64,000 bases of DNA from Corynebacterium sp. ACRPS. GTDB lineage: Bacteria; Actinomycetota; Actinomycetes; Mycobacteriales; Mycobacteriaceae. The stretch lies in contig NZ_JAKRMY010000007.1 of assembly GCF_022346005.1 (NCBI RefSeq), positions 1-64,000 of the forward strand, read 5' to 3'. The notes below the pieces were generated by a model. It was not told where the DNA came from and ran no database searches. It worked only from the letters and a program-made list of their open reading frames with translations. Position 1 is the stretch's first letter, and every line of letters starts with the position of its first letter. The position numbers and the translations under genes are program-made. Of the stretch, positions 1 through 64,000 are shown one piece after another.

Positions 1-52
1 ACAACGAGACTGCGTCGCGCTTGAACTGCTCGGTGTAGGTCTTGCGTGGCAT
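1..52 (-). CDS. IS3-family transposase OrfA, N-terminal fragment
   Basis: Only the first 17 codons are present, reading [17 protein letters not shown], the characteristic opening of the helix-turn-helix OrfA protein of IS3-family elements. The start is ATG at 52. The rest lies outside the window, so integrity and the OrfA/OrfB frameshift cannot be judged. Confidence 0.8.
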
Positions 53-122
53 GGTGGAAAGGTACCTCACTTCCCAGCGAGATGCTGGTTTCAAGGTGTC
101 CACCATCTGGGGGTCAGGTCCA
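1..122 (-). mobile_element. Right end of an IS3-family insertion sequence (partial)
   Basis: The element runs off the left edge of the window. Its outer end is the terminal inverted repeat TGGACCTGACCCCC (minus strand, 122 to 109), the usual TG...CC-rich terminus of IS3-group elements. A short leader follows and then the start of a transposase OrfA gene. The other end and the target duplication are outside the window, so completeness cannot be judged. Confidence 0.75.
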
Positions 123-174
123 CTGACATGCGCAAAGCCACCGCCCCAATAGAACCGGACAAATAAAGCAAACA

Positions 175-199
175 GCCGGGCCGACGAAGTCGGCCCGGC
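175..199 (-). terminator. Strong GC hairpin, possible terminator for leftward transcription
   Basis: GCCGGGCCGAC and GTCGGCCCGGC form a perfect 11 bp stem closed by a GAA loop. On the minus strand the stem is followed by a T-rich stretch (CTGTTTGCTTTATTTG). It would stop transcripts leaving the lipoprotein gene before they reach the insertion sequence. Confidence 0.55.
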
Positions 200-201
200 C
201 C

Positions 202-249
202 CAGTACCAACTACCCAGAACACGACAGTACCGGGTCCCCAGAACACCG
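202..249. repeat. Two imperfect 24 bp tandem units
   Basis: Units 202-225 and 226-249 both begin CAGTACC and share CCAGAACAC at the same offset (18 of 24 positions identical by eye). They lie between the insertion-sequence end and the lipoprotein gene. The rest of the 123-487 gap shows only two hairpins (175-199, and 367-387 with arms GGCGGGAA/TTCCCGCC) and no convincing gene. Confidence 0.5.
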
Positions 250-487
250 GTACCAAAAACTCGCATCTGACAGTTTAGACCGCGCATCGCTTAAAAAGAA
301 GAATTCAACTGCCAAGGTTCCTATATCACCCACTGACGCCTGAATATGCAGCAACTGTTCGGAAAAGGCGGGAAAGTACTTCCCGCCGCGAGTATTCGAA
401 CTATTCCGCCGTGATTTAGCTACTAAACGTCACGTGTCTCTTAACGGGAAGCAGTTGATTACTGTCACACAGGGTTAAACTGCCCTT

Positions 488-1489
488 TTACTTCTTGGCG
501 TAGCGCATTCCTTCTATCACGTCGTCATTGTCAAAGATAATGGGTTGGCCGTATTCCAGATCGGGGCCGTCATCGTATTTATGCATCAGGTAATCATTAA
601 GCTGCTGCATATCCTTCACCGTCACCGCCTGATAAGGCATGTCGAAGGCAAGCTTCTCCAAGAATAGGTAGCCATCCTCATACGGCACGGCAACGCCGGT
701 ATGCCCGATGAAAAGCGTGGCCGGTTCTGTCAAGGTATCGTGCGAGAATACCGACACCACTCGGGCATCTGTATCCGCAAACTCGATGCCGCGGTCTTTA
801 AAATAAGCCTTGATATCGGCAATGTGCTGTCCGGGATCTTGCTCCATGGTAGTTTCCACATTCCCATAGAAGGCCTCAAACTTGGCGCGCTCGGCTTCAT
901 CAAAGATTTGATCCGGCGCGTTGTCTAGGGACTGTTGGTCTAGGAACAACAAGGAGTCATTGGGGTTGTCCTGGTCATCAACGGAAAAGAGCGAATCCGC
1001 CAGGGTAAAGGTATTGATGCGGCAATTGGTACCCACATAATCCGCATGGTGGTCATTCCACGCCTTTGAAATGGCCTCCACATCGTATTCTGGGTCCTGC
1101 TTCCTGTACTCCGCGAAGCCTTCGGTCACCATGCTGTCCGTCGGTACAGCAGTGTTGTATTCGTCTACCAGCTCAAAAAAGCCATCGATGCTTTGTTGTG
1201 GCACTCCGGCACCGGCAAGCGCAGTGCGGGCCACCTCTTGCGATTGCTTATCGACGAGATTGCTAATAGTCATCCCCGCCAGTAGCTGCGCCGCATCGGC
1301 ATCTGCGGTCGGAATCTCCGTGTGCTGTTCGCTCGCCGCCTTTGACTGTGCGCCGGCACTGGAGGTCGACGCAGAGTCGGAACTATTCGCAGCCTGATTC
1401 GTCTCCCCACTATCTGGATTCGAGCAAGCCGCTAACAATAAACACGCTGTCACGGTAGGGACAGCCAGGTAGGAAAAGCGCATCATCAC
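488..1489 (-). CDS. DUF4300-family secreted lipoprotein
   Basis: The N-terminus is a lipoprotein signal peptide: basic start, hydrophobic core, then lipobox LLAAC with the lipidated Cys near residue 22, followed by a Ser/Ala/Glu-rich linker to about residue 65. The mature domain starts ISNLVDKQSQEVARTAL and contains VGTNCRI, LFIGHTGVAVP and LNDYLMHKYDDG, which match my recollection of DUF4300 lipoproteins described mainly in streptococci and other Firmicutes. The function of the family is not known. The start is GTG at 1489 followed by two in-frame ATGs, so the true start may be 3 or 6 bases later. A Firmicute-type domain beside an IS end suggests transfer (inference). Confidence 0.75.
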   Translation of the reverse strand: MMMRFSYLAVPTVTACLLLAACSNPDSGETNQAANSSDSASTSSAGAQSKAASEQHTEIPTADADAAQLLAGMTISNLVDKQSQEVARTALAGAGVPQQSIDGFFELVDEYNTAVPTDSMVTEGFAEYRKQDPEYDVEAISKAWNDHHADYVGTNCRINTFTLADSLFSVDDQDNPNDSLLFLDQQSLDNAPDQIFDEAERAKFEAFYGNVETTMEQDPGQHIADIKAYFKDRGIEFADTDARVVSVFSHDTLTEPATLFIGHTGVAVPYEDGYLFLEKLAFDMPYQAVTVKDMQQLNDYLMHKYDDGPDLEYGQPIIFDNDDVIEGMRYAKK

Positions 1490-1640
1490 ATGCTAGCGAA
1501 AAATGGCCCACACAAGATAGCCCCCTCGAAAAATCGGGTAGCAAGGACTCCCAACGCATCTCGGTTCACCACTTGTTTGTTCTTTGAGGAGAAGCCACCA
1601 CTATCCAATCTCCAGCATGAGCAACAAAAGTATAAATCCT

Positions 1641-2549
1641 TCAGCCGGAGATATCCTCATCAAACATCTTCTGATCCACCTTAATGGCAACGGCGGCTCC
1701 AGCGCCCATGGCTTGCGGCATTTGGTCTGGGGAGCTTATGACATTTCCTGCAGCCCAAATACCCTCCAGTGACGTCATCCCAGAGTCCGCTTTAACCCAA
1801 CCGTGTTCTACAGCGCATCCGGCTTGCTTAAGTAGTGAGTCATTAGGAACAAATTCGGGACCGGTAAAACAAGCTTCGTATTCCTTCTTTTTCTGCCCAA
1901 CGTCAAGTACTACGCCGCCATCAAAGCGTTCAGATTCTCTAACCCCTTGCACCGAATTAGGTTCAATTGTGATTCCTAGCGATTCCATAAGGCGTTTTTC
2001 ATCCTGGGAAAGCTCCAGCCCATGTGGATAGAAAGTCACTCGATCCGTCCACTTAGTGAGCAGCTTCGTTATACGGAAAGTAAATGGAGGGTTCTTACCA
2101 CCAATAACGACCAGGTTCTTATTTTTGGCCTCATAACCATGGCAATAAGGACAGTGAAAGACCCGGTTGCCCCACAACTGTTCAAGGCCAGGGATGTCCG
2201 GCAATTTGTCAGTGATACCTGTAGCTACGATTACATGGCTCGAGTAAATGGCGTCGCCGCTTTCCAATTCGGTTTTCCACCTATGCGAGTGGTCCTCAGC
2301 AGGCATAAGCGACTTCGCAGTTTCAGGGATGACCTCTCCGCCGAACGATTGAAATTCTTGGCGGCCACTTTCCAGCATTTGAACAGGCGATGCAGATTCG
2401 AATCCTAAAACTCCGTGGGAATGCTCGCTAAACCTATTGCGTGGCTGATCTGAGTCCACTAACGCGACAGACCGATTCGCGCGAGCCAAGGTAATAGCCG
2501 CAGAAGTGCCCGCGAATCCGCCACCAATAATTACTACGTCCACTCTCAT
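1641..2549 (-). CDS. NAD(P)/FAD-dependent oxidoreductase, thioredoxin-reductase-like
   Basis: The 302-residue protein has the two-nucleotide-domain architecture of low-molecular-weight thioredoxin reductases. The N-terminal FAD-binding glycine motif is VVIIGGGFAGTSAA. A redox-active-type CPYCHGYE motif sits near residue 135, a second dinucleotide region starts at LVVIGG, and a C-terminal FAD motif reads IWAAGN. The CxxC followed by HG differs from the CATCD of canonical TrxB, so this is a paralogue of unknown electron acceptor. A purine-rich AAGGAAAAG precedes the ATG. The surrounding DNA is less GC-rich than the core genes, in keeping with accessory DNA. Confidence 0.8.
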   Translation of the reverse strand: MRVDVVIIGGGFAGTSAAITLARANRSVALVDSDQPRNRFSEHSHGVLGFESASPVQMLESGRQEFQSFGGEVIPETAKSLMPAEDHSHRWKTELESGDAIYSSHVIVATGITDKLPDIPGLEQLWGNRVFHCPYCHGYEAKNKNLVVIGGKNPPFTFRITKLLTKWTDRVTFYPHGLELSQDEKRLMESLGITIEPNSVQGVRESERFDGGVVLDVGQKKKEYEACFTGPEFVPNDSLLKQAGCAVEHGWVKADSGMTSLEGIWAAGNVISSPDQMPQAMGAGAAVAIKVDQKMFDEDISG

Positions 2550-2759
2550 AGAAATCTTTTCCTTACCCTACTTTAAGCCAAGGAAAGTCAAGGCAATCTA
2601 CAATTTTCGTACACATAGGCGATTTTCCTTGCTCGCCTGCATACTTATGTCCGAACCAGTTGATTTAGTTAAACCATTGCTACTTCACACTACAGCCAGA
2701 TGCTGGGGGTGTGCATCGGCAATAATCACTCATTATCTCTCTTCCGAAAGACCAAAGCG

Positions 2760-3288
2760 TTGGACAACTCTCCTTACTCGTCTCCCTCCCTTGAAACTCC
2801 TGCGCCACTTCCATCAGCAAACGTGGAAAAGCCGCTTTTAAAGCGGTGGTTGGTTCTGGCTATTGTTTATTGGGGCCGCCCTCGTGGTGTTTGTGGCCTT
2901 TATTTTTTCCATGCTGAAAATAAGCGAAGCCCAAGACACTGAGGCCGCTTTAGACAAATGCCGCGAGGATGTAACCCGCCGTGCCAAGTACCCCGGTGGA
3001 GTCAGTTTTCCAGAAGATATTGATATCCAGTCGGCAGATTCAATAACTGAATCGCCACGTACATACCACGCCTTCGGCCACGTTGATTTTCCCAATGGAT
3101 TTGGCACTCCAGTCCGAGAGTTCTATTCCTGCAACATTGTCGTTGATTTGGGAGATATTCAAGACAGTACCGTCCGTTGCCAAGGATCCGCTGCGCTAAT
3201 CGCTCTCGACCACTGCTGCGCTTTTGCAGCCAATGTCGGAAAACTTTCCTCTTTCCCTCTCTCACTCACTTTGAAAGGAACCCACACC
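2760..3288 (+). pseudogene. Frameshifted single-pass membrane/secreted protein gene
   Basis: Two reading frames join into one plausible protein. The first (from a possible TTG at 2760) is Pro/Ser-rich and ends ANVEKPLLKRW. The second continues WFWLLFIGAALVVFVAF, a membrane helix, then a domain with CREDVTRRAKYPGGVSF and HVDFPNGFGTPVREF. Removing one T in the run TGGTTGGTTC near 2849 would restore KRWWFW and a single frame. The second frame then has no stop before the next gene, so its own 3' end also looks damaged or unusual. The family is not recognised; one-helix proteins with a KYPGG segment are remembered from corynebacteria. Sequencing error is the alternative to true decay. Confidence 0.6.
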
Positions 3289-3915
3289 ATGTCCTCTCCA
3301 TCCCCCTATTCCGATAATTCTCAACCGGCTGGTCAACCAGCAGCTGGGCAGCCGGCTTCTGAGCAGCCCCAAAAGAAAAAGGGCGGCTGCCTCAAGTGGG
3401 GCGCAATCATCATCGGTGTCCTCATCATTATCGCCATCATCGCCAATATGGGCGGTAGCGACGATAAAACCAGCGAAAGCTCTACGGACCAGACCACCCA
3501 GCAAGGCACTGTAGAGGCCGCCCCGGAGGAAGAAGCCCAAGAAATAAACGCGGACGACGATGCTCGCGATGAGCACGACAATCAGCCAGAAGAACGAAGC
3601 GAAGACCAAGATGTCCCGCGCGAATTCAAGAATGCTTTGAAGAGTGCCAAGGTGTACTCAGATACCATGCACATGTCCAAGCAGGGATTGTACGACCAGC
3701 TCAGCAGCGAGTACGGCGAACAATTCAGCCCGGAAGCCGCCCAGTACGCCATTGATAATTTGGAAGCGGACTACCACGATAATGCTCTTCAAACGGCCCG
3801 CGATTACGAAGAAACGATGAGCATGTCACCCAATGCTATCTATGACCAACTCGTCAGCGAATACGGTGAAAAATTCACCGCAGAAGAAGCACAGTACGCA
3901 GTGGATAATCTGTAG
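3289..3915 (+). CDS. Membrane-anchored Ltp-family protein with two HTH-like repeats
   Basis: I chose the ATG at 3289 because GAAAGGAA lies about 10 bases upstream and the protein then begins MSSPSPYSD. Layout: a Pro/Gln/Ser-rich head, one membrane helix (about residues 38-56, IIIGVLIIIAIIANM), an acidic linker to about 105, then two roughly 45-residue repeats. Each repeat carries the pattern AL..A..Y...M.MS...(I/L)YDQL.SEYGE.F..E.AQYA.DNL. That is the Ltp (host cell surface-exposed lipoprotein) domain. In Streptococcus phage TP-J34 this domain blocks phage DNA injection. Here it is tethered by a helix rather than a lipid. A role in phage exclusion is an inference from the domain only. Confidence 0.75.
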   Translation: MSSPSPYSDNSQPAGQPAAGQPASEQPQKKKGGCLKWGAIIIGVLIIIAIIANMGGSDDKTSESSTDQTTQQGTVEAAPEEEAQEINADDDARDEHDNQPEERSEDQDVPREFKNALKSAKVYSDTMHMSKQGLYDQLSSEYGEQFSPEAAQYAIDNLEADYHDNALQTARDYEETMSMSPNAIYDQLVSEYGEKFTAEEAQYAVDNL

Positions 3916-3968
3916 TCGTACCCCACAGGGTACTAGCGCAACTCCGCCGAGGGACCTTGCTCTTGCTT

Positions 3969-3993
3969 GAGGGCGACGCTTATAGTCGCCCTC
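3969..3993 (+). terminator. Hairpin after the Ltp gene
   Basis: GAGGGCGAC and GTCGCCCTC form a perfect 9 bp stem around a 7-base loop, 54 bases after the Ltp stop codon. No T-run follows, so termination is only likely. Confidence 0.45.
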
Positions 3994-4034
3994 ACTAGCA
4001 TTGCGGCAATGTTGCACTCGAAAGGATTCCTGCC

Positions 4035-4184
4035 ATGACCGATCCACACTCCACGTCTACCCCGGAACCTGGTGATGACGATTCCCAGAAGCCATTGCCC
4101 CTAACCAAGGATCCGTTCCTTAGGTGGAGCGTTCTTGTCCTTATTATCCTTGTCATCATCGCCATCGTCACCAACCTGCCTTAA
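4035..4184 (+). CDS. Small single-helix membrane protein (49 residues)
   Basis: The ATG at 4035 has a good ribosome-binding site, GAAAGGA at 4020-4026. The translation has a hydrophilic head with DPHSTSTPEPGDDD, a basic/aromatic boundary (DPFLRWS), and a helix of about 18 residues (VLVLIILVIIAIVTNLP) that ends the protein. The topology suggests an inner-membrane peptide with a cytoplasmic N-terminus. No family is recognised. The codon choice and RBS make it a likely real gene despite its size. Confidence 0.6.
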   Translation: MTDPHSTSTPEPGDDDSQKPLPLTKDPFLRWSVLVLIILVIIAIVTNLP

Positions 4185-4222
4185 AGTCGGCCACGGTACG
4201 GTCCTACGCGCCGTCTAAACCG

Positions 4223-4939
4223 CTAGCGTTTGCGCCGACCGCGGCGAAAGCCTTTTAGCTCCGCCTTCTTCGCAATCGCGGCCACCTGTGCCGCGGTGTA
4301 GTTCACTGGCGCGACTCCGGCGCGGGGCAGGACCCATCCCCGCCAGTAGGAAATGATGGCCATGCCACTGCCGATGATTGGGGAAACCACCATCCCCATG
4401 GCGAATTGGTCATTGGATGCAAAGGTCACCATGACGATGCCTGTGACGATAGAAGGCACCGCATAGAGGGGGCTGCCGCCAAAAATGGACGGGATTTGTC
4501 CAGAGGCGACATCGCGGACCATTCCCCCGCCGACGGCGGTTAAGACACCTAAAAACACGCACGGGATCATGGGCATACCCGCAGCCAGTGCCTTCACACA
4601 ACCGGTGGTAGACCACATACCCAAAATGATGGCATCGCCGTGCTCGCGGAAAATCTCCCACGCCTTTCCCTTCAGCTCCATGAGGAAGGCGGTCAGCGCC
4701 CCGGCACAGGCAAGGCCCAAGTACCAAGGATCTGAAATAGCGGCGGCAGGGCCATCATCGATAAGCATGTCGCGGATCATGCCGCCAGCCAGGCCGGAAA
4801 ATAAGGCGAGGAAGATAAATCCCACGATGTCGAATTCGCGGCGGCGAGCAATCGTGCCACCGATGATGCCGTTCAAGGCCACTCCGATCAGATCGAAGGC
4901 CTGGTACATCGTGTTGATGAGGGGATCCACGTCATGCAT
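4223..4939 (-). CDS. TRIC cation channel family membrane protein (YadS/YicG-like)
   Basis: The 238-residue, roughly seven-helix protein shows the internal duplication of the UPF0126/TRIC family. The first half has GLAGGMIRDMLIDDGP and the second GGGMVRDVASGQIPSIFG; these glycine-arginine-aspartate loops line the pore in prokaryotic TRIC structures. Family members conduct monovalent cations, mainly potassium, across the membrane. The tail is basic (LKGFRRGRRKR). The gene stands alone, divergent from the MFS gene. It begins at ATG 4939; the first residues (MHDVDPLINTMYQAFDLIG) fit the family start. Confidence 0.85.
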   Translation of the reverse strand: MHDVDPLINTMYQAFDLIGVALNGIIGGTIARRREFDIVGFIFLALFSGLAGGMIRDMLIDDGPAAAISDPWYLGLACAGALTAFLMELKGKAWEIFREHGDAIILGMWSTTGCVKALAAGMPMIPCVFLGVLTAVGGGMVRDVASGQIPSIFGGSPLYAVPSIVTGIVMVTFASNDQFAMGMVVSPIIGSGMAIISYWRGWVLPRAGVAPVNYTAAQVAAIAKKAELKGFRRGRRKR

Positions 4940-5076
4940 AACAACTACTGAACATAGCCGATCGCAGCGGTTTCGCCCTTTCCAGGGGTAGGAAGCGAGT
5001 AAAGTTGATCGACGGTCTCTTCTGACCGGATTACAGTGTTATCCCGCTTTGTCTCGGTTATCTCGAAAGTTCTTTC

Positions 5077-6273
5077 ATGTCTAACTCAAATGCTAGGTAC
5101 TTCATCTGGTCCAATGGCCTGCAAAATTTAGGCGACCAGATCGTTGCTTCCAAAACGGTGCTGCCAGCGCTGTTTAATGCGGCAGGCGTCCCCGCCTTCT
5201 TTACCGGCCTGCTTACCCCTATCCGGGAATCTGGCTCCATGCTGCCGCAGGCCGCTCTTACCCCCTGGGTGACCACGCACCGCGCCCGCAAGCGCCTGTG
5301 GATGATCGGCTCGACCGGCCAAGCCATCTCCGCCGCCGTGATTGCCCTTGCCGCATTCTTTATCCGCGGCGCATGGCTGGGCGTGGTCGTGCTTCTCGCC
5401 CTGGCGGCGCTTTCCCTGTTCCGCGCGTTGTGTTCCATCGCCGGCAAGGACGTGCAGGCGCGCACGATTTCCAAGGGCCAGCGCGGCCGGGTCACCGGAT
5501 CCGCAGCGGCCTTGGGCGGCGGGGCCACCCTGCTGGCCGGTGTCATCTTATTCCTCTTGGGGGATCTCACGATTTCCACTATGGGCATCGTTTTATTGGT
5601 CGGCGCTTCTACTTGGGGCATTGCCACGTGGGTATTTTCGCACGTGGAAGAGCCAGTGCCGGAGGGGGAACAAGAAGGCATCGATAAGAGCTGGTGGTCA
5701 GATACCTGGAAGCTTTTTACTGGCGATGCCCAGTTCCGCAACTTCGTCATCGTTCGCGCTCTGTTGCTGGTCTCGGCGCTTTCTACCGCATTTATCATAC
5801 TGCTGCACGATGACCTTTCCGGCATCTACGGCTTCGTGCTTGCCTCCGGCCTGGCTTCGCTCGTAGGCGGGCGCGTTTCTGGCATATTTTCGGATAGATC
5901 CTCCAAGAACACTATGGCGGCTGGTGCGGCCATTTCCTCCGTCATCATTCTGCTCATCGTGGCTAGTTCCCACTGGGCCCCAGACTCCGTGAATGCTTGG
6001 GTCATGCCTCTCGGCTTCTTTGCTGTCAACCTCGCGCATACGGCAGTCCGCGTGGCCCGAAAGACCTACGTGGTGGATATGGCGGGCGGCGATAAAAGGA
6101 CGCAGTACGTGGGTGCCGCGAATACAATGATGGGCATCATTTTGCTCATCATGGGTGGTATTTCCTCCGTCATTGCTCTCGCGGGACCAGAAGCGGCGTT
6201 GATTTTCTTGGCGCTCGTTGGCTTTATTGGAGTGTGGCGCGCGGGCAGCCTTAAGGAGGTTTCTCGCACATAG
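5077..6273 (+). CDS. MFS transporter
   Basis: The 398-residue protein is predicted to have about 12 membrane helices and a central hydrophilic loop (roughly residues 185-215, EEPVPEGEQEGIDKSW), the usual MFS layout. The N-terminus reads RYFIWSNGLQNLGDQIV and a short basic loop HRARKR connects helices 2 and 3. Substrate is unknown. The ATG at 5077 follows the short purine stretch CGAAAG. No partner gene is adjacent: the upstream neighbour is divergent and glmU follows after about 60 bases. Confidence 0.8.
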   Translation: MSNSNARYFIWSNGLQNLGDQIVASKTVLPALFNAAGVPAFFTGLLTPIRESGSMLPQAALTPWVTTHRARKRLWMIGSTGQAISAAVIALAAFFIRGAWLGVVVLLALAALSLFRALCSIAGKDVQARTISKGQRGRVTGSAAALGGGATLLAGVILFLLGDLTISTMGIVLLVGASTWGIATWVFSHVEEPVPEGEQEGIDKSWWSDTWKLFTGDAQFRNFVIVRALLLVSALSTAFIILLHDDLSGIYGFVLASGLASLVGGRVSGIFSDRSSKNTMAAGAAISSVIILLIVASSHWAPDSVNAWVMPLGFFAVNLAHTAVRVARKTYVVDMAGGDKRTQYVGAANTMMGIILLIMGGISSVIALAGPEAALIFLALVGFIGVWRAGSLKEVSRT

Positions 6274-6336
6274 TTGAAATAGGGACTATAAGATGAAGCC
6301 CGAAGAACTAATCAAACTCAACCCCCAGGAGTTTTG

Positions 6337-7788
6337 TTGACCGTGGAAGCAACTATTCCAAGTGCCGTCGTCGTCCTCGCGGCGGGTGCCGGCACGCGCA
6401 TGAAATCCACAAAGCAAAAGACTTTGCACGAAATTGGCGGTCGCACGCTGCTTGGACACGCGCTGCACGCCGCGGCGGGAATCAATCCGGACCATCTCGT
6501 GACCGTCGTGGGCCACCAGCGCGAGCAGGTCTCACCCGTCGTAGAAAAGATTTCGAATGAGCTAGACCGTGAGATCGTGCAGGCCGTGCAGGATGAACAG
6601 CGCGGTACCGGCCATGCCGTGTCCTGCGGGATTTCCCCGATTTCTGATTTCGAAGGCACCATCATCGTTACCAATGGTGACGTGCCGCTTTTGACCCCAG
6701 AAACCATCGAGGGGCTGCGCGATACCCACACCGCTCAAGGCAATGCGGTCACGGTGTTATCCATGCGCCTTGCAGATCCCACCGGTTATGGCCGCATCAT
6801 TCGCGACACGGATGGGTCTGTGTCCGCCATCGTGGAGCACAAGGATGCCACCGAAGAACAGCGCCTGGTTGATGAGGTCAATTCCGGTGTTTTCGCTTTC
6901 GATGCGGCAGCATTGCGCGATGCCCTGACCAAGCTTGATACCAATAATGCGCAGGGCGAGCTGTACATTACCGATGTCCTCGAAATCGCCCGCACCGCCG
7001 GGCATGGCGTGGGTGCGCACGTGGCCGCGGATCCACAGGAACTAGCCGGCGTCAATGACCGCGTGCAGCTGGCCGCTGCCGGCCGCGAGCTCAACCGCCG
7101 CATGGTGGAAAAGGCCATGCGCGGTGGCGCCACCATCGTCGATCCAGAGACCACCTGGATCGGCGTTAATGTCACCATCGGCACCGATGTCACCATCCAC
7201 CCCGGCACTCAGCTATGGGGTGCGACGAGCATCGCCGATAATGCCGAGATCGGCCCGGATTCCACGTTGACGAATATGCAGATTGGTACAGGCGCTTCCG
7301 TGGTCCGCACACACGGCAGCGATTCCGTCATCGGCGTCAACGCCAAGATTGGGCCTTTTACCTTTATTCGCCCGAATACCATCGTGGGCGAAGACGGCAA
7401 GCTCGGCGGCTTCGTGGAGGCGAAAAATGCCGAGCTCGGCCGCGGTACCAAGGTGCCGCACCTTACCTATATTGGTGATGCCACCGTGGGCGAGGAATCC
7501 AATATCGGTGCGTCCTCTGTCTTCGTCAATTACGACGGTGTGAACAAGCACCACACCACCATTGGCAGCCACGTGCGCACCGGCTCGGATACGATGTTTA
7601 TCGCTCCAGTCAATGTCGGTGATGGCGCGTACTCCGGTGCGGGTACAGTAATTAAAGACGATGTTCCCGCGGGAGCACTCGCAGTCTCCGGTGGCAAACA
7701 GCGCAATATCGAAGGCTGGGTTGAAAAGAAGCGTCCGGGCACCCCAGCGGCAGAAGCCGCAGCCCGTGCACAGGACAACGAAAAGTAA
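6337..7788 (+). CDS. glmU: Bifunctional UDP-N-acetylglucosamine diphosphorylase / glucosamine-1-phosphate acetyltransferase GlmU
   Basis: GlmU acetylates glucosamine-1-phosphate and then transfers UMP to give UDP-GlcNAc for peptidoglycan and arabinogalactan linker synthesis. The N-terminal uridylyltransferase domain has VVLAAGAGTRMKS, QRGTGHAV and TNGDVPLLT. The C-terminal part is a left-handed beta-helix with hexapeptide repeats, ending KKRPGT plus an Ala-rich tail. Length (about 483 residues) fits. The start is ambiguous: TTG 6334, TTG 6337 or GTG 6343. AGGAG at 6327-6331 is best spaced for 6337. The gene is followed 16 bases later by prs, so the two probably form an operon feeding nucleotide-sugar synthesis. 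Confidence 0.95.
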   Translation: MTVEATIPSAVVVLAAGAGTRMKSTKQKTLHEIGGRTLLGHALHAAAGINPDHLVTVVGHQREQVSPVVEKISNELDREIVQAVQDEQRGTGHAVSCGISPISDFEGTIIVTNGDVPLLTPETIEGLRDTHTAQGNAVTVLSMRLADPTGYGRIIRDTDGSVSAIVEHKDATEEQRLVDEVNSGVFAFDAAALRDALTKLDTNNAQGELYITDVLEIARTAGHGVGAHVAADPQELAGVNDRVQLAAAGRELNRRMVEKAMRGGATIVDPETTWIGVNVTIGTDVTIHPGTQLWGATSIADNAEIGPDSTLTNMQIGTGASVVRTHGSDSVIGVNAKIGPFTFIRPNTIVGEDGKLGGFVEAKNAELGRGTKVPHLTYIGDATVGEESNIGASSVFVNYDGVNKHHTTIGSHVRTGSDTMFIAPVNVGDGAYSGAGTVIKDDVPAGALAVSGGKQRNIEGWVEKKRPGTPAAEAAARAQDNEK

Positions 7789-7804
7789 AGGGGCATATTC
7801 TCCT

Positions 7805-8779
7805 ATGACTGGCAAGGTAACTGGTAGTAGCAAAAACATGAAGCTCTTTTCTGGGCGCGCACACCCAGAATTGGCAGAGGCAGTGGCAAAGGAACTTAAC
7901 ACCGATTTGGTTCCTACCACCGCCCGGGACTTCGCCAATGGCGAGATCTTCATCCGCTTCGAAGAATCCGTGCGCGGCGCTGACTGCTTCGTCATGCAAT
8001 CGCATTCCCAGCCGCTCAATAAGTGGCTGATGGAACAGCTCATCATGATCGATGCGTTGAAGCGTGGTTCCGCCAAGCGCATCACCGCGATCTTGCCGTT
8101 CTACCCATATGCGCGTCAGGATAAAAAGCACTTGGGCCGCGAGCCCATCTCCGCCCGCCTGGTCGCAGATCTCCTGCAGGCAGCCGGTGCGGACCGCATC
8201 GTCTCGGTGGACCTACACACGGACCAGATTCAGGGCTTCTTCGACGGCCCAGTGGATCACATGCACGCCCAGCCCATCTTGACGGACTACATCAAGTCCA
8301 AGTACGCCACCGATAACATCGCCGTCGTCTCCCCCGATGCCGGCCGCGTGAAGGTCGCCGAAAAGTGGGCCCACGACCTGGGCGATGCCCCGCTGGCCTT
8401 CGTGCACAAGACCCGCTCGAATACCGAGGCCAATAAGACGGTCTCCAACCGCGTTGTGGGCGAAGTTGAGGGCAAGGACTGCGTGCTTCTCGATGACATG
8501 ATTGACACCGGTGGCACCATCGCCGGCGCCGTGCGCGTGCTCAAGGAAGCGGGCGCAAAGAAGGTCATCATCGCCTGTACCCACGGCGTATTCTCTGACC
8601 CCGCCCGCGAGCGCCTGTCCGAGTGCGGTGCCGAGGAAGTCATCACCACCGATACCCTGCCGCAGTCCACCGAAGGCTGGTCCAACCTCAAGGTCCTGTC
8701 CATCGCCCCACTGCTGGCTCGAACCATCCACGAGATCTTCGAAAACGGTTCTGTAACTACCCTTTTCGACCGCGCATAA
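7805..8779 (+). CDS. prs: Ribose-phosphate pyrophosphokinase (PRPP synthetase)
   Basis: The enzyme makes phosphoribosyl pyrophosphate from ribose-5-phosphate and ATP for nucleotide, histidine, tryptophan and (in this order) decaprenyl-phosphoarabinose synthesis. Landmarks: RQDKKHLGREPISARL, the divalent-metal segment VDLHTDQIQGFF, VVSPDAGRVKVAEKWA, and the PRPP-binding loop LLDDMIDTGGTIAGA. I chose the ATG at 7805 (MTGKVTGSSKNMKLFSG) because AAAGGGG lies upstream and the longer frame from 7661 only overlaps the glmU tail. Length is 324 residues, typical of the family. A strong terminator candidate follows. Confidence 0.95.
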   Translation: MTGKVTGSSKNMKLFSGRAHPELAEAVAKELNTDLVPTTARDFANGEIFIRFEESVRGADCFVMQSHSQPLNKWLMEQLIMIDALKRGSAKRITAILPFYPYARQDKKHLGREPISARLVADLLQAAGADRIVSVDLHTDQIQGFFDGPVDHMHAQPILTDYIKSKYATDNIAVVSPDAGRVKVAEKWAHDLGDAPLAFVHKTRSNTEANKTVSNRVVGEVEGKDCVLLDDMIDTGGTIAGAVRVLKEAGAKKVIIACTHGVFSDPARERLSECGAEEVITTDTLPQSTEGWSNLKVLSIAPLLARTIHEIFENGSVTTLFDRA

Positions 8780-8805
8780 GCGTTCCACCGATCGCACTAC
8801 ACCTC

Positions 8806-8853
8806 ACACCCCGCCCTTCGCACTCACCGTGAACGGCGGGGTGTCGGTGTTTT
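8806..8853 (+). terminator. Terminator after prs
   Basis: ACACCCCGCC (8806-8815) pairs with GGCGGGGTGT (8835-8844), 10 bp perfect, followed by CGGTGTTTT. The loop carries a member of the CGCCCTTCGCGCTCAC repeat family. Confidence 0.7.
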
Positions 8854-8994
8854 CCATCCCCGTGAGCGCCAAGGGCGTCGCAGGTATACGCAAGCACTAC
8901 CGCACTACCGCCTGCCGTTCTCCCCACCCTCCCCTCGCGCTCACCGCGCAACCCGAGCTACAGTCATACGCGCCGCCGGTGAGCGCGAAGGGCG
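8812..8994. repeat. Cluster of CGCCCTTCGCGCTCAC-type 16 bp repeats
   Basis: Copies: 8812-8827 (plus, one mismatch), 8862-8877 (minus, one mismatch), 8979-8994 (minus, exact), plus a half copy CGCGCTCAC at 8936-8944. A further copy, 14 bases long, is at 38407-38420. Otherwise the 8854-9150 stretch is GC-rich low-complexity DNA with no convincing gene. Confidence 0.55.
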
Positions 8995-9150
8995 CGACGG
9001 GCGGGACGGGCGCGAAGGAAGACTAACGGGGCGGGTTTTGGTTTCATCGACCGAGAGATGCTAATCTAACTCAGTCTCGGCGAGGGCGACTCAAAAATTG
9101 GGAAGCCGTTATCGACGCGATTGAAGTTAGAGCATGTTGCTTTTATTGAC

Positions 9151-9201
9151 GCCTGCGATGACTCGTCCAAGACGTTCATCGGCAGGCTTTCGTCGTTTTT
9201 A
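9151..9201 (+). promoter_or_regulatory. Attenuator-like hairpin in the rplY leader
   Basis: GCCTGCGATGA (9151-9161) pairs with TCATC-G-GCAGGC (9176-9187, one bulged G). An inner CGTC/GACG stem extends it to about 15 bp, closed by CAA. TTTCGTCGTTTTTAT follows directly. The structure lies 33 bases before the AAAGGAG ribosome-binding site of rplY, where an intrinsic terminator could control read-through. Alternatively it ends a short upstream RNA. Confidence 0.6.
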
Positions 9202-9248
9202 TAACTTCGATAGCCTCGCCGCACTACACCGACAAAGGAGATTGCATC

Positions 9249-9908
9249 ATGGCAGAGCGCCCAATCATTAAAGCAGAACCACGTACCGTCTTTGGCAAGG
9301 GCTACGCCCGCCGCCTGCGCCGCGACTGGAAAGTTCCCGGCGTAATCTACGGTAGCGACCAGGAGCCAGTACACTTCGCAGTGCCCCTGCTGGACATCCA
9401 GTCCCTCGTTCGCAACAACGGTGTCAACGCCGTTTTGGAGCTCGAGATCGAGGGTGAGCAGTACCTGACCATGGTCAAGAACGTTGACCAGAACGTGCTC
9501 ACCATGGACATCGACCACGTTGACCTGCTGCTGATTAAGCGCGGCGAGAAGGTCGAGGTTGAGGTTCCGATTACCCTGACCGGCGAGTCCGCACCGGGCA
9601 CCATGCACATCCAGGACGCAGACGTCCTCATGGTTGAGGCTGACGTACTGAGCATTCCGGAAGAGATCGAGCTGTCCATCGAGGGCCTCGAGGACGGCGA
9701 GGTCATCACCGCCGCCGACATCACCATGCCGGAAGGCACTACCCTGGTGGCAGACCCAGAGACCGTTATCCTCTCCATCTCCCTGCCTGAGGTTGACGAG
9801 GAGCTCGAAGAGGCCGCTGAGGCTGCTGAGGAAGGCGGAGCCGACGCTGGTGCCGACTCCGTCGACGAAGAGGGCGAGTCCTCCAAATCCGACGATTCCG
9901 AGGAGTAA
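9249..9908 (+). CDS. rplY: 50S ribosomal protein L25/general stress protein Ctc
   Basis: L25 binds 5S rRNA in the large subunit. The N-terminal L25 domain (about residues 1-95) contains FGKGYARRLRRDWKVPGVIYG, followed by the TL5/Ctc C-terminal domain (GEKVEVEVPITLTGE, EGTTLVADPETVILSI). The last 35 residues are almost entirely Glu, Asp, Ala and Ser, a low-complexity acidic tail. Length 219 fits the long Ctc form. AAAGGAG lies 8 bases before the ATG. The gene is flanked by a leader hairpin upstream and a perfect 14 bp terminator stem downstream, so it is probably a monocistronic unit. Confidence 0.95.
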   Translation: MAERPIIKAEPRTVFGKGYARRLRRDWKVPGVIYGSDQEPVHFAVPLLDIQSLVRNNGVNAVLELEIEGEQYLTMVKNVDQNVLTMDIDHVDLLLIKRGEKVEVEVPITLTGESAPGTMHIQDADVLMVEADVLSIPEEIELSIEGLEDGEVITAADITMPEGTTLVADPETVILSISLPEVDEELEEAAEAAEEGGADAGADSVDEEGESSKSDDSEE

Positions 9909-9929
9909 TTTCTCACCCCCTCAAGCACA

Positions 9930-9971
9930 CATCGCCGTGAGCATTGCTGCTCACGGCGATGTCGTGGTTTT
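9930..9971 (+). terminator. Intrinsic terminator after rplY
   Basis: CATCGCCGTGAGCA (9930-9943) and TGCTCACGGCGATG (9948-9961) form a perfect 14 bp stem with a TTGC loop, followed by TCGTGGTTTT. Confidence 0.85.
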
Positions 9972-10095
9972 ATAGATGGTTTTATAAATCTTGTCCGGCA
10001 AGTTCACGAATTCTGGGCTTACTACTCAAGTTCATATTCAGTGCCGCATAGGTTTGTATTTCCAATAGAATTTCAATCTATGCGACAATAATGCA

Positions 10096-10629
10096 GTGAC
10101 TCCACTACTCGTAGTAGGCCTTGGCAATCCTGGCCCGAAATATTCCGGCACGCGGCACAACATCGGCTTCGACGTTGCGGATGAGCTCGCCGGTGAATTA
10201 ATGAGCAGCTTTTCGGTGCATAAGAAGACGAATACCGAGGTCGCGGAAGGAATGCTATCCGGCCGCAAGGTCATCTGCGCTAAACCACGGTCCTTTATGA
10301 ACCTGTCTGGTGGGCCGATCAAGGCACTCGCCCAGTACTTCCATCTGGCACCCGCAGATATTGTGGTGGTGCACGATGAATTAGAGCTCGACTTCGGGAC
10401 CGTGAAATTGCGCCAAGGCGGTGGCGATCACGGGCACAACGGTCTGCGCTCTACTACGAAGTCGCTCGGTACTAAGGACTATCAGCGTCTTTCCATCGGC
10501 ATCGGAAGGCCGCCAGGCCGGATGGATCCGTCATCGTTTGTGCTCAAGCCGTGGTCCAAGCAAGAAAAGGTGGAGATCCCCAGCCTCTGCGCTGACGCGG
10601 TAGCAGAAATAAGGAGTGCGCTAGACTAG
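10096..10629 (+). CDS. pth: Peptidyl-tRNA hydrolase (first of two)
   Basis: Pth releases tRNA from prematurely dropped peptidyl-tRNA. The 177-residue protein has VVGLGNPGPKYSGTRHNIGFDV with the catalytic His in TRHN, the MNLSGG loop, HDELELDFGTVKLRQGGGDHGHNGLRS, and IGIGRPPGRMD. The start is GTG at 10096. It sits after rplY, the order known in C. glutamicum. A second, diverged pth is at 19195. The stop codon is 5 bases before the next gene. Confidence 0.93.
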   Translation: MTPLLVVGLGNPGPKYSGTRHNIGFDVADELAGELMSSFSVHKKTNTEVAEGMLSGRKVICAKPRSFMNLSGGPIKALAQYFHLAPADIVVVHDELELDFGTVKLRQGGGDHGHNGLRSTTKSLGTKDYQRLSIGIGRPPGRMDPSSFVLKPWSKQEKVEIPSLCADAVAEIRSALD

Positions 10630-10634
10630 CTGGC

Positions 10635-11474
10635 ATGAAATTGGCTACTCTTCGCACCGCGTTCGGCACCTCCGCAATCCGCATTGAAGGCGATAATGTG
10701 GGTGTGGAGCTGGACTACGAAGACGTAGGGGCGCTGCTGCGCAGCGAAGATTGGCGCAAGGCCGCACAACTATCTGGCGAGCCGATAGTCTTTGATCAGC
10801 ATGATTTAGAAGCAGTCGTCCCAACGCCAGGAAAAATCATCTGCGTAGGACTTAATTACGCCAAGCATATCCGGGAAATGGGCCGCGACTTTCCCGAGCA
10901 CCCCACGCTGTTTATCAAGTTCGCCGATGCCCTGACCGGCCCCTTCGATGACGTCTATATCCCCGAATACGCTACCCAGAAGCTGGACTATGAGGGTGAG
11001 CTTGCGGTGGTCATCGGCGAGCGCACGCACCGCGTAACCCGCGCGGATGCACTAGATTACGTGGCGGGGTATGCCATCATGAATGATTACACCCTGCGCG
11101 ATTTTCAGCGCCAGACCAGCCAATTCCACGCAGGCAAGTCTTTTTACCGCACCGCAGGCTTTGGACCTTGGCTCACTACCCCTGATGAATGGGCGCCAGG
11201 TGGTAACGCGCGCCTTACCACCACGGTTAATGGCGAGGTGCGCCAGCAGGACAATACTGATGACCTCATCTTTTCCATCGCTGAGCTCATCGAATTCTGC
11301 TCGCAGCTCTATCCCCTCAACCCCGGTGATGTCATCGTGACCGGTACGCCCGAAGGCGTTGGTTTTGCCCGCGACCCGCAACAATTCCTCCAGGATGGCG
11401 ATACGGTAGCCATCGACGTCGAAGGGCTCGGCCATATTTCTAATACCACTCGCTACGGCGAGCCCGGCCTCTAA
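10635..11474 (+). CDS. Fumarylacetoacetate hydrolase family protein
   Basis: The 279-residue protein has an N-terminal cap of about 65 residues and then the FAH fold: IICVGLNYAKHI, TLFIKFADALTGPF, the metal-binding LDYEGELAVVIG, MNDYTLRDFQR, and GDVIVTGTPEGVGFAR. Family members are divalent-metal hydrolases, decarboxylases or isomerases of acylpyruvates and homoprotocatechuate intermediates; the substrate cannot be fixed from context. TAGACT ends 7 bases before the ATG, so a leaderless transcript starting at the codon is likely. Confidence 0.88.
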   Translation: MKLATLRTAFGTSAIRIEGDNVGVELDYEDVGALLRSEDWRKAAQLSGEPIVFDQHDLEAVVPTPGKIICVGLNYAKHIREMGRDFPEHPTLFIKFADALTGPFDDVYIPEYATQKLDYEGELAVVIGERTHRVTRADALDYVAGYAIMNDYTLRDFQRQTSQFHAGKSFYRTAGFGPWLTTPDEWAPGGNARLTTTVNGEVRQQDNTDDLIFSIAELIEFCSQLYPLNPGDVIVTGTPEGVGFARDPQQFLQDGDTVAIDVEGLGHISNTTRYGEPGL

Positions 11475-11574
11475 GCCTGCTGCATATACCCCGCACAAGC
11501 TGTGGCTGGGTTCTCACTCCAACGAGGGCACACCAGTTTTCTAGATAGTGCCACCAAGCCGTTAAGCTGGAAGA

Positions 11575-12450
11575 ATGAGCACCAAAAGCAGCACATCCCC
11601 TAAGAAGCTGAATAAGAAGGCCTACGAAAAAGAGCTCGAGCGGTTGCAAGCAGAGCTCGTCGATATGCAACAGTGGGTTGTTGAGACCGGCGCCCGCGTG
11701 GTCATCATCATGGAAGGCCGCGACGCCGCCGGCAAGGGTTCTGCCATTAAGCGCATCACGCAGTACCTCAACCCCCGCACCTGCCGCATCGAGGCGCTTC
11801 CGGCCCCGAACTCGCGCGAACAGGGCCAGTGGTATTTCCAGCGCTACGTAGAAAAGCTGCCCACCAAGGGCGAAATCGTCATCTTTGACCGCTCCTGGTA
11901 CAACCGCGCCGGCGTTGAGCGCGTCATGGGCTTTTGCACCGACCAAGAATACGTCCGCTTCTTGCACCAGGCTCCCACCTTTGAGCAGATGCTTGTGGAA
12001 GACGGCATTATCCTGCGCAAATACTGGTTCTCTGTCTCTGATGAAGAGCAGATTAAGCGCTTTGAATCCCGCCGCAATGATCCGCTGCGCCGCTGGAAGC
12101 TCTCCCCCATGGATCTCCAATCCATTACTCGCTGGGAGGATTATTCCCGCGCCAAGGATGCCATGTTCATCCACACCGATACCCCGACCGCACCGTGGTA
12201 CACCGTGGAGTCCGAGGATAAAAAGCGCTCGCGCATCAACGTCATTTCGCACTTGCTCAATACCATCCCTTACGAGAAGATCGAGCGCGAGCTGCCGGAG
12301 ATCCCACACCGTCCCGATTCCGATGGCAAGACCTACGAGCGCCCAGACCGCGAAGAGTTCCGCTACGTACCGGATGTAGCTGCCAAGCTAGAGGCCTCGT
12401 CTACAAAGAAGGATAAGAAGAAAGGCAAGAAGAAGGACAAAAAGAAGTAG
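11575..12450 (+). CDS. ppk2: Polyphosphate kinase 2 family
   Basis: PPK2 enzymes transfer phosphate between polyphosphate and nucleotides. The protein carries the Walker A EGRDAAGKGSAIKR near residue 45, the Walker B/lid segment IVIFDRSWYNRAGVERVMGF, and the LRKYWFSVSDEEQIKRFESR region typical of single-domain (class I type) PPK2. The C-terminus is a Lys-rich tail (KKDKKKGKKKDKKK). Whether it favours GDP, ADP or AMP cannot be read by eye. The ATG at 11575 has TAAGCT 6 bases upstream. It is a single gene between the FAH enzyme and a sensor kinase. Confidence 0.92.
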   Translation: MSTKSSTSPKKLNKKAYEKELERLQAELVDMQQWVVETGARVVIIMEGRDAAGKGSAIKRITQYLNPRTCRIEALPAPNSREQGQWYFQRYVEKLPTKGEIVIFDRSWYNRAGVERVMGFCTDQEYVRFLHQAPTFEQMLVEDGIILRKYWFSVSDEEQIKRFESRRNDPLRRWKLSPMDLQSITRWEDYSRAKDAMFIHTDTPTAPWYTVESEDKKRSRINVISHLLNTIPYEKIERELPEIPHRPDSDGKTYERPDREEFRYVPDVAAKLEASSTKKDKKKGKKKDKKK

Positions 12451-12480
12451 TCCCCCGAAGGCGTACTACTATGTCCTGCT

Positions 12481-13659
12481 ATGAGCACTGACACCGTCGC
12501 CAAAGCACGCTTGGGAGATAAAATCCTCACCGCGGCGGCAGCGCTCATGGCGCTGTTTTATCTCATCGGGGCTTGGGCGGCTCCAGGAGCTATCGAGCTC
12601 ATCCAAGCAGCGCTTTCGCTTTTATTCTTGCCCTTCATCTGGGTCTGGCGTACCAAACCGGTACTCAGCGCAGCCGGCTTTATCGTCCTCCTTGGTGCGT
12701 GGGCCGCGGCGTGGATAAGCCAGCTACCAGCGAACCTCGGGGTCACTCCATGGGCAATGACCGCGCCGATGGCCGTCTACGCTACCTCCCGCTACGTGGA
12801 ACGCCGCTCAATTCCCCGCGCGGTGCTTACCGCCGCGTTCTTGGGTTCCTTTATATCGCCTGCGATGTGGCGCATTGACCCCGAGTCCTTTCTCTTATCT
12901 TTCCAGCTCGATCGCCGCTACATCACTTTGCTGGTGGTACATTGGGCGGTGCTCGGCAGCGCCTATTTCATCGCCGCACGCTATTTTGATTTGGATAGGC
13001 AACGCGAGCGCTTAGCCCAAGAACGGTTCCACCAAGCGCAGGAGGAAGAGCGCTTACTCATCGCGCGGGAATTGCACGATGTCTTGGCCCACTCCCTCAC
13101 CCTGATCAAGGTCCAAGCTAATGCCGGGATTATCGCCGCGCGCACTGATACCACCGCCGCAGAGGACACTTTGAAGAGCATTCGCGATGGTGCGGATTCC
13201 GCGCTGGAGGAAGTGCGCGGCATCGTCACGGCGCTACGCAGCACGGGGCCTGCGGCTTTAGAACCCGCGCACCAGCTCGAGCACGTACAGGGCATCATCG
13301 ACGGTTTTCGCACCGCTGGCCTGGAGGTTGACGCGGAATTGCCTGCCTCCTACGAGGTTTCCGCGCTGACTCAGCTGGCCCTGGTGCGCATTATTTCTGA
13401 AGGGCTGACCAATGCCCTGCGCCACCAAGGCCCCGGCACGCATGTGCAGCTAAAGCTCACGCTTTCCGATGCCGCACGGGTCACCCTCACCTCCACCGCT
13501 TCTTCCCCGACTCCCAGTGAGGTATCCGGCAGCGGCGTGGGTTTGGTGGGAGTTAAGGAACGCGCCCAAGCCTTGGGCGGGCACTTAACCAGCAGTGGCG
13601 ATGCCCAGAAATTTACACTGGCTGCGGAACTACCATTACACAAGGACAACCATGCCTAA
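12481..13659 (+). CDS. Two-component sensor histidine kinase (NarL-partner, HisKA_3 type)
   Basis: The N-terminal half has four to six membrane helices with very short outside loops, the intramembrane-sensing layout often seen in kinases beside ABC transporters. A basic coiled linker (about residues 175-195) leads to the H-box RELHDVLAHSLTLIK with the phosphorylated His near 200. The HATPase domain has SEGLTNALRH (N-box) and GSGVGLVGVKERAQALGG (G-box). The last codons overlap the regulator gene by 8 bases, showing translational coupling. TACTAT ends 8 bases before the ATG, consistent with leaderless transcription. Confidence 0.9.
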   Translation: MSTDTVAKARLGDKILTAAAALMALFYLIGAWAAPGAIELIQAALSLLFLPFIWVWRTKPVLSAAGFIVLLGAWAAAWISQLPANLGVTPWAMTAPMAVYATSRYVERRSIPRAVLTAAFLGSFISPAMWRIDPESFLLSFQLDRRYITLLVVHWAVLGSAYFIAARYFDLDRQRERLAQERFHQAQEEERLLIARELHDVLAHSLTLIKVQANAGIIAARTDTTAAEDTLKSIRDGADSALEEVRGIVTALRSTGPAALEPAHQLEHVQGIIDGFRTAGLEVDAELPASYEVSALTQLALVRIISEGLTNALRHQGPGTHVQLKLTLSDAARVTLTSTASSPTPSEVSGSGVGLVGVKERAQALGGHLTSSGDAQKFTLAAELPLHKDNHA

Positions 13660-14311
13660 GATTCGCGTCATGCTTGCAGACGATCAAGCGATGCTCGTCG
13701 CTGCCTTATCGACCATCTTGAACGCGCAGGAAGATATTGAGGTGGTGGCTACCGCAGCCTCCGGAGGCGACGCCGTCTCCTTGGCACTTCGCCACCGCAT
13801 TGATGTGGCCATTTTGGATATACGCATGCCTGGCATGGATGGAATCGCCGCAGCCCAAGCCATTCTCTCCCGCACCCCTGACTGCCGGATCATCATGCTC
13901 ACCACGTTCAATGAAGAGGATCTGGTATCTCAATCTATTGCCGCGGGGGCGCATGGATTCTTGCTAAAAGATGCGGATCCAGAGGTGCTGGTAGAAGCCG
14001 TACGCGACGTTGCTAAGGGAGAGTCTGTCCTCGCCTCCCAGGTAACGGGCCCTGTTTTAGAGGGCTACCGCAAGGCGCTAACGCACAGCCAGCTTAGTCC
14101 GCACGAGCGCCAAGGACTTAGCCTAGTTACTCGGCGCGAGATGGAGGTTCTCTCGCTCATCGCGCGCGGTGCCACGAATCGCGAGATTGCCGGCCACATG
14201 TCTATCGCAGATACCACGGTAAAAACGCATGTCTCTGCGCTGATGTCCAAGCTAGCTGCACGCGACCGCGTGGCTTTGGTGCTGCTGGCGCACAAAGCTG
14301 GCATTGCTTAG
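13652..14311 (+). CDS. Two-component response regulator, NarL/LuxR family
   Basis: The 219-residue protein has a receiver domain with acidic pocket ADDQAM, phospho-acceptor Asp in VAILDIRMPGMDG and conserved Lys in LLKDADPE. A C-terminal LuxR-type helix-turn-helix reads TRREMEVLSLIARGATNREIA and then TTVKTHVSALMSKL. I chose the ATG at 13652 (MPKIRVMLADDQ), overlapping the kinase stop. The next transcription unit begins 85 bases later with an ABC exporter whose start lies in an inverted repeat; that exporter is the natural target (inference). Confidence 0.92.
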   Translation: MPKIRVMLADDQAMLVAALSTILNAQEDIEVVATAASGGDAVSLALRHRIDVAILDIRMPGMDGIAAAQAILSRTPDCRIIMLTTFNEEDLVSQSIAAGAHGFLLKDADPEVLVEAVRDVAKGESVLASQVTGPVLEGYRKALTHSQLSPHERQGLSLVTRREMEVLSLIARGATNREIAGHMSIADTTVKTHVSALMSKLAARDRVALVLLAHKAGIA

Positions 14312-14380
14312 CCTCCTACTGTGGTAGGACTACCCCGGCGCGAAGACCGTCTCGCAGGCGGAAGATTTCGATAGTTGCGC

Positions 14381-14403
14381 AGCTCATACTTTTGGTATGA
14401 GCT
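14381..14403. promoter_or_regulatory. 9+9 bp inverted repeat over the ABC gene start codon
   Basis: AGCTCATAC (14381-14389) and GTATGAGCT (14395-14403) are perfectly complementary around TTTTG. The ATG (14397-14399) is inside the right arm and a possible -10 (CATACT, 14385-14390) is in the left arm. It may be a regulator operator, or in RNA a hairpin hiding the start. Confidence 0.55.
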
Positions 14404-15110
14404 ATGAGGTTGCTTTCGAACACATCACAAAGTCTTTTGGTTCCCAGGCAGTGCTGCGGGATATCAGTTTTCAGGTCTTACCTGGCCGCGTGCACGCTGT
14501 GCTCGGGAGAAATGGCGCCGGCAAGTCCACCTTGTTTTCCATTTTCCTCGGTCTGCTACCCGCCGATTCGGGAACGGTGCGCGTGGCCGGAAAACCATGG
14601 TCGCGGGAAGTTCTCGACCATGTTGGCGCCTCGGTTAACGGGCCGGCTTTCTATGGCCACCTGTCCGCCACGGATAACCTCCGCGTGCATACCCGTCTGC
14701 TCGGATTGCCCGATACTGAAATCGACCGTGTCTTGCACATTGCTGGTCTAGCCGGGGCTGGTTCTAAGAAGGCAAAGTCTTTTTCCACTGGGATGAAAGC
14801 CCGTTTGGCCTTAGCTCAGGCCTTGCTCGGCGATCCGGAAATCTTATTGCTAGATGAGCCGCAAAATGGACTCGATCCACAGGGCATCGCGGAGCTGCGA
14901 AAGCTCCTCCAGCAGCTCGCCGCCGCTGGCCATACCGTCGTGGTCAGCTCCCATCAACTCGGTGAGGTCCTTCACCTAGCCCACGACATCACTATCCTGT
15001 CCCAAGGCACCATCCGGTATTCCGGCTCCCTGCAGGAACTGGCCCCCAGCGGTGAACTGGAAGCCGAATTCTTCCGCCTGACTTCTGCAGATGGTGAGAC
15101 CGATGAGTAA
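14397..15110 (+). CDS. ABC transporter ATP-binding protein
   Basis: This 237-residue single nucleotide-binding domain has Walker A GRNGAGKST near residue 37, the signature segment SFSTGMKARLALAQALL, Walker B ILLLDEPQNGLDP and the switch His in SSHQLGEV. The usual DEPTNGLDP has Q in place of T. The sequence class (GMKARL signature, short C-terminal tail) is that of DrrA/BcrA-like exporters for drugs or peptides. The gene overlaps the permease gene by 8 bases (ATGAGTAA), so the two are co-translated. It lies directly downstream of the two-component system. Confidence 0.92.
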   Translation: MSYEVAFEHITKSFGSQAVLRDISFQVLPGRVHAVLGRNGAGKSTLFSIFLGLLPADSGTVRVAGKPWSREVLDHVGASVNGPAFYGHLSATDNLRVHTRLLGLPDTEIDRVLHIAGLAGAGSKKAKSFSTGMKARLALAQALLGDPEILLLDEPQNGLDPQGIAELRKLLQQLAAAGHTVVVSSHQLGEVLHLAHDITILSQGTIRYSGSLQELAPSGELEAEFFRLTSADGETDE

Positions 15111-16599
15111 CCAGTATCGACGGTATCTCTCAGCAGAACTATTGCGTTGCCGCGGCAGCGCCCTGCAGTGGTTACCCTTGCTCGCCCTGCCCCTAGTGAT
15201 AATGACGGTATTCTTTTCTGCGTTCGCTTCCTCCGCTGAGGACGCTACCGGGGTTCTTGGCTGGCAGTCCATGTTTATCACCGGGATGTACGCGCCGCTC
15301 ATTGCGCTTTTTGCTGGCGTTCCAGAGCGCCGCGAGGTGCTCAGCCGCGGCGGCGGCACCCTATGGCGCCGGATTCATCCTCGCTACGAGCACGCCTCCC
15401 GTTTCTTCATCGTCGTGGCAAGCCTCGCAGTCTTTCACCTTCTTAATTTCGGTCTGTCCTGGGCTGCGGTTGCAGCGCAAGGGCGTGCAGACCACCAGCT
15501 GCTTCTCATCACTGGGGCTTATTCTTTCCTCGGAGCCATCGGCATCGCAGGGCTTGCGACCGCATGCGCCCGCAGGCTGGGCTTTGCCGTCACGCTTATC
15601 CTCGCGGTTATCTGGCAGGTCATTAGTGTGCTTCCTCGCGTTGTCGAAGGGCAGCTATGGTGGGCCTTCCCACCCGCGTGGCCGCTGCGGTTACTGTTGC
15701 CTGCGCTACGTATCCACCAAAATTCGGTTCCGCTCGATCCTGGCGATCCACTCCTGCTGGAAAGTCCGCTTCCTGCACTGGCGTTATGCCTCATCCTCGC
15801 TGTAGCGGGGGCTTTGACCGCGACTATGACGCCTCGGCGAGTACGTCCGCTTTCCCGACGCCGCCGCGTGGCGATATCCACGGTCAGTACCGTCGCCACT
15901 CCGGCTCAGGGATGGCAGCCTGCGGCTGTCCCTCGTGCCGCTGCCCGCTCGCGCCGTGCCGATGCGCTGCGTGGCTTTCACCGGGCCATAATGACGCCAG
16001 TGGTCATTACGTGCTTGGTATTAAGCGCCTTAGCGCTGATCTTTATTGCCCTTATCTATCCACCACGTTATGTGCAGGGATTCTACGTATTTTTGCTTCT
16101 CCCTGTGGGTGCCGGTGTACTTCCTGTACTGGTCTGGCCGGGGTTCTCGGGCGCGTGGCCGATTGTTTATACAGAATCTCGCCACTGCTCTACTGCCCTT
16201 CTCCTGTGGTTACTGGGCATCATCGCAGCGGTGTGCACTTGTGCTTCGGTCGCGATTATCTTTGCCGGTGAAACCACCCTAGCTGTGCTCGCCCAACTGC
16301 CGCTGGCCATCGGCGTCGGGTACGTCCTCGCGGCGGTGTCGCTCATCGTCATCATCCGCTTTGGTATCTGGAGTTCGCTTGCTCTCACCATCATCGGCAC
16401 CATTGTCTCCGTGACGGTAGGCGGCGATGTCCTCGCGAAGACTATCCTTTGGCTCATTGCCTTCCCAGCCTGGCCGATGAATGCGGATTCTCCCGACCGC
16501 TACGCCGCTGCGGCAATGATGACTCTGCTTTTCGCCGCCATTACTTCTTGGGCCGCCAAGCGGTTGCTGCGCACACGGGCACTTCGCCCCACCGCTTAA
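15103..16599 (+). CDS. ABC transporter permease
   Basis: I chose the ATG at 15103, which overlaps the ATPase stop, rather than 15091. The 498-residue product has about 12 hydrophobic segments in two halves, separated by a long basic hydrophilic linker (about residues 245-285, rich in Arg and Ala, with RRVRPLSRRRRV). This looks like two six-helix ABC-2-type units fused or duplicated. The first has the N-terminal ELLRCRGSALQWLPLLALPL pattern of LnrM/bacitracin-type exporter permeases. Together with the ATPase and the two-component system it suggests an antimicrobial-sensing export module (inference). Confidence 0.85.
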   Translation: MSNQYRRYLSAELLRCRGSALQWLPLLALPLVIMTVFFSAFASSAEDATGVLGWQSMFITGMYAPLIALFAGVPERREVLSRGGGTLWRRIHPRYEHASRFFIVVASLAVFHLLNFGLSWAAVAAQGRADHQLLLITGAYSFLGAIGIAGLATACARRLGFAVTLILAVIWQVISVLPRVVEGQLWWAFPPAWPLRLLLPALRIHQNSVPLDPGDPLLLESPLPALALCLILAVAGALTATMTPRRVRPLSRRRRVAISTVSTVATPAQGWQPAAVPRAAARSRRADALRGFHRAIMTPVVITCLVLSALALIFIALIYPPRYVQGFYVFLLLPVGAGVLPVLVWPGFSGAWPIVYTESRHCSTALLLWLLGIIAAVCTCASVAIIFAGETTLAVLAQLPLAIGVGYVLAAVSLIVIIRFGIWSSLALTIIGTIVSVTVGGDVLAKTILWLIAFPAWPMNADSPDRYAAAAMMTLLFAAITSWAAKRLLRTRALRPTA

Positions 16600-16605
16600 A
16601 TAACT

Positions 16606-16632
16606 AAGGCCCGCAGGGACTCCGCGGGCCTT
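16606..16632. terminator. Bidirectional terminator between ABC permease and gapB
   Basis: AAGGCCCGC (16606-16614) and GCGGGCCTT (16624-16632) form a perfect 9 bp stem between two convergent genes. Short A/T stretches lie on both sides. Confidence 0.75.
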
Positions 16633-16645
16633 AAACTATGCAAGC

Positions 16646-18100
16646 TTAAAGCTCAGAGGGAGATACGCGCTTGGGCAGGACCACCGGGCGGGCATTAGAA
16701 AGCCCCTCCACCACGCGGATGACCTGGTTGGAGTAACCGAACTCGTTGTCGTACCAGACGTAGAGCACCAGGTGCTTGCCGGAAGCGATGGTGGCGATGC
16801 CATCGACGATGCCGGCATTAGTATTGCCCACGAAGTCGCTAGAGACGACCTCTGGGGAGGCGATGTAGGAAATCTGCTGGCGCAGATCAGAGTGCAGGGA
16901 GACGTTACGCAAGAAGTCATTGACCTCATCGCGGTCGACCTCTTGCTCCAGCTCCAAGTTAAGCACCGCCATGGACACATCCGGGGTAGGAACGCGGATG
17001 GCGTTACCGGTCAGCTTGCCTTCGAACTCCGGCAGAGCCTTGGCCACAGCCTTGGCGGCACCGGTGGCGGCAAGCACCATGTTCAGGCCAGCGGCGCGGC
17101 CGCGGCGCTCGCCCTTGTGGTAGTTATCAATGAGGTTTTGGTCATTGGTAAACGAGTGCGCGGTTTCCACGTGGCCGTGGGCCACGCCGTAGCGGTCATT
17201 GATCACCTTGAGCACCGGGGTAATGCCGTTGGTGGTGCACGATGCGGCGGAGAGGATCTTATCGTCATCGGTAATGGCGGAATCGTTGATGCCAAAGACG
17301 ATGTTTTTGATATCGCCCTTGCCCGGCGCGGTCAGCAGCACGCGGGCCACGCCCTTGGCCTCTAGGTGCTGGGACAGGCCTTCCTTATCGCGCCAAACAC
17401 CGGTGTTATCCACCAGCACGGCGTTGTTGATGCCGTATTCGGTGTAATCGATCGTGGCTGGGTCGTTGGCGTAGATCATCTGGATCTTGGTGCCATTGGC
17501 CCAGATAACCTGTTCTTCCTCGTCCACGCTGATGGTGCCGTTGAAGGCGCCGTGGACGGAATCGCGGCGCAGGAGGCTGGCGCGCTTGATAATGTCCCCT
17601 TCGCCCTTATTGCGCACCACAATCGCGCGCAGGCGCACGCCGCCGTAAGCGGCCTCGCGGGCAACAAGGATGCGGGCAAGGAGGCGGCCGATGCGGCCAA
17701 AGCCGTACAGCACGACATCGGTTGGGTCGATATCCTCGCCGGCACCGACGATTTCCGTGAGTTCATCTTCGAGGTAGCGGCGCAGGTCTTCTTCGCCTGA
17801 CTCTTCAAAGCCCAGGAGGAGGCGTCCGACGTCGATGGACGCGGAGCTTAGGTTCATATCCGCTAACTCGGACAGGATGGGCAGGGTTTCTGCCGTGGAG
17901 AGCTGGCGCTGGGCAATGCGGCGTCCGTAGCGGTGGGACTTGATGATGTCGATATCGGTCTGCCCCACCAGCGGGCGGCCGAAGATGGTGGCGACGACGT
18001 TGTTATTGCGGTGCAGTTGGTGGATGAGGGGAATCATCTGTTGCGCCAATTCGAGGCGCTCGTTCCAGTCATCATGTCCAATATGTGCGTTCGCAGTCAC
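16646..18100 (-). CDS. gapB: Glyceraldehyde-3-phosphate dehydrogenase, long GapB/GapX type
   Basis: The 484-residue protein is about 150 residues longer than glycolytic GAPDH. An N-terminal extension (about 1-125, MIPLIHQLHRNNNVVATIFGRPLVG) precedes the Rossmann motif YGFGRIGRLLARIL. The catalytic Cys is in SAASCTTNGITP, and the C-terminal signature WYDNEFGYSNQV is present. In C. glutamicum the homologous long enzyme (GapB/GapX) is described as the gluconeogenic, NADP-using form, distinct from GapA in the pgk operon. The start is GTG at 18100 with GGAG just upstream. It is monocistronic, with a terminator hairpin shared with the convergent gene. Confidence 0.9.
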   Translation of the reverse strand: MTANAHIGHDDWNERLELAQQMIPLIHQLHRNNNVVATIFGRPLVGQTDIDIIKSHRYGRRIAQRQLSTAETLPILSELADMNLSSASIDVGRLLLGFEESGEEDLRRYLEDELTEIVGAGEDIDPTDVVLYGFGRIGRLLARILVAREAAYGGVRLRAIVVRNKGEGDIIKRASLLRRDSVHGAFNGTISVDEEEQVIWANGTKIQMIYANDPATIDYTEYGINNAVLVDNTGVWRDKEGLSQHLEAKGVARVLLTAPGKGDIKNIVFGINDSAITDDDKILSAASCTTNGITPVLKVINDRYGVAHGHVETAHSFTNDQNLIDNYHKGERRGRAAGLNMVLAATGAAKAVAKALPEFEGKLTGNAIRVPTPDVSMAVLNLELEQEVDRDEVNDFLRNVSLHSDLRQQISYIASPEVVSSDFVGNTNAGIVDGIATIASGKHLVLYVWYDNEFGYSNQVIRVVEGLSNARPVVLPKRVSPSEL

Positions 18101-18163
18101 GAGGCTCCATCCATTTCTATTTCGGGGGTGGCTAGAAATCTTCGCCCCAAATTTTAGCGTGTA

Positions 18164-19159
18164 TCAGTGTTTGTTTTGGCATAGGGAGTCCAGAATGTCT
18201 GCGACACTACCCCCGCGGATTTTGGCGGCCGGCTCACCTACGAGGCAGTAGGCTACGGCGTCATCGTGCTGCGCTCGGCGTTCCTTGAGCACGGAATTAA
18301 GCATGGGATATACCGGAGGTACATCGGGGTGGGCGCGGGTGTAGTCGGTCTCTAAACCGCGGGCATGGCGCCCCGAAAAGGCGCGGGTGGAGACGGTGGC
18401 CCCGCCGCGCTGGAGAAGCTTACGGTTGTAGTCACTGGTTCCGGCTTCTTTACTCAGCAAAAAGGCAGAGCCGCACGACGCGGCGGCCACGCCGGGCAGG
18501 CTTAAAACCTGGGTTACCTCTCCTGCCGTGCGCAACCCGCCTGCGGCAATCAGCGAGATGTTTGGTGCGACCGTGTGGACGGCTTCGTGGACGGCGGCGA
18601 TGAGATCTGGCAGAGGTCGATCATCGGGAAGCGCGGTGCGGTCCCACGTGCCGCGGTGCCCGCCGGCATAAGGGCCCTGTACGCACAGCGCGTCCACTCC
18701 CAGTTTGGCGGCGGCGCGGGCCTCATCGGGTGTGGTGACGGTGGTCCAAGCCTCGGCACCCGCGGCGTGGATGCGGGCAAGCTGCGCTGCATCAAAGGTG
18801 CCGAACATGGACCACACGACGCGCGCGCCGCCCTGCAACGCCAGCTCGAGCTTGTCGCGGAAGCCGAAGGAATAATCGGGATCCGGTAGCGAGGTGCCTT
18901 CGGCCGCGGCCAGGTCCGCGGCGGCGGCCAACTGCTCAGGAGTTAACGGATCCTGCGGGCAAAACAGGTTCGCCCCAAAGGGGATGCCGGCGCAGGCATC
19001 AATCTGGCTGCGGGCAGAATCCACGCTGGCAGACCCAAGCCCCAAGGTGCCAAAGGAGCCCGCCGCATGCGCGGCGCGCACCAGATCCACGGTGGTAGGC
19101 CCGCCCGCCATGGGCGCTGGCATTACGGTTCGGCGCAAAGATTGAATAACCTTGCTCAT
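18164..19159 (-). CDS. Nitronate monooxygenase-like flavoprotein
   Basis: The 331-residue protein has the TIM-barrel pattern of the NMO/2-nitropropane dioxygenase family: PAPMAGGPTTVDLVRAAHAAG at the N-terminus, an FMN-phosphate region LIAAGGLRTAGEV, and GVAAASCGSAFLLSKEAG. GGHRGTWD supplies the conserved GGH catalytic-region motif. Members oxidise alkyl nitronates; others are enoyl-ACP reductase-like, so the substrate is unproved. I chose the ATG at 19159 because TACAGT sits 8 bases upstream (leaderless pattern) and a longer frame to 19192 adds nothing family-like. Confidence 0.8.
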   Translation of the reverse strand: MSKVIQSLRRTVMPAPMAGGPTTVDLVRAAHAAGSFGTLGLGSASVDSARSQIDACAGIPFGANLFCPQDPLTPEQLAAAADLAAAEGTSLPDPDYSFGFRDKLELALQGGARVVWSMFGTFDAAQLARIHAAGAEAWTTVTTPDEARAAAKLGVDALCVQGPYAGGHRGTWDRTALPDDRPLPDLIAAVHEAVHTVAPNISLIAAGGLRTAGEVTQVLSLPGVAAASCGSAFLLSKEAGTSDYNRKLLQRGGATVSTRAFSGRHARGLETDYTRAHPDVPPVYPMLNSVLKERRAQHDDAVAYCLVGEPAAKIRGGSVADILDSLCQNKH

Positions 19160-19194
19160 AGGAAACCACTGTACCAAGCTAGAAAGGCGCATTC

Positions 19195-19842
19195 GTGGCA
19201 GCTTTGACAGATATTATTGCCCGGATTTTCGGCGGTCCCTCGCCAGCGCAGCAGGGGCTGGATCCGTCCGAGTTAGAGGCAGACTGGCTCATTGTTGGCC
19301 TGGGCAATCCCGGCGCGAAGTACGCCGCCACGCGCCATAACGTGGGCTATATGGCCGTCGATGATGTGCTTGCCCAAGGCGGCGACGTGCTCGAGCCGGT
19401 GCGCGGGATGGACCTCGAGGTGGCCCCGCTGCGCTGGGGTGATACCCGCGCGCTGGCGGTGCGCACGACGACGTTTATGAACCTCTCCGGCGATCCGATT
19501 GCCCCGCTGGCGCAGGCTTTGGGCATTGCGGCAGACCACATCATCGTCATCCACGATGAGCTCGATCTGCCGGCCAATAAGATTCGTCTGAAGCAGGGTG
19601 GCAATGAAAATGGGCACAACGGGCTGAAGTCGCTCACGCACAACCTGGGCACGCGGGACTATGTGCGCGTGCGCATTGGCATCGCGCGCCCGCCCAAGGG
19701 CTCGTCGGTTCCGGATTATGTCTTAGCGCCTGTCGATGCCGGCCCCGGCTTCGATACCGCCATCGCCACCGCCGCCGAAGCTGCCCAGCTCATCGCCACG
19801 CAAGGGCTCGTACAAGCCCAAAACCGCATTCACTCACGCTAG
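19195..19842 (+). CDS. pth: Peptidyl-tRNA hydrolase, second copy
   Basis: The 215-residue protein is about 35 residues longer than the copy at 10096, through an N-terminal extension (ALTDIIARIFGGPSPAQQGL). The catalytic core is intact: VGLGNPGAKYAATRHNVGYMAVD, MNLSGDPIAPL, HDELDLPANKIRLKQGGNENGHNGLKSL and RIGIARPPKGSS. GTG at 19195 follows AGAAAGG. Two pth genes are also known in C. glutamicum. Its TAG stop shares the palindrome CTAG with the stop of the convergent ktrA. Confidence 0.92.
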   Translation: MAALTDIIARIFGGPSPAQQGLDPSELEADWLIVGLGNPGAKYAATRHNVGYMAVDDVLAQGGDVLEPVRGMDLEVAPLRWGDTRALAVRTTTFMNLSGDPIAPLAQALGIAADHIIVIHDELDLPANKIRLKQGGNENGHNGLKSLTHNLGTRDYVRVRIGIARPPKGSSVPDYVLAPVDAGPGFDTAIATAAEAAQLIATQGLVQAQNRIHSR

Positions 19843-20531
19843 GACTGGGAAAATTTCTCCAGCGCCTGCGGGCTGCCGGCGGCGACGATGAAGTCAGTGG
19901 GGGCGAGCTGGGTGGCATCGGCAAGCGGGGCCCAAGCACCCTCTGCCTGGCAGACCGAGACCAACTGCACGTGGTAGGTGCGCCAAACCTCGCCCAGATC
20001 GAGCGGGCGGCCTGTGACCGAGGAGGGCGCGGCCATCTGCGTCACGCCGTAGTACGGGGCGATCTCAGCAAAGTCGCGGAAGCGCCCGCCCAAGAGGTAG
20101 GCCACGCGGCGGCCTGTGTCCCGCTCCGGGCGGATGACGTGGTGGGCGCCAATCTGGCGCAGGATGCGCTCGTGGGCCTCCGAATTCGCCTTGGCCCAAA
20201 TATCCTTGACCCCCAGCTCCACCAGGTTAGACACAGTGAGGATGGAGGCCTCCAGGTGCGAGCCAATGCCCACGATGACCCGCTCCACCTCGTCGATGCC
20301 CAGCTGGCGCAACGCCGCCGGATCGGTGGTATCGGCCGAGATGGCCTCGGTTAAATGCGGCGCTCGTTCGCGCACGATTTTCTCATCGGAATCGATACCG
20401 AGAACCTCTACCCCATGGCCCATGAGCTCGCTTGCCAGGGAACAACCAAACCGCCCCAAGCCAATGACGACGACCGGGGCGATGTCGAGGGTGGCGCGGG
20501 AGCGGCCCAACGCCTTAAAAATGCTAGCCAA
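19839..20531 (-). CDS. ktrA: Potassium uptake regulatory subunit, KtrA/TrkA family
   Basis: The cytoplasmic RCK protein of 230 residues has the Rossmann motif VIGLGRFGCSLASELMGHGVEVLGIDSD (about 20-47), an acidic nucleotide-ribose contact after it, and a C-terminal RCK_C domain (about 145-225). It gates the membrane subunit in response to ATP/ADP or c-di-AMP (family knowledge). It is downstream of and overlaps ktrB by 8 bases, so the two are one operon. Confidence 0.9.
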   Translation of the reverse strand: MASIFKALGRSRATLDIAPVVVIGLGRFGCSLASELMGHGVEVLGIDSDEKIVRERAPHLTEAISADTTDPAALRQLGIDEVERVIVGIGSHLEASILTVSNLVELGVKDIWAKANSEAHERILRQIGAHHVIRPERDTGRRVAYLLGGRFRDFAEIAPYYGVTQMAAPSSVTGRPLDLGEVWRTYHVQLVSVCQAEGAWAPLADATQLAPTDFIVAAGSPQALEKFSQS

Positions 20532-21876
20532 TGAAGGGCCTTTCTTCGGGGTAGCTGTAGCGGCGGCTTAAATTCTTTGCCGCCAGCGCTGCTACCAGGG
20601 TGGTTGGGCCAACGCGGCCCAGGTACATGATGAAGCACAGCACGATTTGTGAGGGTGCGGACAAGCTGGCGGTAATCCCAGTGGATAGGCCCACTGTGGC
20701 GAAGGCGGACATGACCTCGAAGGAGACCTGATCGCCGCTAAATTGCGGATCGAAAAAGCGCAGCGCCGCCACACCGAGGGTCACCACCAGCACGCCGGCG
20801 AAGCTCAATGCTAGCGCCTGCCGGGTAACGCTGTGGGGAAGGCTGCGGTGGTAGATCGAGGTCTTTTCCTTGCCCAAGAACTCCGCGGCCATGACGGCTA
20901 GCAGCACGCACGCGGTGGTGACCTTGATGCCGCCGGCGGTACCGGCAGAGCCGCCGCCGATGAACATCAACGTATCGGTGCCCATGAGCGTTACCGGGTG
21001 AACCTCACCGTAGTCGAAGGTATTAAATCCGGCCGTGCGCGGGGAGACGCTGGCAAAGAACGCGTTGAGGATTTTCTCGCCCCACGACATCGGCGCCAGC
21101 ACGCCATTCCACTCCGTCAAAGCGAAAAATATCGTGCCGACTACAAGTAGCACGCCGGTGGCCGCCAAGGTCATGCGCGCCGTGATAGAAATGCGGCGCG
21201 TCGCCTCCGACCCGCGACGCACGTGGCGCACCAATTCCGCCCAGACCGGAAAACCCAGCCCGCCGCCGATGACCGCCCCGGCCAGCGGCAAGAGGATCCA
21301 GGCATCGCCCACAAAGGGCACGAGATTATCGCTATTGGTGCTAAACCCAGCGTTATTAAAGGCCGAGATGGCGTGGAAGATGCCCTCCCATAACGCCCGC
21401 GGGAAGGAATGCCCGTAGCCCACCATAAGCCGCGCGGTGACCGCCGCGGCGATAATGCTTTCTACCACCGCGGTAAAGGCGAAGGTAAAAATCAGGGTGC
21501 GGCGGATGCCACCGGCGAGGATGGGCCGGCTTTCATAGGCGCCGGTCTTGCGGGCCTTAAAACTAATCCGGCCGGTCAAAAGCAGGCCGGATAGCGAGGC
21601 CAGCGACATAATCCCCAAACCACCCAGTTGGATCAGGGCCAAGATGACGACCTGCCCGGCCGGGCTCCAGAAGCTGCCGGTATCGACCACGACCAGGCCG
21701 GTCAGTGAGACCGCGGAGGTCGCGGTAAAAAGGGCAGATAAAAACGAGGCGCGGGAATCTCCGGCCTCGGCGAACGGCAGTAAGAGCAGAACCGTTCCTA
21801 TCAAGATGAGCAGTAGAAACCCGGTGGCGGTTAGCCGCGCTGGTCCCCACTGCCGCAGAAAAAGCAGGCGCTTCAC
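20524..21876 (-). CDS. ktrB: Potassium-translocating membrane subunit, KtrB/TrkH family
   Basis: The four pore loops expected of the family are visible: ATSAVSLTGLVVVDTG, AISAFNNAGFSTNS, SVSPRTAGFNTFDYG and FATVGLSTGIT, each with the central Gly of the selectivity filter. The protein has about eight to ten membrane helices and about 450 residues. I chose GTG at 21876 (VKRLLFLRQWGPARLTATGF) over the longer frame from 21945. A promoter with TTCCGC, a 17 bp spacer and TATACT ends 8 bases before this GTG, implying a leaderless mRNA. It forms an operon with ktrA. Confidence 0.9.
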   Translation of the reverse strand: MKRLLFLRQWGPARLTATGFLLLILIGTVLLLLPFAEAGDSRASFLSALFTATSAVSLTGLVVVDTGSFWSPAGQVVILALIQLGGLGIMSLASLSGLLLTGRISFKARKTGAYESRPILAGGIRRTLIFTFAFTAVVESIIAAAVTARLMVGYGHSFPRALWEGIFHAISAFNNAGFSTNSDNLVPFVGDAWILLPLAGAVIGGGLGFPVWAELVRHVRRGSEATRRISITARMTLAATGVLLVVGTIFFALTEWNGVLAPMSWGEKILNAFFASVSPRTAGFNTFDYGEVHPVTLMGTDTLMFIGGGSAGTAGGIKVTTACVLLAVMAAEFLGKEKTSIYHRSLPHSVTRQALALSFAGVLVVTLGVAALRFFDPQFSGDQVSFEVMSAFATVGLSTGITASLSAPSQIVLCFIMYLGRVGPTTLVAALAAKNLSRRYSYPEERPFIG

Positions 21877-21884
21877 AAGCCGGA

Positions 21885-21913
21885 AGTATAGACCTGTCCA
21901 GCCCCAAGCGGAA
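21885..21913 (-). promoter_or_regulatory. Promoter of ktrBA
   Basis: On the minus strand, TTCCGC (21913-21908), a 17 bp spacer and TATACT (21890-21885). The transcription start would fall at or within one or two bases of the GTG at 21876. Confidence 0.55.
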
Positions 21914-21955
21914 CTGCTAGGCGGCCCCCAGTGGACAAATATCACGAACGAATGT

Positions 21956-21978
21956 CGCGGACGGATATCACGTCCGCG
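21956..21978. promoter_or_regulatory. Inverted repeat upstream of the SDR gene
   Basis: CGCGGACG (21956-21963) and CGTCCGCG (21971-21978) flank a 7-base spacer. The direct repeat ATATCACG occurs at 21939-21946 and 21965-21972, 26 bases apart. The site abuts the TAAAAT (21981-21986) in front of the SDR start, an operator-like position between -35 and -10. Confidence 0.5.
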
Positions 21979-21993
21979 GCTAAAATCGGGCCT

Positions 21994-22830
21994 ATGACTT
22001 CGCCGTACTCCGCAGCTAGGACCATCGTGATTACCGGGGCATCGTCAGGCATTGGTGCCGCGGCCGCCCGGCAAATTCACCGCACCCGCCCGCAGGATAA
22101 CCTCGTCATCATCGGCCGCAATCCGGACAAGACCAAGGCCGTTGCTCAGGAAGTAGGCGGGCAGTATTTCCTCGCCGATTTCGAATCGCTGGCCCAGGTC
22201 CGCCAGCTGGCCGATGATCTGCAACAACTGGAGCGCATCGATGCCTTGGGCAATAATGGCGGCGGCATTTTCGATGGCCCCACCATGACCGCCGATGGTT
22301 TCGAGCGCACGTGGCAAGTCAACGTCGTCGCGCCGTTCCTGCTGACGTCGCTGCTGCAAGAAAAGCTGCGCGATAGTAACGCCACCGTGGTCAACACGGC
22401 GTCGTTAGCTAATATGCTGATCTCGAATTTCGATCCGGCAGATCCCAATACGCTGGAGCATTTCAGCCCAGAGCGCGCATACGGCAATGCCAAGCTGGCG
22501 GATATCTTGCTCGCCAGGTTTATCGATGCCCACGGCATCAACGCGGTGTCCTTTCACCCGGGCGTTTTAGCCACCGAGTTTGGCAAGTCCTCCAAGGGGC
22601 TTACGGGCAAGGTGTACTCCGGGGTCATCGGCAAAGCCTTTGGCACCGCAGAGGCCGGCGGCGAGAACTTGGCCTACTTCCTCACCGGCACCGAGGGCAT
22701 CCATTTCCAGTCCGGGGAATATTACAATAATAGGCGTTCGCTGGGCCTGCAGCGCCCGATTGCGAAGAACACCTCCGTGGCCCACCGCGTCTTTGAGGAT
22801 CTGGGCCGCCGCCTCAATGTGGAGTGGTAG
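21994..22830 (+). CDS. Short-chain dehydrogenase/reductase
   Basis: The 278-residue Rossmann enzyme has the cofactor motif VITGASSGIGAAAA near residue 12, then GRNPDKTK, which suggests NADPH preference. The structural NNAG is altered to NNGGG. The catalytic Ser is in NTASLANM and the catalytic YxxxK is YGNAK. The end (QSGEYYNNRRSLGLQRP) resembles retinol-dehydrogenase/protochlorophyllide-like SDRs; the substrate is unknown. I chose ATG 21994 because TAAAAT ends 7 bases upstream. The next gene starts 24 bases after the stop. Confidence 0.88.
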   Translation: MTSPYSAARTIVITGASSGIGAAAARQIHRTRPQDNLVIIGRNPDKTKAVAQEVGGQYFLADFESLAQVRQLADDLQQLERIDALGNNGGGIFDGPTMTADGFERTWQVNVVAPFLLTSLLQEKLRDSNATVVNTASLANMLISNFDPADPNTLEHFSPERAYGNAKLADILLARFIDAHGINAVSFHPGVLATEFGKSSKGLTGKVYSGVIGKAFGTAEAGGENLAYFLTGTEGIHFQSGEYYNNRRSLGLQRPIAKNTSVAHRVFEDLGRRLNVEW

Positions 22831-22854
22831 CGCGCAAGCACTAGACTATGGCGC

Positions 22855-24489
22855 ATGAGTTCTGTCGCTTTTGAGGCCTCGCGCCGCCGCACGTTCGCCG
22901 TTATCGCCCACCCGGATGCCGGTAAGTCCACGCTGACGGAGGCGCTGGCGCTGCACGCGCACGTGATTAATGAGGCCGGCGCGGTCCACGGCAAGGGCAA
23001 CCGCAAGTCCACCGTGTCTGACTGGATGGACATGGAGAAAAACCGCGGTATCTCCGTGGCCTCGTCCGCGCTGCAGTTTGAATACGCCCCAGAGGGACAC
23101 GAGGGCGAGCCTTATATGATCAACCTGGTTGATACCCCAGGTCACGCGGACTTTTCGGAGGATACCTACCGCGTGCTTACCGCGGTAGATGCCGCAGTGA
23201 TGCTTATCGATGCCGCCAAGGGCCTCGAGCCACAGACCCTCAAGCTCTTCCGCGTCTGTAAGGCGCGCGGGCTGCCCATCGTCACGGTGATCAACAAGTG
23301 GGACCGCGTGGGCCGCGAGCCGCTCGAGCTCGTTGATGAGATCGTGAACGAAATCCAGCTGCAGCCCACCCCGCTGTACTGGCCAGTGGGCATCGCGGGC
23401 GATTTCCGCGGCCTAGCCCACATCAACGACGACGGCGAGGCCGATAATTACATCCACTTCATCCGCACCGCTGGTGGTTCCACCATCGCACCGGAGGAAC
23501 ACTACGATCCGGCGGCTGCAGAAGAAAAGGAAGAGGATGTGTGGGAAACCACGGTGGAAGAAGCCGAGCTGCTTGCAGCCGATGGCGCCCTGCACGATCA
23601 AGAGCTCTTTGAGCAGTGCGTGACTTCCCCACTCATCTTCGCCTCGGCCATGTTGAACTTCGGCGTCCACCAAATCCTGGATACCCTGTGCGCTATCGCC
23701 CCGGCCCCGCATTCCCGCGAATCCGATCCCAAGGCCGTGGAAGCGGCCACCAGCGCCATCGATGAGGTGCGCGAGGTCGCCGATGACTTTTCCGGCGTCG
23801 TCTTCAAGGTGCAGGCGGGCATGGACCAAAAGCACCGCGATAACCTGGCGTTTATGCGCGTGGTCTCCGGCGAATTCGAGCGCGGCATGCAGGTCAACCA
23901 CGCCCAATCCGGGCGCAGCTTTTCCACCAAGTATGCGCTGACGGTCTTTGGCCGCACCCGCGATACCGTGGATACCGCTTACCCGGGCGATATCGTTGGC
24001 CTCGTCAACGCGGGCGCGCTGGCGCCCGGCGACACCATCTACTCCGGCAAAAAGGTGCAGTTTAAGCCCATGCCCCAATTCGCCCCGGAGGCCTTCCGCA
24101 TCCTGCGCGCGAAATCGCTGGGCAAGTACAAGGCCTTCCGCAAGGGCTTGGAGCAGCTCTCGGCCGAGGGCGTGGTGCAGATCCTGCGCAACGATGAGCG
24201 CGGCGATGCCTCCCCGGTCATGGCTGCGGTCGGCCCCATGCAGTTCGAGGTCATGCAGGCCCGCATGGAATTCGAGTACAACGTCGAAACCGTCACCGAG
24301 CCCATCCCCTACTCCGTGGCGCGGCGCACCGATGCCGAATCCGCACCGGAGCTCGGCCGCCAGCGCGGCGTGGAGATCTTCACCCGCCAGGACGGCGAGC
24401 TCATCGCCCTCTTTGGCGATAAATGGAAGCTCGCCTTCATTGAAAAGGAACACCCAGAGCTCACCATGGAGACGTTGGTCGCGGATTAA
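22855..24489 (+). CDS. prfC: Peptide chain release factor 3
   Basis: RF3 is the GTPase that recycles RF1/RF2 after termination. G1 is AHPDAGKST near residue 18, G2 lies around KNRGISVASSAL, G3 is DTPGHADFSEDTYR and G4 is NKWDR (the usual NKxD with Trp). The 544-residue length and the domain II/III segments (VVFKVQAGMDQKHRDN, FAPEAFRILRAK, VVQILRNDERGD) match RF3 rather than EF-G. TAGACT lies 7 bases before the ATG, so a leaderless transcript is likely even though the SDR gene ends just upstream. Confidence 0.93.
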   Translation: MSSVAFEASRRRTFAVIAHPDAGKSTLTEALALHAHVINEAGAVHGKGNRKSTVSDWMDMEKNRGISVASSALQFEYAPEGHEGEPYMINLVDTPGHADFSEDTYRVLTAVDAAVMLIDAAKGLEPQTLKLFRVCKARGLPIVTVINKWDRVGREPLELVDEIVNEIQLQPTPLYWPVGIAGDFRGLAHINDDGEADNYIHFIRTAGGSTIAPEEHYDPAAAEEKEEDVWETTVEEAELLAADGALHDQELFEQCVTSPLIFASAMLNFGVHQILDTLCAIAPAPHSRESDPKAVEAATSAIDEVREVADDFSGVVFKVQAGMDQKHRDNLAFMRVVSGEFERGMQVNHAQSGRSFSTKYALTVFGRTRDTVDTAYPGDIVGLVNAGALAPGDTIYSGKKVQFKPMPQFAPEAFRILRAKSLGKYKAFRKGLEQLSAEGVVQILRNDERGDASPVMAAVGPMQFEVMQARMEFEYNVETVTEPIPYSVARRTDAESAPELGRQRGVEIFTRQDGELIALFGDKWKLAFIEKEHPELTMETLVAD

Positions 24490-24505
24490 TAGAGCGGCTG
24501 CCCCG

Positions 24506-26068
24506 TCAGAGCAGCATGACGGGGATGACCAGGATCTTCATGAACTGCGCCACCACAATGGTGGAGGCATAGCCGGTAAGGATGCGGGAATCCGAGCTGG
24601 CGCCCGTGGCGTAATTGACCACCGCAGGCTGGCCAAAAAGCCCGGAAATGCCGCCTGAGGTGCGGGTTTCGGATTGCCCCATAAAGCGGCTGGCCACCGC
24701 GAAAATCCCGATGATGATAACGGCGATGATCGCGGCCAGCACCATGGACTTTAGCCCCATCCAGGAAAAGGCGGTGGAGACAAAGGCCTCTCCGGAGGAC
24801 AGGCCCACCGAGGCCAAGAAGATGGCAAGGCCCCACTGCTGGAATGCCGTATTGATCGGGGAGGGAATCTGCCACGGAATGCGGCTGGTGCGGTGCAGGG
24901 CGCCAAGGACTAGGCCGGTGATGAGTGGGCCCAGCGCGAAACCGAGCTCGAAGGACGCGCCACCGGGCAGCGGGACGACGATGAGCGAAATGAGGTAGCC
25001 AATGGTCAGCCCACCGCCGAGTGCTACCCAGTTAAGCTGCGAGTATGCGGTCACGGAATCGCCAAAGTAATCGCGGACATCGCCCAGGCGGTCATGCTTG
25101 ACCACGATCTCTAGGTCATCGCCAGATTCCAAGTGAGTCTCGTTGGTGGCAAGGAATTCCTCATCGCCGCGGCGCACCCGCACGATACGCGCGCCGTAGC
25201 GCGAAAAGAGGTTGAGCTCCTTGACCTTACGGCCCTCGATATCCCCGTTGGAGATGGCCACGGTCTCATTGACCAGGCGCTTATCCACAAACGGGGTTTG
25301 GGGCTGGCGCTTTCCCAGGGCATCGGTAAGCTCCTTGGCCTTTGCCTTGGTCACCAGTACGCGCAGGACATCACCGCGGTGCAGCTCCGGATTATCGCCT
25401 GGCACGTCGATATCGCGGCCGCGGCGGATGGTGGCAATGATGAAATGATCCGCGAATTTCTCGCGCAGCTCAGCATAGGAAATATCGCGGGTAACCTTAA
25501 TCATCCGCGAGCGGAAAATCTTCTCCGCCGAGTGGTCTTGGTCGTTCTGTGCGGGCCAGCTATGCCGCAGGACGAATGCCACAAGGAGGATGGCCACGGC
25601 CACGCCGACCGGGTAAGCCAAGGAGTATCCCACGGCGGGCAGTTCCTCGCCGGATTGCTGCTGGGCCACGGCGAGCGATGCCGTGGACGTCGTCGCGCCA
25701 GAGAATACGCCGGTTACCGCCAGTGGCGATAGCCCCATGAGGCTGCCGATGCCCAGCGCTGCGGCCGCCGCGGCTATTACCGCCACCGTGGCGAGCAGCA
25801 TGTGTTTTAGCTGGGTGGAAAAGCCCTTGAAGAAGGCCTCGCCGGCAGAGAGCCCCTGCATATAGATAAAGAGGCCCAAGCCCAGCTCCTGCAAGGAACT
25901 GAGGATATTGTCATCCAGATCAATAAAGGATCCGAAGGCTAAGCCGACAAAAAGGGTACCCGCCGCGCCGAAGCGCAGCGGGCCAAAGGGAATCATGCCA
26001 AGTAGCGTGCCGAGCACGATCATGAAGAAGATGCTCAGCCAAATATGGCCATCAAAAATCGCTAACAC
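24506..26068 (-). CDS. Aspartate:alanine exchanger-family transporter (AAE)
   Basis: Two blocks of five to six membrane helices (about residues 1-170 and 345-520) flank two cytoplasmic RCK_C/TrkA_C domains (about 190-340, with IIATIRRGRDIDVPGDNPELHRGD and ARIVRVRRGDEEFLATNETHLESGD). This is the AAE-family plan. C. glutamicum SucE, a succinate/dicarboxylate exporter, belongs to the family, so an acid export role is plausible. I chose GTG at 26068 because TAAGAT ends 8 bases upstream; TTG at 26077 is the alternative. Confidence 0.85.
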   Translation of the reverse strand: MLAIFDGHIWLSIFFMIVLGTLLGMIPFGPLRFGAAGTLFVGLAFGSFIDLDDNILSSLQELGLGLFIYMQGLSAGEAFFKGFSTQLKHMLLATVAVIAAAAAALGIGSLMGLSPLAVTGVFSGATTSTASLAVAQQQSGEELPAVGYSLAYPVGVAVAILLVAFVLRHSWPAQNDQDHSAEKIFRSRMIKVTRDISYAELREKFADHFIIATIRRGRDIDVPGDNPELHRGDVLRVLVTKAKAKELTDALGKRQPQTPFVDKRLVNETVAISNGDIEGRKVKELNLFSRYGARIVRVRRGDEEFLATNETHLESGDDLEIVVKHDRLGDVRDYFGDSVTAYSQLNWVALGGGLTIGYLISLIVVPLPGGASFELGFALGPLITGLVLGALHRTSRIPWQIPSPINTAFQQWGLAIFLASVGLSSGEAFVSTAFSWMGLKSMVLAAIIAVIIIGIFAVASRFMGQSETRTSGGISGLFGQPAVVNYATGASSDSRILTGYASTIVVAQFMKILVIPVMLL

Positions 26069-26097
26069 GCTGTGCAATCTTAGGAGCTTGGCGCGAT

Positions 26098-26221
26098 TTA
26101 GCTAGCTGATAATGCTTGGCGCTTTGCACCGAATACCGCCATTAGTACAGCGCACACGGTTATTATTCCTGATGCCGCCAAGAACCAGGAGGGCGATCTC
26201 ACACCACCGTGCAGAGGTGAG
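26098..26221 (-). pseudogene. Possible 3' remnant of a membrane protein gene
   Basis: The minus strand reads an open frame with no start, ending in TAA at 26098-26100, that encodes RSPSWFLAASGIITVCAV, then LMAVFGAKRQALSAS. This looks like a last membrane helix with a basic end, as in MFS carriers. It lies between the patatin stop and the AAE promoter. Random open frame remains possible. Confidence 0.3.
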
Positions 26222-27091
26222 CTAGTCCAGCAGGAATTCCTTCCACTTTGGCCACTCGGCATGGGTTTGTGCCTTGCCTGCCTGGTAATTCGCGCGCAGC
26301 TTATCCACGTTGCGTTCGGTGGAGGCCACCTGCATGTCTTCTGGGAAAAACAGCTGCGCCTTGCCCTGGCGCTCTAACTCGAGGAGCCGGTCCTTGGCCG
26401 CGTTATAGATGGGTGGGCGGCCAATGAGGGCATCGGCAATAGCGGGGTACTTGCGGAAGATGCGGCGGGTGATCGCCGGGCGCGCAACCTCAGGGCGGAC
26501 ATACCCGCGCGGCTTGGAGCCGATAAAGAGGAATTTCTCGTAGCCGGCTTCTTCCGCCTGCTCGATGGTAATGCCGCCGGATGAGCCCAGGGCACCGTCC
26601 ACATAGGGTGAGCCACCGATGACGCGGATCGGCATAAGCAGCGGCAGCGTGGACGAGGCGCGCACCCGCACGTACAAGTCCTCTGGTTCCTTCACGTCCT
26701 CGCGGGTCCAATACACGGATTCGCCGGTATCGGCCCGCGCGGCGGCGAGCACCATATCCGCTGGGTGCTTGCGGTACGCGTCCCAGTCAAACGGCATATC
26801 TTTATCCGCGGAGCGCTCATAGATATATTCCGCGTTGAAATAGCCATTGCCGCGCACCAGCGAGCCCACGCCACCGAAGCTGGGGTTATTGACAAAATCC
26901 GTGAAGGATTCCTCCGCGCGCTTGGCATCGTGCGAGAGGTAATTGACCGTGTGGGAGGCGCCAGCTGAGACCCCGCCTACCCATCCAAAGGTGACGTTTT
27001 CCTGGATGAGTTTGACTATGCAGGCGGCGGTATAGGAATTGCGCATCCCGCCGCCTTCGATCACGAGGGCGGTGTTGCTGGCATCAATCAT
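26222..27091 (-). CDS. Patatin-like phospholipase family protein
   Basis: The Ser-Asp dyad hydrolase fold is clear: oxyanion loop EGGGMRNSY near residue 8, nucleophile elbow GGVSAGASH near 37, and the catalytic Asp in YVDGALGSSGG near 165. Length is 289 residues. Related bacterial proteins hydrolyse phospholipids or other acyl esters; no signal peptide is seen, so it is probably cytoplasmic. I chose ATG 27091 because TACTAT ends 8 bases upstream, instead of the longer frame from 27130. It is divergent from the next gene. Confidence 0.88.
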   Translation of the reverse strand: MIDASNTALVIEGGGMRNSYTAACIVKLIQENVTFGWVGGVSAGASHTVNYLSHDAKRAEESFTDFVNNPSFGGVGSLVRGNGYFNAEYIYERSADKDMPFDWDAYRKHPADMVLAAARADTGESVYWTREDVKEPEDLYVRVRASSTLPLLMPIRVIGGSPYVDGALGSSGGITIEQAEEAGYEKFLFIGSKPRGYVRPEVARPAITRRIFRKYPAIADALIGRPPIYNAAKDRLLELERQGKAQLFFPEDMQVASTERNVDKLRANYQAGKAQTHAEWPKWKEFLLD

Positions 27092-27165
27092 GGTCTCCCA
27101 TAGTACGCGCGGCGATGTTACAGCGGTCAACCCGCTACCTGGCTGCGCGGCTAGACTTAAGGGCT

Positions 27166-27570
27166 ATGGGATTATTGGATGCTCTTGCCAAGCTCACCGG
27201 GAATGGGGCGCCGCAGTTGGCGCGGCCCGATTCCGCGGCGACGACCGTGCAGGTGGACCGGCTGGATATTAGGACCGCCGGCCAGCTCATCATCATTATC
27301 ACCGGCCGGCAGGGCGCGCGGGCCCTTGATGAGCTCGCCGCCTCGCGCGAGTCCGCGACCCTCATCTCCCCCACCACCACGGCGCATTTCCCCGCCGTGA
27401 AGACGGACGTGCTGCCGGTCAAAGACCCCAAGCACGGCTGGATCATCCCCATCACGCCAACGCTGGCGGGCGCGCTTTCCCAGGCCGAGCTTGCGGGTGC
27501 TCCGCTTGCCGATGCCCCAGCTTCCAGCGAGTACGAGCTATCCCCCAGCCTCGCGGTGGTGGTGGAATAA
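27166..27570 (+). CDS. Hypothetical protein coupled to carbonic anhydrase
   Basis: The 134-residue protein has no recognised domain, no signal peptide and no membrane helix. The middle is predicted alpha/beta (AGQLIIIITGRQGARALDELA) and the rest is Ala/Pro-rich, ending in LSPSLAVVVE. I chose ATG 27166 because TAGACT ends 8 bases upstream. Its TAA overlaps the ATG of the carbonic anhydrase gene by one base, so the two are translated together. Confidence 0.7.
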   Translation: MGLLDALAKLTGNGAPQLARPDSAATTVQVDRLDIRTAGQLIIIITGRQGARALDELAASRESATLISPTTTAHFPAVKTDVLPVKDPKHGWIIPITPTLAGALSQAELAGAPLADAPASSEYELSPSLAVVVE

Positions 27571-28109
27571 TGCCCATCTATTCCTTTCAAGGCAAGCGCC
27601 CGCGCATCCACCGCAGCGCCTGGATCGCGCCGAATGCCACGATCATTGGTGACGTGGAAATCGGCCCGGATTCTTCCGTGTTTTATGGCTGCGTGCTGCG
27701 CGGTGATGTCGGCCCCATCCGTATTGGCAGCCGGTGCAATATTCAGGACAATAGCGTTGTCCACGTGGAGCGGGCGGCGCCGTGCGTCCTTGAAGACGAT
27801 GTCACGGTAGGCCACATGGCCATGCTCCACGGCACCCATGTGGGCGCTGGCAGCCTGGTGGGCATGTCCGCTACCCTACTGTCTCACTCCACCATCGGGC
27901 CCGGTTCGCTCATCGCCGCCGGCGCGGTGGTGCGCGAGGGCGCGGATATCCCGGCGCGTTCCTTGGCCGCCGGCGTCCCGGCTACCGTGCGCCGCGCGCT
28001 TTCCGCCGAGCAATCCGCGGCGTTTATCCCGCACGCCGCGCGCTACGTGGACATAGCTAAGCAGCAATCCGGCACCGAACTGACGCTGGATGATGTTTAC
28101 TTTGACTAG
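27570..28109 (+). CDS. Gamma-class carbonic anhydrase family protein
   Basis: The 179-residue protein is a left-handed beta-helix of hexapeptide repeats (IGDVEIGPDSSVFYGCVLRGD). The three expected zinc-ligand histidines appear in NSVVHVE, VTVGHM and AMLHGTHV, and the Arg/Asp pair of the active site in LRGDVGPIRIG. Members are trimeric, zinc- or iron-dependent. It is the second gene of a two-gene unit with the protein upstream, and converges on a membrane protein gene 7 bases later. Confidence 0.9.
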   Translation: MPIYSFQGKRPRIHRSAWIAPNATIIGDVEIGPDSSVFYGCVLRGDVGPIRIGSRCNIQDNSVVHVERAAPCVLEDDVTVGHMAMLHGTHVGAGSLVGMSATLLSHSTIGPGSLIAAGAVVREGADIPARSLAAGVPATVRRALSAEQSAAFIPHAARYVDIAKQQSGTELTLDDVYFD

Positions 28110-28116
28110 CGCATCC

Positions 28117-28770
28117 TTATAGGTTCACGACACCCATGATGATGAGGAAGGCGGCGACGACATAGCCGCTGATGAGCGCGACCCGCGTGCTGTTTTCGCG
28201 CGCCGCCGCAAAGACTCGGCCCGCAGCTGAGTCTGGGTGGGCGCGCACCACGGCAATAAAGAGTCCGCACACCACCGGCAGGGAAAGAGCCAGGGTGGCG
28301 TACCACAGCAGGCCGCCGTATTGGGCGGCGAGCGACAGATCCTCGGTGGCCAAGAACATAAGGCCGAAATAAAACGGCACGGAGGTCAGCGATTGGACCA
28401 CGCCCATCACAAAGCCGATGAGCACGGTGACGAAAGAGGGCGTGCGCAGCGGCTGCAGCATGCGCCCGATCAAGGCATTGGGTTTTCCTTGGGAATGCCA
28501 GGCGGCGAAGGCCAGGGCGATACCGACGATGATGAGGATGCCGCCGGCAATCGGTGACTCCAAGATGGCCGCGATCTGCTCGCGCACGCCCAACAGGACG
28601 AACATGACCACGGCAGCGGCGGTAAGAACTCCCAACCAATCGCCCAGGATGACCAGGCCTGCGATCCAGCGGTACTTCCCGCGCGGGAGCATGATGCCGA
28701 TGGCCACAAGGATGCCAATGAGCAAGGCATTGACCGAATCCAAGAGGGCGAAACTTACCGCGTGAATCAT
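28117..28770 (-). CDS. Six-helix integral membrane protein of unknown function
   Basis: The 217-residue protein is nearly all membrane, with about six helices and a short charged loop (HSQGKPNALIGRM). It starts MIHAVSFALLDSVNALLIGI, a pattern of LysE/Sap-like small exporters with an Asp in helix 1, but I cannot assign a family firmly. I chose ATG 28770 because TAGACT ends 7 bases upstream; a longer frame to 28836 lacks such support. The start is divergent from the MMPL gene. Confidence 0.65.
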   Translation of the reverse strand: MIHAVSFALLDSVNALLIGILVAIGIMLPRGKYRWIAGLVILGDWLGVLTAAAVVMFVLLGVREQIAAILESPIAGGILIIVGIALAFAAWHSQGKPNALIGRMLQPLRTPSFVTVLIGFVMGVVQSLTSVPFYFGLMFLATEDLSLAAQYGGLLWYATLALSLPVVCGLFIAVVRAHPDSAAGRVFAAARENSTRVALISGYVVAAFLIIMGVVNL

Positions 28771-28870
28771 GCGCGATAGTCTACCTATCCTTCCCGCCAC
28801 CCTGTGCTCTCTGGCCGCGCGTGGGTTATAGGTCACACTAAAGAGCTACTATGCCCATCTGCACCTTATT

Positions 28871-28905
28871 TTGCGCCATATGTGCAGGATTGCATAGACT
28901 ATGCA
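28871..28905 (+). promoter_or_regulatory. Promoter and palindromic operator of the MMPL-tetR operon
   Basis: TTGCGC (28871-28876), an 18 bp spacer and TAGACT (28895-28900). The perfect 15 bp palindrome TGCATAGACTATGCA (28891-28905, 7+1+7) covers the -10 box. This is a classic repressor position, most likely for the TetR protein encoded by the second gene of the operon. Confidence 0.65.
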
Positions 28906-28954
28906 CGATTTTAGAAGCAGCGCCCACCTCTCTCACTCGTAAAGGAGATCGCCC

Positions 28955-31333
28955 ATGTCCAGATTCCTCTACCGGCTGGGAAGCTGGTCCTACCGCACGG
29001 TATGGCCCTTCCTCGCCTTCTGGCTCATCGTCCTGGTGGCAATGGTCGTCCTCACCGCCGGCTTTGCCAAGACCCCGAACCCCAACTTCGCCATGCCGGA
29101 GATGGACTCCACCACCACTCAAGAAGAGATGATGGAGCACTTCGATCAAGACACCGATGCCATGAGTGCCCCGGAGGGCACCGTGGTCATCCAGGCCCCT
29201 GAGGGCAAGGAGCTGAGCGATGATGCCGTTGCCGGGGACATCGACAAGCTGCTCCAGGACCTCAAGGACACCGGTGCGCTGAAGAACGAGGATGAGCTGG
29301 TCAGCCCGGTCCTCACCGCCGCCGGCATGGAAAAGCAGATGGGCGAGCAGATGCGGGCCCAGGGCATGCCCGAAGAGCAGGTTGCGAAGAACCTGCAGCA
29401 GCTGTCCCCGCTGAGCGAGGATAAGACCACCGGCACCGTCACCATCGCCTTCGATGCCAAGGACGTCATGGACATCAATGATGAAGATATGGCTGCGGTC
29501 ACGGATGTCCTGCACCAGCACGACGGCGAAGGCCTTTCCGTTAAGTACCAGGGCAATGCCTTCGCGATGGCCGATGCCGGCATGAATGGCAGCGCCGAAC
29601 TCATCGGCATGGTGGTTGCCGCCATCGTGCTGCTGGTGACCTTCGGCTCCTTCGTAGCTGCCGGCATGCCGCTAATTTCCGCCGTCATCGGCGTGGGCAT
29701 TGGCATCCTCGGCGTGCAGCTGGCCACCATCTTTACCGATACCGTCTCCGATATGACCCCGACGCTGGCCTCCATGATCGGCCTGGCCGTGGGCATCGAC
29801 TATGCCCTATTCATTGTCAACCGCTTCCGCAATGAACTCATCACCTCCTCCGGCCTGAATAACCTGACGCCCAAGGAACTGGCCAAGGAGCTGAAGAAGA
29901 TGGAGAAGGGCACCCGCGCCCACGCCATGGGCATGGCGCTGGGCACCGCCGGCGGCTCCGTCGTCTTTGCCGGTACCACCGTGGTCATCGCGCTGGCAGC
30001 CCTGACCATTATCGGCATCCCATTCCTGTCCACCATGGCTATCGCCGCCGCGGGCACCGTGGTCATCGCCGTGCTAGTGGCCAATACCTTTATCCCCGCG
30101 GTGCTGGGCCTGCTGGGCACCAAGATCTTCGCCGGGCGCGTGCCCGGCCCCAAGGTTCCAGATCCCGAGGACGAGAAGCCAACCATGGGCCTGCGCTGGG
30201 TCCGCCGCGTGCGCGCCCACCCGTGGCTGCACCTTGGCGTGGGCGTTATCGTGCTTGCCATCCTCGCCATTCCCTTTGCGAATATGCGCCTGGCCATGCC
30301 CACCGATGGCTCCGCCAAACCTGGCACCCCGCAGCGCGAGGCCTACGAGATGTCCGCAGAGGCCTTTGGCCCCGGCCGCAATGCCCCAATGATCGCCTTT
30401 GTGAACGTGGAGGGCGTCTCCGAGCAAGACCGCATGCCGGCCTTCCAAGATCTGCTCCACAAGTTCAACGACACCGAAGGCGTGGACAACGCCCAAATCG
30501 TCCAAACCACGGATAACGGTGATGCCGCCCAGATCATGATTACGCCGACGACAGGTGCAACCGATGAGGAAACCACCGAGACCTTGGAGCGCCTGCGCGA
30601 GTACCAGGGCGAGTTTTCTAAGGACGGCGGCTCCTACGGCATTACCGGCATCACCCCGATCTTCGACGATATTTCTGAGCGCCTCAATAGCGTTCTTGTT
30701 CCCTATGTGGCCATCGTCTTAGGCCTTGCCTTCATCGTGTTGATGCTGGTCTTCCGCTCCATCTGGGTTCCGCTCATTGCCGCCGCGGGCTACGGGCTGT
30801 CAGTGGCCGCCACCTTCGGAATCACCGTTGGAATCTGGCAAGAGGGCATGTTCGGCCTCGTCAACGATCCGCAGCCGCTGCTGTCCTTCCTGCCCATCAT
30901 GCTCATCGGCCTGACCTTTGGCCTGGCCATGGACTACCAGGTCTTCTTGGTCACCCGCATGCGCGAGGGTTACGTCAGCGGCAAGACCGCCGCCAACGCG
31001 ACCTCGAATGGCTTTAAGCACGGCGCGCGCGTGGTCACGGCAGCAGCGCTCATCATGATTTCGGTCTTTGCGGCGTTTATCCTGATGGACGAGCCATTCA
31101 TTAAGACCATGGGCTTTGCCCTGGCTATGGGCGTGCTTATCGATGCCTTCGTTATCCGCATGATGGTCATCCCCGCCACCATGTTCCTCCTAGGAGACAA
31201 GGCGTGGTGGTTCCCCAAGTGGTTGAATAAGATCGTGCCTAATATGGATATCGAGGGCGAGGCCCTGCACAAGGAACGCGAGGCGCTCCTGCACTTCCAG
31301 CACGACAAGGTAGGAAAGGTTCATCGTGACTAG
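28955..31333 (+). CDS. MMPL-family RND transporter
   Basis: The 792-residue protein has the 12-helix MMPL plan: helix 1 (WPFLAFWLIVLVAMVVLTAG), a large outside domain, helices 2-6 including VGIDYALFIVNRFRNE, a second outside domain, and helices 8-12 including FGLAMDYQVFLVTRMRE. The Asp-Tyr pairs in these helices relay protons in MmpL3. It is shorter than MmpL3/CmpL1 and lacks a long C-tail. Mycolate, lipid or drug export are all possible. AAAGGAG lies 7 bases before the ATG. The stop overlaps the tetR start by 8 bases. Confidence 0.9.
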   Translation: MSRFLYRLGSWSYRTVWPFLAFWLIVLVAMVVLTAGFAKTPNPNFAMPEMDSTTTQEEMMEHFDQDTDAMSAPEGTVVIQAPEGKELSDDAVAGDIDKLLQDLKDTGALKNEDELVSPVLTAAGMEKQMGEQMRAQGMPEEQVAKNLQQLSPLSEDKTTGTVTIAFDAKDVMDINDEDMAAVTDVLHQHDGEGLSVKYQGNAFAMADAGMNGSAELIGMVVAAIVLLVTFGSFVAAGMPLISAVIGVGIGILGVQLATIFTDTVSDMTPTLASMIGLAVGIDYALFIVNRFRNELITSSGLNNLTPKELAKELKKMEKGTRAHAMGMALGTAGGSVVFAGTTVVIALAALTIIGIPFLSTMAIAAAGTVVIAVLVANTFIPAVLGLLGTKIFAGRVPGPKVPDPEDEKPTMGLRWVRRVRAHPWLHLGVGVIVLAILAIPFANMRLAMPTDGSAKPGTPQREAYEMSAEAFGPGRNAPMIAFVNVEGVSEQDRMPAFQDLLHKFNDTEGVDNAQIVQTTDNGDAAQIMITPTTGATDEETTETLERLREYQGEFSKDGGSYGITGITPIFDDISERLNSVLVPYVAIVLGLAFIVLMLVFRSIWVPLIAAAGYGLSVAATFGITVGIWQEGMFGLVNDPQPLLSFLPIMLIGLTFGLAMDYQVFLVTRMREGYVSGKTAANATSNGFKHGARVVTAAALIMISVFAAFILMDEPFIKTMGFALAMGVLIDAFVIRMMVIPATMFLLGDKAWWFPKWLNKIVPNMDIEGEALHKEREALLHFQHDKVGKVHRD

Positions 31334-31925
31334 TTTGCGCGAATCCAAGAAGCGAGCAACGCGCCAGGCCATGTCCGATGCCGCGGCCCGCCTCGCCTTG
31401 GACGGCGGCGCTGAGGCAGTCACGGTCTCCAATATCACCAGCGCCGTCGGGGTCTCCCCGCGCACGTTCCACAATTATTTTTCCTCGGTGGCCGATTCCC
31501 TCTTGCACTACACCGCGGATGTCCTCGAGGCATTCGCGGCGGATATTCCCACCGCCTTTCCCGGCGAGCCCATCTCTTCGGTCTTGGAATTAACGCTCAT
31601 TGATGCCCTCGACAACGAATACATGGAGCTGCGCTCGCTGCACAGTCTGTTCAAAATCGGTGAGGCGATGGAAAACCTCAGCCACACCGCTGAGGAAAAG
31701 AAGAAATTCGATAGCGTCACTCACAGGATCATCGCTGCTTTTCAAGAGCGCTACCCCGAATATTCGACCTTCGAGCTCACCGTCATCTTGAACGCGTGCG
31801 GCAGCACCGGCAATGCCTGCCAGCAAGAGCTGAAAAGGCGCTGCGAAGGTGGCAAGCCCCCTAACAAGCAGGAACGCGATGAGTTGGTGCACCACGCCTT
31901 TGCCACCCTGCGCGGCCTTGCCTGA
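31326..31925 (+). CDS. TetR-family transcriptional regulator
   Basis: The 199-residue protein has the TetR N-terminal helix-turn-helix (about residues 8-52): ATRQAMSDAAARLALDGG, then ITSAVGVSPRTFHNYF. An all-helical ligand domain follows. The GTG start at 31326 lies inside the last codons of the MMPL gene, so regulator and exporter are translationally coupled. The operon promoter carries a 15 bp palindrome over its -10 box, so autorepression with release by the exported substrate is the simplest model (inference). Confidence 0.9.
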   Translation: MTSLRESKKRATRQAMSDAAARLALDGGAEAVTVSNITSAVGVSPRTFHNYFSSVADSLLHYTADVLEAFAADIPTAFPGEPISSVLELTLIDALDNEYMELRSLHSLFKIGEAMENLSHTAEEKKKFDSVTHRIIAAFQERYPEYSTFELTVILNACGSTGNACQQELKRRCEGGKPPNKQERDELVHHAFATLRGLA

Positions 31926-31950
31926 GGTTTCAGTATCCTCGTAAGCAATT

Positions 31951-33132
31951 ATGGATACTTCGAATTCGCTTGCCCAGGCCACCCGCGATGCCTGCTTTAT
32001 TCAGGCGGGCCTTGATGCCGCCTTCCGGGCCCGCCTGGGCGATACCACCGATGTGGAATTTAATTTCCTCACCCCCTCGACGGATGCCGAGGGCCGCCTT
32101 AACCACAATCAGCCTGTGGAGATCCGCTGCAGCTCATCCTCCGGCGTCAAAGACTTTCAGGGCACGCGCATCGCCGTCATCGATCGCGCCGGCTCGCCCA
32201 CCTGGCGGTGGGCGATGCAGGCGGAAACCGATCTGCCGCAGGGCGGGGATGACCCGGCTAAGTTTATCCCCCTCGCCCGCCTCCTGGCAGGCAATGCCCC
32301 GGTGCTGCGGGCGCGGCAAGGCGATCATGAGGCGATCATCGCCGTGGATTTCCATCCGCGGCTCGACTTTCCCACCAGCATTGCCGCGGGGCTTCGCCGC
32401 AGCTCGCCAGATACTGATGAGCGGCGCGCGGTGCACGAACTCGCCCACCACTTGGGCATTACGGTCGCGGAATCTGCCGCGGATGCTGCTACGGAGACCG
32501 CCGAGCATTTCTCCGAGGGAACGACGCTGCATTTTTCTAGCGCACTGGGCGCACCCCAAATCACGGCCATCGAGCCGGGCATGAAGGCTACTCGCATCAT
32601 CGAGGATGCCTTTTATTACGGCATGGAGCACCAGCTGTACTTCCAGGGCAATTTCCCCGAGGCCACGGTGCACCTCGATCTGGACGGTGCCACGGCGAAG
32701 ATCCGCCACTCTGGCGGGAAAGACGAGGCCACGGCGGTGCTCATCGCCACCATTTCGGAGGATCAATTCCTGTGGTCCTGGGCCGATCCCGCGGTCAAGG
32801 ACACCGCGGCCGCGCACTCGGCAGCCAACCTGTACCGCTTCGGCATCGATCACCGGGTACCGGCGTTGATCCGGCCCGCGCTGCCGCTGGACTACGCGCG
32901 CGCCCGGCAGGTACCGCAGCTAGCCCTGCCCATCCTGGGCATGTGGACGCTGGTGGGCACCACGCTTGCCGATGGCCGCGTCGGCCTCGCCCTCCTCGAT
33001 TCCGAGGCGCTGCATCTGCCGCAGCCCACGTCAGCGGCCACGGAAGCAACGCTCGCGGCGACCCCGCCCCGAGAGATCAACGAGGCGCAGGCCCGATCGG
33101 CCTACGCCTCCTTCCGTGGGATTAACCTTTAG
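31951..33132 (+). CDS. DUF6882-like protein of unknown function
   Basis: The 393-residue soluble protein has no signal peptide or membrane helix. Two tryptophan-rich segments, SPTWRWAMQAE near residue 85 and FLWSWADPAVKDTAAAHSA near 275, plus the following GMWTLVGTTLADGR, resemble DUF6882 proteins, whose role is not known. The similarity is from memory and weak in the N-terminal half. It starts 26 bases after tetR and could belong to the same transcript. Its last 11 bases overlap the convergent HIBCH-like gene. Confidence 0.6.
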   Translation: MDTSNSLAQATRDACFIQAGLDAAFRARLGDTTDVEFNFLTPSTDAEGRLNHNQPVEIRCSSSSGVKDFQGTRIAVIDRAGSPTWRWAMQAETDLPQGGDDPAKFIPLARLLAGNAPVLRARQGDHEAIIAVDFHPRLDFPTSIAAGLRRSSPDTDERRAVHELAHHLGITVAESAADAATETAEHFSEGTTLHFSSALGAPQITAIEPGMKATRIIEDAFYYGMEHQLYFQGNFPEATVHLDLDGATAKIRHSGGKDEATAVLIATISEDQFLWSWADPAVKDTAAAHSAANLYRFGIDHRVPALIRPALPLDYARARQVPQLALPILGMWTLVGTTLADGRVGLALLDSEALHLPQPTSAATEATLAATPPREINEAQARSAYASFRGINL

Positions 33133-34156
33133 CTAATACGTCGCGGATAGCGTCTACATCCACCTCCGCGACGCTTGCGGGGTTAAATGCCGCGTCATTG
33201 GATTTATCCACCAATACCGCGCGCACGCCATCGGAAAAGTCATCGCGGCGATACATATAAGCGCCGAGTTTCTTTTCCAGCTCGAGGGCATCGCGAATGC
33301 TCGAGCACTGCGCCTCTGCCCGGTAGAGCTCCAGCGCGGCCACGATGGAGGTTGGGCAGGCCTGCGCGATGAGCTTTTCTACCAGCTCCTTTAGTTCCGG
33401 GTATTCCTTAGCGGCCGCGGTGATGTCCTGCCAGGAATCGTGGCGGAAGCTAGCCTCGATTCCCTCGATGAGCTCTGCAAGTGGGGCCTCGTCTTCCGGC
33501 TGCACGGAGTGCTGTTCCAGCGCGGCATCAATGCCTTTGTCAATGACGTCGTTAGCAAACGCATCGCCGTCTTTGACGTAGTCAGTGGCCAGCCCGCTCC
33601 ATACGAGGTCTGCGGCGTACATGCGGTAGCCGGTAATGCCCCAGAACTTCGCGAGTTCTGGCGAGGCCTTGCCGCGCGTACCCACGGCATTTTGGGAGGC
33701 ATAGGCCATACCCACATCCGTGACGTAGCCAATATTCATCTCGGGCATGGAGGCGAAGGTCTTGTCCGTGACCACGCAGTGCGAGCCGTGCGCGGATACG
33801 CCAAGCCCGCCGCCCATAGCGATGCCATCGACCAGCGCGATGACCGGCTTGGGGTATTCCGCAATATCCCCGTTGAGGGTGTATTCCGAGGCAAAGAAGT
33901 CATCCACCTCGTCGTAGTTGCCGTCGACGATGCCATCGCGGGCCAAGCGGACATCGCCGCCCGCGCAATAGGCCTTGGGGTTGGTAGAGGTCAAAAGGAC
34001 CTGCTCTACCTCGTCATCGGCACGCCACTTATCCAAGGCAGCGGCGATGAGATCGATCATTTCTGGGCTCAGGGAGTTGAGAGCCTTTGGGCGGTTGAGC
34101 TCAATGACTCCGGTATGGTTGCGGATTGAGGACACGATAGGTGCATCATTAGTCAT
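33122..34156 (-). CDS. Enoyl-CoA hydratase/isomerase family, 3-hydroxyisobutyryl-CoA hydrolase-like
   Basis: The 344-residue crotonase-fold protein has the HIBCH length rather than the 260 residues of simple hydratases. Motifs: GVIELNRPKALNSLSPEMI, the first oxyanion segment AYCAGGDVR, the second IAMGGGLGVSAHGSH, and MPEMNIGYVTDVG. GGDVR with the later E in PEMNIG matches the hydrolase subgroup, so thioester hydrolysis of a valine-degradation or related acyl-CoA is likely. I chose ATG 34156 (MTNDAPIV) over 34177. It stands alone between convergent and divergent neighbours. Confidence 0.85.
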   Translation of the reverse strand: MTNDAPIVSSIRNHTGVIELNRPKALNSLSPEMIDLIAAALDKWRADDEVEQVLLTSTNPKAYCAGGDVRLARDGIVDGNYDEVDDFFASEYTLNGDIAEYPKPVIALVDGIAMGGGLGVSAHGSHCVVTDKTFASMPEMNIGYVTDVGMAYASQNAVGTRGKASPELAKFWGITGYRMYAADLVWSGLATDYVKDGDAFANDVIDKGIDAALEQHSVQPEDEAPLAELIEGIEASFRHDSWQDITAAAKEYPELKELVEKLIAQACPTSIVAALELYRAEAQCSSIRDALELEKKLGAYMYRRDDFSDGVRAVLVDKSNDAAFNPASVAEVDVDAIRDVLAKG

Positions 34157-34224
34157 ATCCTCTATTGTGACACACAACTCATATACCTAGCTACCGTTTG
34201 CGACTTCACAGATAGGTCTTAATT

Positions 34225-35022
34225 TTGCTTCCACAGCTTATCGCCCTAGACATGGACGGCACCCTGCTCGATGGAAACGGCGACTTGCCGCCAGGATTCA
34301 CGGCGACCAGCCAGCGCGCAACCGAGCTTGGCGTCACCCTCGTTCCGGCATCTGGGCGCCAGATCGCCACCCTGCAACAGATGTTTCCCCATGAAGAGAC
34401 CTTTATTGCAGAAAATGGCTCCGTGGTCGTGCACAATAACGAGCTGCTGAGCACAACTCCCCTGCCGTCATCGGCCGTCCGCGCTGCGGTGGCAGCGCTC
34501 GACGCGGTAACCCAACCCCACACCGTGGTGCTGTGCACGCCGGCTACGGCGTTTGTGGAAAGGGGCATCGACGGCCAAGCCTCCGCCGAGATCTCCAAAT
34601 ACTATAAATCCATCAGCTGGGTGGATGACCTGCACGATCTGCTCGATGAGGAGATCATCAAAATCGCGGCCTTCTGCGCCGATGGTAGCGAGAAACACCT
34701 CCACGATCCGCTGCGCGAGGCTGTGCCCGAACATAATATTGCGGTATCTGGGGCGGTGTGGCTCGATGTGATGGCGGCCGGGGTCAATAAGGGCGTGGCG
34801 CTAGAAACCATGGCGTCGCTGCTAGGTATCCCCCAATCTCGCACCGCAGCGTTTGGAGACTTCCTCAACGATTTCGAACTACTCCAGGCCGCTGGAACCG
34901 CCATTGCCATGGACAATGCGCACCCTAAACTCAAGGCCATCGCAGATACCATCGCCCCACCCAATACCGAGTATGGGGTGCTGACAGTGCTTAATCAGCT
35001 TTTTGCCAGCAAACAGGATTAG
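34225..35022 (+). CDS. HAD-superfamily Cof-type phosphatase
   Basis: The 265-residue protein has HAD motif I ALDMDGTLLDGNG with the nucleophile Asp at residue 8, motif II VPASGRQ, motif III Lys around INKGVALE-type VNKGVALETMASLLG, and motif IV AFGDFLNDFELLQAAG. The large C2 cap is between motifs II and III. These enzymes dephosphorylate sugar phosphates, FMN or PLP; the substrate is unknown. TTG at 34225 is the only reasonable start before motif I. Confidence 0.88.
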   Translation: MLPQLIALDMDGTLLDGNGDLPPGFTATSQRATELGVTLVPASGRQIATLQQMFPHEETFIAENGSVVVHNNELLSTTPLPSSAVRAAVAALDAVTQPHTVVLCTPATAFVERGIDGQASAEISKYYKSISWVDDLHDLLDEEIIKIAAFCADGSEKHLHDPLREAVPEHNIAVSGAVWLDVMAAGVNKGVALETMASLLGIPQSRTAAFGDFLNDFELLQAAGTAIAMDNAHPKLKAIADTIAPPNTEYGVLTVLNQLFASKQD

Positions 35023-35160
35023 ACTCTTTTCTTTCAGCATCTATCCGTAAGATATTGCCAATTTCCCGCGCCACGCCGTGCTCTCTACTTTGAGTAATGG
35101 CGCTGCTCGCGGTCTAAAATTGGCCGATTAGTACATTTTCGTAGTGCAATGGGAGTTCAT

Positions 35161-38100
35161 GTGAATCGTTTTCTGCGCTCGCTGCTGGGGAAGAAAGATT
35201 CCGAGCGTAATGAGGCCACGCCGCCCACGACGCGGCAATCAGATGGGCCTACAGGTGATTCCTCCACTGGGGCTTCCACGCCTGAATCCGGTATCCCTAC
35301 GGGGCCGGATCCACATGCCCGCAATAATCACGAGGGGCGCGCGGAACACCAGCCGCCCACCTCGAACGCACAGGACGGCACTAAATCCTCGCAGACACAG
35401 CCCACGGATCCTACCCGTGGGTTCGCTCGCCAATCCCGCCAGGTGGGTAACCCCACGCCTCAAGACAAAAAGCCTTCCCGAAACCAGGGCGCACAGACCC
35501 CCAAATCCGCTGCGGCCAAAGGCTCTGCCCAAGACAAGCAGAATAATTCTGCCCAGAAGAAGACCGGAGCAAAGCCACACCAGCAGGTAAAGCCGGCCAC
35601 GCCCAAGAATCCACAGAAACCGCAGCAATCAGCCGCCGAAACGAAGGAATTTCCCGCCAGCCCCGCCGGTACTTCCCGCGCGTCCGGGACCTCTGGCGCC
35701 TCTCGAACGTCCACTCCCGCCGGTTCCAAGAATTCTTCCCGCTCCAATAACTCCGCTGGCACTCCTCGGCCTTCCGACGCCAACCGGTCCACCGGCTCTG
35801 CGAAATCCTCCGACTCCACCCAGACTTCTGGCGCTACTCGGTCCACCGAAACCGATCGGCCCACCGGCACCGGCTCCGCGAAGCCTTCCGACAATACTAA
35901 GAACTCCGCGCAGGGAACCGCGGAATTTCCTGCCCAGCAGTCGTGGCCTGCCCAAAGGCCAGAGCAGCGCAAGCCCGAACAACACAAGCCTGAGCAAAGC
36001 AAAGCCCAGCCGCGCAAGCCGGAGCAGCGTAAGCCAGAGCAACGAACATCTGGGCAGCAACAACCTGTTCAGCGTGAGCAGGAGCAGCGTCAGCAGGAAC
36101 AGCGCCAACCGGAGCAGCAGGCATCCGGAGCCGGGCGTCAGAAAGCAGAGCAGCGCAAGCCTGCGCAAAAGTCTGCCTCTGCGCAAGAACAAAAATCAGG
36201 GATTCCTGCTGGGCAAAAGGCCGCCGCTATGGGGGCTTCTCAGCCCCAGCGCATTCCTGCCGAAGAGAACGCGCGAGAACAACAGCCTGCAGCCGATCAC
36301 TTTGCAGAGAAGTCATCTTCGCAGGGCAAGCAGGGCGCCAATAAATCGAAATATGCCTTGCAGAATCAACAAAACGACTCTGAAGTACTCGCAATACCGC
36401 CAGAGGATAAAAACGTGCGCAAGAAGCGGCACGCGCGGCTACGCCAAGTCAAGGGCCTTGATGGCCTGCGCGGCCTAGCCGTTGTCGCTGTGGTCTTATA
36501 CCACTTTTTCGGTGACGCCCTACCCGGCGGCTACTTGGGCGTGGACATGTTCTTTGTCCTCTCTGGCTTCCTTATTACATCGCTCCTCGTGCGCGAATAC
36601 CGCACATCCGGGACGATTAGCCTGAAGGACTTTTGGGTCCGACGCTTTAGGCGCATCCTGCCGGCTGCCGTCACCGTGCTCGTTTTCTGTACGGCAATCG
36701 TTGCGTGGGTTGGCGGAGATTTGGCCGTCGGCCTGCGTCAGCAATTCTTCGGCACCCTGTTCTTTGTCAATAACTGGACGCAGATTGCCACCTCGCAATC
36801 CTATTTTGCTGATAACGAGATCCAGGTATTCGCCCACTACTGGTCACTCGCCGTAGAAGAGCAGTTCTACCTCATTTGGCCGCTGCTCATGCTGGGTATT
36901 TTCCGCATCTCATCGCGCCAGCCGCGCCGCCTTCCAGTCGTGGTCTCCAGCGTGCTGGGGCTTGCCTCTTTCGCGGCCATGTGGTTTATCTTCACCCCAG
37001 GCGAAGACCCCACCCGCGTGTACTACGGCACGGATACCCACGCATTCGGCCTGTTGACCGGTGCAGTCCTCTCCTTGTTAATGACCTCTACGAAGTCCGA
37101 TCCCAACGCGGATTCCTGGGCCACCACCGGCAAGGTAGAAACCCGCGCCGCCGGCATCATTGGCTTCTTGGCGCTTATCGGCTACGTTGCGCAGCTATTC
37201 CTCATGCCTGACGACGCCGAATTTACCTACCGCGGCGGCCTTTTCCTTACCAGCATCCTTGGTGCCCTCATGGTGTGGGGCGTCATCCACGAGTATGGCC
37301 CGATGACGCCGCTGTTTAGGACCAAGGTCATGCGATGGTTCGGTCAGCGTTCCTTCTCGCTGTACCTCTGGCACTGGCCGGTCATCATGATCTTGGAGGC
37401 GCTATTCCACGGCAATCAGAACTCTGAGGACTCCTGGATTCTAGGCTTGATCGCCATCCCCATCTCCCTGATCCTCTCAGAGATCTCTTATCAATTCATC
37501 GAGAACCCTTTCCGCCGCGGCGGATACAAGAAGACGTGGAAGAGCTACTGGGCCTCGCGCCCGAGCTTCAGCGAACTCAAGGATGGCTTTGGCAAGGCCA
37601 TGTGGCCAGTGGTCCCATTCTTGGTTGTCGCCTCTCTGGTTGGTGTTGTCTACGGCGTGGTCAATTCCAGCGACAAGACCGAGTTGGAGCAGCAACTCAA
37701 CCAGCTCCAGCAGCAAAACGAAAGCAATAACCCACCTCCACCGGAGGTATCCGCTCCGTCGACAGCATCGACTGAAGACGATAAAGACGGGGCGAAGGAA
37801 AAGGATGACGCCAAGACCCGCCCCATCCCGAAGGGAACGGACATTACCGCGATCGGTGATTCGGTGATGCTGGCGGCTAGTGATGCCCTCAGCCAACGGT
37901 TCCCTGGCATTTATATCGATGCCCAGGAATCCCGCCACTACACGGTGGGTATCCAAATCCTTCAGCAAATGAAGGATGCCGGTACGTTGCGCGATACCGT
38001 ATTCTTGGGATTCGGTACCAACGGCGCCGCCCAGCCAAATCAAATCAGCCAGGCCATGGACATCATCGGCAAAGACCATACCGTGGTAATGGTGGTTCCC

Positions 38101-38340
38101 TACGGTGACCGCGAGTGGATGGCGCAGTCCCAGCAGGACGTCATCGACGCCGCCAAGGAATACGACAATGCCTATATCGCTGACTGGTGTGGCTACGCCG
38201 AAAATAATCCGGACATGCTCTACTCCGATGGCGTCCACCCGCTTCCCGAAGGCGCCACCGGCTATTCCGACGCCTTCTACGACGCTCTGAAGCAATATTC
38301 CAAATACGACAAAAGCGTGTCCTCACAATGCCAGGCTTAA
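35161..38340 (+). CDS. Acyltransferase-3/SGNH fusion with very long disordered N-terminus
   Basis: GTG 35161 is favoured over ATG 35149 because GGGAG (35151-35155) is 5 bases upstream; length is 1059 residues. Residues 1 to about 425 are low complexity: Ser/Thr/Ala/Gly-rich, then repeated KPEQRKPEQ-type units about residues 260-325. Next is an OafA-like membrane acyltransferase with GLDGLRGLAVVAVVLYHF and VDMFFVLSGFLITSLL, ten helices, then a coiled Gln-rich linker and a C-terminal SGNH domain (ITAIGDSVMLAASDAL ... YSDGVHPLPEGATG, giving Ser and the DxxH pair). Role: O-acylation of a cell-envelope glycan or lipid (inference). Confidence 0.9.
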   Translation: MNRFLRSLLGKKDSERNEATPPTTRQSDGPTGDSSTGASTPESGIPTGPDPHARNNHEGRAEHQPPTSNAQDGTKSSQTQPTDPTRGFARQSRQVGNPTPQDKKPSRNQGAQTPKSAAAKGSAQDKQNNSAQKKTGAKPHQQVKPATPKNPQKPQQSAAETKEFPASPAGTSRASGTSGASRTSTPAGSKNSSRSNNSAGTPRPSDANRSTGSAKSSDSTQTSGATRSTETDRPTGTGSAKPSDNTKNSAQGTAEFPAQQSWPAQRPEQRKPEQHKPEQSKAQPRKPEQRKPEQRTSGQQQPVQREQEQRQQEQRQPEQQASGAGRQKAEQRKPAQKSASAQEQKSGIPAGQKAAAMGASQPQRIPAEENAREQQPAADHFAEKSSSQGKQGANKSKYALQNQQNDSEVLAIPPEDKNVRKKRHARLRQVKGLDGLRGLAVVAVVLYHFFGDALPGGYLGVDMFFVLSGFLITSLLVREYRTSGTISLKDFWVRRFRRILPAAVTVLVFCTAIVAWVGGDLAVGLRQQFFGTLFFVNNWTQIATSQSYFADNEIQVFAHYWSLAVEEQFYLIWPLLMLGIFRISSRQPRRLPVVVSSVLGLASFAAMWFIFTPGEDPTRVYYGTDTHAFGLLTGAVLSLLMTSTKSDPNADSWATTGKVETRAAGIIGFLALIGYVAQLFLMPDDAEFTYRGGLFLTSILGALMVWGVIHEYGPMTPLFRTKVMRWFGQRSFSLYLWHWPVIMILEALFHGNQNSEDSWILGLIAIPISLILSEISYQFIENPFRRGGYKKTWKSYWASRPSFSELKDGFGKAMWPVVPFLVVASLVGVVYGVVNSSDKTELEQQLNQLQQQNESNNPPPPEVSAPSTASTEDDKDGAKEKDDAKTRPIPKGTDITAIGDSVMLAASDALSQRFPGIYIDAQESRHYTVGIQILQQMKDAGTLRDTVFLGFGTNGAAQPNQISQAMDIIGKDHTVVMVVPYGDREWMAQSQQDVIDAAKEYDNAYIADWCGYAENNPDMLYSDGVHPLPEGATGYSDAFYDALKQYSKYDKSVSSQCQA

Positions 38341-38512
38341 CAGAGAGCGCGGCGGTAGGCAGTTAGCGCATGTGCGCCGGCTTCCTACCCTGGCCCCTTC
38401 CTCGCCCGCCCTTCGCGCTCGCGGGGTGGTTCGATCTCACCGGGCGGGTTCCCCGCCCGTGACCGTGAAGAGCGGGGTTAAAAGTTCTGACTCGTAGGTG
38501 AACGCATAAATG

Positions 38513-38547
38513 AAGACCGCACCCATAGTTCACATGAGTGCGGTCTT
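38513..38547. terminator. Bidirectional terminator after the acyltransferase gene
   Basis: AAGACCGCAC (38513-38522) pairs with GTGCGGTCTT (38538-38547), followed by T on both strands. The 38341-38512 stretch before it is GC-rich with one copy of the CGCCCTTCGCGCTC repeat at 38407-38420 and no gene. Confidence 0.75.
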
Positions 38548-38565
38548 TAGTATTAGGCAGCGAGA

Positions 38566-38889
38566 TTAATCGACGGCGAACTCGCCCATCTTGTCCCAAC
38601 CGGTGCGTCCATCGATGTGGACGTTGATGATGTCTGGGGTCTCTACGAGGTACTTGGGGAATTCGTCGCAGGCGCGCTTGAAGTGCTCGCCCTGAACGTG
38701 CTCTACGTCCTTACCATCAGCGTAGGACTCGAGCAGCAGGAAGCGCTGAGAATCTTCCGGATCGCGGTACCACTTGAAGTCGATGCAGCCAGACTCGGCG
38801 TTGCAAGCCTCGGTGTACCAGTTGATCTCATCAAGGAAGGTATCGGCGTATTCAGGCTTTACGCGGAACTGTACGTTAATCAAAATCAT
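38566..38889 (-). CDS. Antibiotic biosynthesis monooxygenase-domain protein
   Basis: The 107-residue dimeric ferredoxin-like ABM fold is recognised from ILINVQFRVKPEYADTFLDEI at the start, ACNAESGCIDFKWYRDPEDSQRFLLLESYAD in the middle and the conserved HxxxxHF-type QGEHFKRACDEF. Family members are cofactor-free quinol monooxygenases or heme-degrading enzymes; no Asn/Trp heme signature of IsdG type was noted. TAGAAT ends 7 bases before the ATG, suggesting a leaderless transcript. Confidence 0.85.
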   Translation of the reverse strand: MILINVQFRVKPEYADTFLDEINWYTEACNAESGCIDFKWYRDPEDSQRFLLLESYADGKDVEHVQGEHFKRACDEFPKYLVETPDIINVHIDGRTGWDKMGEFAVD

Positions 38890-38989
38890 GCCCCCGATTC
38901 TACCAATGATGTGTCCACTACGTCATGGCTGCTCTGCCATGCGCGCGGACCTCGGAAGAATCGGGGGCAGGTTCCGCGGAAGCTAAGAA

Positions 38990-39568
38990 CTAGTTGAGGA
39001 AGTACTCCGCGATGTAGATGAACTCGCCATCAAAGGCGGTAGCGACGCCATAACCGTACTCGGGTCCGGGGGTTACTTCGAGGCCTCGGTTGAACCAGTT
39101 GAGGCGCTCTTGGGCTTGCTCTTCGGACAGACGGTAGACGTTGCCCTGCCCTTCTTCAGTGTGGGTCACGCCGCTTGCCACATCGCCGTAGTACTTTAGC
39201 TCACCATTTGCACCCTGGTTTGCCCATTCCTGCGCGATAGCGCTTGCGGTCTCATCCGGGTGGTGGCCAGCCTGGGCTAGGTGATCAGCGGTGGCTACCT
39301 GCAAGTCAGCGGCAACCTGCGGGGCTTCGAAGGCCTCAGGCTCCGGTGCGGCTTCAGCCGTAGGCGCTTCTTCCGCTGCTACTTCTGGTTCAGCTTCGGG
39401 TGCGGCCTTTAGAAAGCTGGGCAAAGTAACGTTGTACTTTTCAGCAAGGGTAGACACCTGCTGAACCTGCGGGACCGCGTTAAGCTCCGCAGAAGCCACT
39501 GCCGTGGTGCCAGACAGGGCGAGTACGGTGGTCAGGACTGCTGCGGTGGCGCTTCGAATCGGCTTCAT
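38990..39568 (-). CDS. Secreted protein, possibly a diverged CAP-domain protein
   Basis: I chose ATG 39568, which gives a clean signal peptide (MKPIRSATAAVLTTVLALSG, cleavage near ASA-EL). A Glu/Ala/Pro linker of about 35 residues follows, then a domain of about 100 residues with HHPDETASAIAQEWANQG, YYGDVASGVTHTEEG and a final YGYGVATAFDGEFIYIAEYF. The end resembles the last strands of CAP/SCP proteins, but the CAP motif histidines are not evident, so this is tentative. Exported to the envelope or medium. Confidence 0.6.
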   Translation of the reverse strand: MKPIRSATAAVLTTVLALSGTTAVASAELNAVPQVQQVSTLAEKYNVTLPSFLKAAPEAEPEVAAEEAPTAEAAPEPEAFEAPQVAADLQVATADHLAQAGHHPDETASAIAQEWANQGANGELKYYGDVASGVTHTEEGQGNVYRLSEEQAQERLNWFNRGLEVTPGPEYGYGVATAFDGEFIYIAEYFLN

Positions 39569-39706
39569 AATTTTCAGCCTGTCATAACTTTTCAGAGGGC
39601 GAAAGCATATCGCCGGTTCCACCGCACTTCGATATGGCTTTGTTATAGAAACGGCGCTCGGTGAGTTCTCGGCTACCTCGCGGTAGTGAAGAAGCCTCCA
39701 GGAGGC

Positions 39707-41440
39707 CTAATAAATACCTACATCGAGTTCATCGAATTGCCGCTGCAGCTCCTCCGAATCAATGGAGCGGGCAACATCGGGCCCGGCGATGGCCGCAAAG
39801 CCATCGAGGACAGAGTTCCCGTAATTATGGCCCACACCATCGGGAACATCCTTGGCTCCGGGTAGATCCGCGGCAACTTGCAGGTAGGTAATAATAGGCA
39901 TCCACTGCATCACGCGTTCACGGGAATAGGGGGTATCTTCTTTCATCCAATCCGGCTCTTTGAAGGCCAATTCGGGCGACCACCAGCTCACTGGATCGGA
40001 AGGATGCTGAATATACAGCATGCGGGTCCTGCCCCACTCCTCTTCCGGAACGCGTCCCCAGCGGCGGACTTGGTCCACCTCGTTGGCAAAGCGAACCACG
40101 AGGCCACCGGCGTAGACCGGCGAGATTTCCGTGGACCCGGGATCGCGGCGCTCCACAAACTGCGAGCGCAACTGGTTAAAGTGCGGCGGGCCAGTCAATA
40201 AGATGCCATCGACGGAATTGGCAATATCGCGCACGCCGGAAAAGGCTGCCTCGATGCCGGTTGTGCCTAAGGACTCGCCGTAGAGGTAGAGCTTGGGTCG
40301 GTCATCTTCTGGCAGTGAATTCCACCAGTCCACGATGGGGTTGATGAACTCTTCCCCGGCGCGCTCTACTTGGCCGCCGCCGCCAAGGAAGTGGAATACA
40401 GACGGCATGGCGGAATACTGTGCTGCGGCAATGGCGGTATCCCCTCCATAGAGTAGTTCGAAGGCTTGCGCGGAATAGGACGATACCCAGCCGGTGCCGG
40501 TAGGCATGGTCAACAGGAGGGCCTTGCGGTCTTGGGCGTGGGTGCGCTCGAGTTCATCGATAAGCAGCTGCGCCCGCCCTTCATTAGAGTCGCGGTTACC
40601 CAGGCCGGCGTAGGCACGGATGGGTTCTTTGGCAGGTTTCCCGGTCACCTGTTCTAGCTCGGCCTTATGCGCGCCGGAGCTGAGAAACCGGGAGCCTTGC
40701 AGGCCGACGCCGTTCCAGTCGACATCGGAAGTAGGCGATCCGGAGCGCTCACTCAGGGTGGGGCGCTGAGTGTCCGGATCGGGGTCGGCGTTCTGGGCGG
40801 TAAATACCCTATCGCCCAAGCCCACGATGGCACCGGGAATGATGTTTTCAACGGTGTAGATAGCGATAACCGCAATGATAAGTACTGCCCCGAGGCGGCG
40901 GTACGTGGAGCGGAACCGCTGCGGGAAGCGCCGCGCTAACCAGCGCACCAGAAAGATAATGGAGCGCAGGATGAGCAGGAAGACGGTAAATACCGCCAGC
41001 GCCAGGGGCACCACCAGCAGGTAGCTAGACATGGACGGCGCGGGCACGGAATATACGCTCGCGAGCTCGTGCTGCCAGCGCACGGCGATAATGACGAAAC
41101 CGACCAGCCAGGCTATGAACGCACCTGTGGCGATGCGCGCGAGCAACCGGTAGTGCTTTGGCTCCCATGCGGAGGCGGCAAGCCAGGGATACTTATCCGC
41201 CCATTTGCTCACGACGAAGCGGTACCACACCAGCTTCACGCCGATGCCCACCACGTAGCCGAACCCGGCGGCAAGGCCCGAAATCAGGCCTTGATAGGGC
41301 CAATCGCGGGGCAAAATGGACGGAGTAAGGCCCAGCGTAGACAGAATGGCGGCGCCGATAATGCCCCACGGATCGAGGTGGCGGACAATATCGGCGATGC
41401 GAGCTTCTACTGCTCGAGCTTCTCCCCTAACTCCAGCCAT
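39707..41440 (-). CDS. Membrane-anchored alpha/beta hydrolase (Abhydrolase_9 family)
   Basis: The 577-residue protein has an N-terminal block of four to five membrane helices (about residues 25-220) and a C-terminal alpha/beta hydrolase domain. The nucleophile elbow is LYGESLGTTG (Gly-Glu-Ser-Leu-Gly) near residue 400. This architecture is the actinobacterial Abhydrolase_9 plus its N-terminal membrane domain; the substrate is unknown. The predicted start overlaps the ABC-F stop by 34 bases, so the genes are co-transcribed; a later start is possible. Confidence 0.82.
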   Translation of the reverse strand: MAGVRGEARAVEARIADIVRHLDPWGIIGAAILSTLGLTPSILPRDWPYQGLISGLAAGFGYVVGIGVKLVWYRFVVSKWADKYPWLAASAWEPKHYRLLARIATGAFIAWLVGFVIIAVRWQHELASVYSVPAPSMSSYLLVVPLALAVFTVFLLILRSIIFLVRWLARRFPQRFRSTYRRLGAVLIIAVIAIYTVENIIPGAIVGLGDRVFTAQNADPDPDTQRPTLSERSGSPTSDVDWNGVGLQGSRFLSSGAHKAELEQVTGKPAKEPIRAYAGLGNRDSNEGRAQLLIDELERTHAQDRKALLLTMPTGTGWVSSYSAQAFELLYGGDTAIAAAQYSAMPSVFHFLGGGGQVERAGEEFINPIVDWWNSLPEDDRPKLYLYGESLGTTGIEAAFSGVRDIANSVDGILLTGPPHFNQLRSQFVERRDPGSTEISPVYAGGLVVRFANEVDQVRRWGRVPEEEWGRTRMLYIQHPSDPVSWWSPELAFKEPDWMKEDTPYSRERVMQWMPIITYLQVAADLPGAKDVPDGVGHNYGNSVLDGFAAIAGPDVARSIDSEELQRQFDELDVGIY

Positions 41441-43215
41441 TCCATCTCCAAATCCTCATAGGTGCTGCGATTGTCCTTTAATTCCGTATCGAGGCGAGTC
41501 ATCGCTTCGGTATCGACTTCTTCTGCCGCCGCGGCCAATTTCTCATTGATCTGCGCGGCGGATTTTTCCAGCTTCTGCATCTTCCGCTCAAGCGCGTTCA
41601 TCTTCTTGGTGATTTCGCGCTCTTGCTGGGAAGAAAGCTTCTTTTCCGGCTTCGGCGCCGGCGCGCCCGTCTTCTTTTCTCCCAGGTTTATAACCCCTGT
41701 GTTCTTGCCGGCCTCAATTTCTTCGCGCTTGCGCAGATACTCGTCGATGCCACCGGGAAGGTTCGTCAGGTTGCCATCCCCAAACAGCGCATACGTATTA
41801 TCCGCAATGCGCTCGATCAGGTAGCGATCGTGCGAAATGACCACCAGGGTACCCGGCCACGAATCGAGCAGGGATTCCAGTTCCTGGAGCGTATCGATGT
41901 CCAGGTCGTTGGTGGGCTCATCGAGGAGTAAAACATTGGGTTCTGCCATGAGCACGCGGGTGAGCTGGAGGCGGCGGCGCTCGCCACCGGAAAGATCACC
42001 GACCGGGGTGCGCTGGCGCTTGGCGGAAAAGCCGAGGCGCTCGGCCAGCTGAGAGGCGCTGAGCTCCTTTTTGCCTAGCTGCACGTAGGTGGCAACATCC
42101 TCGACGGCATCGAGAAGCCGGCGCTGCGGATCCAAGTCATCGAGTTCCTGGCGCAGCCAGCCCAAGCGCACGGTTTGGCCCTCGATGCGCTTTCCGGCCG
42201 CAAGCTCGTATTCGCCAGCCAGTGTGCGCAGCAGCGTGGTCTTTCCGGAGCCATTAACACCCACGAGGCCGATGCGCTCGCCTGGGGCCAGGCGCCAGGT
42301 GAGGTGATCGACCAAGGTGCGGCCATCCGGGGACTTCACCGTGGCATCTTCTAGCTCGATGACCACCCGGCCCTGACGCTGCTTGGAAAAGGACATGAGC
42401 TCGACTTTGTTGCGCGGCTCGGGGACATCAGAAATAAGCGCTTCCGCAGCCTCAATCCGGTAGCGCGGTTTTGAGGTACGCGCCGGTGCCCCGCGGCGCA
42501 ACCACGCCAATTCCTTGCGGGCTAAGTTTTTGCGGCGCTGTTCCATCGCATCGGCCTGGCGGGCGCGCTCGGCGCGGGCAAACGTCCAGTCGTTGTATCC
42601 GCCCTCATATGCATCGACCGTGCCGTCGTGCACCTCCCACGTCCAGGTGGCGATGGTATCGAGGAACCAGCGATCGTGGGTGACCACGATGACGGCGAGG
42701 TTGCGCTTGAGCAGGTGATCCGCCAGCCACTGGACGCCTTCCACGTCAAGGTGGTTCGTGGGCTCATCGAGCACCACCAGATCTAAATCCTGCACCAACG
42801 CGGCCGCGAGGTTCACGCGGCGGCGCTCGCCACCGGACAGGGAGCTCACGGGAGTATCCAGCCCTAGGTCCACGATGCCGAGGCCACCGAGCACATCGCG
42901 CACCTTGGCATTGGAGGCCCATTCGTAGGTCTCGAGCTCGAGGGGCTCAATGATCGCCTGAGCGATGGTGAGCTCTTCGGGCAGATCAAAGCGCTGCGTC
43001 ACCACGGCCATGCGCAGATCCGAGGTGTGGGAAACGCGGCCGGAATCCGGCGGCTCGATGCCGGTGAGCACTTCCAGCAGGGTGGTCTTACCGCCGCCGT
43101 TAACGCCCACGATGCCGATGCGATCCCCGGTTTGCACGCCGAGGGATACCCCATCAAGGAGGCTTTTTAAGCCATAAGACTTGGTGACTTGCTCGAGGTT
43201 AATCAGGTTTGCCAT
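41407..43215 (-). CDS. ABC-F family ATPase (Uup-like)
   Basis: The 602-residue protein has two ABC domains without membrane segments. Walker A motifs are GVNGGGKTT and GVNGSGKTT, signatures are LSGGERRRVNLA and LSGGERRRLQLT, and Walker B motifs are VVLDEPTNHLDVEG and LLLDEPTNDLDIDT. A C-terminal coiled-coil of about 70 residues (KKMNALERKMQKLEKS) marks the Uup subgroup. ABC-F proteins act on ribosomes, and Uup types are tied to DNA or translation quality control. It lies next to the ispE block as in other corynebacteria, but is separated from it here by the AztD gene. Confidence 0.9.
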   Translation of the reverse strand: MANLINLEQVTKSYGLKSLLDGVSLGVQTGDRIGIVGVNGGGKTTLLEVLTGIEPPDSGRVSHTSDLRMAVVTQRFDLPEELTIAQAIIEPLELETYEWASNAKVRDVLGGLGIVDLGLDTPVSSLSGGERRRVNLAAALVQDLDLVVLDEPTNHLDVEGVQWLADHLLKRNLAVIVVTHDRWFLDTIATWTWEVHDGTVDAYEGGYNDWTFARAERARQADAMEQRRKNLARKELAWLRRGAPARTSKPRYRIEAAEALISDVPEPRNKVELMSFSKQRQGRVVIELEDATVKSPDGRTLVDHLTWRLAPGERIGLVGVNGSGKTTLLRTLAGEYELAAGKRIEGQTVRLGWLRQELDDLDPQRRLLDAVEDVATYVQLGKKELSASQLAERLGFSAKRQRTPVGDLSGGERRRLQLTRVLMAEPNVLLLDEPTNDLDIDTLQELESLLDSWPGTLVVISHDRYLIERIADNTYALFGDGNLTNLPGGIDEYLRKREEIEAGKNTGVINLGEKKTGAPAPKPEKKLSSQQEREITKKMNALERKMQKLEKSAAQINEKLAAAAEEVDTEAMTRLDTELKDNRSTYEDLEMEWLELGEKLEQ

Positions 43216-43306
43216 AACAGGGACTCATCTTAATACCTCCCTACCGCCACCCCCGCATTCCCAAACATGTTGCTACCGAATTTCACTTGCAATACTCTGC
43301 GTGTGT

Positions 43307-44638
43307 ATGAAGAAGCACACACTTACCCTCTGCACTATCCTCTCTGCCTCAGCGCTCACCATCGCTTCCTGCTCGGCGCCGGAAGAAGACACCGACGCCC
43401 AAAACACCAGCGAATCCACCACCGCGGAAAGCCACGAACATGACCATGACCACGATCATGACCATGACCACGATCACGAGGGCCACTCCCACGACGGCAT
43501 GGAGGCAGAAGAAGGACAGACCGAGGTAGCCCAGCTTCCCACGCGCATCGTCTTCTCCCACGCTGATGGTCTGACCACCTACGATGCCAAATCTGGAGAC
43601 GTCCTCGATGAAGAAGAGATGAATGCCTTCCTTCGCCTCAATGACGCCGGCAACGACCGCCACGTCATGGTAACCAAGGGCGATAACTTCCTCACCTACG
43701 ACACCGGCCTCATCACCAAGGCCCACGGTGACCACAACCACTACTACACCGCGGATCCGAAGCTGGGCGATGACAAGATTAAGGCGCCCCACGCTGGCCA
43801 CGTAGTCCACCACGATGGTTTTACCGCCCTATTTTCTGATGGCGATGGCGTAGCCAAGATTTATAAGACCGAGGACATCGGCTCCAAGGACGCCAAGCCC
43901 GTCAACACCGTCAAGACGGGCGAGGCGCACCACGGCGTGGCCGTCCCGCTTGAGGATGGCTCCGTGGTCATCACCAAGGGTACCGAGGACGAGCGCCACA
44001 CCATCCAGCACCTGGACAAGGACGGCAAGGTCTTGGATGAGACCACCAAGTGCCCCGGCGTCCACGGCGAAGCAGCCGCTGGAAATGGAAAGCTCTTCTT
44101 TGGCTGCGAAGACGGCCCCGTAGTCTTTGACGGCTCCAAGTTCCACAAGGTGGACGTCTCCGATTACGCCGGTGCCGATGGCTACCAGCGCTCCGGAAAC
44201 GCCGCGGGTTCTGAGGAATCGAACGTCATCCTGGCCGATAATAAGACCGACAAGGACGCCGAGTCCGAGCACCCCACCTCCGTGACCCTGATCAATACCG
44301 AGGACTACTCCGCCAAGAAGGTGGACTTGAACGGTTCCTACTGGTTCCGCTCGCTGGCGCGCGGCCCAATGGGCGAGGCCCTGGTGCTGACCACCGATGG
44401 CAAGCTCAATGTCATCGACCCAGACTCCGGCGAAATCACCAAGCAGATCGACGCGATTTCCAAGTGGAAGGAAAACGAGGAATGGCAGCAGCCGGGCCCG
44501 ATCCTGAAGGCCGCCAATGGATATGCCTACATCACGGATGCGCAGAAGAAGGAGCTCGTCGTCATCGACCTCTTGCGCGGTAAGGAAACCGACCGCTACG
44601 AGCTGGACTTTGAGCCCACCGAAATGGCCGTGCTCTAA
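43307..44638 (+). CDS. His-rich zinc-binding lipoprotein, AztD-like
   Basis: The lipoprotein signal ends in LTIASCSAPEE with the Cys at about residue 22. A His-Asp tract (EHDHDHDHDHDHDHEGHSHDG, about residues 46-66, with some ten His) follows, and then a repeat-rich, probably beta-propeller domain of 360 residues with HVMVTKGDNFLTYDTGL, KAPHAGHVVHHDG and GEAHHGVAVPLEDGS. This matches AztD periplasmic zinc chaperones, which hand zinc to the AztC binding protein. No AztABC neighbour is present here. TACTCT ends 8 bases before the ATG. Confidence 0.8.
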   Translation: MKKHTLTLCTILSASALTIASCSAPEEDTDAQNTSESTTAESHEHDHDHDHDHDHDHEGHSHDGMEAEEGQTEVAQLPTRIVFSHADGLTTYDAKSGDVLDEEEMNAFLRLNDAGNDRHVMVTKGDNFLTYDTGLITKAHGDHNHYYTADPKLGDDKIKAPHAGHVVHHDGFTALFSDGDGVAKIYKTEDIGSKDAKPVNTVKTGEAHHGVAVPLEDGSVVITKGTEDERHTIQHLDKDGKVLDETTKCPGVHGEAAAGNGKLFFGCEDGPVVFDGSKFHKVDVSDYAGADGYQRSGNAAGSEESNVILADNKTDKDAESEHPTSVTLINTEDYSAKKVDLNGSYWFRSLARGPMGEALVLTTDGKLNVIDPDSGEITKQIDAISKWKENEEWQQPGPILKAANGYAYITDAQKKELVVIDLLRGKETDRYELDFEPTEMAVL

Positions 44639-44689
44639 AAATCCAGCACTCTAGTGCTCGTGCTTGGCGATGCCCCTACTCGCCCTAAG

Positions 44690-45670
44690 CTAGAGCACTT
44701 CCGCACCCGCAGCCGGGCCCTGGGCTACAACGCCCTTGGTGCCCGGTATTTCTATGCTGACCTGCGCTGCGACTTCCTCCGCATCTTCCTTCGAAGCACA
44801 TAAGAAGGCGCAGGTGGGCCCGCTGCCGGAGACGATGCCATTGAGCGCACCCGCATCCATGCCTGCCTCCAAGGTCTTGCGGAGATCTGGGCGCAGGGAT
44901 AGCGCGGCGGGCTGCAGGTCGTTGTGCAGGTGCGCCGCCACGCGGTGGGCATCGCCGGAGATAAGCGCCTGGGAAATCTCCGTCGTATCAAGCGCCGGCG
45001 CGGTTACCCGCCCTGCATCACGCAATTCATCGAGTTTGCTGAACACACTTGGTGTTGAGAGCCCACGGTCAGAAGCGATCAGCGCCCAGTGATAGGTGCC
45101 CCTGGTCATCATGGAGGTCAACTGCTCCCCGCGCCCAGTACCAAGCGCTGTGCCGCCCAGCAAGGTAAACGGCACATCGGAGCCGAGGGCGGCGCCCAAG
45201 GCATTCAGAATGTGATCTCCTACCGAATCAATCCCGTAATAACGGCCGTAGCAGCGCTCCGCAAGGCGCAGCGCCGCCGCGGCATCCGCGGAACCGCCGG
45301 CCATGCCGCCGGCGGTGGGAATCGCCTTGTGAATCTCAAGGCCCACCTCTGGAATCTTAATGCCGCCGCGGGTGACATACAGGTGCTGCATGATGCGGTC
45401 TACCGCAGCCCAGGCCAGGTTCGTATCGTCCTCGGGCACGCCCGCCGCGTGCGGACCGGATACCTTGAGGTACTGCACGCGGGGCTTATCCACTTCGGCA
45501 TTGCCTAAATCAGTCAGCGTTACCGTATCGTGCAGGCTCAAAGACTGAAAGACCGTGACCAGCTCGTGAAAGCCATCCTCCCGCGGTTCCGCCACGCCAA
45601 GGTGCACATTGACCTTGGCATGCGCATGCGCGGTATAGGTAATCGGCTCGTTTCCGTGTGGTGCGCTCAC
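44690..45670 (-). CDS. ispE: 4-diphosphocytidyl-2-C-methyl-D-erythritol kinase
   Basis: IspE catalyses the ATP-dependent 2-phosphorylation step of the non-mevalonate isoprenoid pathway. The 326-residue GHMP kinase has AHAKVNVHLGVAEPREDGFHEL, the ATP loop PTAGGMAGGSADAAAALRL, and ALNGIVSGSGPTCAFL near the end. The start overlaps the rsmA stop by one base, so it is the third gene of the rpfB-rsmA-ispE unit, an order conserved in actinobacteria. A charged tail ends the protein. Confidence 0.93.
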   Translation of the reverse strand: MSAPHGNEPITYTAHAHAKVNVHLGVAEPREDGFHELVTVFQSLSLHDTVTLTDLGNAEVDKPRVQYLKVSGPHAAGVPEDDTNLAWAAVDRIMQHLYVTRGGIKIPEVGLEIHKAIPTAGGMAGGSADAAAALRLAERCYGRYYGIDSVGDHILNALGAALGSDVPFTLLGGTALGTGRGEQLTSMMTRGTYHWALIASDRGLSTPSVFSKLDELRDAGRVTAPALDTTEISQALISGDAHRVAAHLHNDLQPAALSLRPDLRKTLEAGMDAGALNGIVSGSGPTCAFLCASKEDAEEVAAQVSIEIPGTKGVVAQGPAAGAEVL

Positions 45671-46530
45671 TATAGTCCTGCCAATCGTACAAAGTCTGCA
45701 ACAGCGAGCTTTTCCCCGCGCTGCTTCGGATCGATTCCGGCCGCGCGCAAGGCCTCCTCGGCGGCCGCGCCGGAGCCATAGTGGCCCGATAGCGCGGCGC
45801 GGAGGGTCTTGCGGCGTTGGGCAAAGGCGGCATCGACAAGCGGCCAGACCGCAGCGCGCGCGGCATCGTCAACCGGCCAAGGCGGGGTATCGAAGACATC
45901 GATGCGCACCAAGCCGGAGGCGATATTGGGCGCGGGCCAAAAGACATTCTTACCAATGGTCCCCGCTTGGCTCACCGCGCCATAAAAGCCGGCCTTCACA
46001 GAAGGCACGCCGTAGATCTTGCTGCCGGGCTCCGCAGCGAGGCGCTGCGCCACCTCCAGCTGCACCATGACGAGCACGCGGCGAATGGAGGGAAAGGTTT
46101 CCAAAAAGTGCAGGAGCACCGGCACCGCCACGTTATAGGGCAGGTTGGCCACCAGCGCCGTAGGTGCCGCGACATCTTCGCTGGTCACGCGCAGCGCGTC
46201 CTTTTCCACCACGCGCAGGCGCTTAGCGTAGTCCGCCGCTCGCTCGCCCACCGTTTCCGGCAGCTGCGCCGCCAGGCGCGGATCAATCTCCACCGCGGTG
46301 AGATCCTCAACGGTCTCCACCAACCCGAGGGTCAGCGACCCCAACCCAGGGCCGACCTCCACGACGCGGTCTGTGGGTTCCAGGTCCGCCGCCGCGATGA
46401 TGCGGCGGATGGTATTGGGGTCGTGGAGAAAATTCTGCCCCAACTTCTTGGTGGGCGTGATATCCAGTTTCTCCGCTAAAGCTCGGATTTCTACTGGGCC
46501 TAAAAGCGCGGCGCCCGGGGAATCAGTCAT
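45670..46530 (-). CDS. rsmA: 16S rRNA dimethyladenosine transferase
   Basis: RsmA/KsgA dimethylates the two adjacent adenines near the 3' end of 16S rRNA. Motifs: [20 protein letters not shown] loop [13 protein letters not shown], and the catalytic [12 protein letters not shown]. Length is 286 residues. TAGGTT (46538-46543) ends 7 bases before the ATG, so a leaderless internal promoter is possible in addition to read-through from rpfB. Confidence 0.95.
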
Positions 46531-46563
46531 GTTTTCTAACCTAGTAGAAGAATGCAGAAAATC

Positions 46564-46592
46564 GCACCCCGCGCCGTAATGACGCGGGGTGC
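46564..46592 (-). terminator. Hairpin after rpfB
   Basis: GCACCCCGCG (46564-46573) and CGCGGGGTGC (46583-46592) form a perfect 10 bp stem. In the rpfB direction it is followed by ATTTTCTG. It may separate rpfB from rsmA-ispE, which then use the rsmA promoter. Confidence 0.65.
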
Positions 46593-46617
46593 AGAGTGCG
46601 CGGTGCTGTGCGTGCTT

Positions 46618-47793
46618 TTAGCGCAGCCCCAACTTAGAGGTACATGCAGGCCATGCGCCCCAGCCCTGGGAAGCCTGTACCTTCTGTGCCACGGCGATCT
46701 GCTGCTCGCGGGTGGCCTGCCATGCCTCGGGCGCGTATTCGGTGCCCCCAAAGCCAGCCCACGTGGAAGGCGTGAATTGCAGGCCGCCGGAGAAACCATT
46801 TCCGGTATTGATGGACCAGTTACCGGTGGACTCGCACTGCGCGATGGAATCCCATACGGAGCCATCGGCCACGGCGGGGGCTGACGCACCCGAGTTACCG
46901 CCTTGCGGCTCCGGCTCCGCCTGCTTGGTGCCGCGGGCGATGGTCGCAGGCTTTGGCCCTACAACGACCTCGTCCTTGATGACCTCTTCGGATTCCTTCT
47001 TGCCATTATTCAGGGTTACCTTGCGGGTGATCTCGCGCTTGCCCTTTTCGCCCTGTTCGCGCACCTCTTCGGCGCCGGCTTCCAGTTCGGGGTCATCCAC
47101 GAAATGCGGCTCGGCGTCGAATTCCTCAGTGACATCCTCGGTCTGAATGTCGATGCGTTCTACCTTGATAGACATGCCCTCGGTGACCTTTTCTTCCTTG
47201 GCTGGGAAGACGCGGTCATCCTCATCGAGCTTAATACCGCGCTCCTTGAGGACATCGCCCACGGTCTTGGCGGCAATCTTGGTGTAGGTATTCTTGCCAC
47301 CATCGTTGATCTTGATGATCTTGGGGGAAACGACCTCTAGATCCATGCCGTCTTTGAGCTGCGCATCTTTATCCACGTCATCCTCGCCAGACTTCACGGC
47401 GGCTCCCGGGTTTACTCCCTGCAGGTTATTGAGCAAATCAGACACGGTGAGATCGGTGGTAGAAAGCTGCTGCTGTTCACCATCGATGGACACGGCGACC
47501 GGCTTGGCGGTGCGCACGGAGATTTCATCACCATCGGCCACGGACTCAGATGGTGCGGGCGAGACGATATCTTCTTCGCCCACCTGGACGCCGGCGGCCT
47601 GCAGGGCGCCGTCCACGTCCTCGGCAAAGGTGGCCAGCTCTACCTTGTCGCCGTTGACTTCTACGACCAAGTCTTTCTGCGCGGCAATCGCCACGACACC
47701 GCCGACGGCGAGGGTGCTCAAGACGCCACCCGTTGCCAGGCGCAGGGGCAGGGAACGTGAATTATTGATGCGCTTAATGTGGTGAGGTGCCAT
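46618..47793 (-). CDS. rpfB: Resuscitation-promoting factor (RpfB/Rpf2 type)
   Basis: The exported muralytic enzyme of 391 residues has one N-terminal helix ([20 protein letters not shown]), three DUF348 repeats (about 40-75, 95-130, 150-190), a G5-type domain (about 200-285, [18 protein letters not shown]) and the C-terminal Rpf transglycosylase: [20 protein letters not shown] with the catalytic Glu, then [16 protein letters not shown] and [12 protein letters not shown]. It cleaves peptidoglycan during regrowth and division. An MtrA-like direct repeat lies about 145 bases upstream. The position between tatD and rsmA is standard. Confidence 0.94.
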
Positions 47794-47840
47794 GTGTAGT
47801 TAATCTCCGGTGGTGCTGTCTATCCAGTATCACAATTGTT

Positions 47841-47952
47841 GCCGCTGGCTAAGGAAAACCAGCGGCGATGCCGCGCTGCTCCACTGTGAACCGGCGCGGC
47901 GGGAAGGTAGAGGCGTAAAGCCTCAACGAACAATCAATAACAATACGATAAC
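47841..47952 (-). promoter_or_regulatory. rpfB upstream region: MtrA-like direct repeat and leader hairpins
   Basis: AATAAC (47936-47941) and GATAAC (47947-47952) repeat with an 11 bp period, the layout of an OmpR-type regulator box. Nearer the gene are hairpins GAGGC/GCCTC (47910-47924) and GCCGCTGG/CCAGCGGC (47841-47866). The same GATAAC repeat occurs upstream of the BCCT gene. Confidence 0.5.
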
Positions 47953-48062
47953 GAGTAGGGAAAGTCGAGAAGCGGTGCGCCACAGTTATAACGGGCGAAA
48001 ACAGTTGTCACATCCAGCACCCATACCACCAGCGACCAGCGGATTTAATTTTGTGACAATCC

Positions 48063-48902
48063 TCACTGTCCTGTCATGCTAATTCCATACACACGGTCAA
48101 AAGTCTCATTGACCTCCGCCGCCAATGCCTGAGTGGTTTGGTGGCGGGCCCGTGCAATGCAGTCATAGGTGTGCCCGATGAGGGACGGCTCATTGCGCTG
48201 CCCGCGGAACGGCTCTGGAGTCATAAACGGCGCATCGGTTTCCACCAGCAATTGCCCCGCCGGGGCCAGCGCGGCCGCCTGGCGTAGTTCCGCATTCCGC
48301 TTGAAGGTGACGTTGCCAGCAAAGGACAAAACGTAGCCGCGCTCTAATGCTTCTTCCGCCACCCGCAACGGTGAGGAGAAGCAGTGGAGCATGACGGTCT
48401 CAGGCGTGGGGGCATCGGCAAGAATGCGCAGCAAGTCTTGATCCGCCTCGCGGTTATGGATCATGAGCGTCTTGCCGGTGCGCACCGCCAGATCGATATG
48501 CCAGCGTAGGGATTCTTCCTGCTGGACCAAGCTCGCGGTGGTCTCCGGTTCGTGGTGGACCCAATAGGCGTCCATGCCGGTCTCCCCCACCGCCACGCAC
48601 CGCGGATCCGCCACCATCTCCTCCAACGCGGCTTTGGTGGGCGCGTCTAGTTCATTCGCCCGCACCGGGTGGATGGCGCAGGCGGCATACACGTTGGGAA
48701 AAGCATGCGCGGTCGCAAGGGCCGCCTCGGACTCGCGGCGGTCATCGCCAACCGTCACCAGGCGGGATACCCCAGCAGCGCGGGCGCGGTTGACCAGCAC
48801 CTCATCGGTATCTTTATGCGAGAAAAGGTGGGTATGTGCATCGCTGAGGCCGCTGAGCCCTGGGGCCGGAATGGGAGTAGGACGTGGCTTCTTTTTAGAC
48901 AT
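48063..48902 (-). CDS. tatD: TatD-family metal-dependent hydrolase
   Basis: The 279-residue TIM-barrel has the TatD metal ligands: SDAHTHLF, AVGETGMD, MIHNREAD, LHCFSS and VETDAPFMTPEP. Members are DNases with 3'-5' exonuclease activity, some also D-aminoacyl-tRNA deacylases. I chose ATG 48902 (MSKKKPRPTPIPAPG) because TACAAT ends 7 bases upstream; the longer frame runs into the divergent gene. It precedes rpfB at a distance of about 270 bases. Confidence 0.9.
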   Translation of the reverse strand: MSKKKPRPTPIPAPGLSGLSDAHTHLFSHKDTDEVLVNRARAAGVSRLVTVGDDRRESEAALATAHAFPNVYAACAIHPVRANELDAPTKAALEEMVADPRCVAVGETGMDAYWVHHEPETTASLVQQEESLRWHIDLAVRTGKTLMIHNREADQDLLRILADAPTPETVMLHCFSSPLRVAEEALERGYVLSFAGNVTFKRNAELRQAAALAPAGQLLVETDAPFMTPEPFRGQRNEPSLIGHTYDCIARARHQTTQALAAEVNETFDRVYGISMTGQ

Positions 48903-48909
48903 ACCCGCA

Positions 48910-48919
48910 ATTGTAATAT
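48910..48919. promoter_or_regulatory. Overlapping divergent -10 boxes of tatD and a GNAT gene
   Basis: TACAAT for tatD (minus, 48915-48910) and TAATAT for the GNAT gene (plus, 48914-48919) share two base pairs. The two start codons are only 25 bases apart, so each -35 region falls inside the other gene. Confidence 0.5.
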
Positions 48920-48927
48920 TGGCAGCT

Positions 48928-49422
48928 ATGTTGATCAGACCAGCGGACCTGAGCGATGTCCCCGCCATGACCGATACCCTCAACTGGGCCATCGAGCACA
49001 CCGATGTCATCTTTAACTCCACCCCAGTCACCGTGGCTGAACGCGAAGAACACCTGCGCCACATCCAGGAACTGGACTGTCCCTTCCTCGTTGCCGAAAC
49101 CGACGAGGGCGAATACTTGGGCTGGGCGCTCTATCACCCCTACCACGATCCCCGCATCTGGCAGGGCTGCTATGAAACCACGATTTACCTTTCCCCCAAT
49201 GCCCAGGGCCAAGGCGTGGGCACCGCCCTTATGCGCGAGCTGGTAGACCGCGCCCGGGCGGATGACAAGGTACATTCGCTGCTCGCCCTAATCGTGTCCA
49301 CTAATACGGCATCATTAAAGTTGCATGAAAAGTTCGGGTTTGAAAACGTGGGAACTCTCAAAGAGGTAACCTACAAATTCGATCACTGGCTTAGCCTCAC
49401 TCACTTAGAACTTCTGGTGTAA
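48928..49422 (+). CDS. GNAT-family N-acetyltransferase
   Basis: The 164-residue protein starts MLIRPADLSDVPAMTDTLNWAIEHTD, a phosphinothricin/methionine sulfone acetyltransferase-like opening. The acetyl-CoA loop is LSPNAQGQGVGTALM and motif B reads ASLKLHEKFGFENVG. I chose ATG 48928; TAATAT ends 8 bases upstream. A paralogue follows 10 bases later, so they form a tandem pair. Confidence 0.85.
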   Translation: MLIRPADLSDVPAMTDTLNWAIEHTDVIFNSTPVTVAEREEHLRHIQELDCPFLVAETDEGEYLGWALYHPYHDPRIWQGCYETTIYLSPNAQGQGVGTALMRELVDRARADDKVHSLLALIVSTNTASLKLHEKFGFENVGTLKEVTYKFDHWLSLTHLELLV

Positions 49423-49432
49423 AGGACTTTTA

Positions 49433-49933
49433 ATGCATATTCGCCCCGCTGAGCTTGCCGATGCCCTTTCCATTTCCGCCATCTACAACGCCGCCTCCGC
49501 CGCTAAACCGGCCAATAACCTCATTACCTGGCAAGAAGAGGTTGCAGACCGCGAGGATTGGCTGAAGGACATGTCCAAGGCGGGCTCGCCTGTGCTTGTC
49601 GCCGTAGACGATGATGAAATCATCGGCTGGGCCGCCTACTTTCAATTCGTCACGCCCGCCATCTACTACGGCACCGTCGAAGATTCCGTGTACATCTCCC
49701 CCTCAGCCCAGGGCAAGGGCGTGGGCTCTGAGCTTCTCGATGCCCTCATGGACATCGCCGCCGACGATCCCTATATCGAGACCATGATTACCTACATCGT
49801 CGATACCAATGCCGGTTCCATCGCGCTGCACAAGAAGTTTGGGTTTAAAGAAACCGGCCGCATGCCCAATATCCACACCAAGCACGGCGTACGCCTAGGC
49901 CTGGTTCACCTGCAGCGCGATTTCCAGCACTAG
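49433..49933 (+). CDS. GNAT-family N-acetyltransferase (tandem paralogue)
   Basis: The 166-residue protein resembles its upstream neighbour along its length: MHIRPAELADALSISAIYNAA, WAAYFQFV, acetyl-CoA loop ISPSAQGKGVGSELLDAL and SIALHKKFGFKETGRM. It is likely a product of duplication. The family acetylates small amines or amino-acid analogues; substrates are unknown. A strong terminator follows. Confidence 0.85.
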   Translation: MHIRPAELADALSISAIYNAASAAKPANNLITWQEEVADREDWLKDMSKAGSPVLVAVDDDEIIGWAAYFQFVTPAIYYGTVEDSVYISPSAQGKGVGSELLDALMDIAADDPYIETMITYIVDTNAGSIALHKKFGFKETGRMPNIHTKHGVRLGLVHLQRDFQH

Positions 49934-49957
49934 GCAGAACTTTTAGGCATAGCAAAA

Positions 49958-49999
49958 GCGCGGTGGCCTCCCCTTTTTCATAGGGATTGGCCACCGCGC
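49958..49999. terminator. Bidirectional terminator between GNAT pair and metG
   Basis: GCGCGGTGGCC (49958-49968) and GGCCACCGCGC (49989-49999) form an 11 bp perfect stem around a loop containing CCCTTTTTC, between two convergent genes. Confidence 0.75.
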
Positions 50000-50026
50000 C
50001 TTCGTATCTACGCTGGGGTTACCGAG

Positions 50027-51859
50027 CTAGTTCATCACCGGCGCCCATTCCGGGCCGGTCTCGCCGAGCTCTGGATCCAGCTTGGAAATAAGCGGCTTCG
50101 GCTTTGCCAAGGTCGTACCCGGTGCCACCTGGATGCGCTCCCACTTGGCCTGCTGCTGGGTGTAGTCACCCATAATCACCGGATATTCGTGGTTTTCTGG
50201 CGGAAGGCCCGCACCCACGAGCTCAACCGGGATATCGTCCTTAACCTCGCGCACCTCAGGCTGCGCGGCCCATTCGCCGGTGCGGCCCAAGGTCTCGTGC
50301 ACCTTCTGCGCGGTAAACGGCAGGAACGGGGTGAGCATGACGTTGCAGTCAGACACGACTTGCAGGGCGGTCCACAAAACGGTGGCCAGGCGCTCGCGCT
50401 GGGTTTCATCCTTGGCCAGCTTCCACGGCTCTTGGGAGGCAATATATGCATTCGCCTCGCCCACCACGTGCATGATGGAGACGATGGCCTGTTTGAACTT
50501 GGATTGCTCCAGCAGGTTACCGGCGGTGGTAAAGGTCTCCTCCGCCAGCTGCAAGATGGCCTCGTCGCGCTCCTCCAGGGCCGCCGGAACCGGAACCTCG
50601 CCGAAGTTCTTGTGCGCCATGGACACGGTGCGGTTGACCAGGTTGCCCCAGCCATTGGCCAGCTCATTATTGACGCGGCGCACGAATTCATCCCACGTAA
50701 AGTCCGCGTCGTTGTTTTCCGGGCCAGCCACGGCGATGAAGTAACGCAGCGGATCCGGGCCAAACTCCGCCAGGAAGTCCTTAACGTAGATCACCACGCC
50801 CTTGGACGAGGAGAACTTGGAGCCGGACATCGTCAAGTATTCCGAGGACACGATTTCCGTGGGCAGGTCCAGCTCGCCGTACTGGTGCAGCTCGCCGCCC
50901 TTCGAGCCCTTGCCCGCATAGCCCAACAATTCCGCCGGCCAGATCTGCGAGTGGAAGGTGATATTGTCCTTGCCCTGGAAGTAGTAGTGGCGGGTTTCTG
51001 GGTCCTGCCAGAATTCCTTCCACGCCTCCGGCTGGCCGGTGCGGTGCGCCCACTCGATGGAGGCGGACAAGTAGCCCACGACGGCATCGAACCACACGTA
51101 CAGCTTCTTCGCGTTATTGTCCTGCCAGCCATCCACCGGAATGGGAATGCCCCAGTCGATATCGCGGGTCATGGTGCGCGGGCGCATATCCTCCAGCAGG
51201 TTGAGGGAGAACTTCAGCACGTTCGGGCGCCAATCTTCGCGGGTAGAAAGCCACTTTTGCAGCTCGTCCTTAAGCGATGGCAGATCCAGCAGGAAGTGCT
51301 CAGTCTCTACGAACTGCGGGGTTTCGCCGTTGATCTTGGATACCGGGTCAATGAGGTCTACCGGATCCAGCTGGTTGCCGCAGTTATCGCACTGGTCACC
51401 GCGGGCGCCATCCGCGCCGCAGATGGGGCACGTGCCCTCGATATAGCGGTCCGGCAGCGTGCGGCCGGTGGATGGAGAAATTGCCCCCTTGGTGGTCTCT
51501 TTCAGCATGTAGCCGTTCTCATTGAGCCCCTTGAACAGCTCCTGCACCACCGAGTAGTGGTTGCGGGTGGTGGTGCGGGTAAAAAGGTCGTACGACAAGC
51601 CGAGGTTGGCCAGATCGTTGACAATCTGGCGGTTATAGCGGTCCGCGAGTTCGCGGACGGATACGCCTTCCTTATCGGCCTGGACCAGCAACGGGGTGCC
51701 GTGCTCATCCGTGCCGGAGACCATGAGTACGTTGCGGCCACGCATTCGCTGGAACCGGGCGAATACGTCAGAGGGAACGCCAAAACCAGCCACGTGACCG
51801 ATGTGGCGCGGGCCATTGGCGTATGGCCAGGCAACATTTACTACTAAAGACTCAGTCAT
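50027..51859 (-). CDS. metG: Methionyl-tRNA synthetase
   Basis: The 610-residue class I synthetase has the HIGH motif as [10 protein letters not shown], the zinc knuckle [18 protein letters not shown] and the KMSKS equivalent GSKFSSSKG. No C-terminal EMAP-like domain is present, so this is the short form. I chose ATG 51859 ([16 protein letters not shown]) because TAAACT ends 7 bases upstream. The usual actinobacterial neighbourhood (metG, tatD, rpfB) is kept, but with two GNAT genes inserted. Confidence 0.95.
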
Positions 51860-51925
51860 GGAGTCCAGTTTATCGAAGCACCTGCACGAACACACGTTGA
51901 GGGCACATTACCTCTACCACCGAAA

Positions 51926-51967
51926 AGCGCCCGCCTCCCTCCCAAGTATGGGAAAGCGGCGGGCGCT
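51926..51967 (-). terminator. Terminator after the BCCT gene
   Basis: AGCGCCCGCC (51926-51935) and GGCGGGCGCT (51958-51967) form a perfect 10 bp stem. On the minus strand TTTTCGG follows. Confidence 0.75.
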
Positions 51968-51993
51968 GCTACCGAAGGCGGTAGATGGTCTAT

Positions 51994-53850
51994 CTACTTG
52001 CGCTTCATCGGGTTCTTCAAACGCTCGTTGCGGCGCTTCTTGAGCACCTGCGTGCGCTGGTAGTCGCGGTGCAAGCGGCGCTCGCGGGCCATCTTGCGCT
52101 GGAACTGCTGCGCCTCGCGGTACTCGAGGTAAATGATGTCCTGGCTCAAGTCCTTGTAAATGGCGAACATCAGGCCAATGACGATGAACAAGAACGGCAG
52201 CGCCGCCACGATGGTGACATTCTGCAGGTTGGACAGTGCGTCCTCATTGACCAAGAGCAGGGTCAAACCAACGGCTGCGGTCAGGGCACCCCACAGGGCG
52301 GATAGCCACGGCTTCGCGGTTGCGGCACCATTCTGGGTCATCGAACCCATCACCGTGGAAGCGGAGTCTGCGGAGGTAATGAAGAAGGTGGACAGCAAGA
52401 TGACGGCGACGACGCCGGCAATGAAGCCACCGGGCAGGTTGTGCAGGAGGTTAAACAGCTCTACTTCGGCGGATTCGCCGGTGATGGATTCGCCGTTTTG
52501 CTCCATGTGGATTGCGGTGCCACCGAAGATGGCGAACCACAGGGTGGAAACGCCCGCTGGGATGAGCAGGACGCCCAAGCAGAACTCGCGGACGGAACGG
52601 CCGCGGGAAATGCGTGCCAAGAACATGCCCACGAATGGGGACCAGGAGACCCACCATGCCCAGTAGAAGATGGTGTAGCTAGACAGCCACTCGCCGGCGG
52701 TGCCGTTTTCGGACTCGGCGGTACGGCCGATCATCTCGGTGAAGTAGTTGAAGTAATTACCGATGGATCCTGGAATCTGGTTCAGGATGGTCACGGTTGG
52801 GCCCAAGATGAAGACGAAGATAGCCAGCACCGCAGCCAAGACCATGTTGGCATTGGACACGTACTGAATGCCCTTGCCCACACCGGAGAGCGCGGACAGC
52901 AAGAAGGCCAAGGTCAGGACCAACACAATACCGATAACCACAGACTGGGTTGGGTTATCGATGATGCCGGAGGCTTCCAGGCCGGCCTGAATCTGCAGCG
53001 CGCCAAGCCCCAGGGAGCAGGCGGTGCCGAAGACAGTGGCGAAGATGGACAGGATGTCAATGAACTTGCCCAATCCGCCGTTGGCGCGGCGCTCGCCGAT
53101 GAGCGGCACGAAGGCCTGGCTCAACAGCTGCTTGCGACCGATGCGGTAGGTCGAGTACGCGATGGCCAAACCAACAATGGCGTAGACAGCCCAGGGGTGC
53201 AGCGTCCAGTGGAACATGGCATAGGCCATGGACGAGCCCACGTTTTCCGTTCCTTGGCCAGGCGTACCGTCGCGGTAGTTCGCCAGCGGCTCGGAAGCAC
53301 CGTAGAACATCAGGCCGATGCCCATACCGGCAGCGAACATCATGGCGATCCACGAAGGCGTGGAAAACTCCGGTTCCTCATTGATGTGGCCCAACCTAAT
53401 GGAGCCGAACTTAGAGAACGCGATGAAGATAACGAAGGCCACGAAGACAGTGCCGAAGAGCACGTAGGCCCAACCGAACTTATCGACGACCCACGTCAGG
53501 GCCGCGGAAGAAAAGTCCGCGAAGTTATCCGGTGCGGCCAGGCCCCAGATAACGATGGCGGCAACGAGCACACCCGCAATCCCCATGATGGTCCAGTCAA
53601 TCGGGATATTATCGCGGTCTGCGGCGATTTCGATTTCCGGATCATCATACTCTTCGGGGTGGAACCCCTCAGAGTTGAGCATGTCCTGGATCTGGCTCGT
53701 CGCCGTTTGCTCGTCCAGTGCCTCTTCTACCGTTTGATAATCCTCAATCGGCTGTTCACTCGAAGCAGCAGAAGTGGTCCCAGCCGGCGCTTCGCCGGGC
53801 CCCTTCCCCTCTTCGGGCACACCAGCGCCGTTATTTTCAGTATTAGTCAT
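51994..53850 (-). CDS. BCCT-family osmolyte transporter
   Basis: The 618-residue carrier has twelve helices. The glycine stretch [17 protein letters not shown] (BetP-type sodium/betaine site region) and the Trp box [18 protein letters not shown] are clear, as is [20 protein letters not shown]. The N-terminus (about 65 residues) is strongly acidic and the C-terminus strongly basic (about 45 residues, [19 protein letters not shown]), as in the osmosensing BetP. Substrate among betaine, ectoine, proline or carnitine is undecided. I chose ATG 53850. A GATAAC direct repeat lies about 160 bases upstream. Confidence 0.9.
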
Positions 53851-54008
53851 GCTCTCTAGACTGGTGGCGCGACCCCAATTTTTCAAACCGTTTTGCTATC
53901 AAAACCCCAGCTTACATACATTTTTGAGCATTTCCTTAAGACTTCCTACATGCTTATAGGCTACATATCCCCACGTAGACAGGTTTTAGGCGCCACACGC
54001 CCGGGAAA

Positions 54009-54025
54009 GATAACGATTCGATAAC
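54009..54025 (-). promoter_or_regulatory. MtrA-like direct repeat upstream of the BCCT gene
   Basis: GATAAC at 54009-54014 and 54020-54025 repeats exactly with an 11 bp period. The rpfB upstream region carries the same motif. The rest of the 53851-54132 gap is AT-rich promoter-like DNA without a gene. Confidence 0.5.
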
Positions 54026-54132
54026 ATATATAGAAGCGTGAAACCACCAGTTAGCACGAGTAATTGTGACGTTTTATACGCTACATAGAAATGACCTGAG
54101 GACGGCTCAACAAGAGCTCAATTAGCGGGCGC

Positions 54133-54981
54133 TCAGCGGGCATCCAACGCGGCATCATAAAGCTCCCGATTGGACACCCCAGTCCCCTTGGCAGCCTGCT
54201 TGCACGCGTCTTTCAAGCGCATGCCGGCCCCGGCAAGCTCCAAGGCTTGCGGGACCAGGTCTGCGGCGGTCACAGCAGCGCCGGTTCCGCCTTCGATCAC
54301 CACGGTAATCTCGCCCTTCACGCCCTCGCTTGCCCATTCGGCCAGCTCTGCTAGGCAACCGCGGCGCACCTCCTCGTACGTCTTGGTCAGCTCGCGGCAT
54401 ACCGCGGCGGGGCGATCGGCGCCGAGGACCTGGGCGGCATCGGCAAGCGTATCGGCGATGCGGTGGGGAGATTCAAAAAATACGATGGCGCGCTTTTCAT
54501 TGCGCAGCGATTCCAGCCACGCCTTTCGCGGGCCGGGCTTGCGCGGCGGGAATGCATCGAAGAGGAAGTGGCCCACGCCCAAGCCAGACAAGGCAAGCGC
54601 CGTGGGCACCGCCGAAGGACCCGGAAAACACGTCACGGGGATATCGCGCTCGGCGGCCGCGGCCACCAGTGACAGACCGGGATCGGAGATGATTGGCATG
54701 CCGGCATCGGTGACCACGAGGACGGTGCCGTGCTGGGCGGCATCGATAAGCTGCTGCGCACGCGCCTGCTCATTGTGGTCGAAGTTGGACACCACAGAGC
54801 CGGAAATTTCGATGCCCAGGGCCTGCGCCAGGTTGCGCACGCGGCGGGTATCTTCGGCGGCGATGACATCCGCATGCGCCAATGCCTGCATCAGGCGCGC
54901 AGAGGCATCAGCGACATTCCCCAAGGGCGTGGCGGCGAGGATAACGCCGCGCGGAAGTGGTTCCAGACCTAAAGCTGACAT
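54133..54981 (-). CDS. rsmI: 16S rRNA 2'-O-ribose methyltransferase RsmI
   Basis: The 282-residue tetrapyrrole-methylase fold has ILAATPLGNVADASARLM, IAAEDTRR, the SAM region VVTDAGMPIISDPG, CFPGPSAVPTALALSG and the substrate-loop segment FDAFPPRKPGPRKAWL. The product methylates a decoding-site cytidine of 16S rRNA. I chose ATG 54981. It is divergent from pmt, an arrangement common in actinobacteria. Confidence 0.93.
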   Translation of the reverse strand: MSALGLEPLPRGVILAATPLGNVADASARLMQALAHADVIAAEDTRRVRNLAQALGIEISGSVVSNFDHNEQARAQQLIDAAQHGTVLVVTDAGMPIISDPGLSLVAAAAERDIPVTCFPGPSAVPTALALSGLGVGHFLFDAFPPRKPGPRKAWLESLRNEKRAIVFFESPHRIADTLADAAQVLGADRPAAVCRELTKTYEEVRRGCLAELAEWASEGVKGEITVVIEGGTGAAVTAADLVPQALELAGAGMRLKDACKQAAKGTGVSNRELYDAALDAR

Positions 54982-55044
54982 GCCTCTAGCATTCCACATT
55001 CTCCTATGCGCCCGCGCGAAGGCTCGTGGCCTAAACTCTTCTTC

Positions 55045-56631
55045 GTGACTATTGCTACCGCTGCCCCCGCTAGCTCACCGCGCACCCCGCATAACCGCGT
55101 GATCCCGCCGGCACCGCGTACCTATACGTGGGGCAAGGCCGATTGGATTAGCACCGGCATCATCGCCGTTCTCGCGCTGATTACCCGGTTTGTGGGGCTT
55201 ACCGCGCCGGTATCCCAAGGCACGCCCGTCTTCGATGAAAAGCACTATGTCCCCCAAGCCTGGGACATGGTCAAAAGCTGGGATAACTTATTCATCGGCG
55301 GCATCGAGACCAACCCAGGCTTTGGGCTCGTGGTTCACCCGCCGCTGGGCAAACAGATCATTGCCATTTCAGAATGGGTCTTTGGTTATACCCCGCTGGG
55401 CTGGCGCTTGATGACGGCTCTCTTCGGCGTCGCCACCGTCCTGATGACCATGGCTCTGGCTCGCCGGCTGTCCTTTTCCTGGCAGGTGGCCACCTTTGCC
55501 GGCATTTTGGCCGTCTGCGATGGCGTCCTCTTGGTCTCCGCGAAGTTTGGCATGCTGGATATCTTCCAGGTCTTTTTCATCGTCGCCGCAGCCTGGGCAC
55601 TGGCCCGCGATCATCAACAAATGCGCGAGCGTCTGCACAACGCCCTGCTGAGCGACGGGATGGGCACCTCCCCCTTCGGGCCGCGTTTTGGCTTCCGGTG
55701 GTGGCGCTTTACCGCCGGCGTCTTCTTAGGACTGTCGCTCGCCGTGAAGTGGTCCGGGCTGTACTACATCATGTTCTTCGGCCTGCTCTGTGTCTTTAGT
55801 GACCTCGCATTGCGCCGCAAGTACGGCGTTCGCCGCTATATTGTGGGCACGCTCATTCGCGATACTCCCGCGGCACTAGCCTCCCTAGTTGCCGTCCCAG
55901 TAATGATTTATGTGTGGAGCTGGCGCGCATGGTTCGCCTCAGAAACCGCGGTCTACCGGCACGCCAAGGTGGATGGGACCATCGGGGAAGACTCCTGGCT
56001 CATGCACTTACCAGAATCTGTGGCCGGCTGGTTTTATTACCACTTATCCGTATTGGATTTTCACGCCAGCTTGACCTCTTCCGGTGGCCACCACCACCCG
56101 TGGGATTCCAAGCCGTGGGCATGGCTGGCCGGGGCCCGGCCCATTCTGTACTACTCCAGCACGGACCTGGAATGCAGCGGCGGTGGCGAATGCCGCAAGA
56201 TGCTCTACCTCTTTGGCACCCCGGCGATCTGGTGGCTGGTGGTCCCCGCGGTACTTTGGGGGATGTGGTCGCTTATCATCCGCCGCAACCGCGCCTTCCT
56301 CATTCCCCTCGTGGGCTTCGCGGCCGGATTCCTGCCGTGGCTCGCGGCCTTTGACCGGCAGATGTACTTCTTTTATGCCACCGCGTTTATCCCCTTTGTC
56401 ATCGTGCTGCTTGCCCTCATACTGGGCCAAATGGTCGGGCGCGGTAAGCCCATCAAGTGGCAGTGGATAACGCGCATCGCTGGCGGGCCGATGCGGCGGG
56501 GAACATTTGCCGCCGCCTGCTACCTCGCGCTGGTGGTCGCGATGTTCTTCTACTTCGCGCCCATCTTGTACGGCTTCATCATCCCGGAATCGTGGTACCA
56601 ATCCATGATGTGGTTGCCCAGCTGGAAATAG
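55045..56631 (+). CDS. pmt: Polyprenyl-phosphate-mannose protein O-mannosyltransferase
   Basis: PMT transfers mannose from polyprenyl-phosphomannose to secreted proteins outside the membrane. The 528-residue protein has about ten helices. The first outside loop carries the catalytic acidic pair in TPVFDEKHYVPQAWDM, and a large loop contains FYYHLSVLDFHASL and HHHPWDSKPWAWL. I chose GTG 55045 because TAAACT ends 7 bases upstream (leaderless); ATG 55006 would add 13 residues. It is divergent from rsmI. Confidence 0.92.
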   Translation: MTIATAAPASSPRTPHNRVIPPAPRTYTWGKADWISTGIIAVLALITRFVGLTAPVSQGTPVFDEKHYVPQAWDMVKSWDNLFIGGIETNPGFGLVVHPPLGKQIIAISEWVFGYTPLGWRLMTALFGVATVLMTMALARRLSFSWQVATFAGILAVCDGVLLVSAKFGMLDIFQVFFIVAAAWALARDHQQMRERLHNALLSDGMGTSPFGPRFGFRWWRFTAGVFLGLSLAVKWSGLYYIMFFGLLCVFSDLALRRKYGVRRYIVGTLIRDTPAALASLVAVPVMIYVWSWRAWFASETAVYRHAKVDGTIGEDSWLMHLPESVAGWFYYHLSVLDFHASLTSSGGHHHPWDSKPWAWLAGARPILYYSSTDLECSGGGECRKMLYLFGTPAIWWLVVPAVLWGMWSLIIRRNRAFLIPLVGFAAGFLPWLAAFDRQMYFFYATAFIPFVIVLLALILGQMVGRGKPIKWQWITRIAGGPMRRGTFAAACYLALVVAMFFYFAPILYGFIIPESWYQSMMWLPSWK

Positions 56632-56651
56632 CTCGCAGAACCTCGTTCGCC

Positions 56652-57353
56652 TTAGTGCGGCTGCGCGTTCAGGGATTTCCACCACGCGCGCACCAGGTAG
56701 CCCTTCTCGGCCGCCCACGCCCAGCCCAGGCTCATGGTCGATAGCGCGGTAGCGATGAGCAAATAGACCTGCTCCATGGTGACGGTACCCAGCGCAATAT
56801 CGCGCACGCCAAAGCCAAAAAGAAACGCAAACATCGTGGCGGATACCGGGAACAGCCCGGTCACAGAGGCTGGGCGCCACGCGCTCCACAGCAGTCCGCA
56901 CGCCATGCCAAAGCGCACGGCCGCGCCCTCCATCAGCAGGTTGGCGCGCTCCGGGTCGGCTGCCGGATCCAGCACCGAGCCCTCTGCGCCCATGGGCACT
57001 AGGCCGGAGGCGCGTACCACCTGCACGATGGCCCACACCGCAAAGACAAGCCCCATGGCCACCAAGGCGATGCGCGCCACCGTGAGGTTGGCCTGCCTGG
57101 CGCTCGAGGCCCGCTTCCACTCCGGTTCTACACCTGCGAGGATCACCTCTGACAGATCGGTCGGTGGCGCCATGCCGGAGTCCGCCGGTTCCACGAAGCT
57201 TAAGGAGCGCGATAGCGCCGCTGCCTTATCGCGAAAGGCCCGGCACTCCGCGCAGTGTTCTAGGTGGGCGTCGATGACATCGGCGGAAAGCTCCGCGTCT
57301 TCCCCATCCAGTTGGGCGGAAATCGCCGCTTGTACTTGGCTATGCGTCAACAT
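56652..57353 (-). CDS. Zinc-finger anti-sigma-like membrane protein
   Basis: The 233-residue protein has an N-terminal ZAS-type zinc finger with DAHLEHCAECRAFRDKA (HxxxCxxC, upstream His/Cys less clear) at about residues 28-45, a linker with PTDLSEVILAGV, and four to five membrane helices. No sigma-factor gene is adjacent. The start codon overlaps the doxX stop by 14 bases, so the two are co-translated. Its role could be sigma sequestration or, with DoxX, redox sensing (inference). Confidence 0.75.
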   Translation of the reverse strand: MLTHSQVQAAISAQLDGEDAELSADVIDAHLEHCAECRAFRDKAAALSRSLSFVEPADSGMAPPTDLSEVILAGVEPEWKRASSARQANLTVARIALVAMGLVFAVWAIVQVVRASGLVPMGAEGSVLDPAADPERANLLMEGAAVRFGMACGLLWSAWRPASVTGLFPVSATMFAFLFGFGVRDIALGTVTMEQVYLLIATALSTMSLGWAWAAEKGYLVRAWWKSLNAQPH

Positions 57354-57753
57354 TGCTTAACGCCCTATCCAAGCTCGCCCGGCCAGAACCAAAAATGACG
57401 ATCATCAGCAGGGACATGCACAGCACCAAGGGGTACTCGATGCCGCCGTCGCCAGCAAAAAGGCCATTGCCCCAGTGCACGAAGTACAGCGCGCCCACCA
57501 TATCCACGGCCAGCGCCGCCGCGGCAAAAGTGGTCAACAAACCGATGACGAGGAAGGCGCCACCTACCATTTCCCCGATTGCGGCGGCATAACCGGCAAT
57601 CTGTGGCTGCGGGATGCCGAGGGCGGAAAACTGCCCTACCGTCTCATCCATTCCGTCCATGAACATCTTGTCCACGCCGTGCGCGATAAAAATGAGTCCG
57701 AGAACCAACCGAAAAAGCAGCAATGCGGCATCGCGAACGGCAGGTCTATTCAT
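57340..57753 (-). CDS. DoxX family membrane protein
   Basis: The 137-residue four-helix protein opens LLLFRLVLGLIFIAHGVDKMF, the DoxX signature, and continues GIPQPQIAGYAAAIGEMVGGAFLVIGLLT. In mycobacteria DoxX works with a superoxide dismutase and a thiosulfate sulfurtransferase in thiol stress; neither partner is near here. I chose ATG 57753 because TAGTCT ends 7 bases upstream. It is the first gene of a two-gene unit. Confidence 0.88.
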   Translation of the reverse strand: MNRPAVRDAALLLFRLVLGLIFIAHGVDKMFMDGMDETVGQFSALGIPQPQIAGYAAAIGEMVGGAFLVIGLLTTFAAAALAVDMVGALYFVHWGNGLFAGDGGIEYPLVLCMSLLMIVIFGSGRASLDRALSNVDA

Positions 57754-57924
57754 GGTCAATAGACTACATCGAATGCCTACCCCAACGCGAAGACGCCACC
57801 GCTCCACCCGCTGAGCTCGCAATTTCACCATCTAGCGAGGTACGCGCTGCGCCTCATCCGCAATCGCTGCTTCAATGGGAAAGACAAGGAAAATAGGCAC
57901 TACATACCAACAGGAGAACCTCCC

Positions 57925-58584
57925 ATGGACACTGAAACCACTACCGAAGAACGCACCCCGCTGGCCTATGACGCGCACGGGGTAGCCCGCACGCCGTGGG
58001 CCGTGACGTCGTCGCTGCTAACGGATTATTACGACACCGAATGGGGCCTTCCCATTAGGGACGAGGACGGGCTATTTGAGCGCTTGAGCTTGGAGTCCTT
58101 CCAGTCTGGGCTGTCCTGGGCCGTGGTATTAAAAAAGCGCCCCGCCTTCCGCGAGGCCTTTTGCCACTTTGATCCGGACAAGGTTGCGGAATTCGGCGAG
58201 GCCGAGGTGGAGCACTTGCTTGCCGATGCCTCCATTATCCGCAACGAGACCAAGATCCGCGCCACCATCAATAACGCGAAGGCCACCATTAAACTGCGCG
58301 AAAACGGCGGCCTAGCGGATTTCATTTGGAGCTTTCAGCCTGCAGAAAATACCTACCCCGAGGTTATGGAGGATATCCCGAAGAAGAGCCCCGAGTCGCA
58401 GGCCATGTCGCGTGAATTGAAGAAGGCCGGTTTTAAGTTCGTAGGGCCGGTGACCTGCTTTGCCCTCATGGAGGCCATCGGCATGGTCGATACCCACCTC
58501 TTGGGCTCCCACCGCCGGGCTACCTCCGGCGTATGGCCGGAAGAAACCGAAAAACTCCCCGGAAGCGAGGGAGAAGCTGTCTAA
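57925..58584 (+). CDS. tag: DNA-3-methyladenine glycosylase I
   Basis: The 219-residue base-excision enzyme has the Tag pattern YYDTEWGLPIRDEDGLFERLSLESFQSGLSW, RPAFREAFCHFDPDKVAEF and FKFVGPVTCFALMEAIGMVDTHLLG. The four zinc ligands of E. coli Tag include an N-terminal Cys that is not evident here. AGGAGA lies 8 bases before the ATG. Its stop codon abuts the stop of the convergent glpR with no gap. Confidence 0.9.
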   Translation: MDTETTTEERTPLAYDAHGVARTPWAVTSSLLTDYYDTEWGLPIRDEDGLFERLSLESFQSGLSWAVVLKKRPAFREAFCHFDPDKVAEFGEAEVEHLLADASIIRNETKIRATINNAKATIKLRENGGLADFIWSFQPAENTYPEVMEDIPKKSPESQAMSRELKKAGFKFVGPVTCFALMEAIGMVDTHLLGSHRRATSGVWPEETEKLPGSEGEAV

Positions 58585-60036
58585 TTAACCCGCGCGGCGA
58601 GCGGCCAGGTCATCGCGGCGCCCTACCCCATCGGGCCCGGCGTGCGGGCCATCAAAGTCACCGTCTTCATCATCGCTGTAGCTTAAGGGAAGGTGCTCAA
58701 AGTCGGGGCTTTCATCGTCGATTTCGACGACGACCGCACCCGGCCGGCGCAGGTTGCGGGGGATCTTTAGCGCCTCATCATCGGTATTGTGAACGCCCAA
58801 CCGCGCCCGGCGCAGGTGCTTTACCCGGCGGCGCAACAGTGCTTGTTCTTGGCGGACTTGCGCGCGCAGCGCCACCAAATAGGTGCCGGTCAGGACACCG
58901 ACGATGCCTGCCAGCCACCAGGTCCATCCACCGGCCACAATCCCCAAGGCCACGGTGAGGACCACGGCGATGGCTAGGCCAATGAGCGTGCGCTGGCGGC
59001 GCTGGTAGCGCGTAGCGGACTTCTCCTTATCCGCCACTGGGTCCCATCCACCGCGGCCAAGGCGGCGCTGAGCAAAAGCTACCTCGTCCTCAGAAAGGTC
59101 TGTATTCAGCGCCGCGTCCTCGGAGCCCTGGGCACCGTACTCATCGGCTCCGGCCGATTCCTCGGCTGCACCGTCGTTGTCTGCCTCTTCCGAATCGGTC
59201 TCTGCGGTGTCCGTTTCTTCGGCATCGATAACTGGGGCGGGATCGACCGCACCTGGGTACATCAGGTCTACCGGGGAAGTATAGGTCTCGTCGTAGTCGT
59301 ACGCGTCCTCGGCAATGTCTTCGGTCGCCGGCGCGGTGAAGGACTCGGTGGAATCGGCAGCCACATTCCTGCGGCGGCGCTTGCGCTTTGCACCACCTTC
59401 TTCGCCAACGCGCTCATCATCTTCGAGCAAGACATCATCGGCATCGTCTGCGTCCGCATCCGCATCATCGGAAGCGGTGGCCGTGCGCGCGCCATCGGCG
59501 TCAGCGGTGGAACCATTTGATTCAGCGGCAGCGGCCGGAGCCGCGGATTCCTCAATGACTTCACCCTCGATGGTCTCTGCCTGCCCCTCTGCCTGGGTGA
59601 CCTGCTCGTCGCGCGCGTCAGCCTCGTCCTCGTCGGCGGAGCGGTATGCACGGCCACCTACGCCAAAGGGTTGCGCTCGGGCGCGGCGGGCCGCGCCAGC
59701 AATGGTCCGCGACTGCGCTCGGGAAGCGCGGTCCTCTGCTTCGTCATCGATCAGCACGTCATCGACGTCTGCCTCGCTGTCCGGGTCCTCAGCGGCAGCG
59801 GATACAACCTCGTAGTCGTGGTCTTCATCCGAGCCGCTGCGGTGGACATCATCGGCCCGCAAGCGCGGGCGGCGGCGGCCGGCGACATTGCCGGAATCGC
59901 CGGAAAAGAGCACGCGGGTATCCTCAAAGGCCTCGCCGGTATGGCTCATCGGGCGATTGCTCCTGCCCAATAGCCACGGCGCGAGCACGAAGAGCCACAC
60001 CACGATGATTGCAATAACTGGCACAGCTGTGGACAC
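58585..60036 (-). CDS. glpR: Divisome membrane protein GlpR/SepX
   Basis: The 483-residue protein has an N-terminal helix (TAVPVIAIIVVWLFVLAPWLL), then PMSHTGEAFEDTRVLFSG, a very long acidic low-complexity region (about 60-330, repeats of D/A/E), two closely spaced helices (about 360-395, LIGLAIAVVLTVALGIVAGG and WWLAGIVGVLTGTYLVAL) and a C-terminal basic/acidic tail with LRRPGAVVVEIDDESPDF. This is the SepX/GlpR layout. In C. glutamicum GlpR is the membrane receptor of the gephyrin-like Glp, and in Streptomyces SepX stabilises divisomes. The glp gene lies two genes upstream. Confidence 0.85.
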   Translation of the reverse strand: MSTAVPVIAIIVVWLFVLAPWLLGRSNRPMSHTGEAFEDTRVLFSGDSGNVAGRRRPRLRADDVHRSGSDEDHDYEVVSAAAEDPDSEADVDDVLIDDEAEDRASRAQSRTIAGAARRARAQPFGVGGRAYRSADEDEADARDEQVTQAEGQAETIEGEVIEESAAPAAAAESNGSTADADGARTATASDDADADADDADDVLLEDDERVGEEGGAKRKRRRRNVAADSTESFTAPATEDIAEDAYDYDETYTSPVDLMYPGAVDPAPVIDAEETDTAETDSEEADNDGAAEESAGADEYGAQGSEDAALNTDLSEDEVAFAQRRLGRGGWDPVADKEKSATRYQRRQRTLIGLAIAVVLTVALGIVAGGWTWWLAGIVGVLTGTYLVALRAQVRQEQALLRRRVKHLRRARLGVHNTDDEALKIPRNLRRPGAVVVEIDDESPDFEHLPLSYSDDEDGDFDGPHAGPDGVGRRDDLAARRAG

Positions 60037-60181
60037 GACTTAAGGACCTTCCCTTGGGGTGCAGATGATTACTCCACTCTAATCACCAAAACCGCACTTT
60101 AGGGGCCACAGAAGCTGTAAATTACAATGTTGTTACTTATGTGAAAATTGAGAAAGCATTACTTGGATTTAGGGATGATTT

Positions 60182-60892
60182 TCACACCAAACGCCTAGCT
60201 TGGTGCAGCCGCTCAACCGCCGTGGATGAGAAGTCTTCCTTGACTAAGGCCACGAAATGGTGATCCCGCCAGGCGCCATCTATATGCAGGTTGCGGCGCA
60301 AATACCCCTCGGAGCGAAAGCCGTTGGCACCTAGCACGCGCCCGGAGGCGGGGTTTTGTTCCAGGTAAGTGGCGGTCACTCGGTGCAGGCCTACCCGCCC
60401 AAAGGCGTGATCCACGCCCAGGGCGGTGGCCGCGGTGGCAACGCCAGCGCCCTGCACAGCGGAATAAACCCAATAGCCGATCCAACAATCTCGAATACTG
60501 CCGTGTTGAATATTGCCGAGCGTTACCTGGCCGGCAAACTTTCCCTCGAGCTCGATAGCCAGGGGGATCACCTGCGCATCGCGCGCGGAGTTGCGCAGAA
60601 AAATGAGGTAATTCCACCAGGCCTGCGAGCTGTGGGCCTCTGCCCAAGTGGTCGCTTGGGTCGGCTCCACCGGCCGGAGCAAAGCTTCGTCCTCAATGCG
60701 CTGGCGCCGCCACTCGGGACCATCCGAGCGCAGCAAGGGGCGCAGCCGCAACCGCCCACCAGACGGCAGCGCCCCCGAGGGAGGAAGCTGCACCGTCGGC
60801 GTCGCCTCCGGCCAACCGGGGTGCAGATCATCGGTCGGCCCGGTGACTGGATGGCGCAGCTTGGCTGCGGCGGTACCGAAGGGGTCAAGCAT
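60182..60892 (-). CDS. rimJ: GNAT acetyltransferase, RimJ/RimL-like
   Basis: The 236-residue protein has the ribosomal-protein-alanine acetyltransferase pattern: LRLRPLLRSDGPEWRRQR, IELEGKFAGQVTLGNI, YWVYSAVQGAGVATAATALGVDHAF and RVTATYLEQNPASGRVLGANGFRSEG. An extra N-terminal segment of about 45 residues precedes it. The ATG overlaps the glp stop by one base (TAATG), so it is translated with glp. A placement between glp and glpR is conserved in corynebacteria, which suggests a link to the divisome (inference). Confidence 0.85.
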   Translation of the reverse strand: MLDPFGTAAAKLRHPVTGPTDDLHPGWPEATPTVQLPPSGALPSGGRLRLRPLLRSDGPEWRRQRIEDEALLRPVEPTQATTWAEAHSSQAWWNYLIFLRNSARDAQVIPLAIELEGKFAGQVTLGNIQHGSIRDCWIGYWVYSAVQGAGVATAATALGVDHAFGRVGLHRVTATYLEQNPASGRVLGANGFRSEGYLRRNLHIDGAWRDHHFVALVKEDFSSTAVERLHQARRLV

Positions 60893-62226
60893 TAGCTGCG
60901 CTGGGTGAGGAATAAGACGTCAACAACATCGCCCGGGCGGATCTCGGTGACTTCCTCTGGCACTCGAATCATTGCATTGGCCTCAGAGAGTCCTGCCAGA
61001 AGGTGGGCTGGCGCGCCGGTCGCACCTCCAAGACCCTCGACCAGGTAATCGGCGGTTTCGGCATCGCGCATCAAGCGGGCACGGATGAAACCACGGCGCC
61101 CTGGGCGGGAATCAATGTGGTTCAGTGCGCGGGCCCGGACCACCCGGCGGTGGGCATTGCGCTTGCCCAGGGCCAGGCGAATCAAGGGGCGAATGTAAAT
61201 TTCGAAAATAACCAGCGACGATACCGGGTTCGAGGGAAGGAGGAACGTAGGGATGCGCTCATCTCCTACCAGCCCAAAGCCTTGCACGGATCCTGGGTGC
61301 ATGGCCACGCGGGAAGTATCGATATCGCCGATTTCTGCCAGGATCTCCCGGATCTGTTCGGCACCGGCACCACCAACGGCACCGGTGATGACGAGCGCCT
61401 CGCTGCGCGTGATGTGGGTTTCTAGCACTTCCCGGATGCGGCGGGGTTCGCCTTCGGCAATGCCCACGCGGACCACGTCCGCCCCCGCTTCTTTTGCGGC
61501 GGCGGCCAAGGAGTAGGAGTTCACGTCAAAGACTTGGCCCAGGCCCGGTTCCTTGTCCACATCGACGAGCTCGCGACCGAAGGACACGATGGTCACGCGG
61601 GGCTGCGGATAAACCAGCACCTTGGAGCGCCCCACGGCGGCCAGCAGGCCAATCTGCGCCGGGCCAAGGACGGTGCCAGAGGATACGGCGACATCGCCGG
61701 GCTGGATATCGTCGCCCACGCGGCGGACGAAATCGCCCGAGCGCACCGTCCGGTGCGCCGTGATGCGCTTGCGGCCGCGGTCGGTCCACTCGAGGGGCAG
61801 GACGGCATCGGCAAGCGTGGGCAAGGGCGCGCCCGTATAGACCCGCACGGCCTGCTTGGGCTGCAGGCGCAGCGGCTGCTTCGAACCGGCCGGAACCTCA
61901 CCGACGACGGGCAAGGAACGCTCGACCTCGGGTTGGGCGGGCTGCGCGGCGGCGTCCTCGGCCTGCTCGGCAGACCCCTCCCCTTCGCTGCTTTCCTGGT
62001 CCTGATTCTTCGGGCGGCGCACCTTCAGCCCTCGCTCGCCGCCGATATCAACCGCGCGAACTGCGTACCCATCGATGGCTGCCTGGGGAAAGCCCGGTAG
62101 AGGCTGATAGGCCTGCACCTGCTCGGCGCACATTAACCCCAGCGCATTAGAAATGCTCATCCGCACCGGCTCCGGGGTCGTCGCCGCATCAGTAACCAGC
62201 GCCAACTGGTCATCAACTGAACGCAT
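60892..62226 (-). CDS. glp: Gephyrin-like divisome protein Glp (MoeA homologue)
   Basis: The 444-residue protein has MoeA domains: LPGFPQAAIDGYAVRAVD near residue 55, an acidic low-complexity insert (about 75-105, rich in E/Q/A/P), VYTGAPLPTLADAVLPLEWT, the MPT-binding-like VITGAVGGAGAEQI, and LPSNPVSSLVIF. Compared by eye with E. coli MoeA, the catalytic Glu of the SVGEAD loop is Gly, and the PGKP lysine is lost (MHPGSVQGFG). That fits a non-enzymatic FtsZ-binding scaffold, as shown for Glp in C. glutamicum. I chose ATG 62226. Between galU and rimJ. Confidence 0.88.
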   Translation of the reverse strand: MRSVDDQLALVTDAATTPEPVRMSISNALGLMCAEQVQAYQPLPGFPQAAIDGYAVRAVDIGGERGLKVRRPKNQDQESSEGEGSAEQAEDAAAQPAQPEVERSLPVVGEVPAGSKQPLRLQPKQAVRVYTGAPLPTLADAVLPLEWTDRGRKRITAHRTVRSGDFVRRVGDDIQPGDVAVSSGTVLGPAQIGLLAAVGRSKVLVYPQPRVTIVSFGRELVDVDKEPGLGQVFDVNSYSLAAAAKEAGADVVRVGIAEGEPRRIREVLETHITRSEALVITGAVGGAGAEQIREILAEIGDIDTSRVAMHPGSVQGFGLVGDERIPTFLLPSNPVSSLVIFEIYIRPLIRLALGKRNAHRRVVRARALNHIDSRPGRRGFIRARLMRDAETADYLVEGLGGATGAPAHLLAGLSEANAMIRVPEEVTEIRPGDVVDVLFLTQRS

Positions 62227-62299
62227 ACGGTCTCTGCCCGCCCTTTCTTCTTGCCCTTTTACCTTGCTGCCCTCAACGCACGTGCGCACGGCAAGATAG

Positions 62300-63226
62300 T
62301 TAGTTCAGGCCTTGCTCCGCCTCGAAATCGGACATAATTTGTTTAATAGCTTTATACAGCGCTGGGCCGTATTTTTCATCGCGCAGACCAAAGTCCACGT
62401 TGGCCGGGATATAGCCACCGGGGTTACCCAAATCGTGGCGCTTGCCCTCGTGGACCACCACGTGGACGGGCTCGCCTTCCTCAATGAGCAGCTCGATGGC
62501 ATCGGTCAGCTGCAATTCGCCACCCTTGCCCGGTTCGATCCGGCGCAGCGCATCAAAGATCTTCCGGTCCAACAGGTAGCGCCCGGTAGCCACCAGGTTG
62601 GACGGCGCGTCCTCCGGGTCCGGCTTTTCTACCATGCCGATAACCTTTTTCACGCCCGGCACGTCAGTATCTTCTACGTCGAATACGCCGTAGTTAAACG
62701 TCTGCTCCTGCGGCACCGCAAAGGCACACAGCACGCTACCGCCGAGCTCGGCGCGAACGCGCGCCATATCCGCCATGACGGTGGCCGGCAACACGATGTC
62801 ATCCGGCAGCATGACGGCAAAGGAGTCCTCGTCATCTGCCAAGACTTCTTCCGCCAGCCCCACGGCGTGGCCCAAGCCCAAGGGCTTTTCTTGCTCCACC
62901 GCGATGGGCTCAATGAGCTGGTGGGCGCGGTTGACCTTAGCTACCTGCTCATCCTTGCCGCGGGAATCTAGGGTTTCTACCAGATCCGGAAATTCCGCAA
63001 AATGGCGCATTACTTCTTGTTTTTCGGGTGCGGTAATGACCGCAAGCCTGCGCGCGCCCACAGAGGCTGCCTCCTCAGCAATCAATTCGATGCCGGGAGT
63101 ATCCACAACGGGCAGCAATTCTTTGGGGACGGTTTTCGTGGCGGGCAGAAAGCGGGTGCCCATGCCAGCCGCTGGAACTACAACCGTGGTGATTCCGGTG
63201 GCGGAATCTTCGCGTTCATTAGCCAT
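62300..63226 (-). CDS. galU: UTP-glucose-1-phosphate uridylyltransferase
   Basis: The 308-residue enzyme makes UDP-glucose for trehalose, galactan and other envelope sugars. Motifs: VVVPAAGMGTRFLPATKTVPKEL, LGLGHAVGLAEEVL, VMLPDDIVLP, and IEPGKGGELQLTDAIELLIEE. I chose ATG 63226 (MANEREDSATG) because TACCCT ends 7 bases upstream. It begins a leftward unit galU-glp-rimJ with a 73-base gap before glp. Confidence 0.94.
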   Translation of the reverse strand: MANEREDSATGITTVVVPAAGMGTRFLPATKTVPKELLPVVDTPGIELIAEEAASVGARRLAVITAPEKQEVMRHFAEFPDLVETLDSRGKDEQVAKVNRAHQLIEPIAVEQEKPLGLGHAVGLAEEVLADDEDSFAVMLPDDIVLPATVMADMARVRAELGGSVLCAFAVPQEQTFNYGVFDVEDTDVPGVKKVIGMVEKPDPEDAPSNLVATGRYLLDRKIFDALRRIEPGKGGELQLTDAIELLIEEGEPVHVVVHEGKRHDLGNPGGYIPANVDFGLRDEKYGPALYKAIKQIMSDFEAEQGLN

Positions 63227-63294
63227 GAATCTTAGGGTACAACGGCGCACTATTTTCCTGTGTAGCGCTACGCCACGGACGCTATTATTTATTT

Positions 63295-63876
63295 ATGCCT
63301 TCTTCCAGCGATATCAAAGAGCAACTGCGCACCCGCCTGCTTCGCGCGCGCCGCGGCCTCACCGCCGAGAAGCGCACGGAATGGTCCGCTGCCCTGCGCG
63401 AGCAGCTAGAACCTGAGCTTGCCGGCATTTCGAGCGTTGCCGCCTATTGGCCGTTGGGCACGGAGCCTGGCGGGGCGGACTTCATCCCCTGGCTTTCCCG
63501 CCGCGTCGACCGCGTATTATTGCCTGTCACCTGCGACAACGGCGTTTTAAACTGGGCAGAATACAAGGGCGCGCACAGCATGCAGCCTGGCCAGCTGGGC
63601 ATTTCCGAACCCGCCGGCCCGCGCTTTGATAGCCGCGTGCTGTGCGGTTGCGATCTGATTTTGGCTCCCGCCATGGCCATCGATGCCGCCGGAAACCGCT
63701 TGGGTAAGGGCGGCGGATACTACGACCGCGCGCTTTCCCTGGTGCCGCGCAACCACCCCGCGGTACTCGCCATGGTCTATCCCACTGAATTCCTCGACTC
63801 CATTCCAGCCGCGGCCCACGATCGCCGCGTTGAGGCCGTGGTTACCGCCGCAGGAATCCACCGCTTTCCTTCTTAA
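63295..63876 (+). CDS. 5-formyltetrahydrofolate cyclo-ligase
   Basis: The 193-residue protein has the family signatures KEQLRTRLLRARRGL, VAAYWPLGTEPG, LPVTCDNG, and the ATP/substrate loop ILAPAMAIDAAGNRLGKGGGYYDRAL. It converts 5-formyl-THF to methenyl-THF. The ATG at 63295 lies in an A/T-rich stretch divergent from galU, a neighbourhood conserved in corynebacteria. Confidence 0.93.
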   Translation: MPSSSDIKEQLRTRLLRARRGLTAEKRTEWSAALREQLEPELAGISSVAAYWPLGTEPGGADFIPWLSRRVDRVLLPVTCDNGVLNWAEYKGAHSMQPGQLGISEPAGPRFDSRVLCGCDLILAPAMAIDAAGNRLGKGGGYYDRALSLVPRNHPAVLAMVYPTEFLDSIPAAAHDRRVEAVVTAAGIHRFPS

Positions 63877-63915
63877 ATGGGGAACCACACAGGCGGTAGC
63901 GCAGTCTAATTGTGC

Positions 63916-64000
63916 ATGGCTTATTCCCCGTCCCCGCGAATCTCACAGTTCTTCCGCACCCTGCGCACCCCTGGCCACCGCCGCGGCGTGCTCGTGCGCC
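63916..64000 (+). CDS. Start of a further gene, possibly SAF-domain protein (partial)
   Basis: Twenty-eight codons are present, reading MAYSPSPRISQFFRTLRTPG and continuing HRRGVLVR. The basic, tryptophan-free head before an expected helix resembles corynebacterial SAF-domain/FlgA-like proteins that lie between the cyclo-ligase gene and mscL. The rest lies outside the window, so this is a guess from position. Confidence 0.4.
   Translation, partial: MAYSPSPRISQFFRTLRTPGHRRGVLVR

Follow-up and report, generated by a model that had tools for sequence, protein, structure and literature searches.

Two direct repeats in the window (the whole 64,000-nucleotide stretch of Corynebacterium sp. ACRPS DNA analysed here), one upstream of rpfB and the other upstream of betP, are probably MtrA boxes, through which phosphorylated MtrA would repress rpfB and activate betP. 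Binding, its dependence on phosphorylation and the sign of regulation are what we infer for the host species.

On the + strand, a pattern scan of the window located AATAACAATACGATAAC (47936-47952) and GATAACGATTCGATAAC (54009-54025); the exact pattern [AG]ATAAC-N5-GATAAC occurs in the window at these two places only. As rpfB and betP are both on the − strand, the repeats share one orientation relative to their genes. The corresponding 19-bp boxes lie upstream of the start codons at a spacing of 143 bp (rpfB) and 159 bp (betP), in agreement with the roughly 145 and 160 bases, and the common orientation, given in an earlier sequence-only reading. The start codons chosen are the ATG at 47793 for rpfB and the ATG at 53850 for betP, where near relatives start with MTN or MTS. 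The features are as follows.

46618..47793, − strand: rpfB (rpf2 orthologue); Pfam gives three DUF348 stretches, one G5 and one transglycosylase-like (Rpf) domain
47794..47932, − strand: predicted rpfB 5′ leader with a stable fold, its extent set by the predicted −10
47937..47955, + strand (opposite to rpfB): predicted MtrA box of rpfB, ATAACAAT-ACG-ATAACGAG, 14/16 consensus positions
47940..47945, − strand: predicted −10 TATTGT of the rpfB promoter, within the predicted MtrA box, proposed from TAnnnT conservation
47963..47968, − strand: predicted −35-like TCGACT of the rpfB promoter, 17 bp from the −10
48052..48067, no strand: GlxR-like palindrome TGTGACAATCCTCACT upstream of rpfB, 9/10 half-site bases of a GlxR consensus
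51994..53850, − strand: betP, BCCT-family glycine betaine carrier; its best PDB sequence matches are BetP
54010..54028, + strand (opposite to betP): predicted MtrA box of betP, ATAACGAT-TCG-ATAACATA, 13/16 consensus positions

Match to the published MtrA motif

The MtrA box of C. glutamicum, as described in part of PMC3353115, is a direct repeat of the 8-bp unit (A/G)TAACAAT with a 3-bp linker between the copies. Besides the matches listed above, both boxes carry all ten of the ten core bases. Each is located upstream of an orthologue of a known MtrA target (RpfB identified by its domains, BetP by its sequence): rpf2 and betP are both on the C. glutamicum MtrA target list in the same part of that paper, consistent with the earlier statement that MtrAB is reported to control rpf2 and osmolyte carriers in that species. 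The assignment of the BCCT gene as an osmolyte carrier also held, with 799–827 bits for the top PDB matches, all BetP, and 330 bits for the next family. An MtrA orthologue is encoded in the genome (372 bits against NF040689, for which the cut-off is 300), and its best PDB sequence match is M. tuberculosis MtrA (2gwr).

Direct-repeat binding is frequent among OmpR-type regulators (PMC3353115, in part), and nine more stretches of the genome match the MtrA model, with scores of 186 to 240 bits for three of them. The repeats might therefore be used, in place of MtrA, by a different OmpR-family regulator of this organism, for instance a PhoR, RegX3 or MprA homologue. However, the published PhoR motif, a CCTGTGAA repeat, and the published CopR motif, a TGAAGATTT repeat, are both unlike the MtrA motif (same source; the comparison covers PhoR and CopR), whereas the boxes fit the MtrA consensus and precede orthologues of listed MtrA targets. 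We consider a regulator other than MtrA unlikely.

Further published observations bear on the two target genes. In the available portions of the respective papers, rpf2 is described as being under direct repression in C. glutamicum (PMC9599347), and betP as one of the genes with transcripts below 10% when mtrA is missing (PMC8334368). The latter source also reports a more than 2-fold induction by NaCl in four of eight MtrA-dependent promoter fragments, and the betP promoter is not one of these four. The betP reporter result in this portion of PMC8334368 weighs against the MtrA explanation.

Conservation across Corynebacterium

We defined a strong box as one with at least 9/10 core bases and at least 12/16 positions in total, no more than 300 bp upstream of the gene. 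Strong boxes are found upstream of rpfB in 57/58 and upstream of betP in 38/66 Corynebacterium loci, and by the same criterion the betP box is absent in 28/66 loci. Four neighbour genes, used as controls, yielded 3 strong boxes in 250 loci (ksgA 0/55, metG 0/65, rsmI 0/65 and pmt 3/65). At the three pmt-positive loci (L121, L122 and L130), pmt and betP share one intergenic region, so that these boxes are probably the betP boxes themselves. Among dinucleotide shuffles of the upstream regions, a strong box was reached in 0/580 for rpfB and 5/660 for betP. When the set was thinned to below 75% protein identity, a strong box on the opposite strand was present in 32/33 rpfB and 13/26 betP representatives; these counts are fairer than the conservation Fisher values, which treat related species as independent.

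At the genome level, RTAACRNTACGRTAAC occurs in 117/242 genomes of the genus and its reversed form in 2; 27/30 retrieved sites are beside an rpfB. The arrangement, placed "in this strain" by the sequence-only reading, is spread through the genus and not peculiar to one strain, and it is complete only at rpfB. The position of betP between rsmI and metG is maintained in most relatives, and the BetP sequence is closest to those of Corynebacterium sp. KPL1814, an uncultured MAG and C. macginleyi.

A predicted −10 hexamer inside the rpfB box

According to part of PMC3353115, an MtrA site near the −10 leads to repression and one upstream of the −35 to activation. The rpfB box differs from the C. glutamicum consensus in its linker, ACG here and ttn there, and this ACG gives rise to a −10-like TATTGT on the gene strand. 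TAnnnT is present at the −10 offset within the rpfB box in 57/57 loci, a test decided largely by the first linker base and its preceding neighbour, the one other required base being already part of the core half-site. At the −35-like offset, 38/57 loci have TnGA. A generic promoter scan did not report the proposed rpfB promoter, which has 8/12 consensus bases (the threshold being 9), and gave a different candidate upstream of rpfB, at 48077-48048.

Inside the betP box, by contrast, TAnnnT is present in 1/38 loci. No sigma-70-like promoter was detected near the betP box by the promoter scan. The proposed activator geometry at betP draws on the lack of a −10 within the box and on the 159-bp distance. 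Given this difference in the −10-like hexamer (57/57 versus 1/38), opposite regulatory effects are probable for the two boxes. The earlier proposal that these are shared MtrA boxes is kept as a prediction, strengthened by the consensus matches, the encoded MtrA and the conservation, and refined by the probable opposite signs. The most likely signs (rpfB down, betP up) are those reported for C. glutamicum. The idea that MtrA controls BCCT carriers in general was rejected: across the stretch scanned for each of the four paralogues, which runs from 500 bp upstream of the protein-match start (a point within the gene) to 60 bp beyond it, no more than 8/10 core bases are present.

The invariance of TAnnnT, the TnG 17 bp upstream of it in 50/57 rpfB loci and the TACG of the linker region in 53/57 could also mean that the rpfB repeat is kept merely as a core promoter, with its likeness to an MtrA box incidental. 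Such an explanation is very unlikely: both RTAAC half-sites are kept at a period of 11, reaching past any −10 hexamer, the full ten-base core is retained in 48/58 rpfB loci, the betP repeat has no −10 inside, and rpf2 is a listed MtrA target (PMC3353115, in part).

Within the MtrA-box reading, we lean slightly towards a composite element that combines the rpfB −10 and the MtrA operator throughout the genus, the −10 being created by a first linker base that departs from the MtrA consensus. The repressive cell-wall arm would then be near-invariant, and the betP (osmolyte) arm would have been gained or lost between lineages. Whether the −10 is inside the operator offers a testable reason for opposite signs of regulation, and the near-invariant rpfB element could make it easier to locate the rpfB promoter in Corynebacterium draft genomes. 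As a side observation, the composite element reads mostly RTAACRATACGRTAAC on the operator strand.

Proposed mechanism

When the cell meets hyperosmotic or envelope stress, MtrA in its phosphorylated form would occupy both 8+3+8-bp direct repeats, each as a head-to-tail dimer. On the rpfB side, it would mask the predicted −10 that lies within the box and keep RNA polymerase out; at betP, it would sit upstream of the promoter and recruit the polymerase. A single regulator could in this way reduce peptidoglycan cleavage and increase osmolyte uptake together.

Relation to known systems

MtrA control of rpfB has reportedly been described in Mycobacterium tuberculosis by Sharma et al. in 2015, a study cited in PMC6009663. 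The comparison with that system covers the genes, an MtrA orthologue and rpfB. The M. tuberculosis rpfB leader is described, in part of PMC6009663, as containing a terminator-type RNA switch, whereas no Rfam family was matched in the window here; an Rfam search of 12 loci returned ribosomal RNA, in L055 only.

The closer parallel is the C. glutamicum MtrAB regulon (Brocker et al. 2011, through part of PMC3353115), which is alike in the 8-bp direct repeat, the 3-bp linker, the rpf2 and betP targets and, if the proposed geometries hold, in the location of sites near the −10 for repression and upstream of the −35 for activation. The two boxes would then represent a regulatory link that C. glutamicum is already known to have and that is conserved here, so that the MtrA connection between cell-wall hydrolysis and osmotic stress would reach a further Corynebacterium group and a large part of the genus. 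A database prediction for C. jeikeium and C. efficiens names rpfB as potentially under mtrA together with glxR (PMC8247434, in part); the comparison covers the named gene and regulators. The GlxR-like palindrome is present with at most one mismatch in 31/58 rpfB loci.

Genome-wide occurrence of the motif

Throughout the genome (2,399,481 bases in 47 contigs), the exact pattern [AG]ATAAC-N5-GATAAC is again confined to these two sites; with at most one mismatch it has 14 matches, versus 7 for the reversed pattern. RTAAC-N6-RTAAC (period 11) is not in excess genome-wide (10 versus 15 reversed), nor is RTAACRN5RTAACR with one mismatch (38 versus 87 reversed). A spacer one base shorter (N5) gives 3 versus 9 reversed, and one base longer (N7, period 12) 11 versus 46 reversed. 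In the window, matches with up to two mismatches are near chance (6 versus 3.1 expected, with 5/100 shuffles getting to 6).

Location gives a different result. Nine of the ten RTAAC-N6-RTAAC sites are intergenic, one is in 16S rRNA and none is in a protein gene, versus 4/11 intergenic for N7 (Fisher p 0.005, or 0.004 counting the rRNA site; the numbers are small, and the locations come from our own crude ORF caller). For N5, 2/3 sites fall outside protein genes, and the rRNA contig carries one of the two. The genome scan proposed by the earlier reading thus supports enrichment only by where the sites fall, not by raw count. That the repeats are chance products of AT-rich intergenic DNA, as the raw genome counts and loose window matches would allow, is extremely improbable, mainly because of their conservation at orthologous promoters relative to neighbour-gene and shuffle controls, which refutes it for rpfB, and because of the excess of RTAACRNTACGRTAAC over its reversed form across genomes.

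Further period-11 boxes in the genome lie ahead of a PutP symporter gene and of an NlpC/P60-type gene that is similar to the known target nlpC, and a period-11 box with one imperfect half-site lies upstream of an M23 peptidase gene.

Predicted MtrA boxes upstream of rpfB and betP

The GATAAC repeats of 11-bp period that a sequence-only reading had placed before rpfB and a BCCT carrier gene are where it put them, both on the + strand, with both genes on the - strand. The features are as follows:

46618-47793, - strand: rpfB (three DUF348 stretches, G5 and transglycosylase-like Rpf domain)
47794-47932: predicted rpfB leader
47937-47955, + strand: full putative operator before rpfB, ATAACAATACGATAACGAG
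48052-48067: GlxR-like palindrome upstream of rpfB
51994-53850, - strand: betP, by PDB sequence matches
54010-54028, + strand: full putative operator before betP, ATAACGATTCGATAACATA

The domain set of the first gene identifies its product as RpfB. The product of the second is assigned as BetP by sequence match: its eight top PDB matches, all of them the glycine betaine transporter BetP, score 799-827 bits, against 330 bits for the family that follows. The boxes lie 143 bp (rpfB) and 159 bp (betP) from the start codons. These are the only exact [AG]ATAAC-N5-GATAAC sites in the whole genome of the strain (G000; 2,399,481 bases, 47 contigs); with at most one mismatch there are 14 matches, and 7 when the pattern is reversed.

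For MtrA of C. glutamicum, excerpts of a review (PMC3353115) give the consensus (A/G)TAACAATttn(A/G)TAACAAT, in which a 3-bp linker joins two 8-bp repeats. The rpfB site matches it at 14/16 positions and the betP site at 13/16, with a core of 10/10 in both, so that the predicted sites fit the proposal of shared MtrA boxes. The link of C. glutamicum MtrA to rpf2 and betP also holds: in the same excerpts both are among the named targets, which include proP, mepA, mepB, nlpC and csbD, and MtrA control of the pair is already known there (PMC3353115). The boxes predicted here likewise precede rpfB and betP. The genome encodes an MtrA (372 bits, cut-off 300), the top PDB sequence match of which is M. 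tuberculosis MtrA.

Conservation in Corynebacterium

A BetP alignment scan of genome contigs supplied the best 79 loci of a longer list. Fourteen were excluded (13 from other genera, and L074, a locus labelled Mycobacteriaceae whose sequence begins 7 bases before the gene), giving 66 loci with the window added, 58 of which have an rpfB match and enough upstream sequence. We searched 300 bp upstream of each gene for strong boxes, defined as having 9/10 or more of the core bases and 12/16 or more overall. Among the matches listed, rpfB has a strong box in 57/58 loci and betP in 38/66, and the control genes score 0/55 (ksgA), 0/65 (metG), 0/65 (rsmI) and 3/65 (pmt), all three pmt positives lying in the intergenic region common to pmt and betP. 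Dinucleotide shuffles reach the same threshold in 0/580 (rpfB) and 5/660 (betP) cases. The best box of either strand is opposite to the gene strand in 56/57 (rpfB) and 36/38 (betP) of these matches, and a scan of the opposite strand only returns the same counts, 57/58 and 38/66; thinning to below 75% protein identity leaves 32/33 and 13/26. The rpfB-type motif RTAACRNTACGRTAAC occurs in 117/242 whole genus genomes, in nearly all as a single copy (reversed form in 2), and 27 of the first 30 sites adjoin an rpfB, three not.

Among the matches listed, no strong betP box was found at L091-L095, L098, L100, L109, L113, L114, L117, L119, L127, L129 and L132, and a strong rpfB box is kept in these loci, L113 excepted. 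The extrapolated start of betP is near the end of rsmI at several of them, so the betP promoter may be shared there.

The order pmt, rsmI, betP, metG, rpfB, ksgA is found in most named Corynebacterium loci among the matches listed, and is rearranged in some (for example, L110, L121, L122 and L130). By BetP, the nearest named relatives listed are an uncultured Corynebacterium MAG and Corynebacterium sp. KPL1814 (98%), followed by C. macginleyi (94%); we take the host strain to belong to the C. macginleyi/KPL1814 group, that is, C. accolens and relatives. In each of six compared genomes (G026, G034, G069, G098, G099 and G102), the best betP match contains one in-frame stop.

Different architecture of the two boxes

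On the gene strand, a TAnnnT hexamer occupies a fixed place in the rpfB box in 57/57 loci (TATTGT 30, TATCGT 19, TACTGT 5, TAATGT 3), and 17 bp upstream of it stands TnGA in 38/57 and TnG in 50/57. At equal offsets in betP the counts are 1/38, 1/38 and 3/38 (all among the matches listed), the TAnnnT comparison hinging mainly on two positions. The first linker base at rpfB is A, versus t in the consensus, and provides the first T of the predicted -10 element on the gene strand. A generic promoter scan, requiring nine of 12 consensus bases, did not report this proposed promoter (8/12); it gave another candidate at 48077-48048, with the number of matches near expectation, and found no promoter at betP. 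No composite -10/operator element was described in the paper listings and excerpts examined.

According to excerpts of PMC3353115, MtrA represses from sites near the -10 region and activates from sites upstream of the -35 region. Because the operator overlaps the predicted rpfB promoter, its geometry would be that of a repressor site under this rule. At betP the activator reading draws on three points: the box lacks a -10, it stands 159 bp before the start codon, and the sequence downstream of it is conserved in ten close relatives.

Both predicted boxes are very probably bound by MtrA, presumably in a phosphorylation-dependent manner. Repression of rpfB together with activation of betP is likely, judging from the published rule and the -10 position. 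Excerpted reports from C. glutamicum describe direct repression of rpf2 by MtrA (PMC9599347) and a fall of the betP transcript, with those of other genes, to less than 10% without mtrA (PMC8334368); in the second of these studies, though, four of eight promoter fragments were induced more than 2-fold by NaCl, the betP fragment not among them. In an excerpt of PMC8247434, rpfB is given as potentially MtrA-controlled in C. jeikeium and C. efficiens.

Other period-11 sites in the genome

By count alone, the genome-wide enrichment that the sequence-only reading proposed to check is not seen for the bare motif: RTAAC-N6-RTAAC has 10 exact sites versus 15 for the reversed pattern (G000). Our own ORF calls place all ten outside protein genes, one of them (L055) in 16S rRNA; with the linker one base longer 4/11 sites are outside protein genes, and with it one base shorter 2/3.

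One box lies 248 bp upstream of an NlpC/P60-type gene (NCBIfam matches below curated cut-offs) resembling C. glutamicum nlpC, which is repressed by MtrA (PMC9960051, in excerpt). Another is 135 bp from the start of a PutP symporter gene, and a further one neighbours a gene pair for a GDSL lipase and an AMP-binding protein. The window's contig (C45 of G000) also carries, 17 kb outside the window, an M23 peptidase gene that is possibly the mepA counterpart and has a box of 9/10 and 14/16; two further M23 loci examined have no such box, nor do the four BCCT paralogues in the stretch scanned. At this M23 locus (L217, 982-1011), a third half-site directly precedes the box, so that three RTAAC-like half-sites follow one another in register with an 11-bp period shortly before the gene.

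A box also lies beside a cluster made up of a DUF4259 gene, a putative tmk (read by eye) and mtrA; excerpts of the C. glutamicum review list no MtrA autoregulation (PMC3353115). In locus L146, the MtrA-type box (1501-1517) is upstream of the mtrA-ending cluster and adjoins a divergent gene that matches no Pfam family. In locus L143, a box and a gene for a secreted coiled-coil protein (starting near 473; NCBIfam gave no match) are separated by roughly 1 kb (474-1500) that holds no convincing gene; an Rv1476-like gene and, judged by eye, an aconitase-like gene are close by.

Further features before rpfB

The palindrome at 48052-48067 resembles the GlxR consensus. A GlxR-like site with at most one mismatch occurs at rpfB in 31/58 loci, and 25 of these 31 begin 111-112 bp before the MtrA box (among the matches listed); the spacing to the predicted MtrA box therefore looks constrained. 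Folding of the predicted rpfB leader is better than that of 200/200 shuffles (z -4.2); the leader contains a terminator-like hairpin, some bases of which also belong to a longer hairpin of 10 bp. Many other species of Corynebacterium have a shorter distance from box to rpfB.
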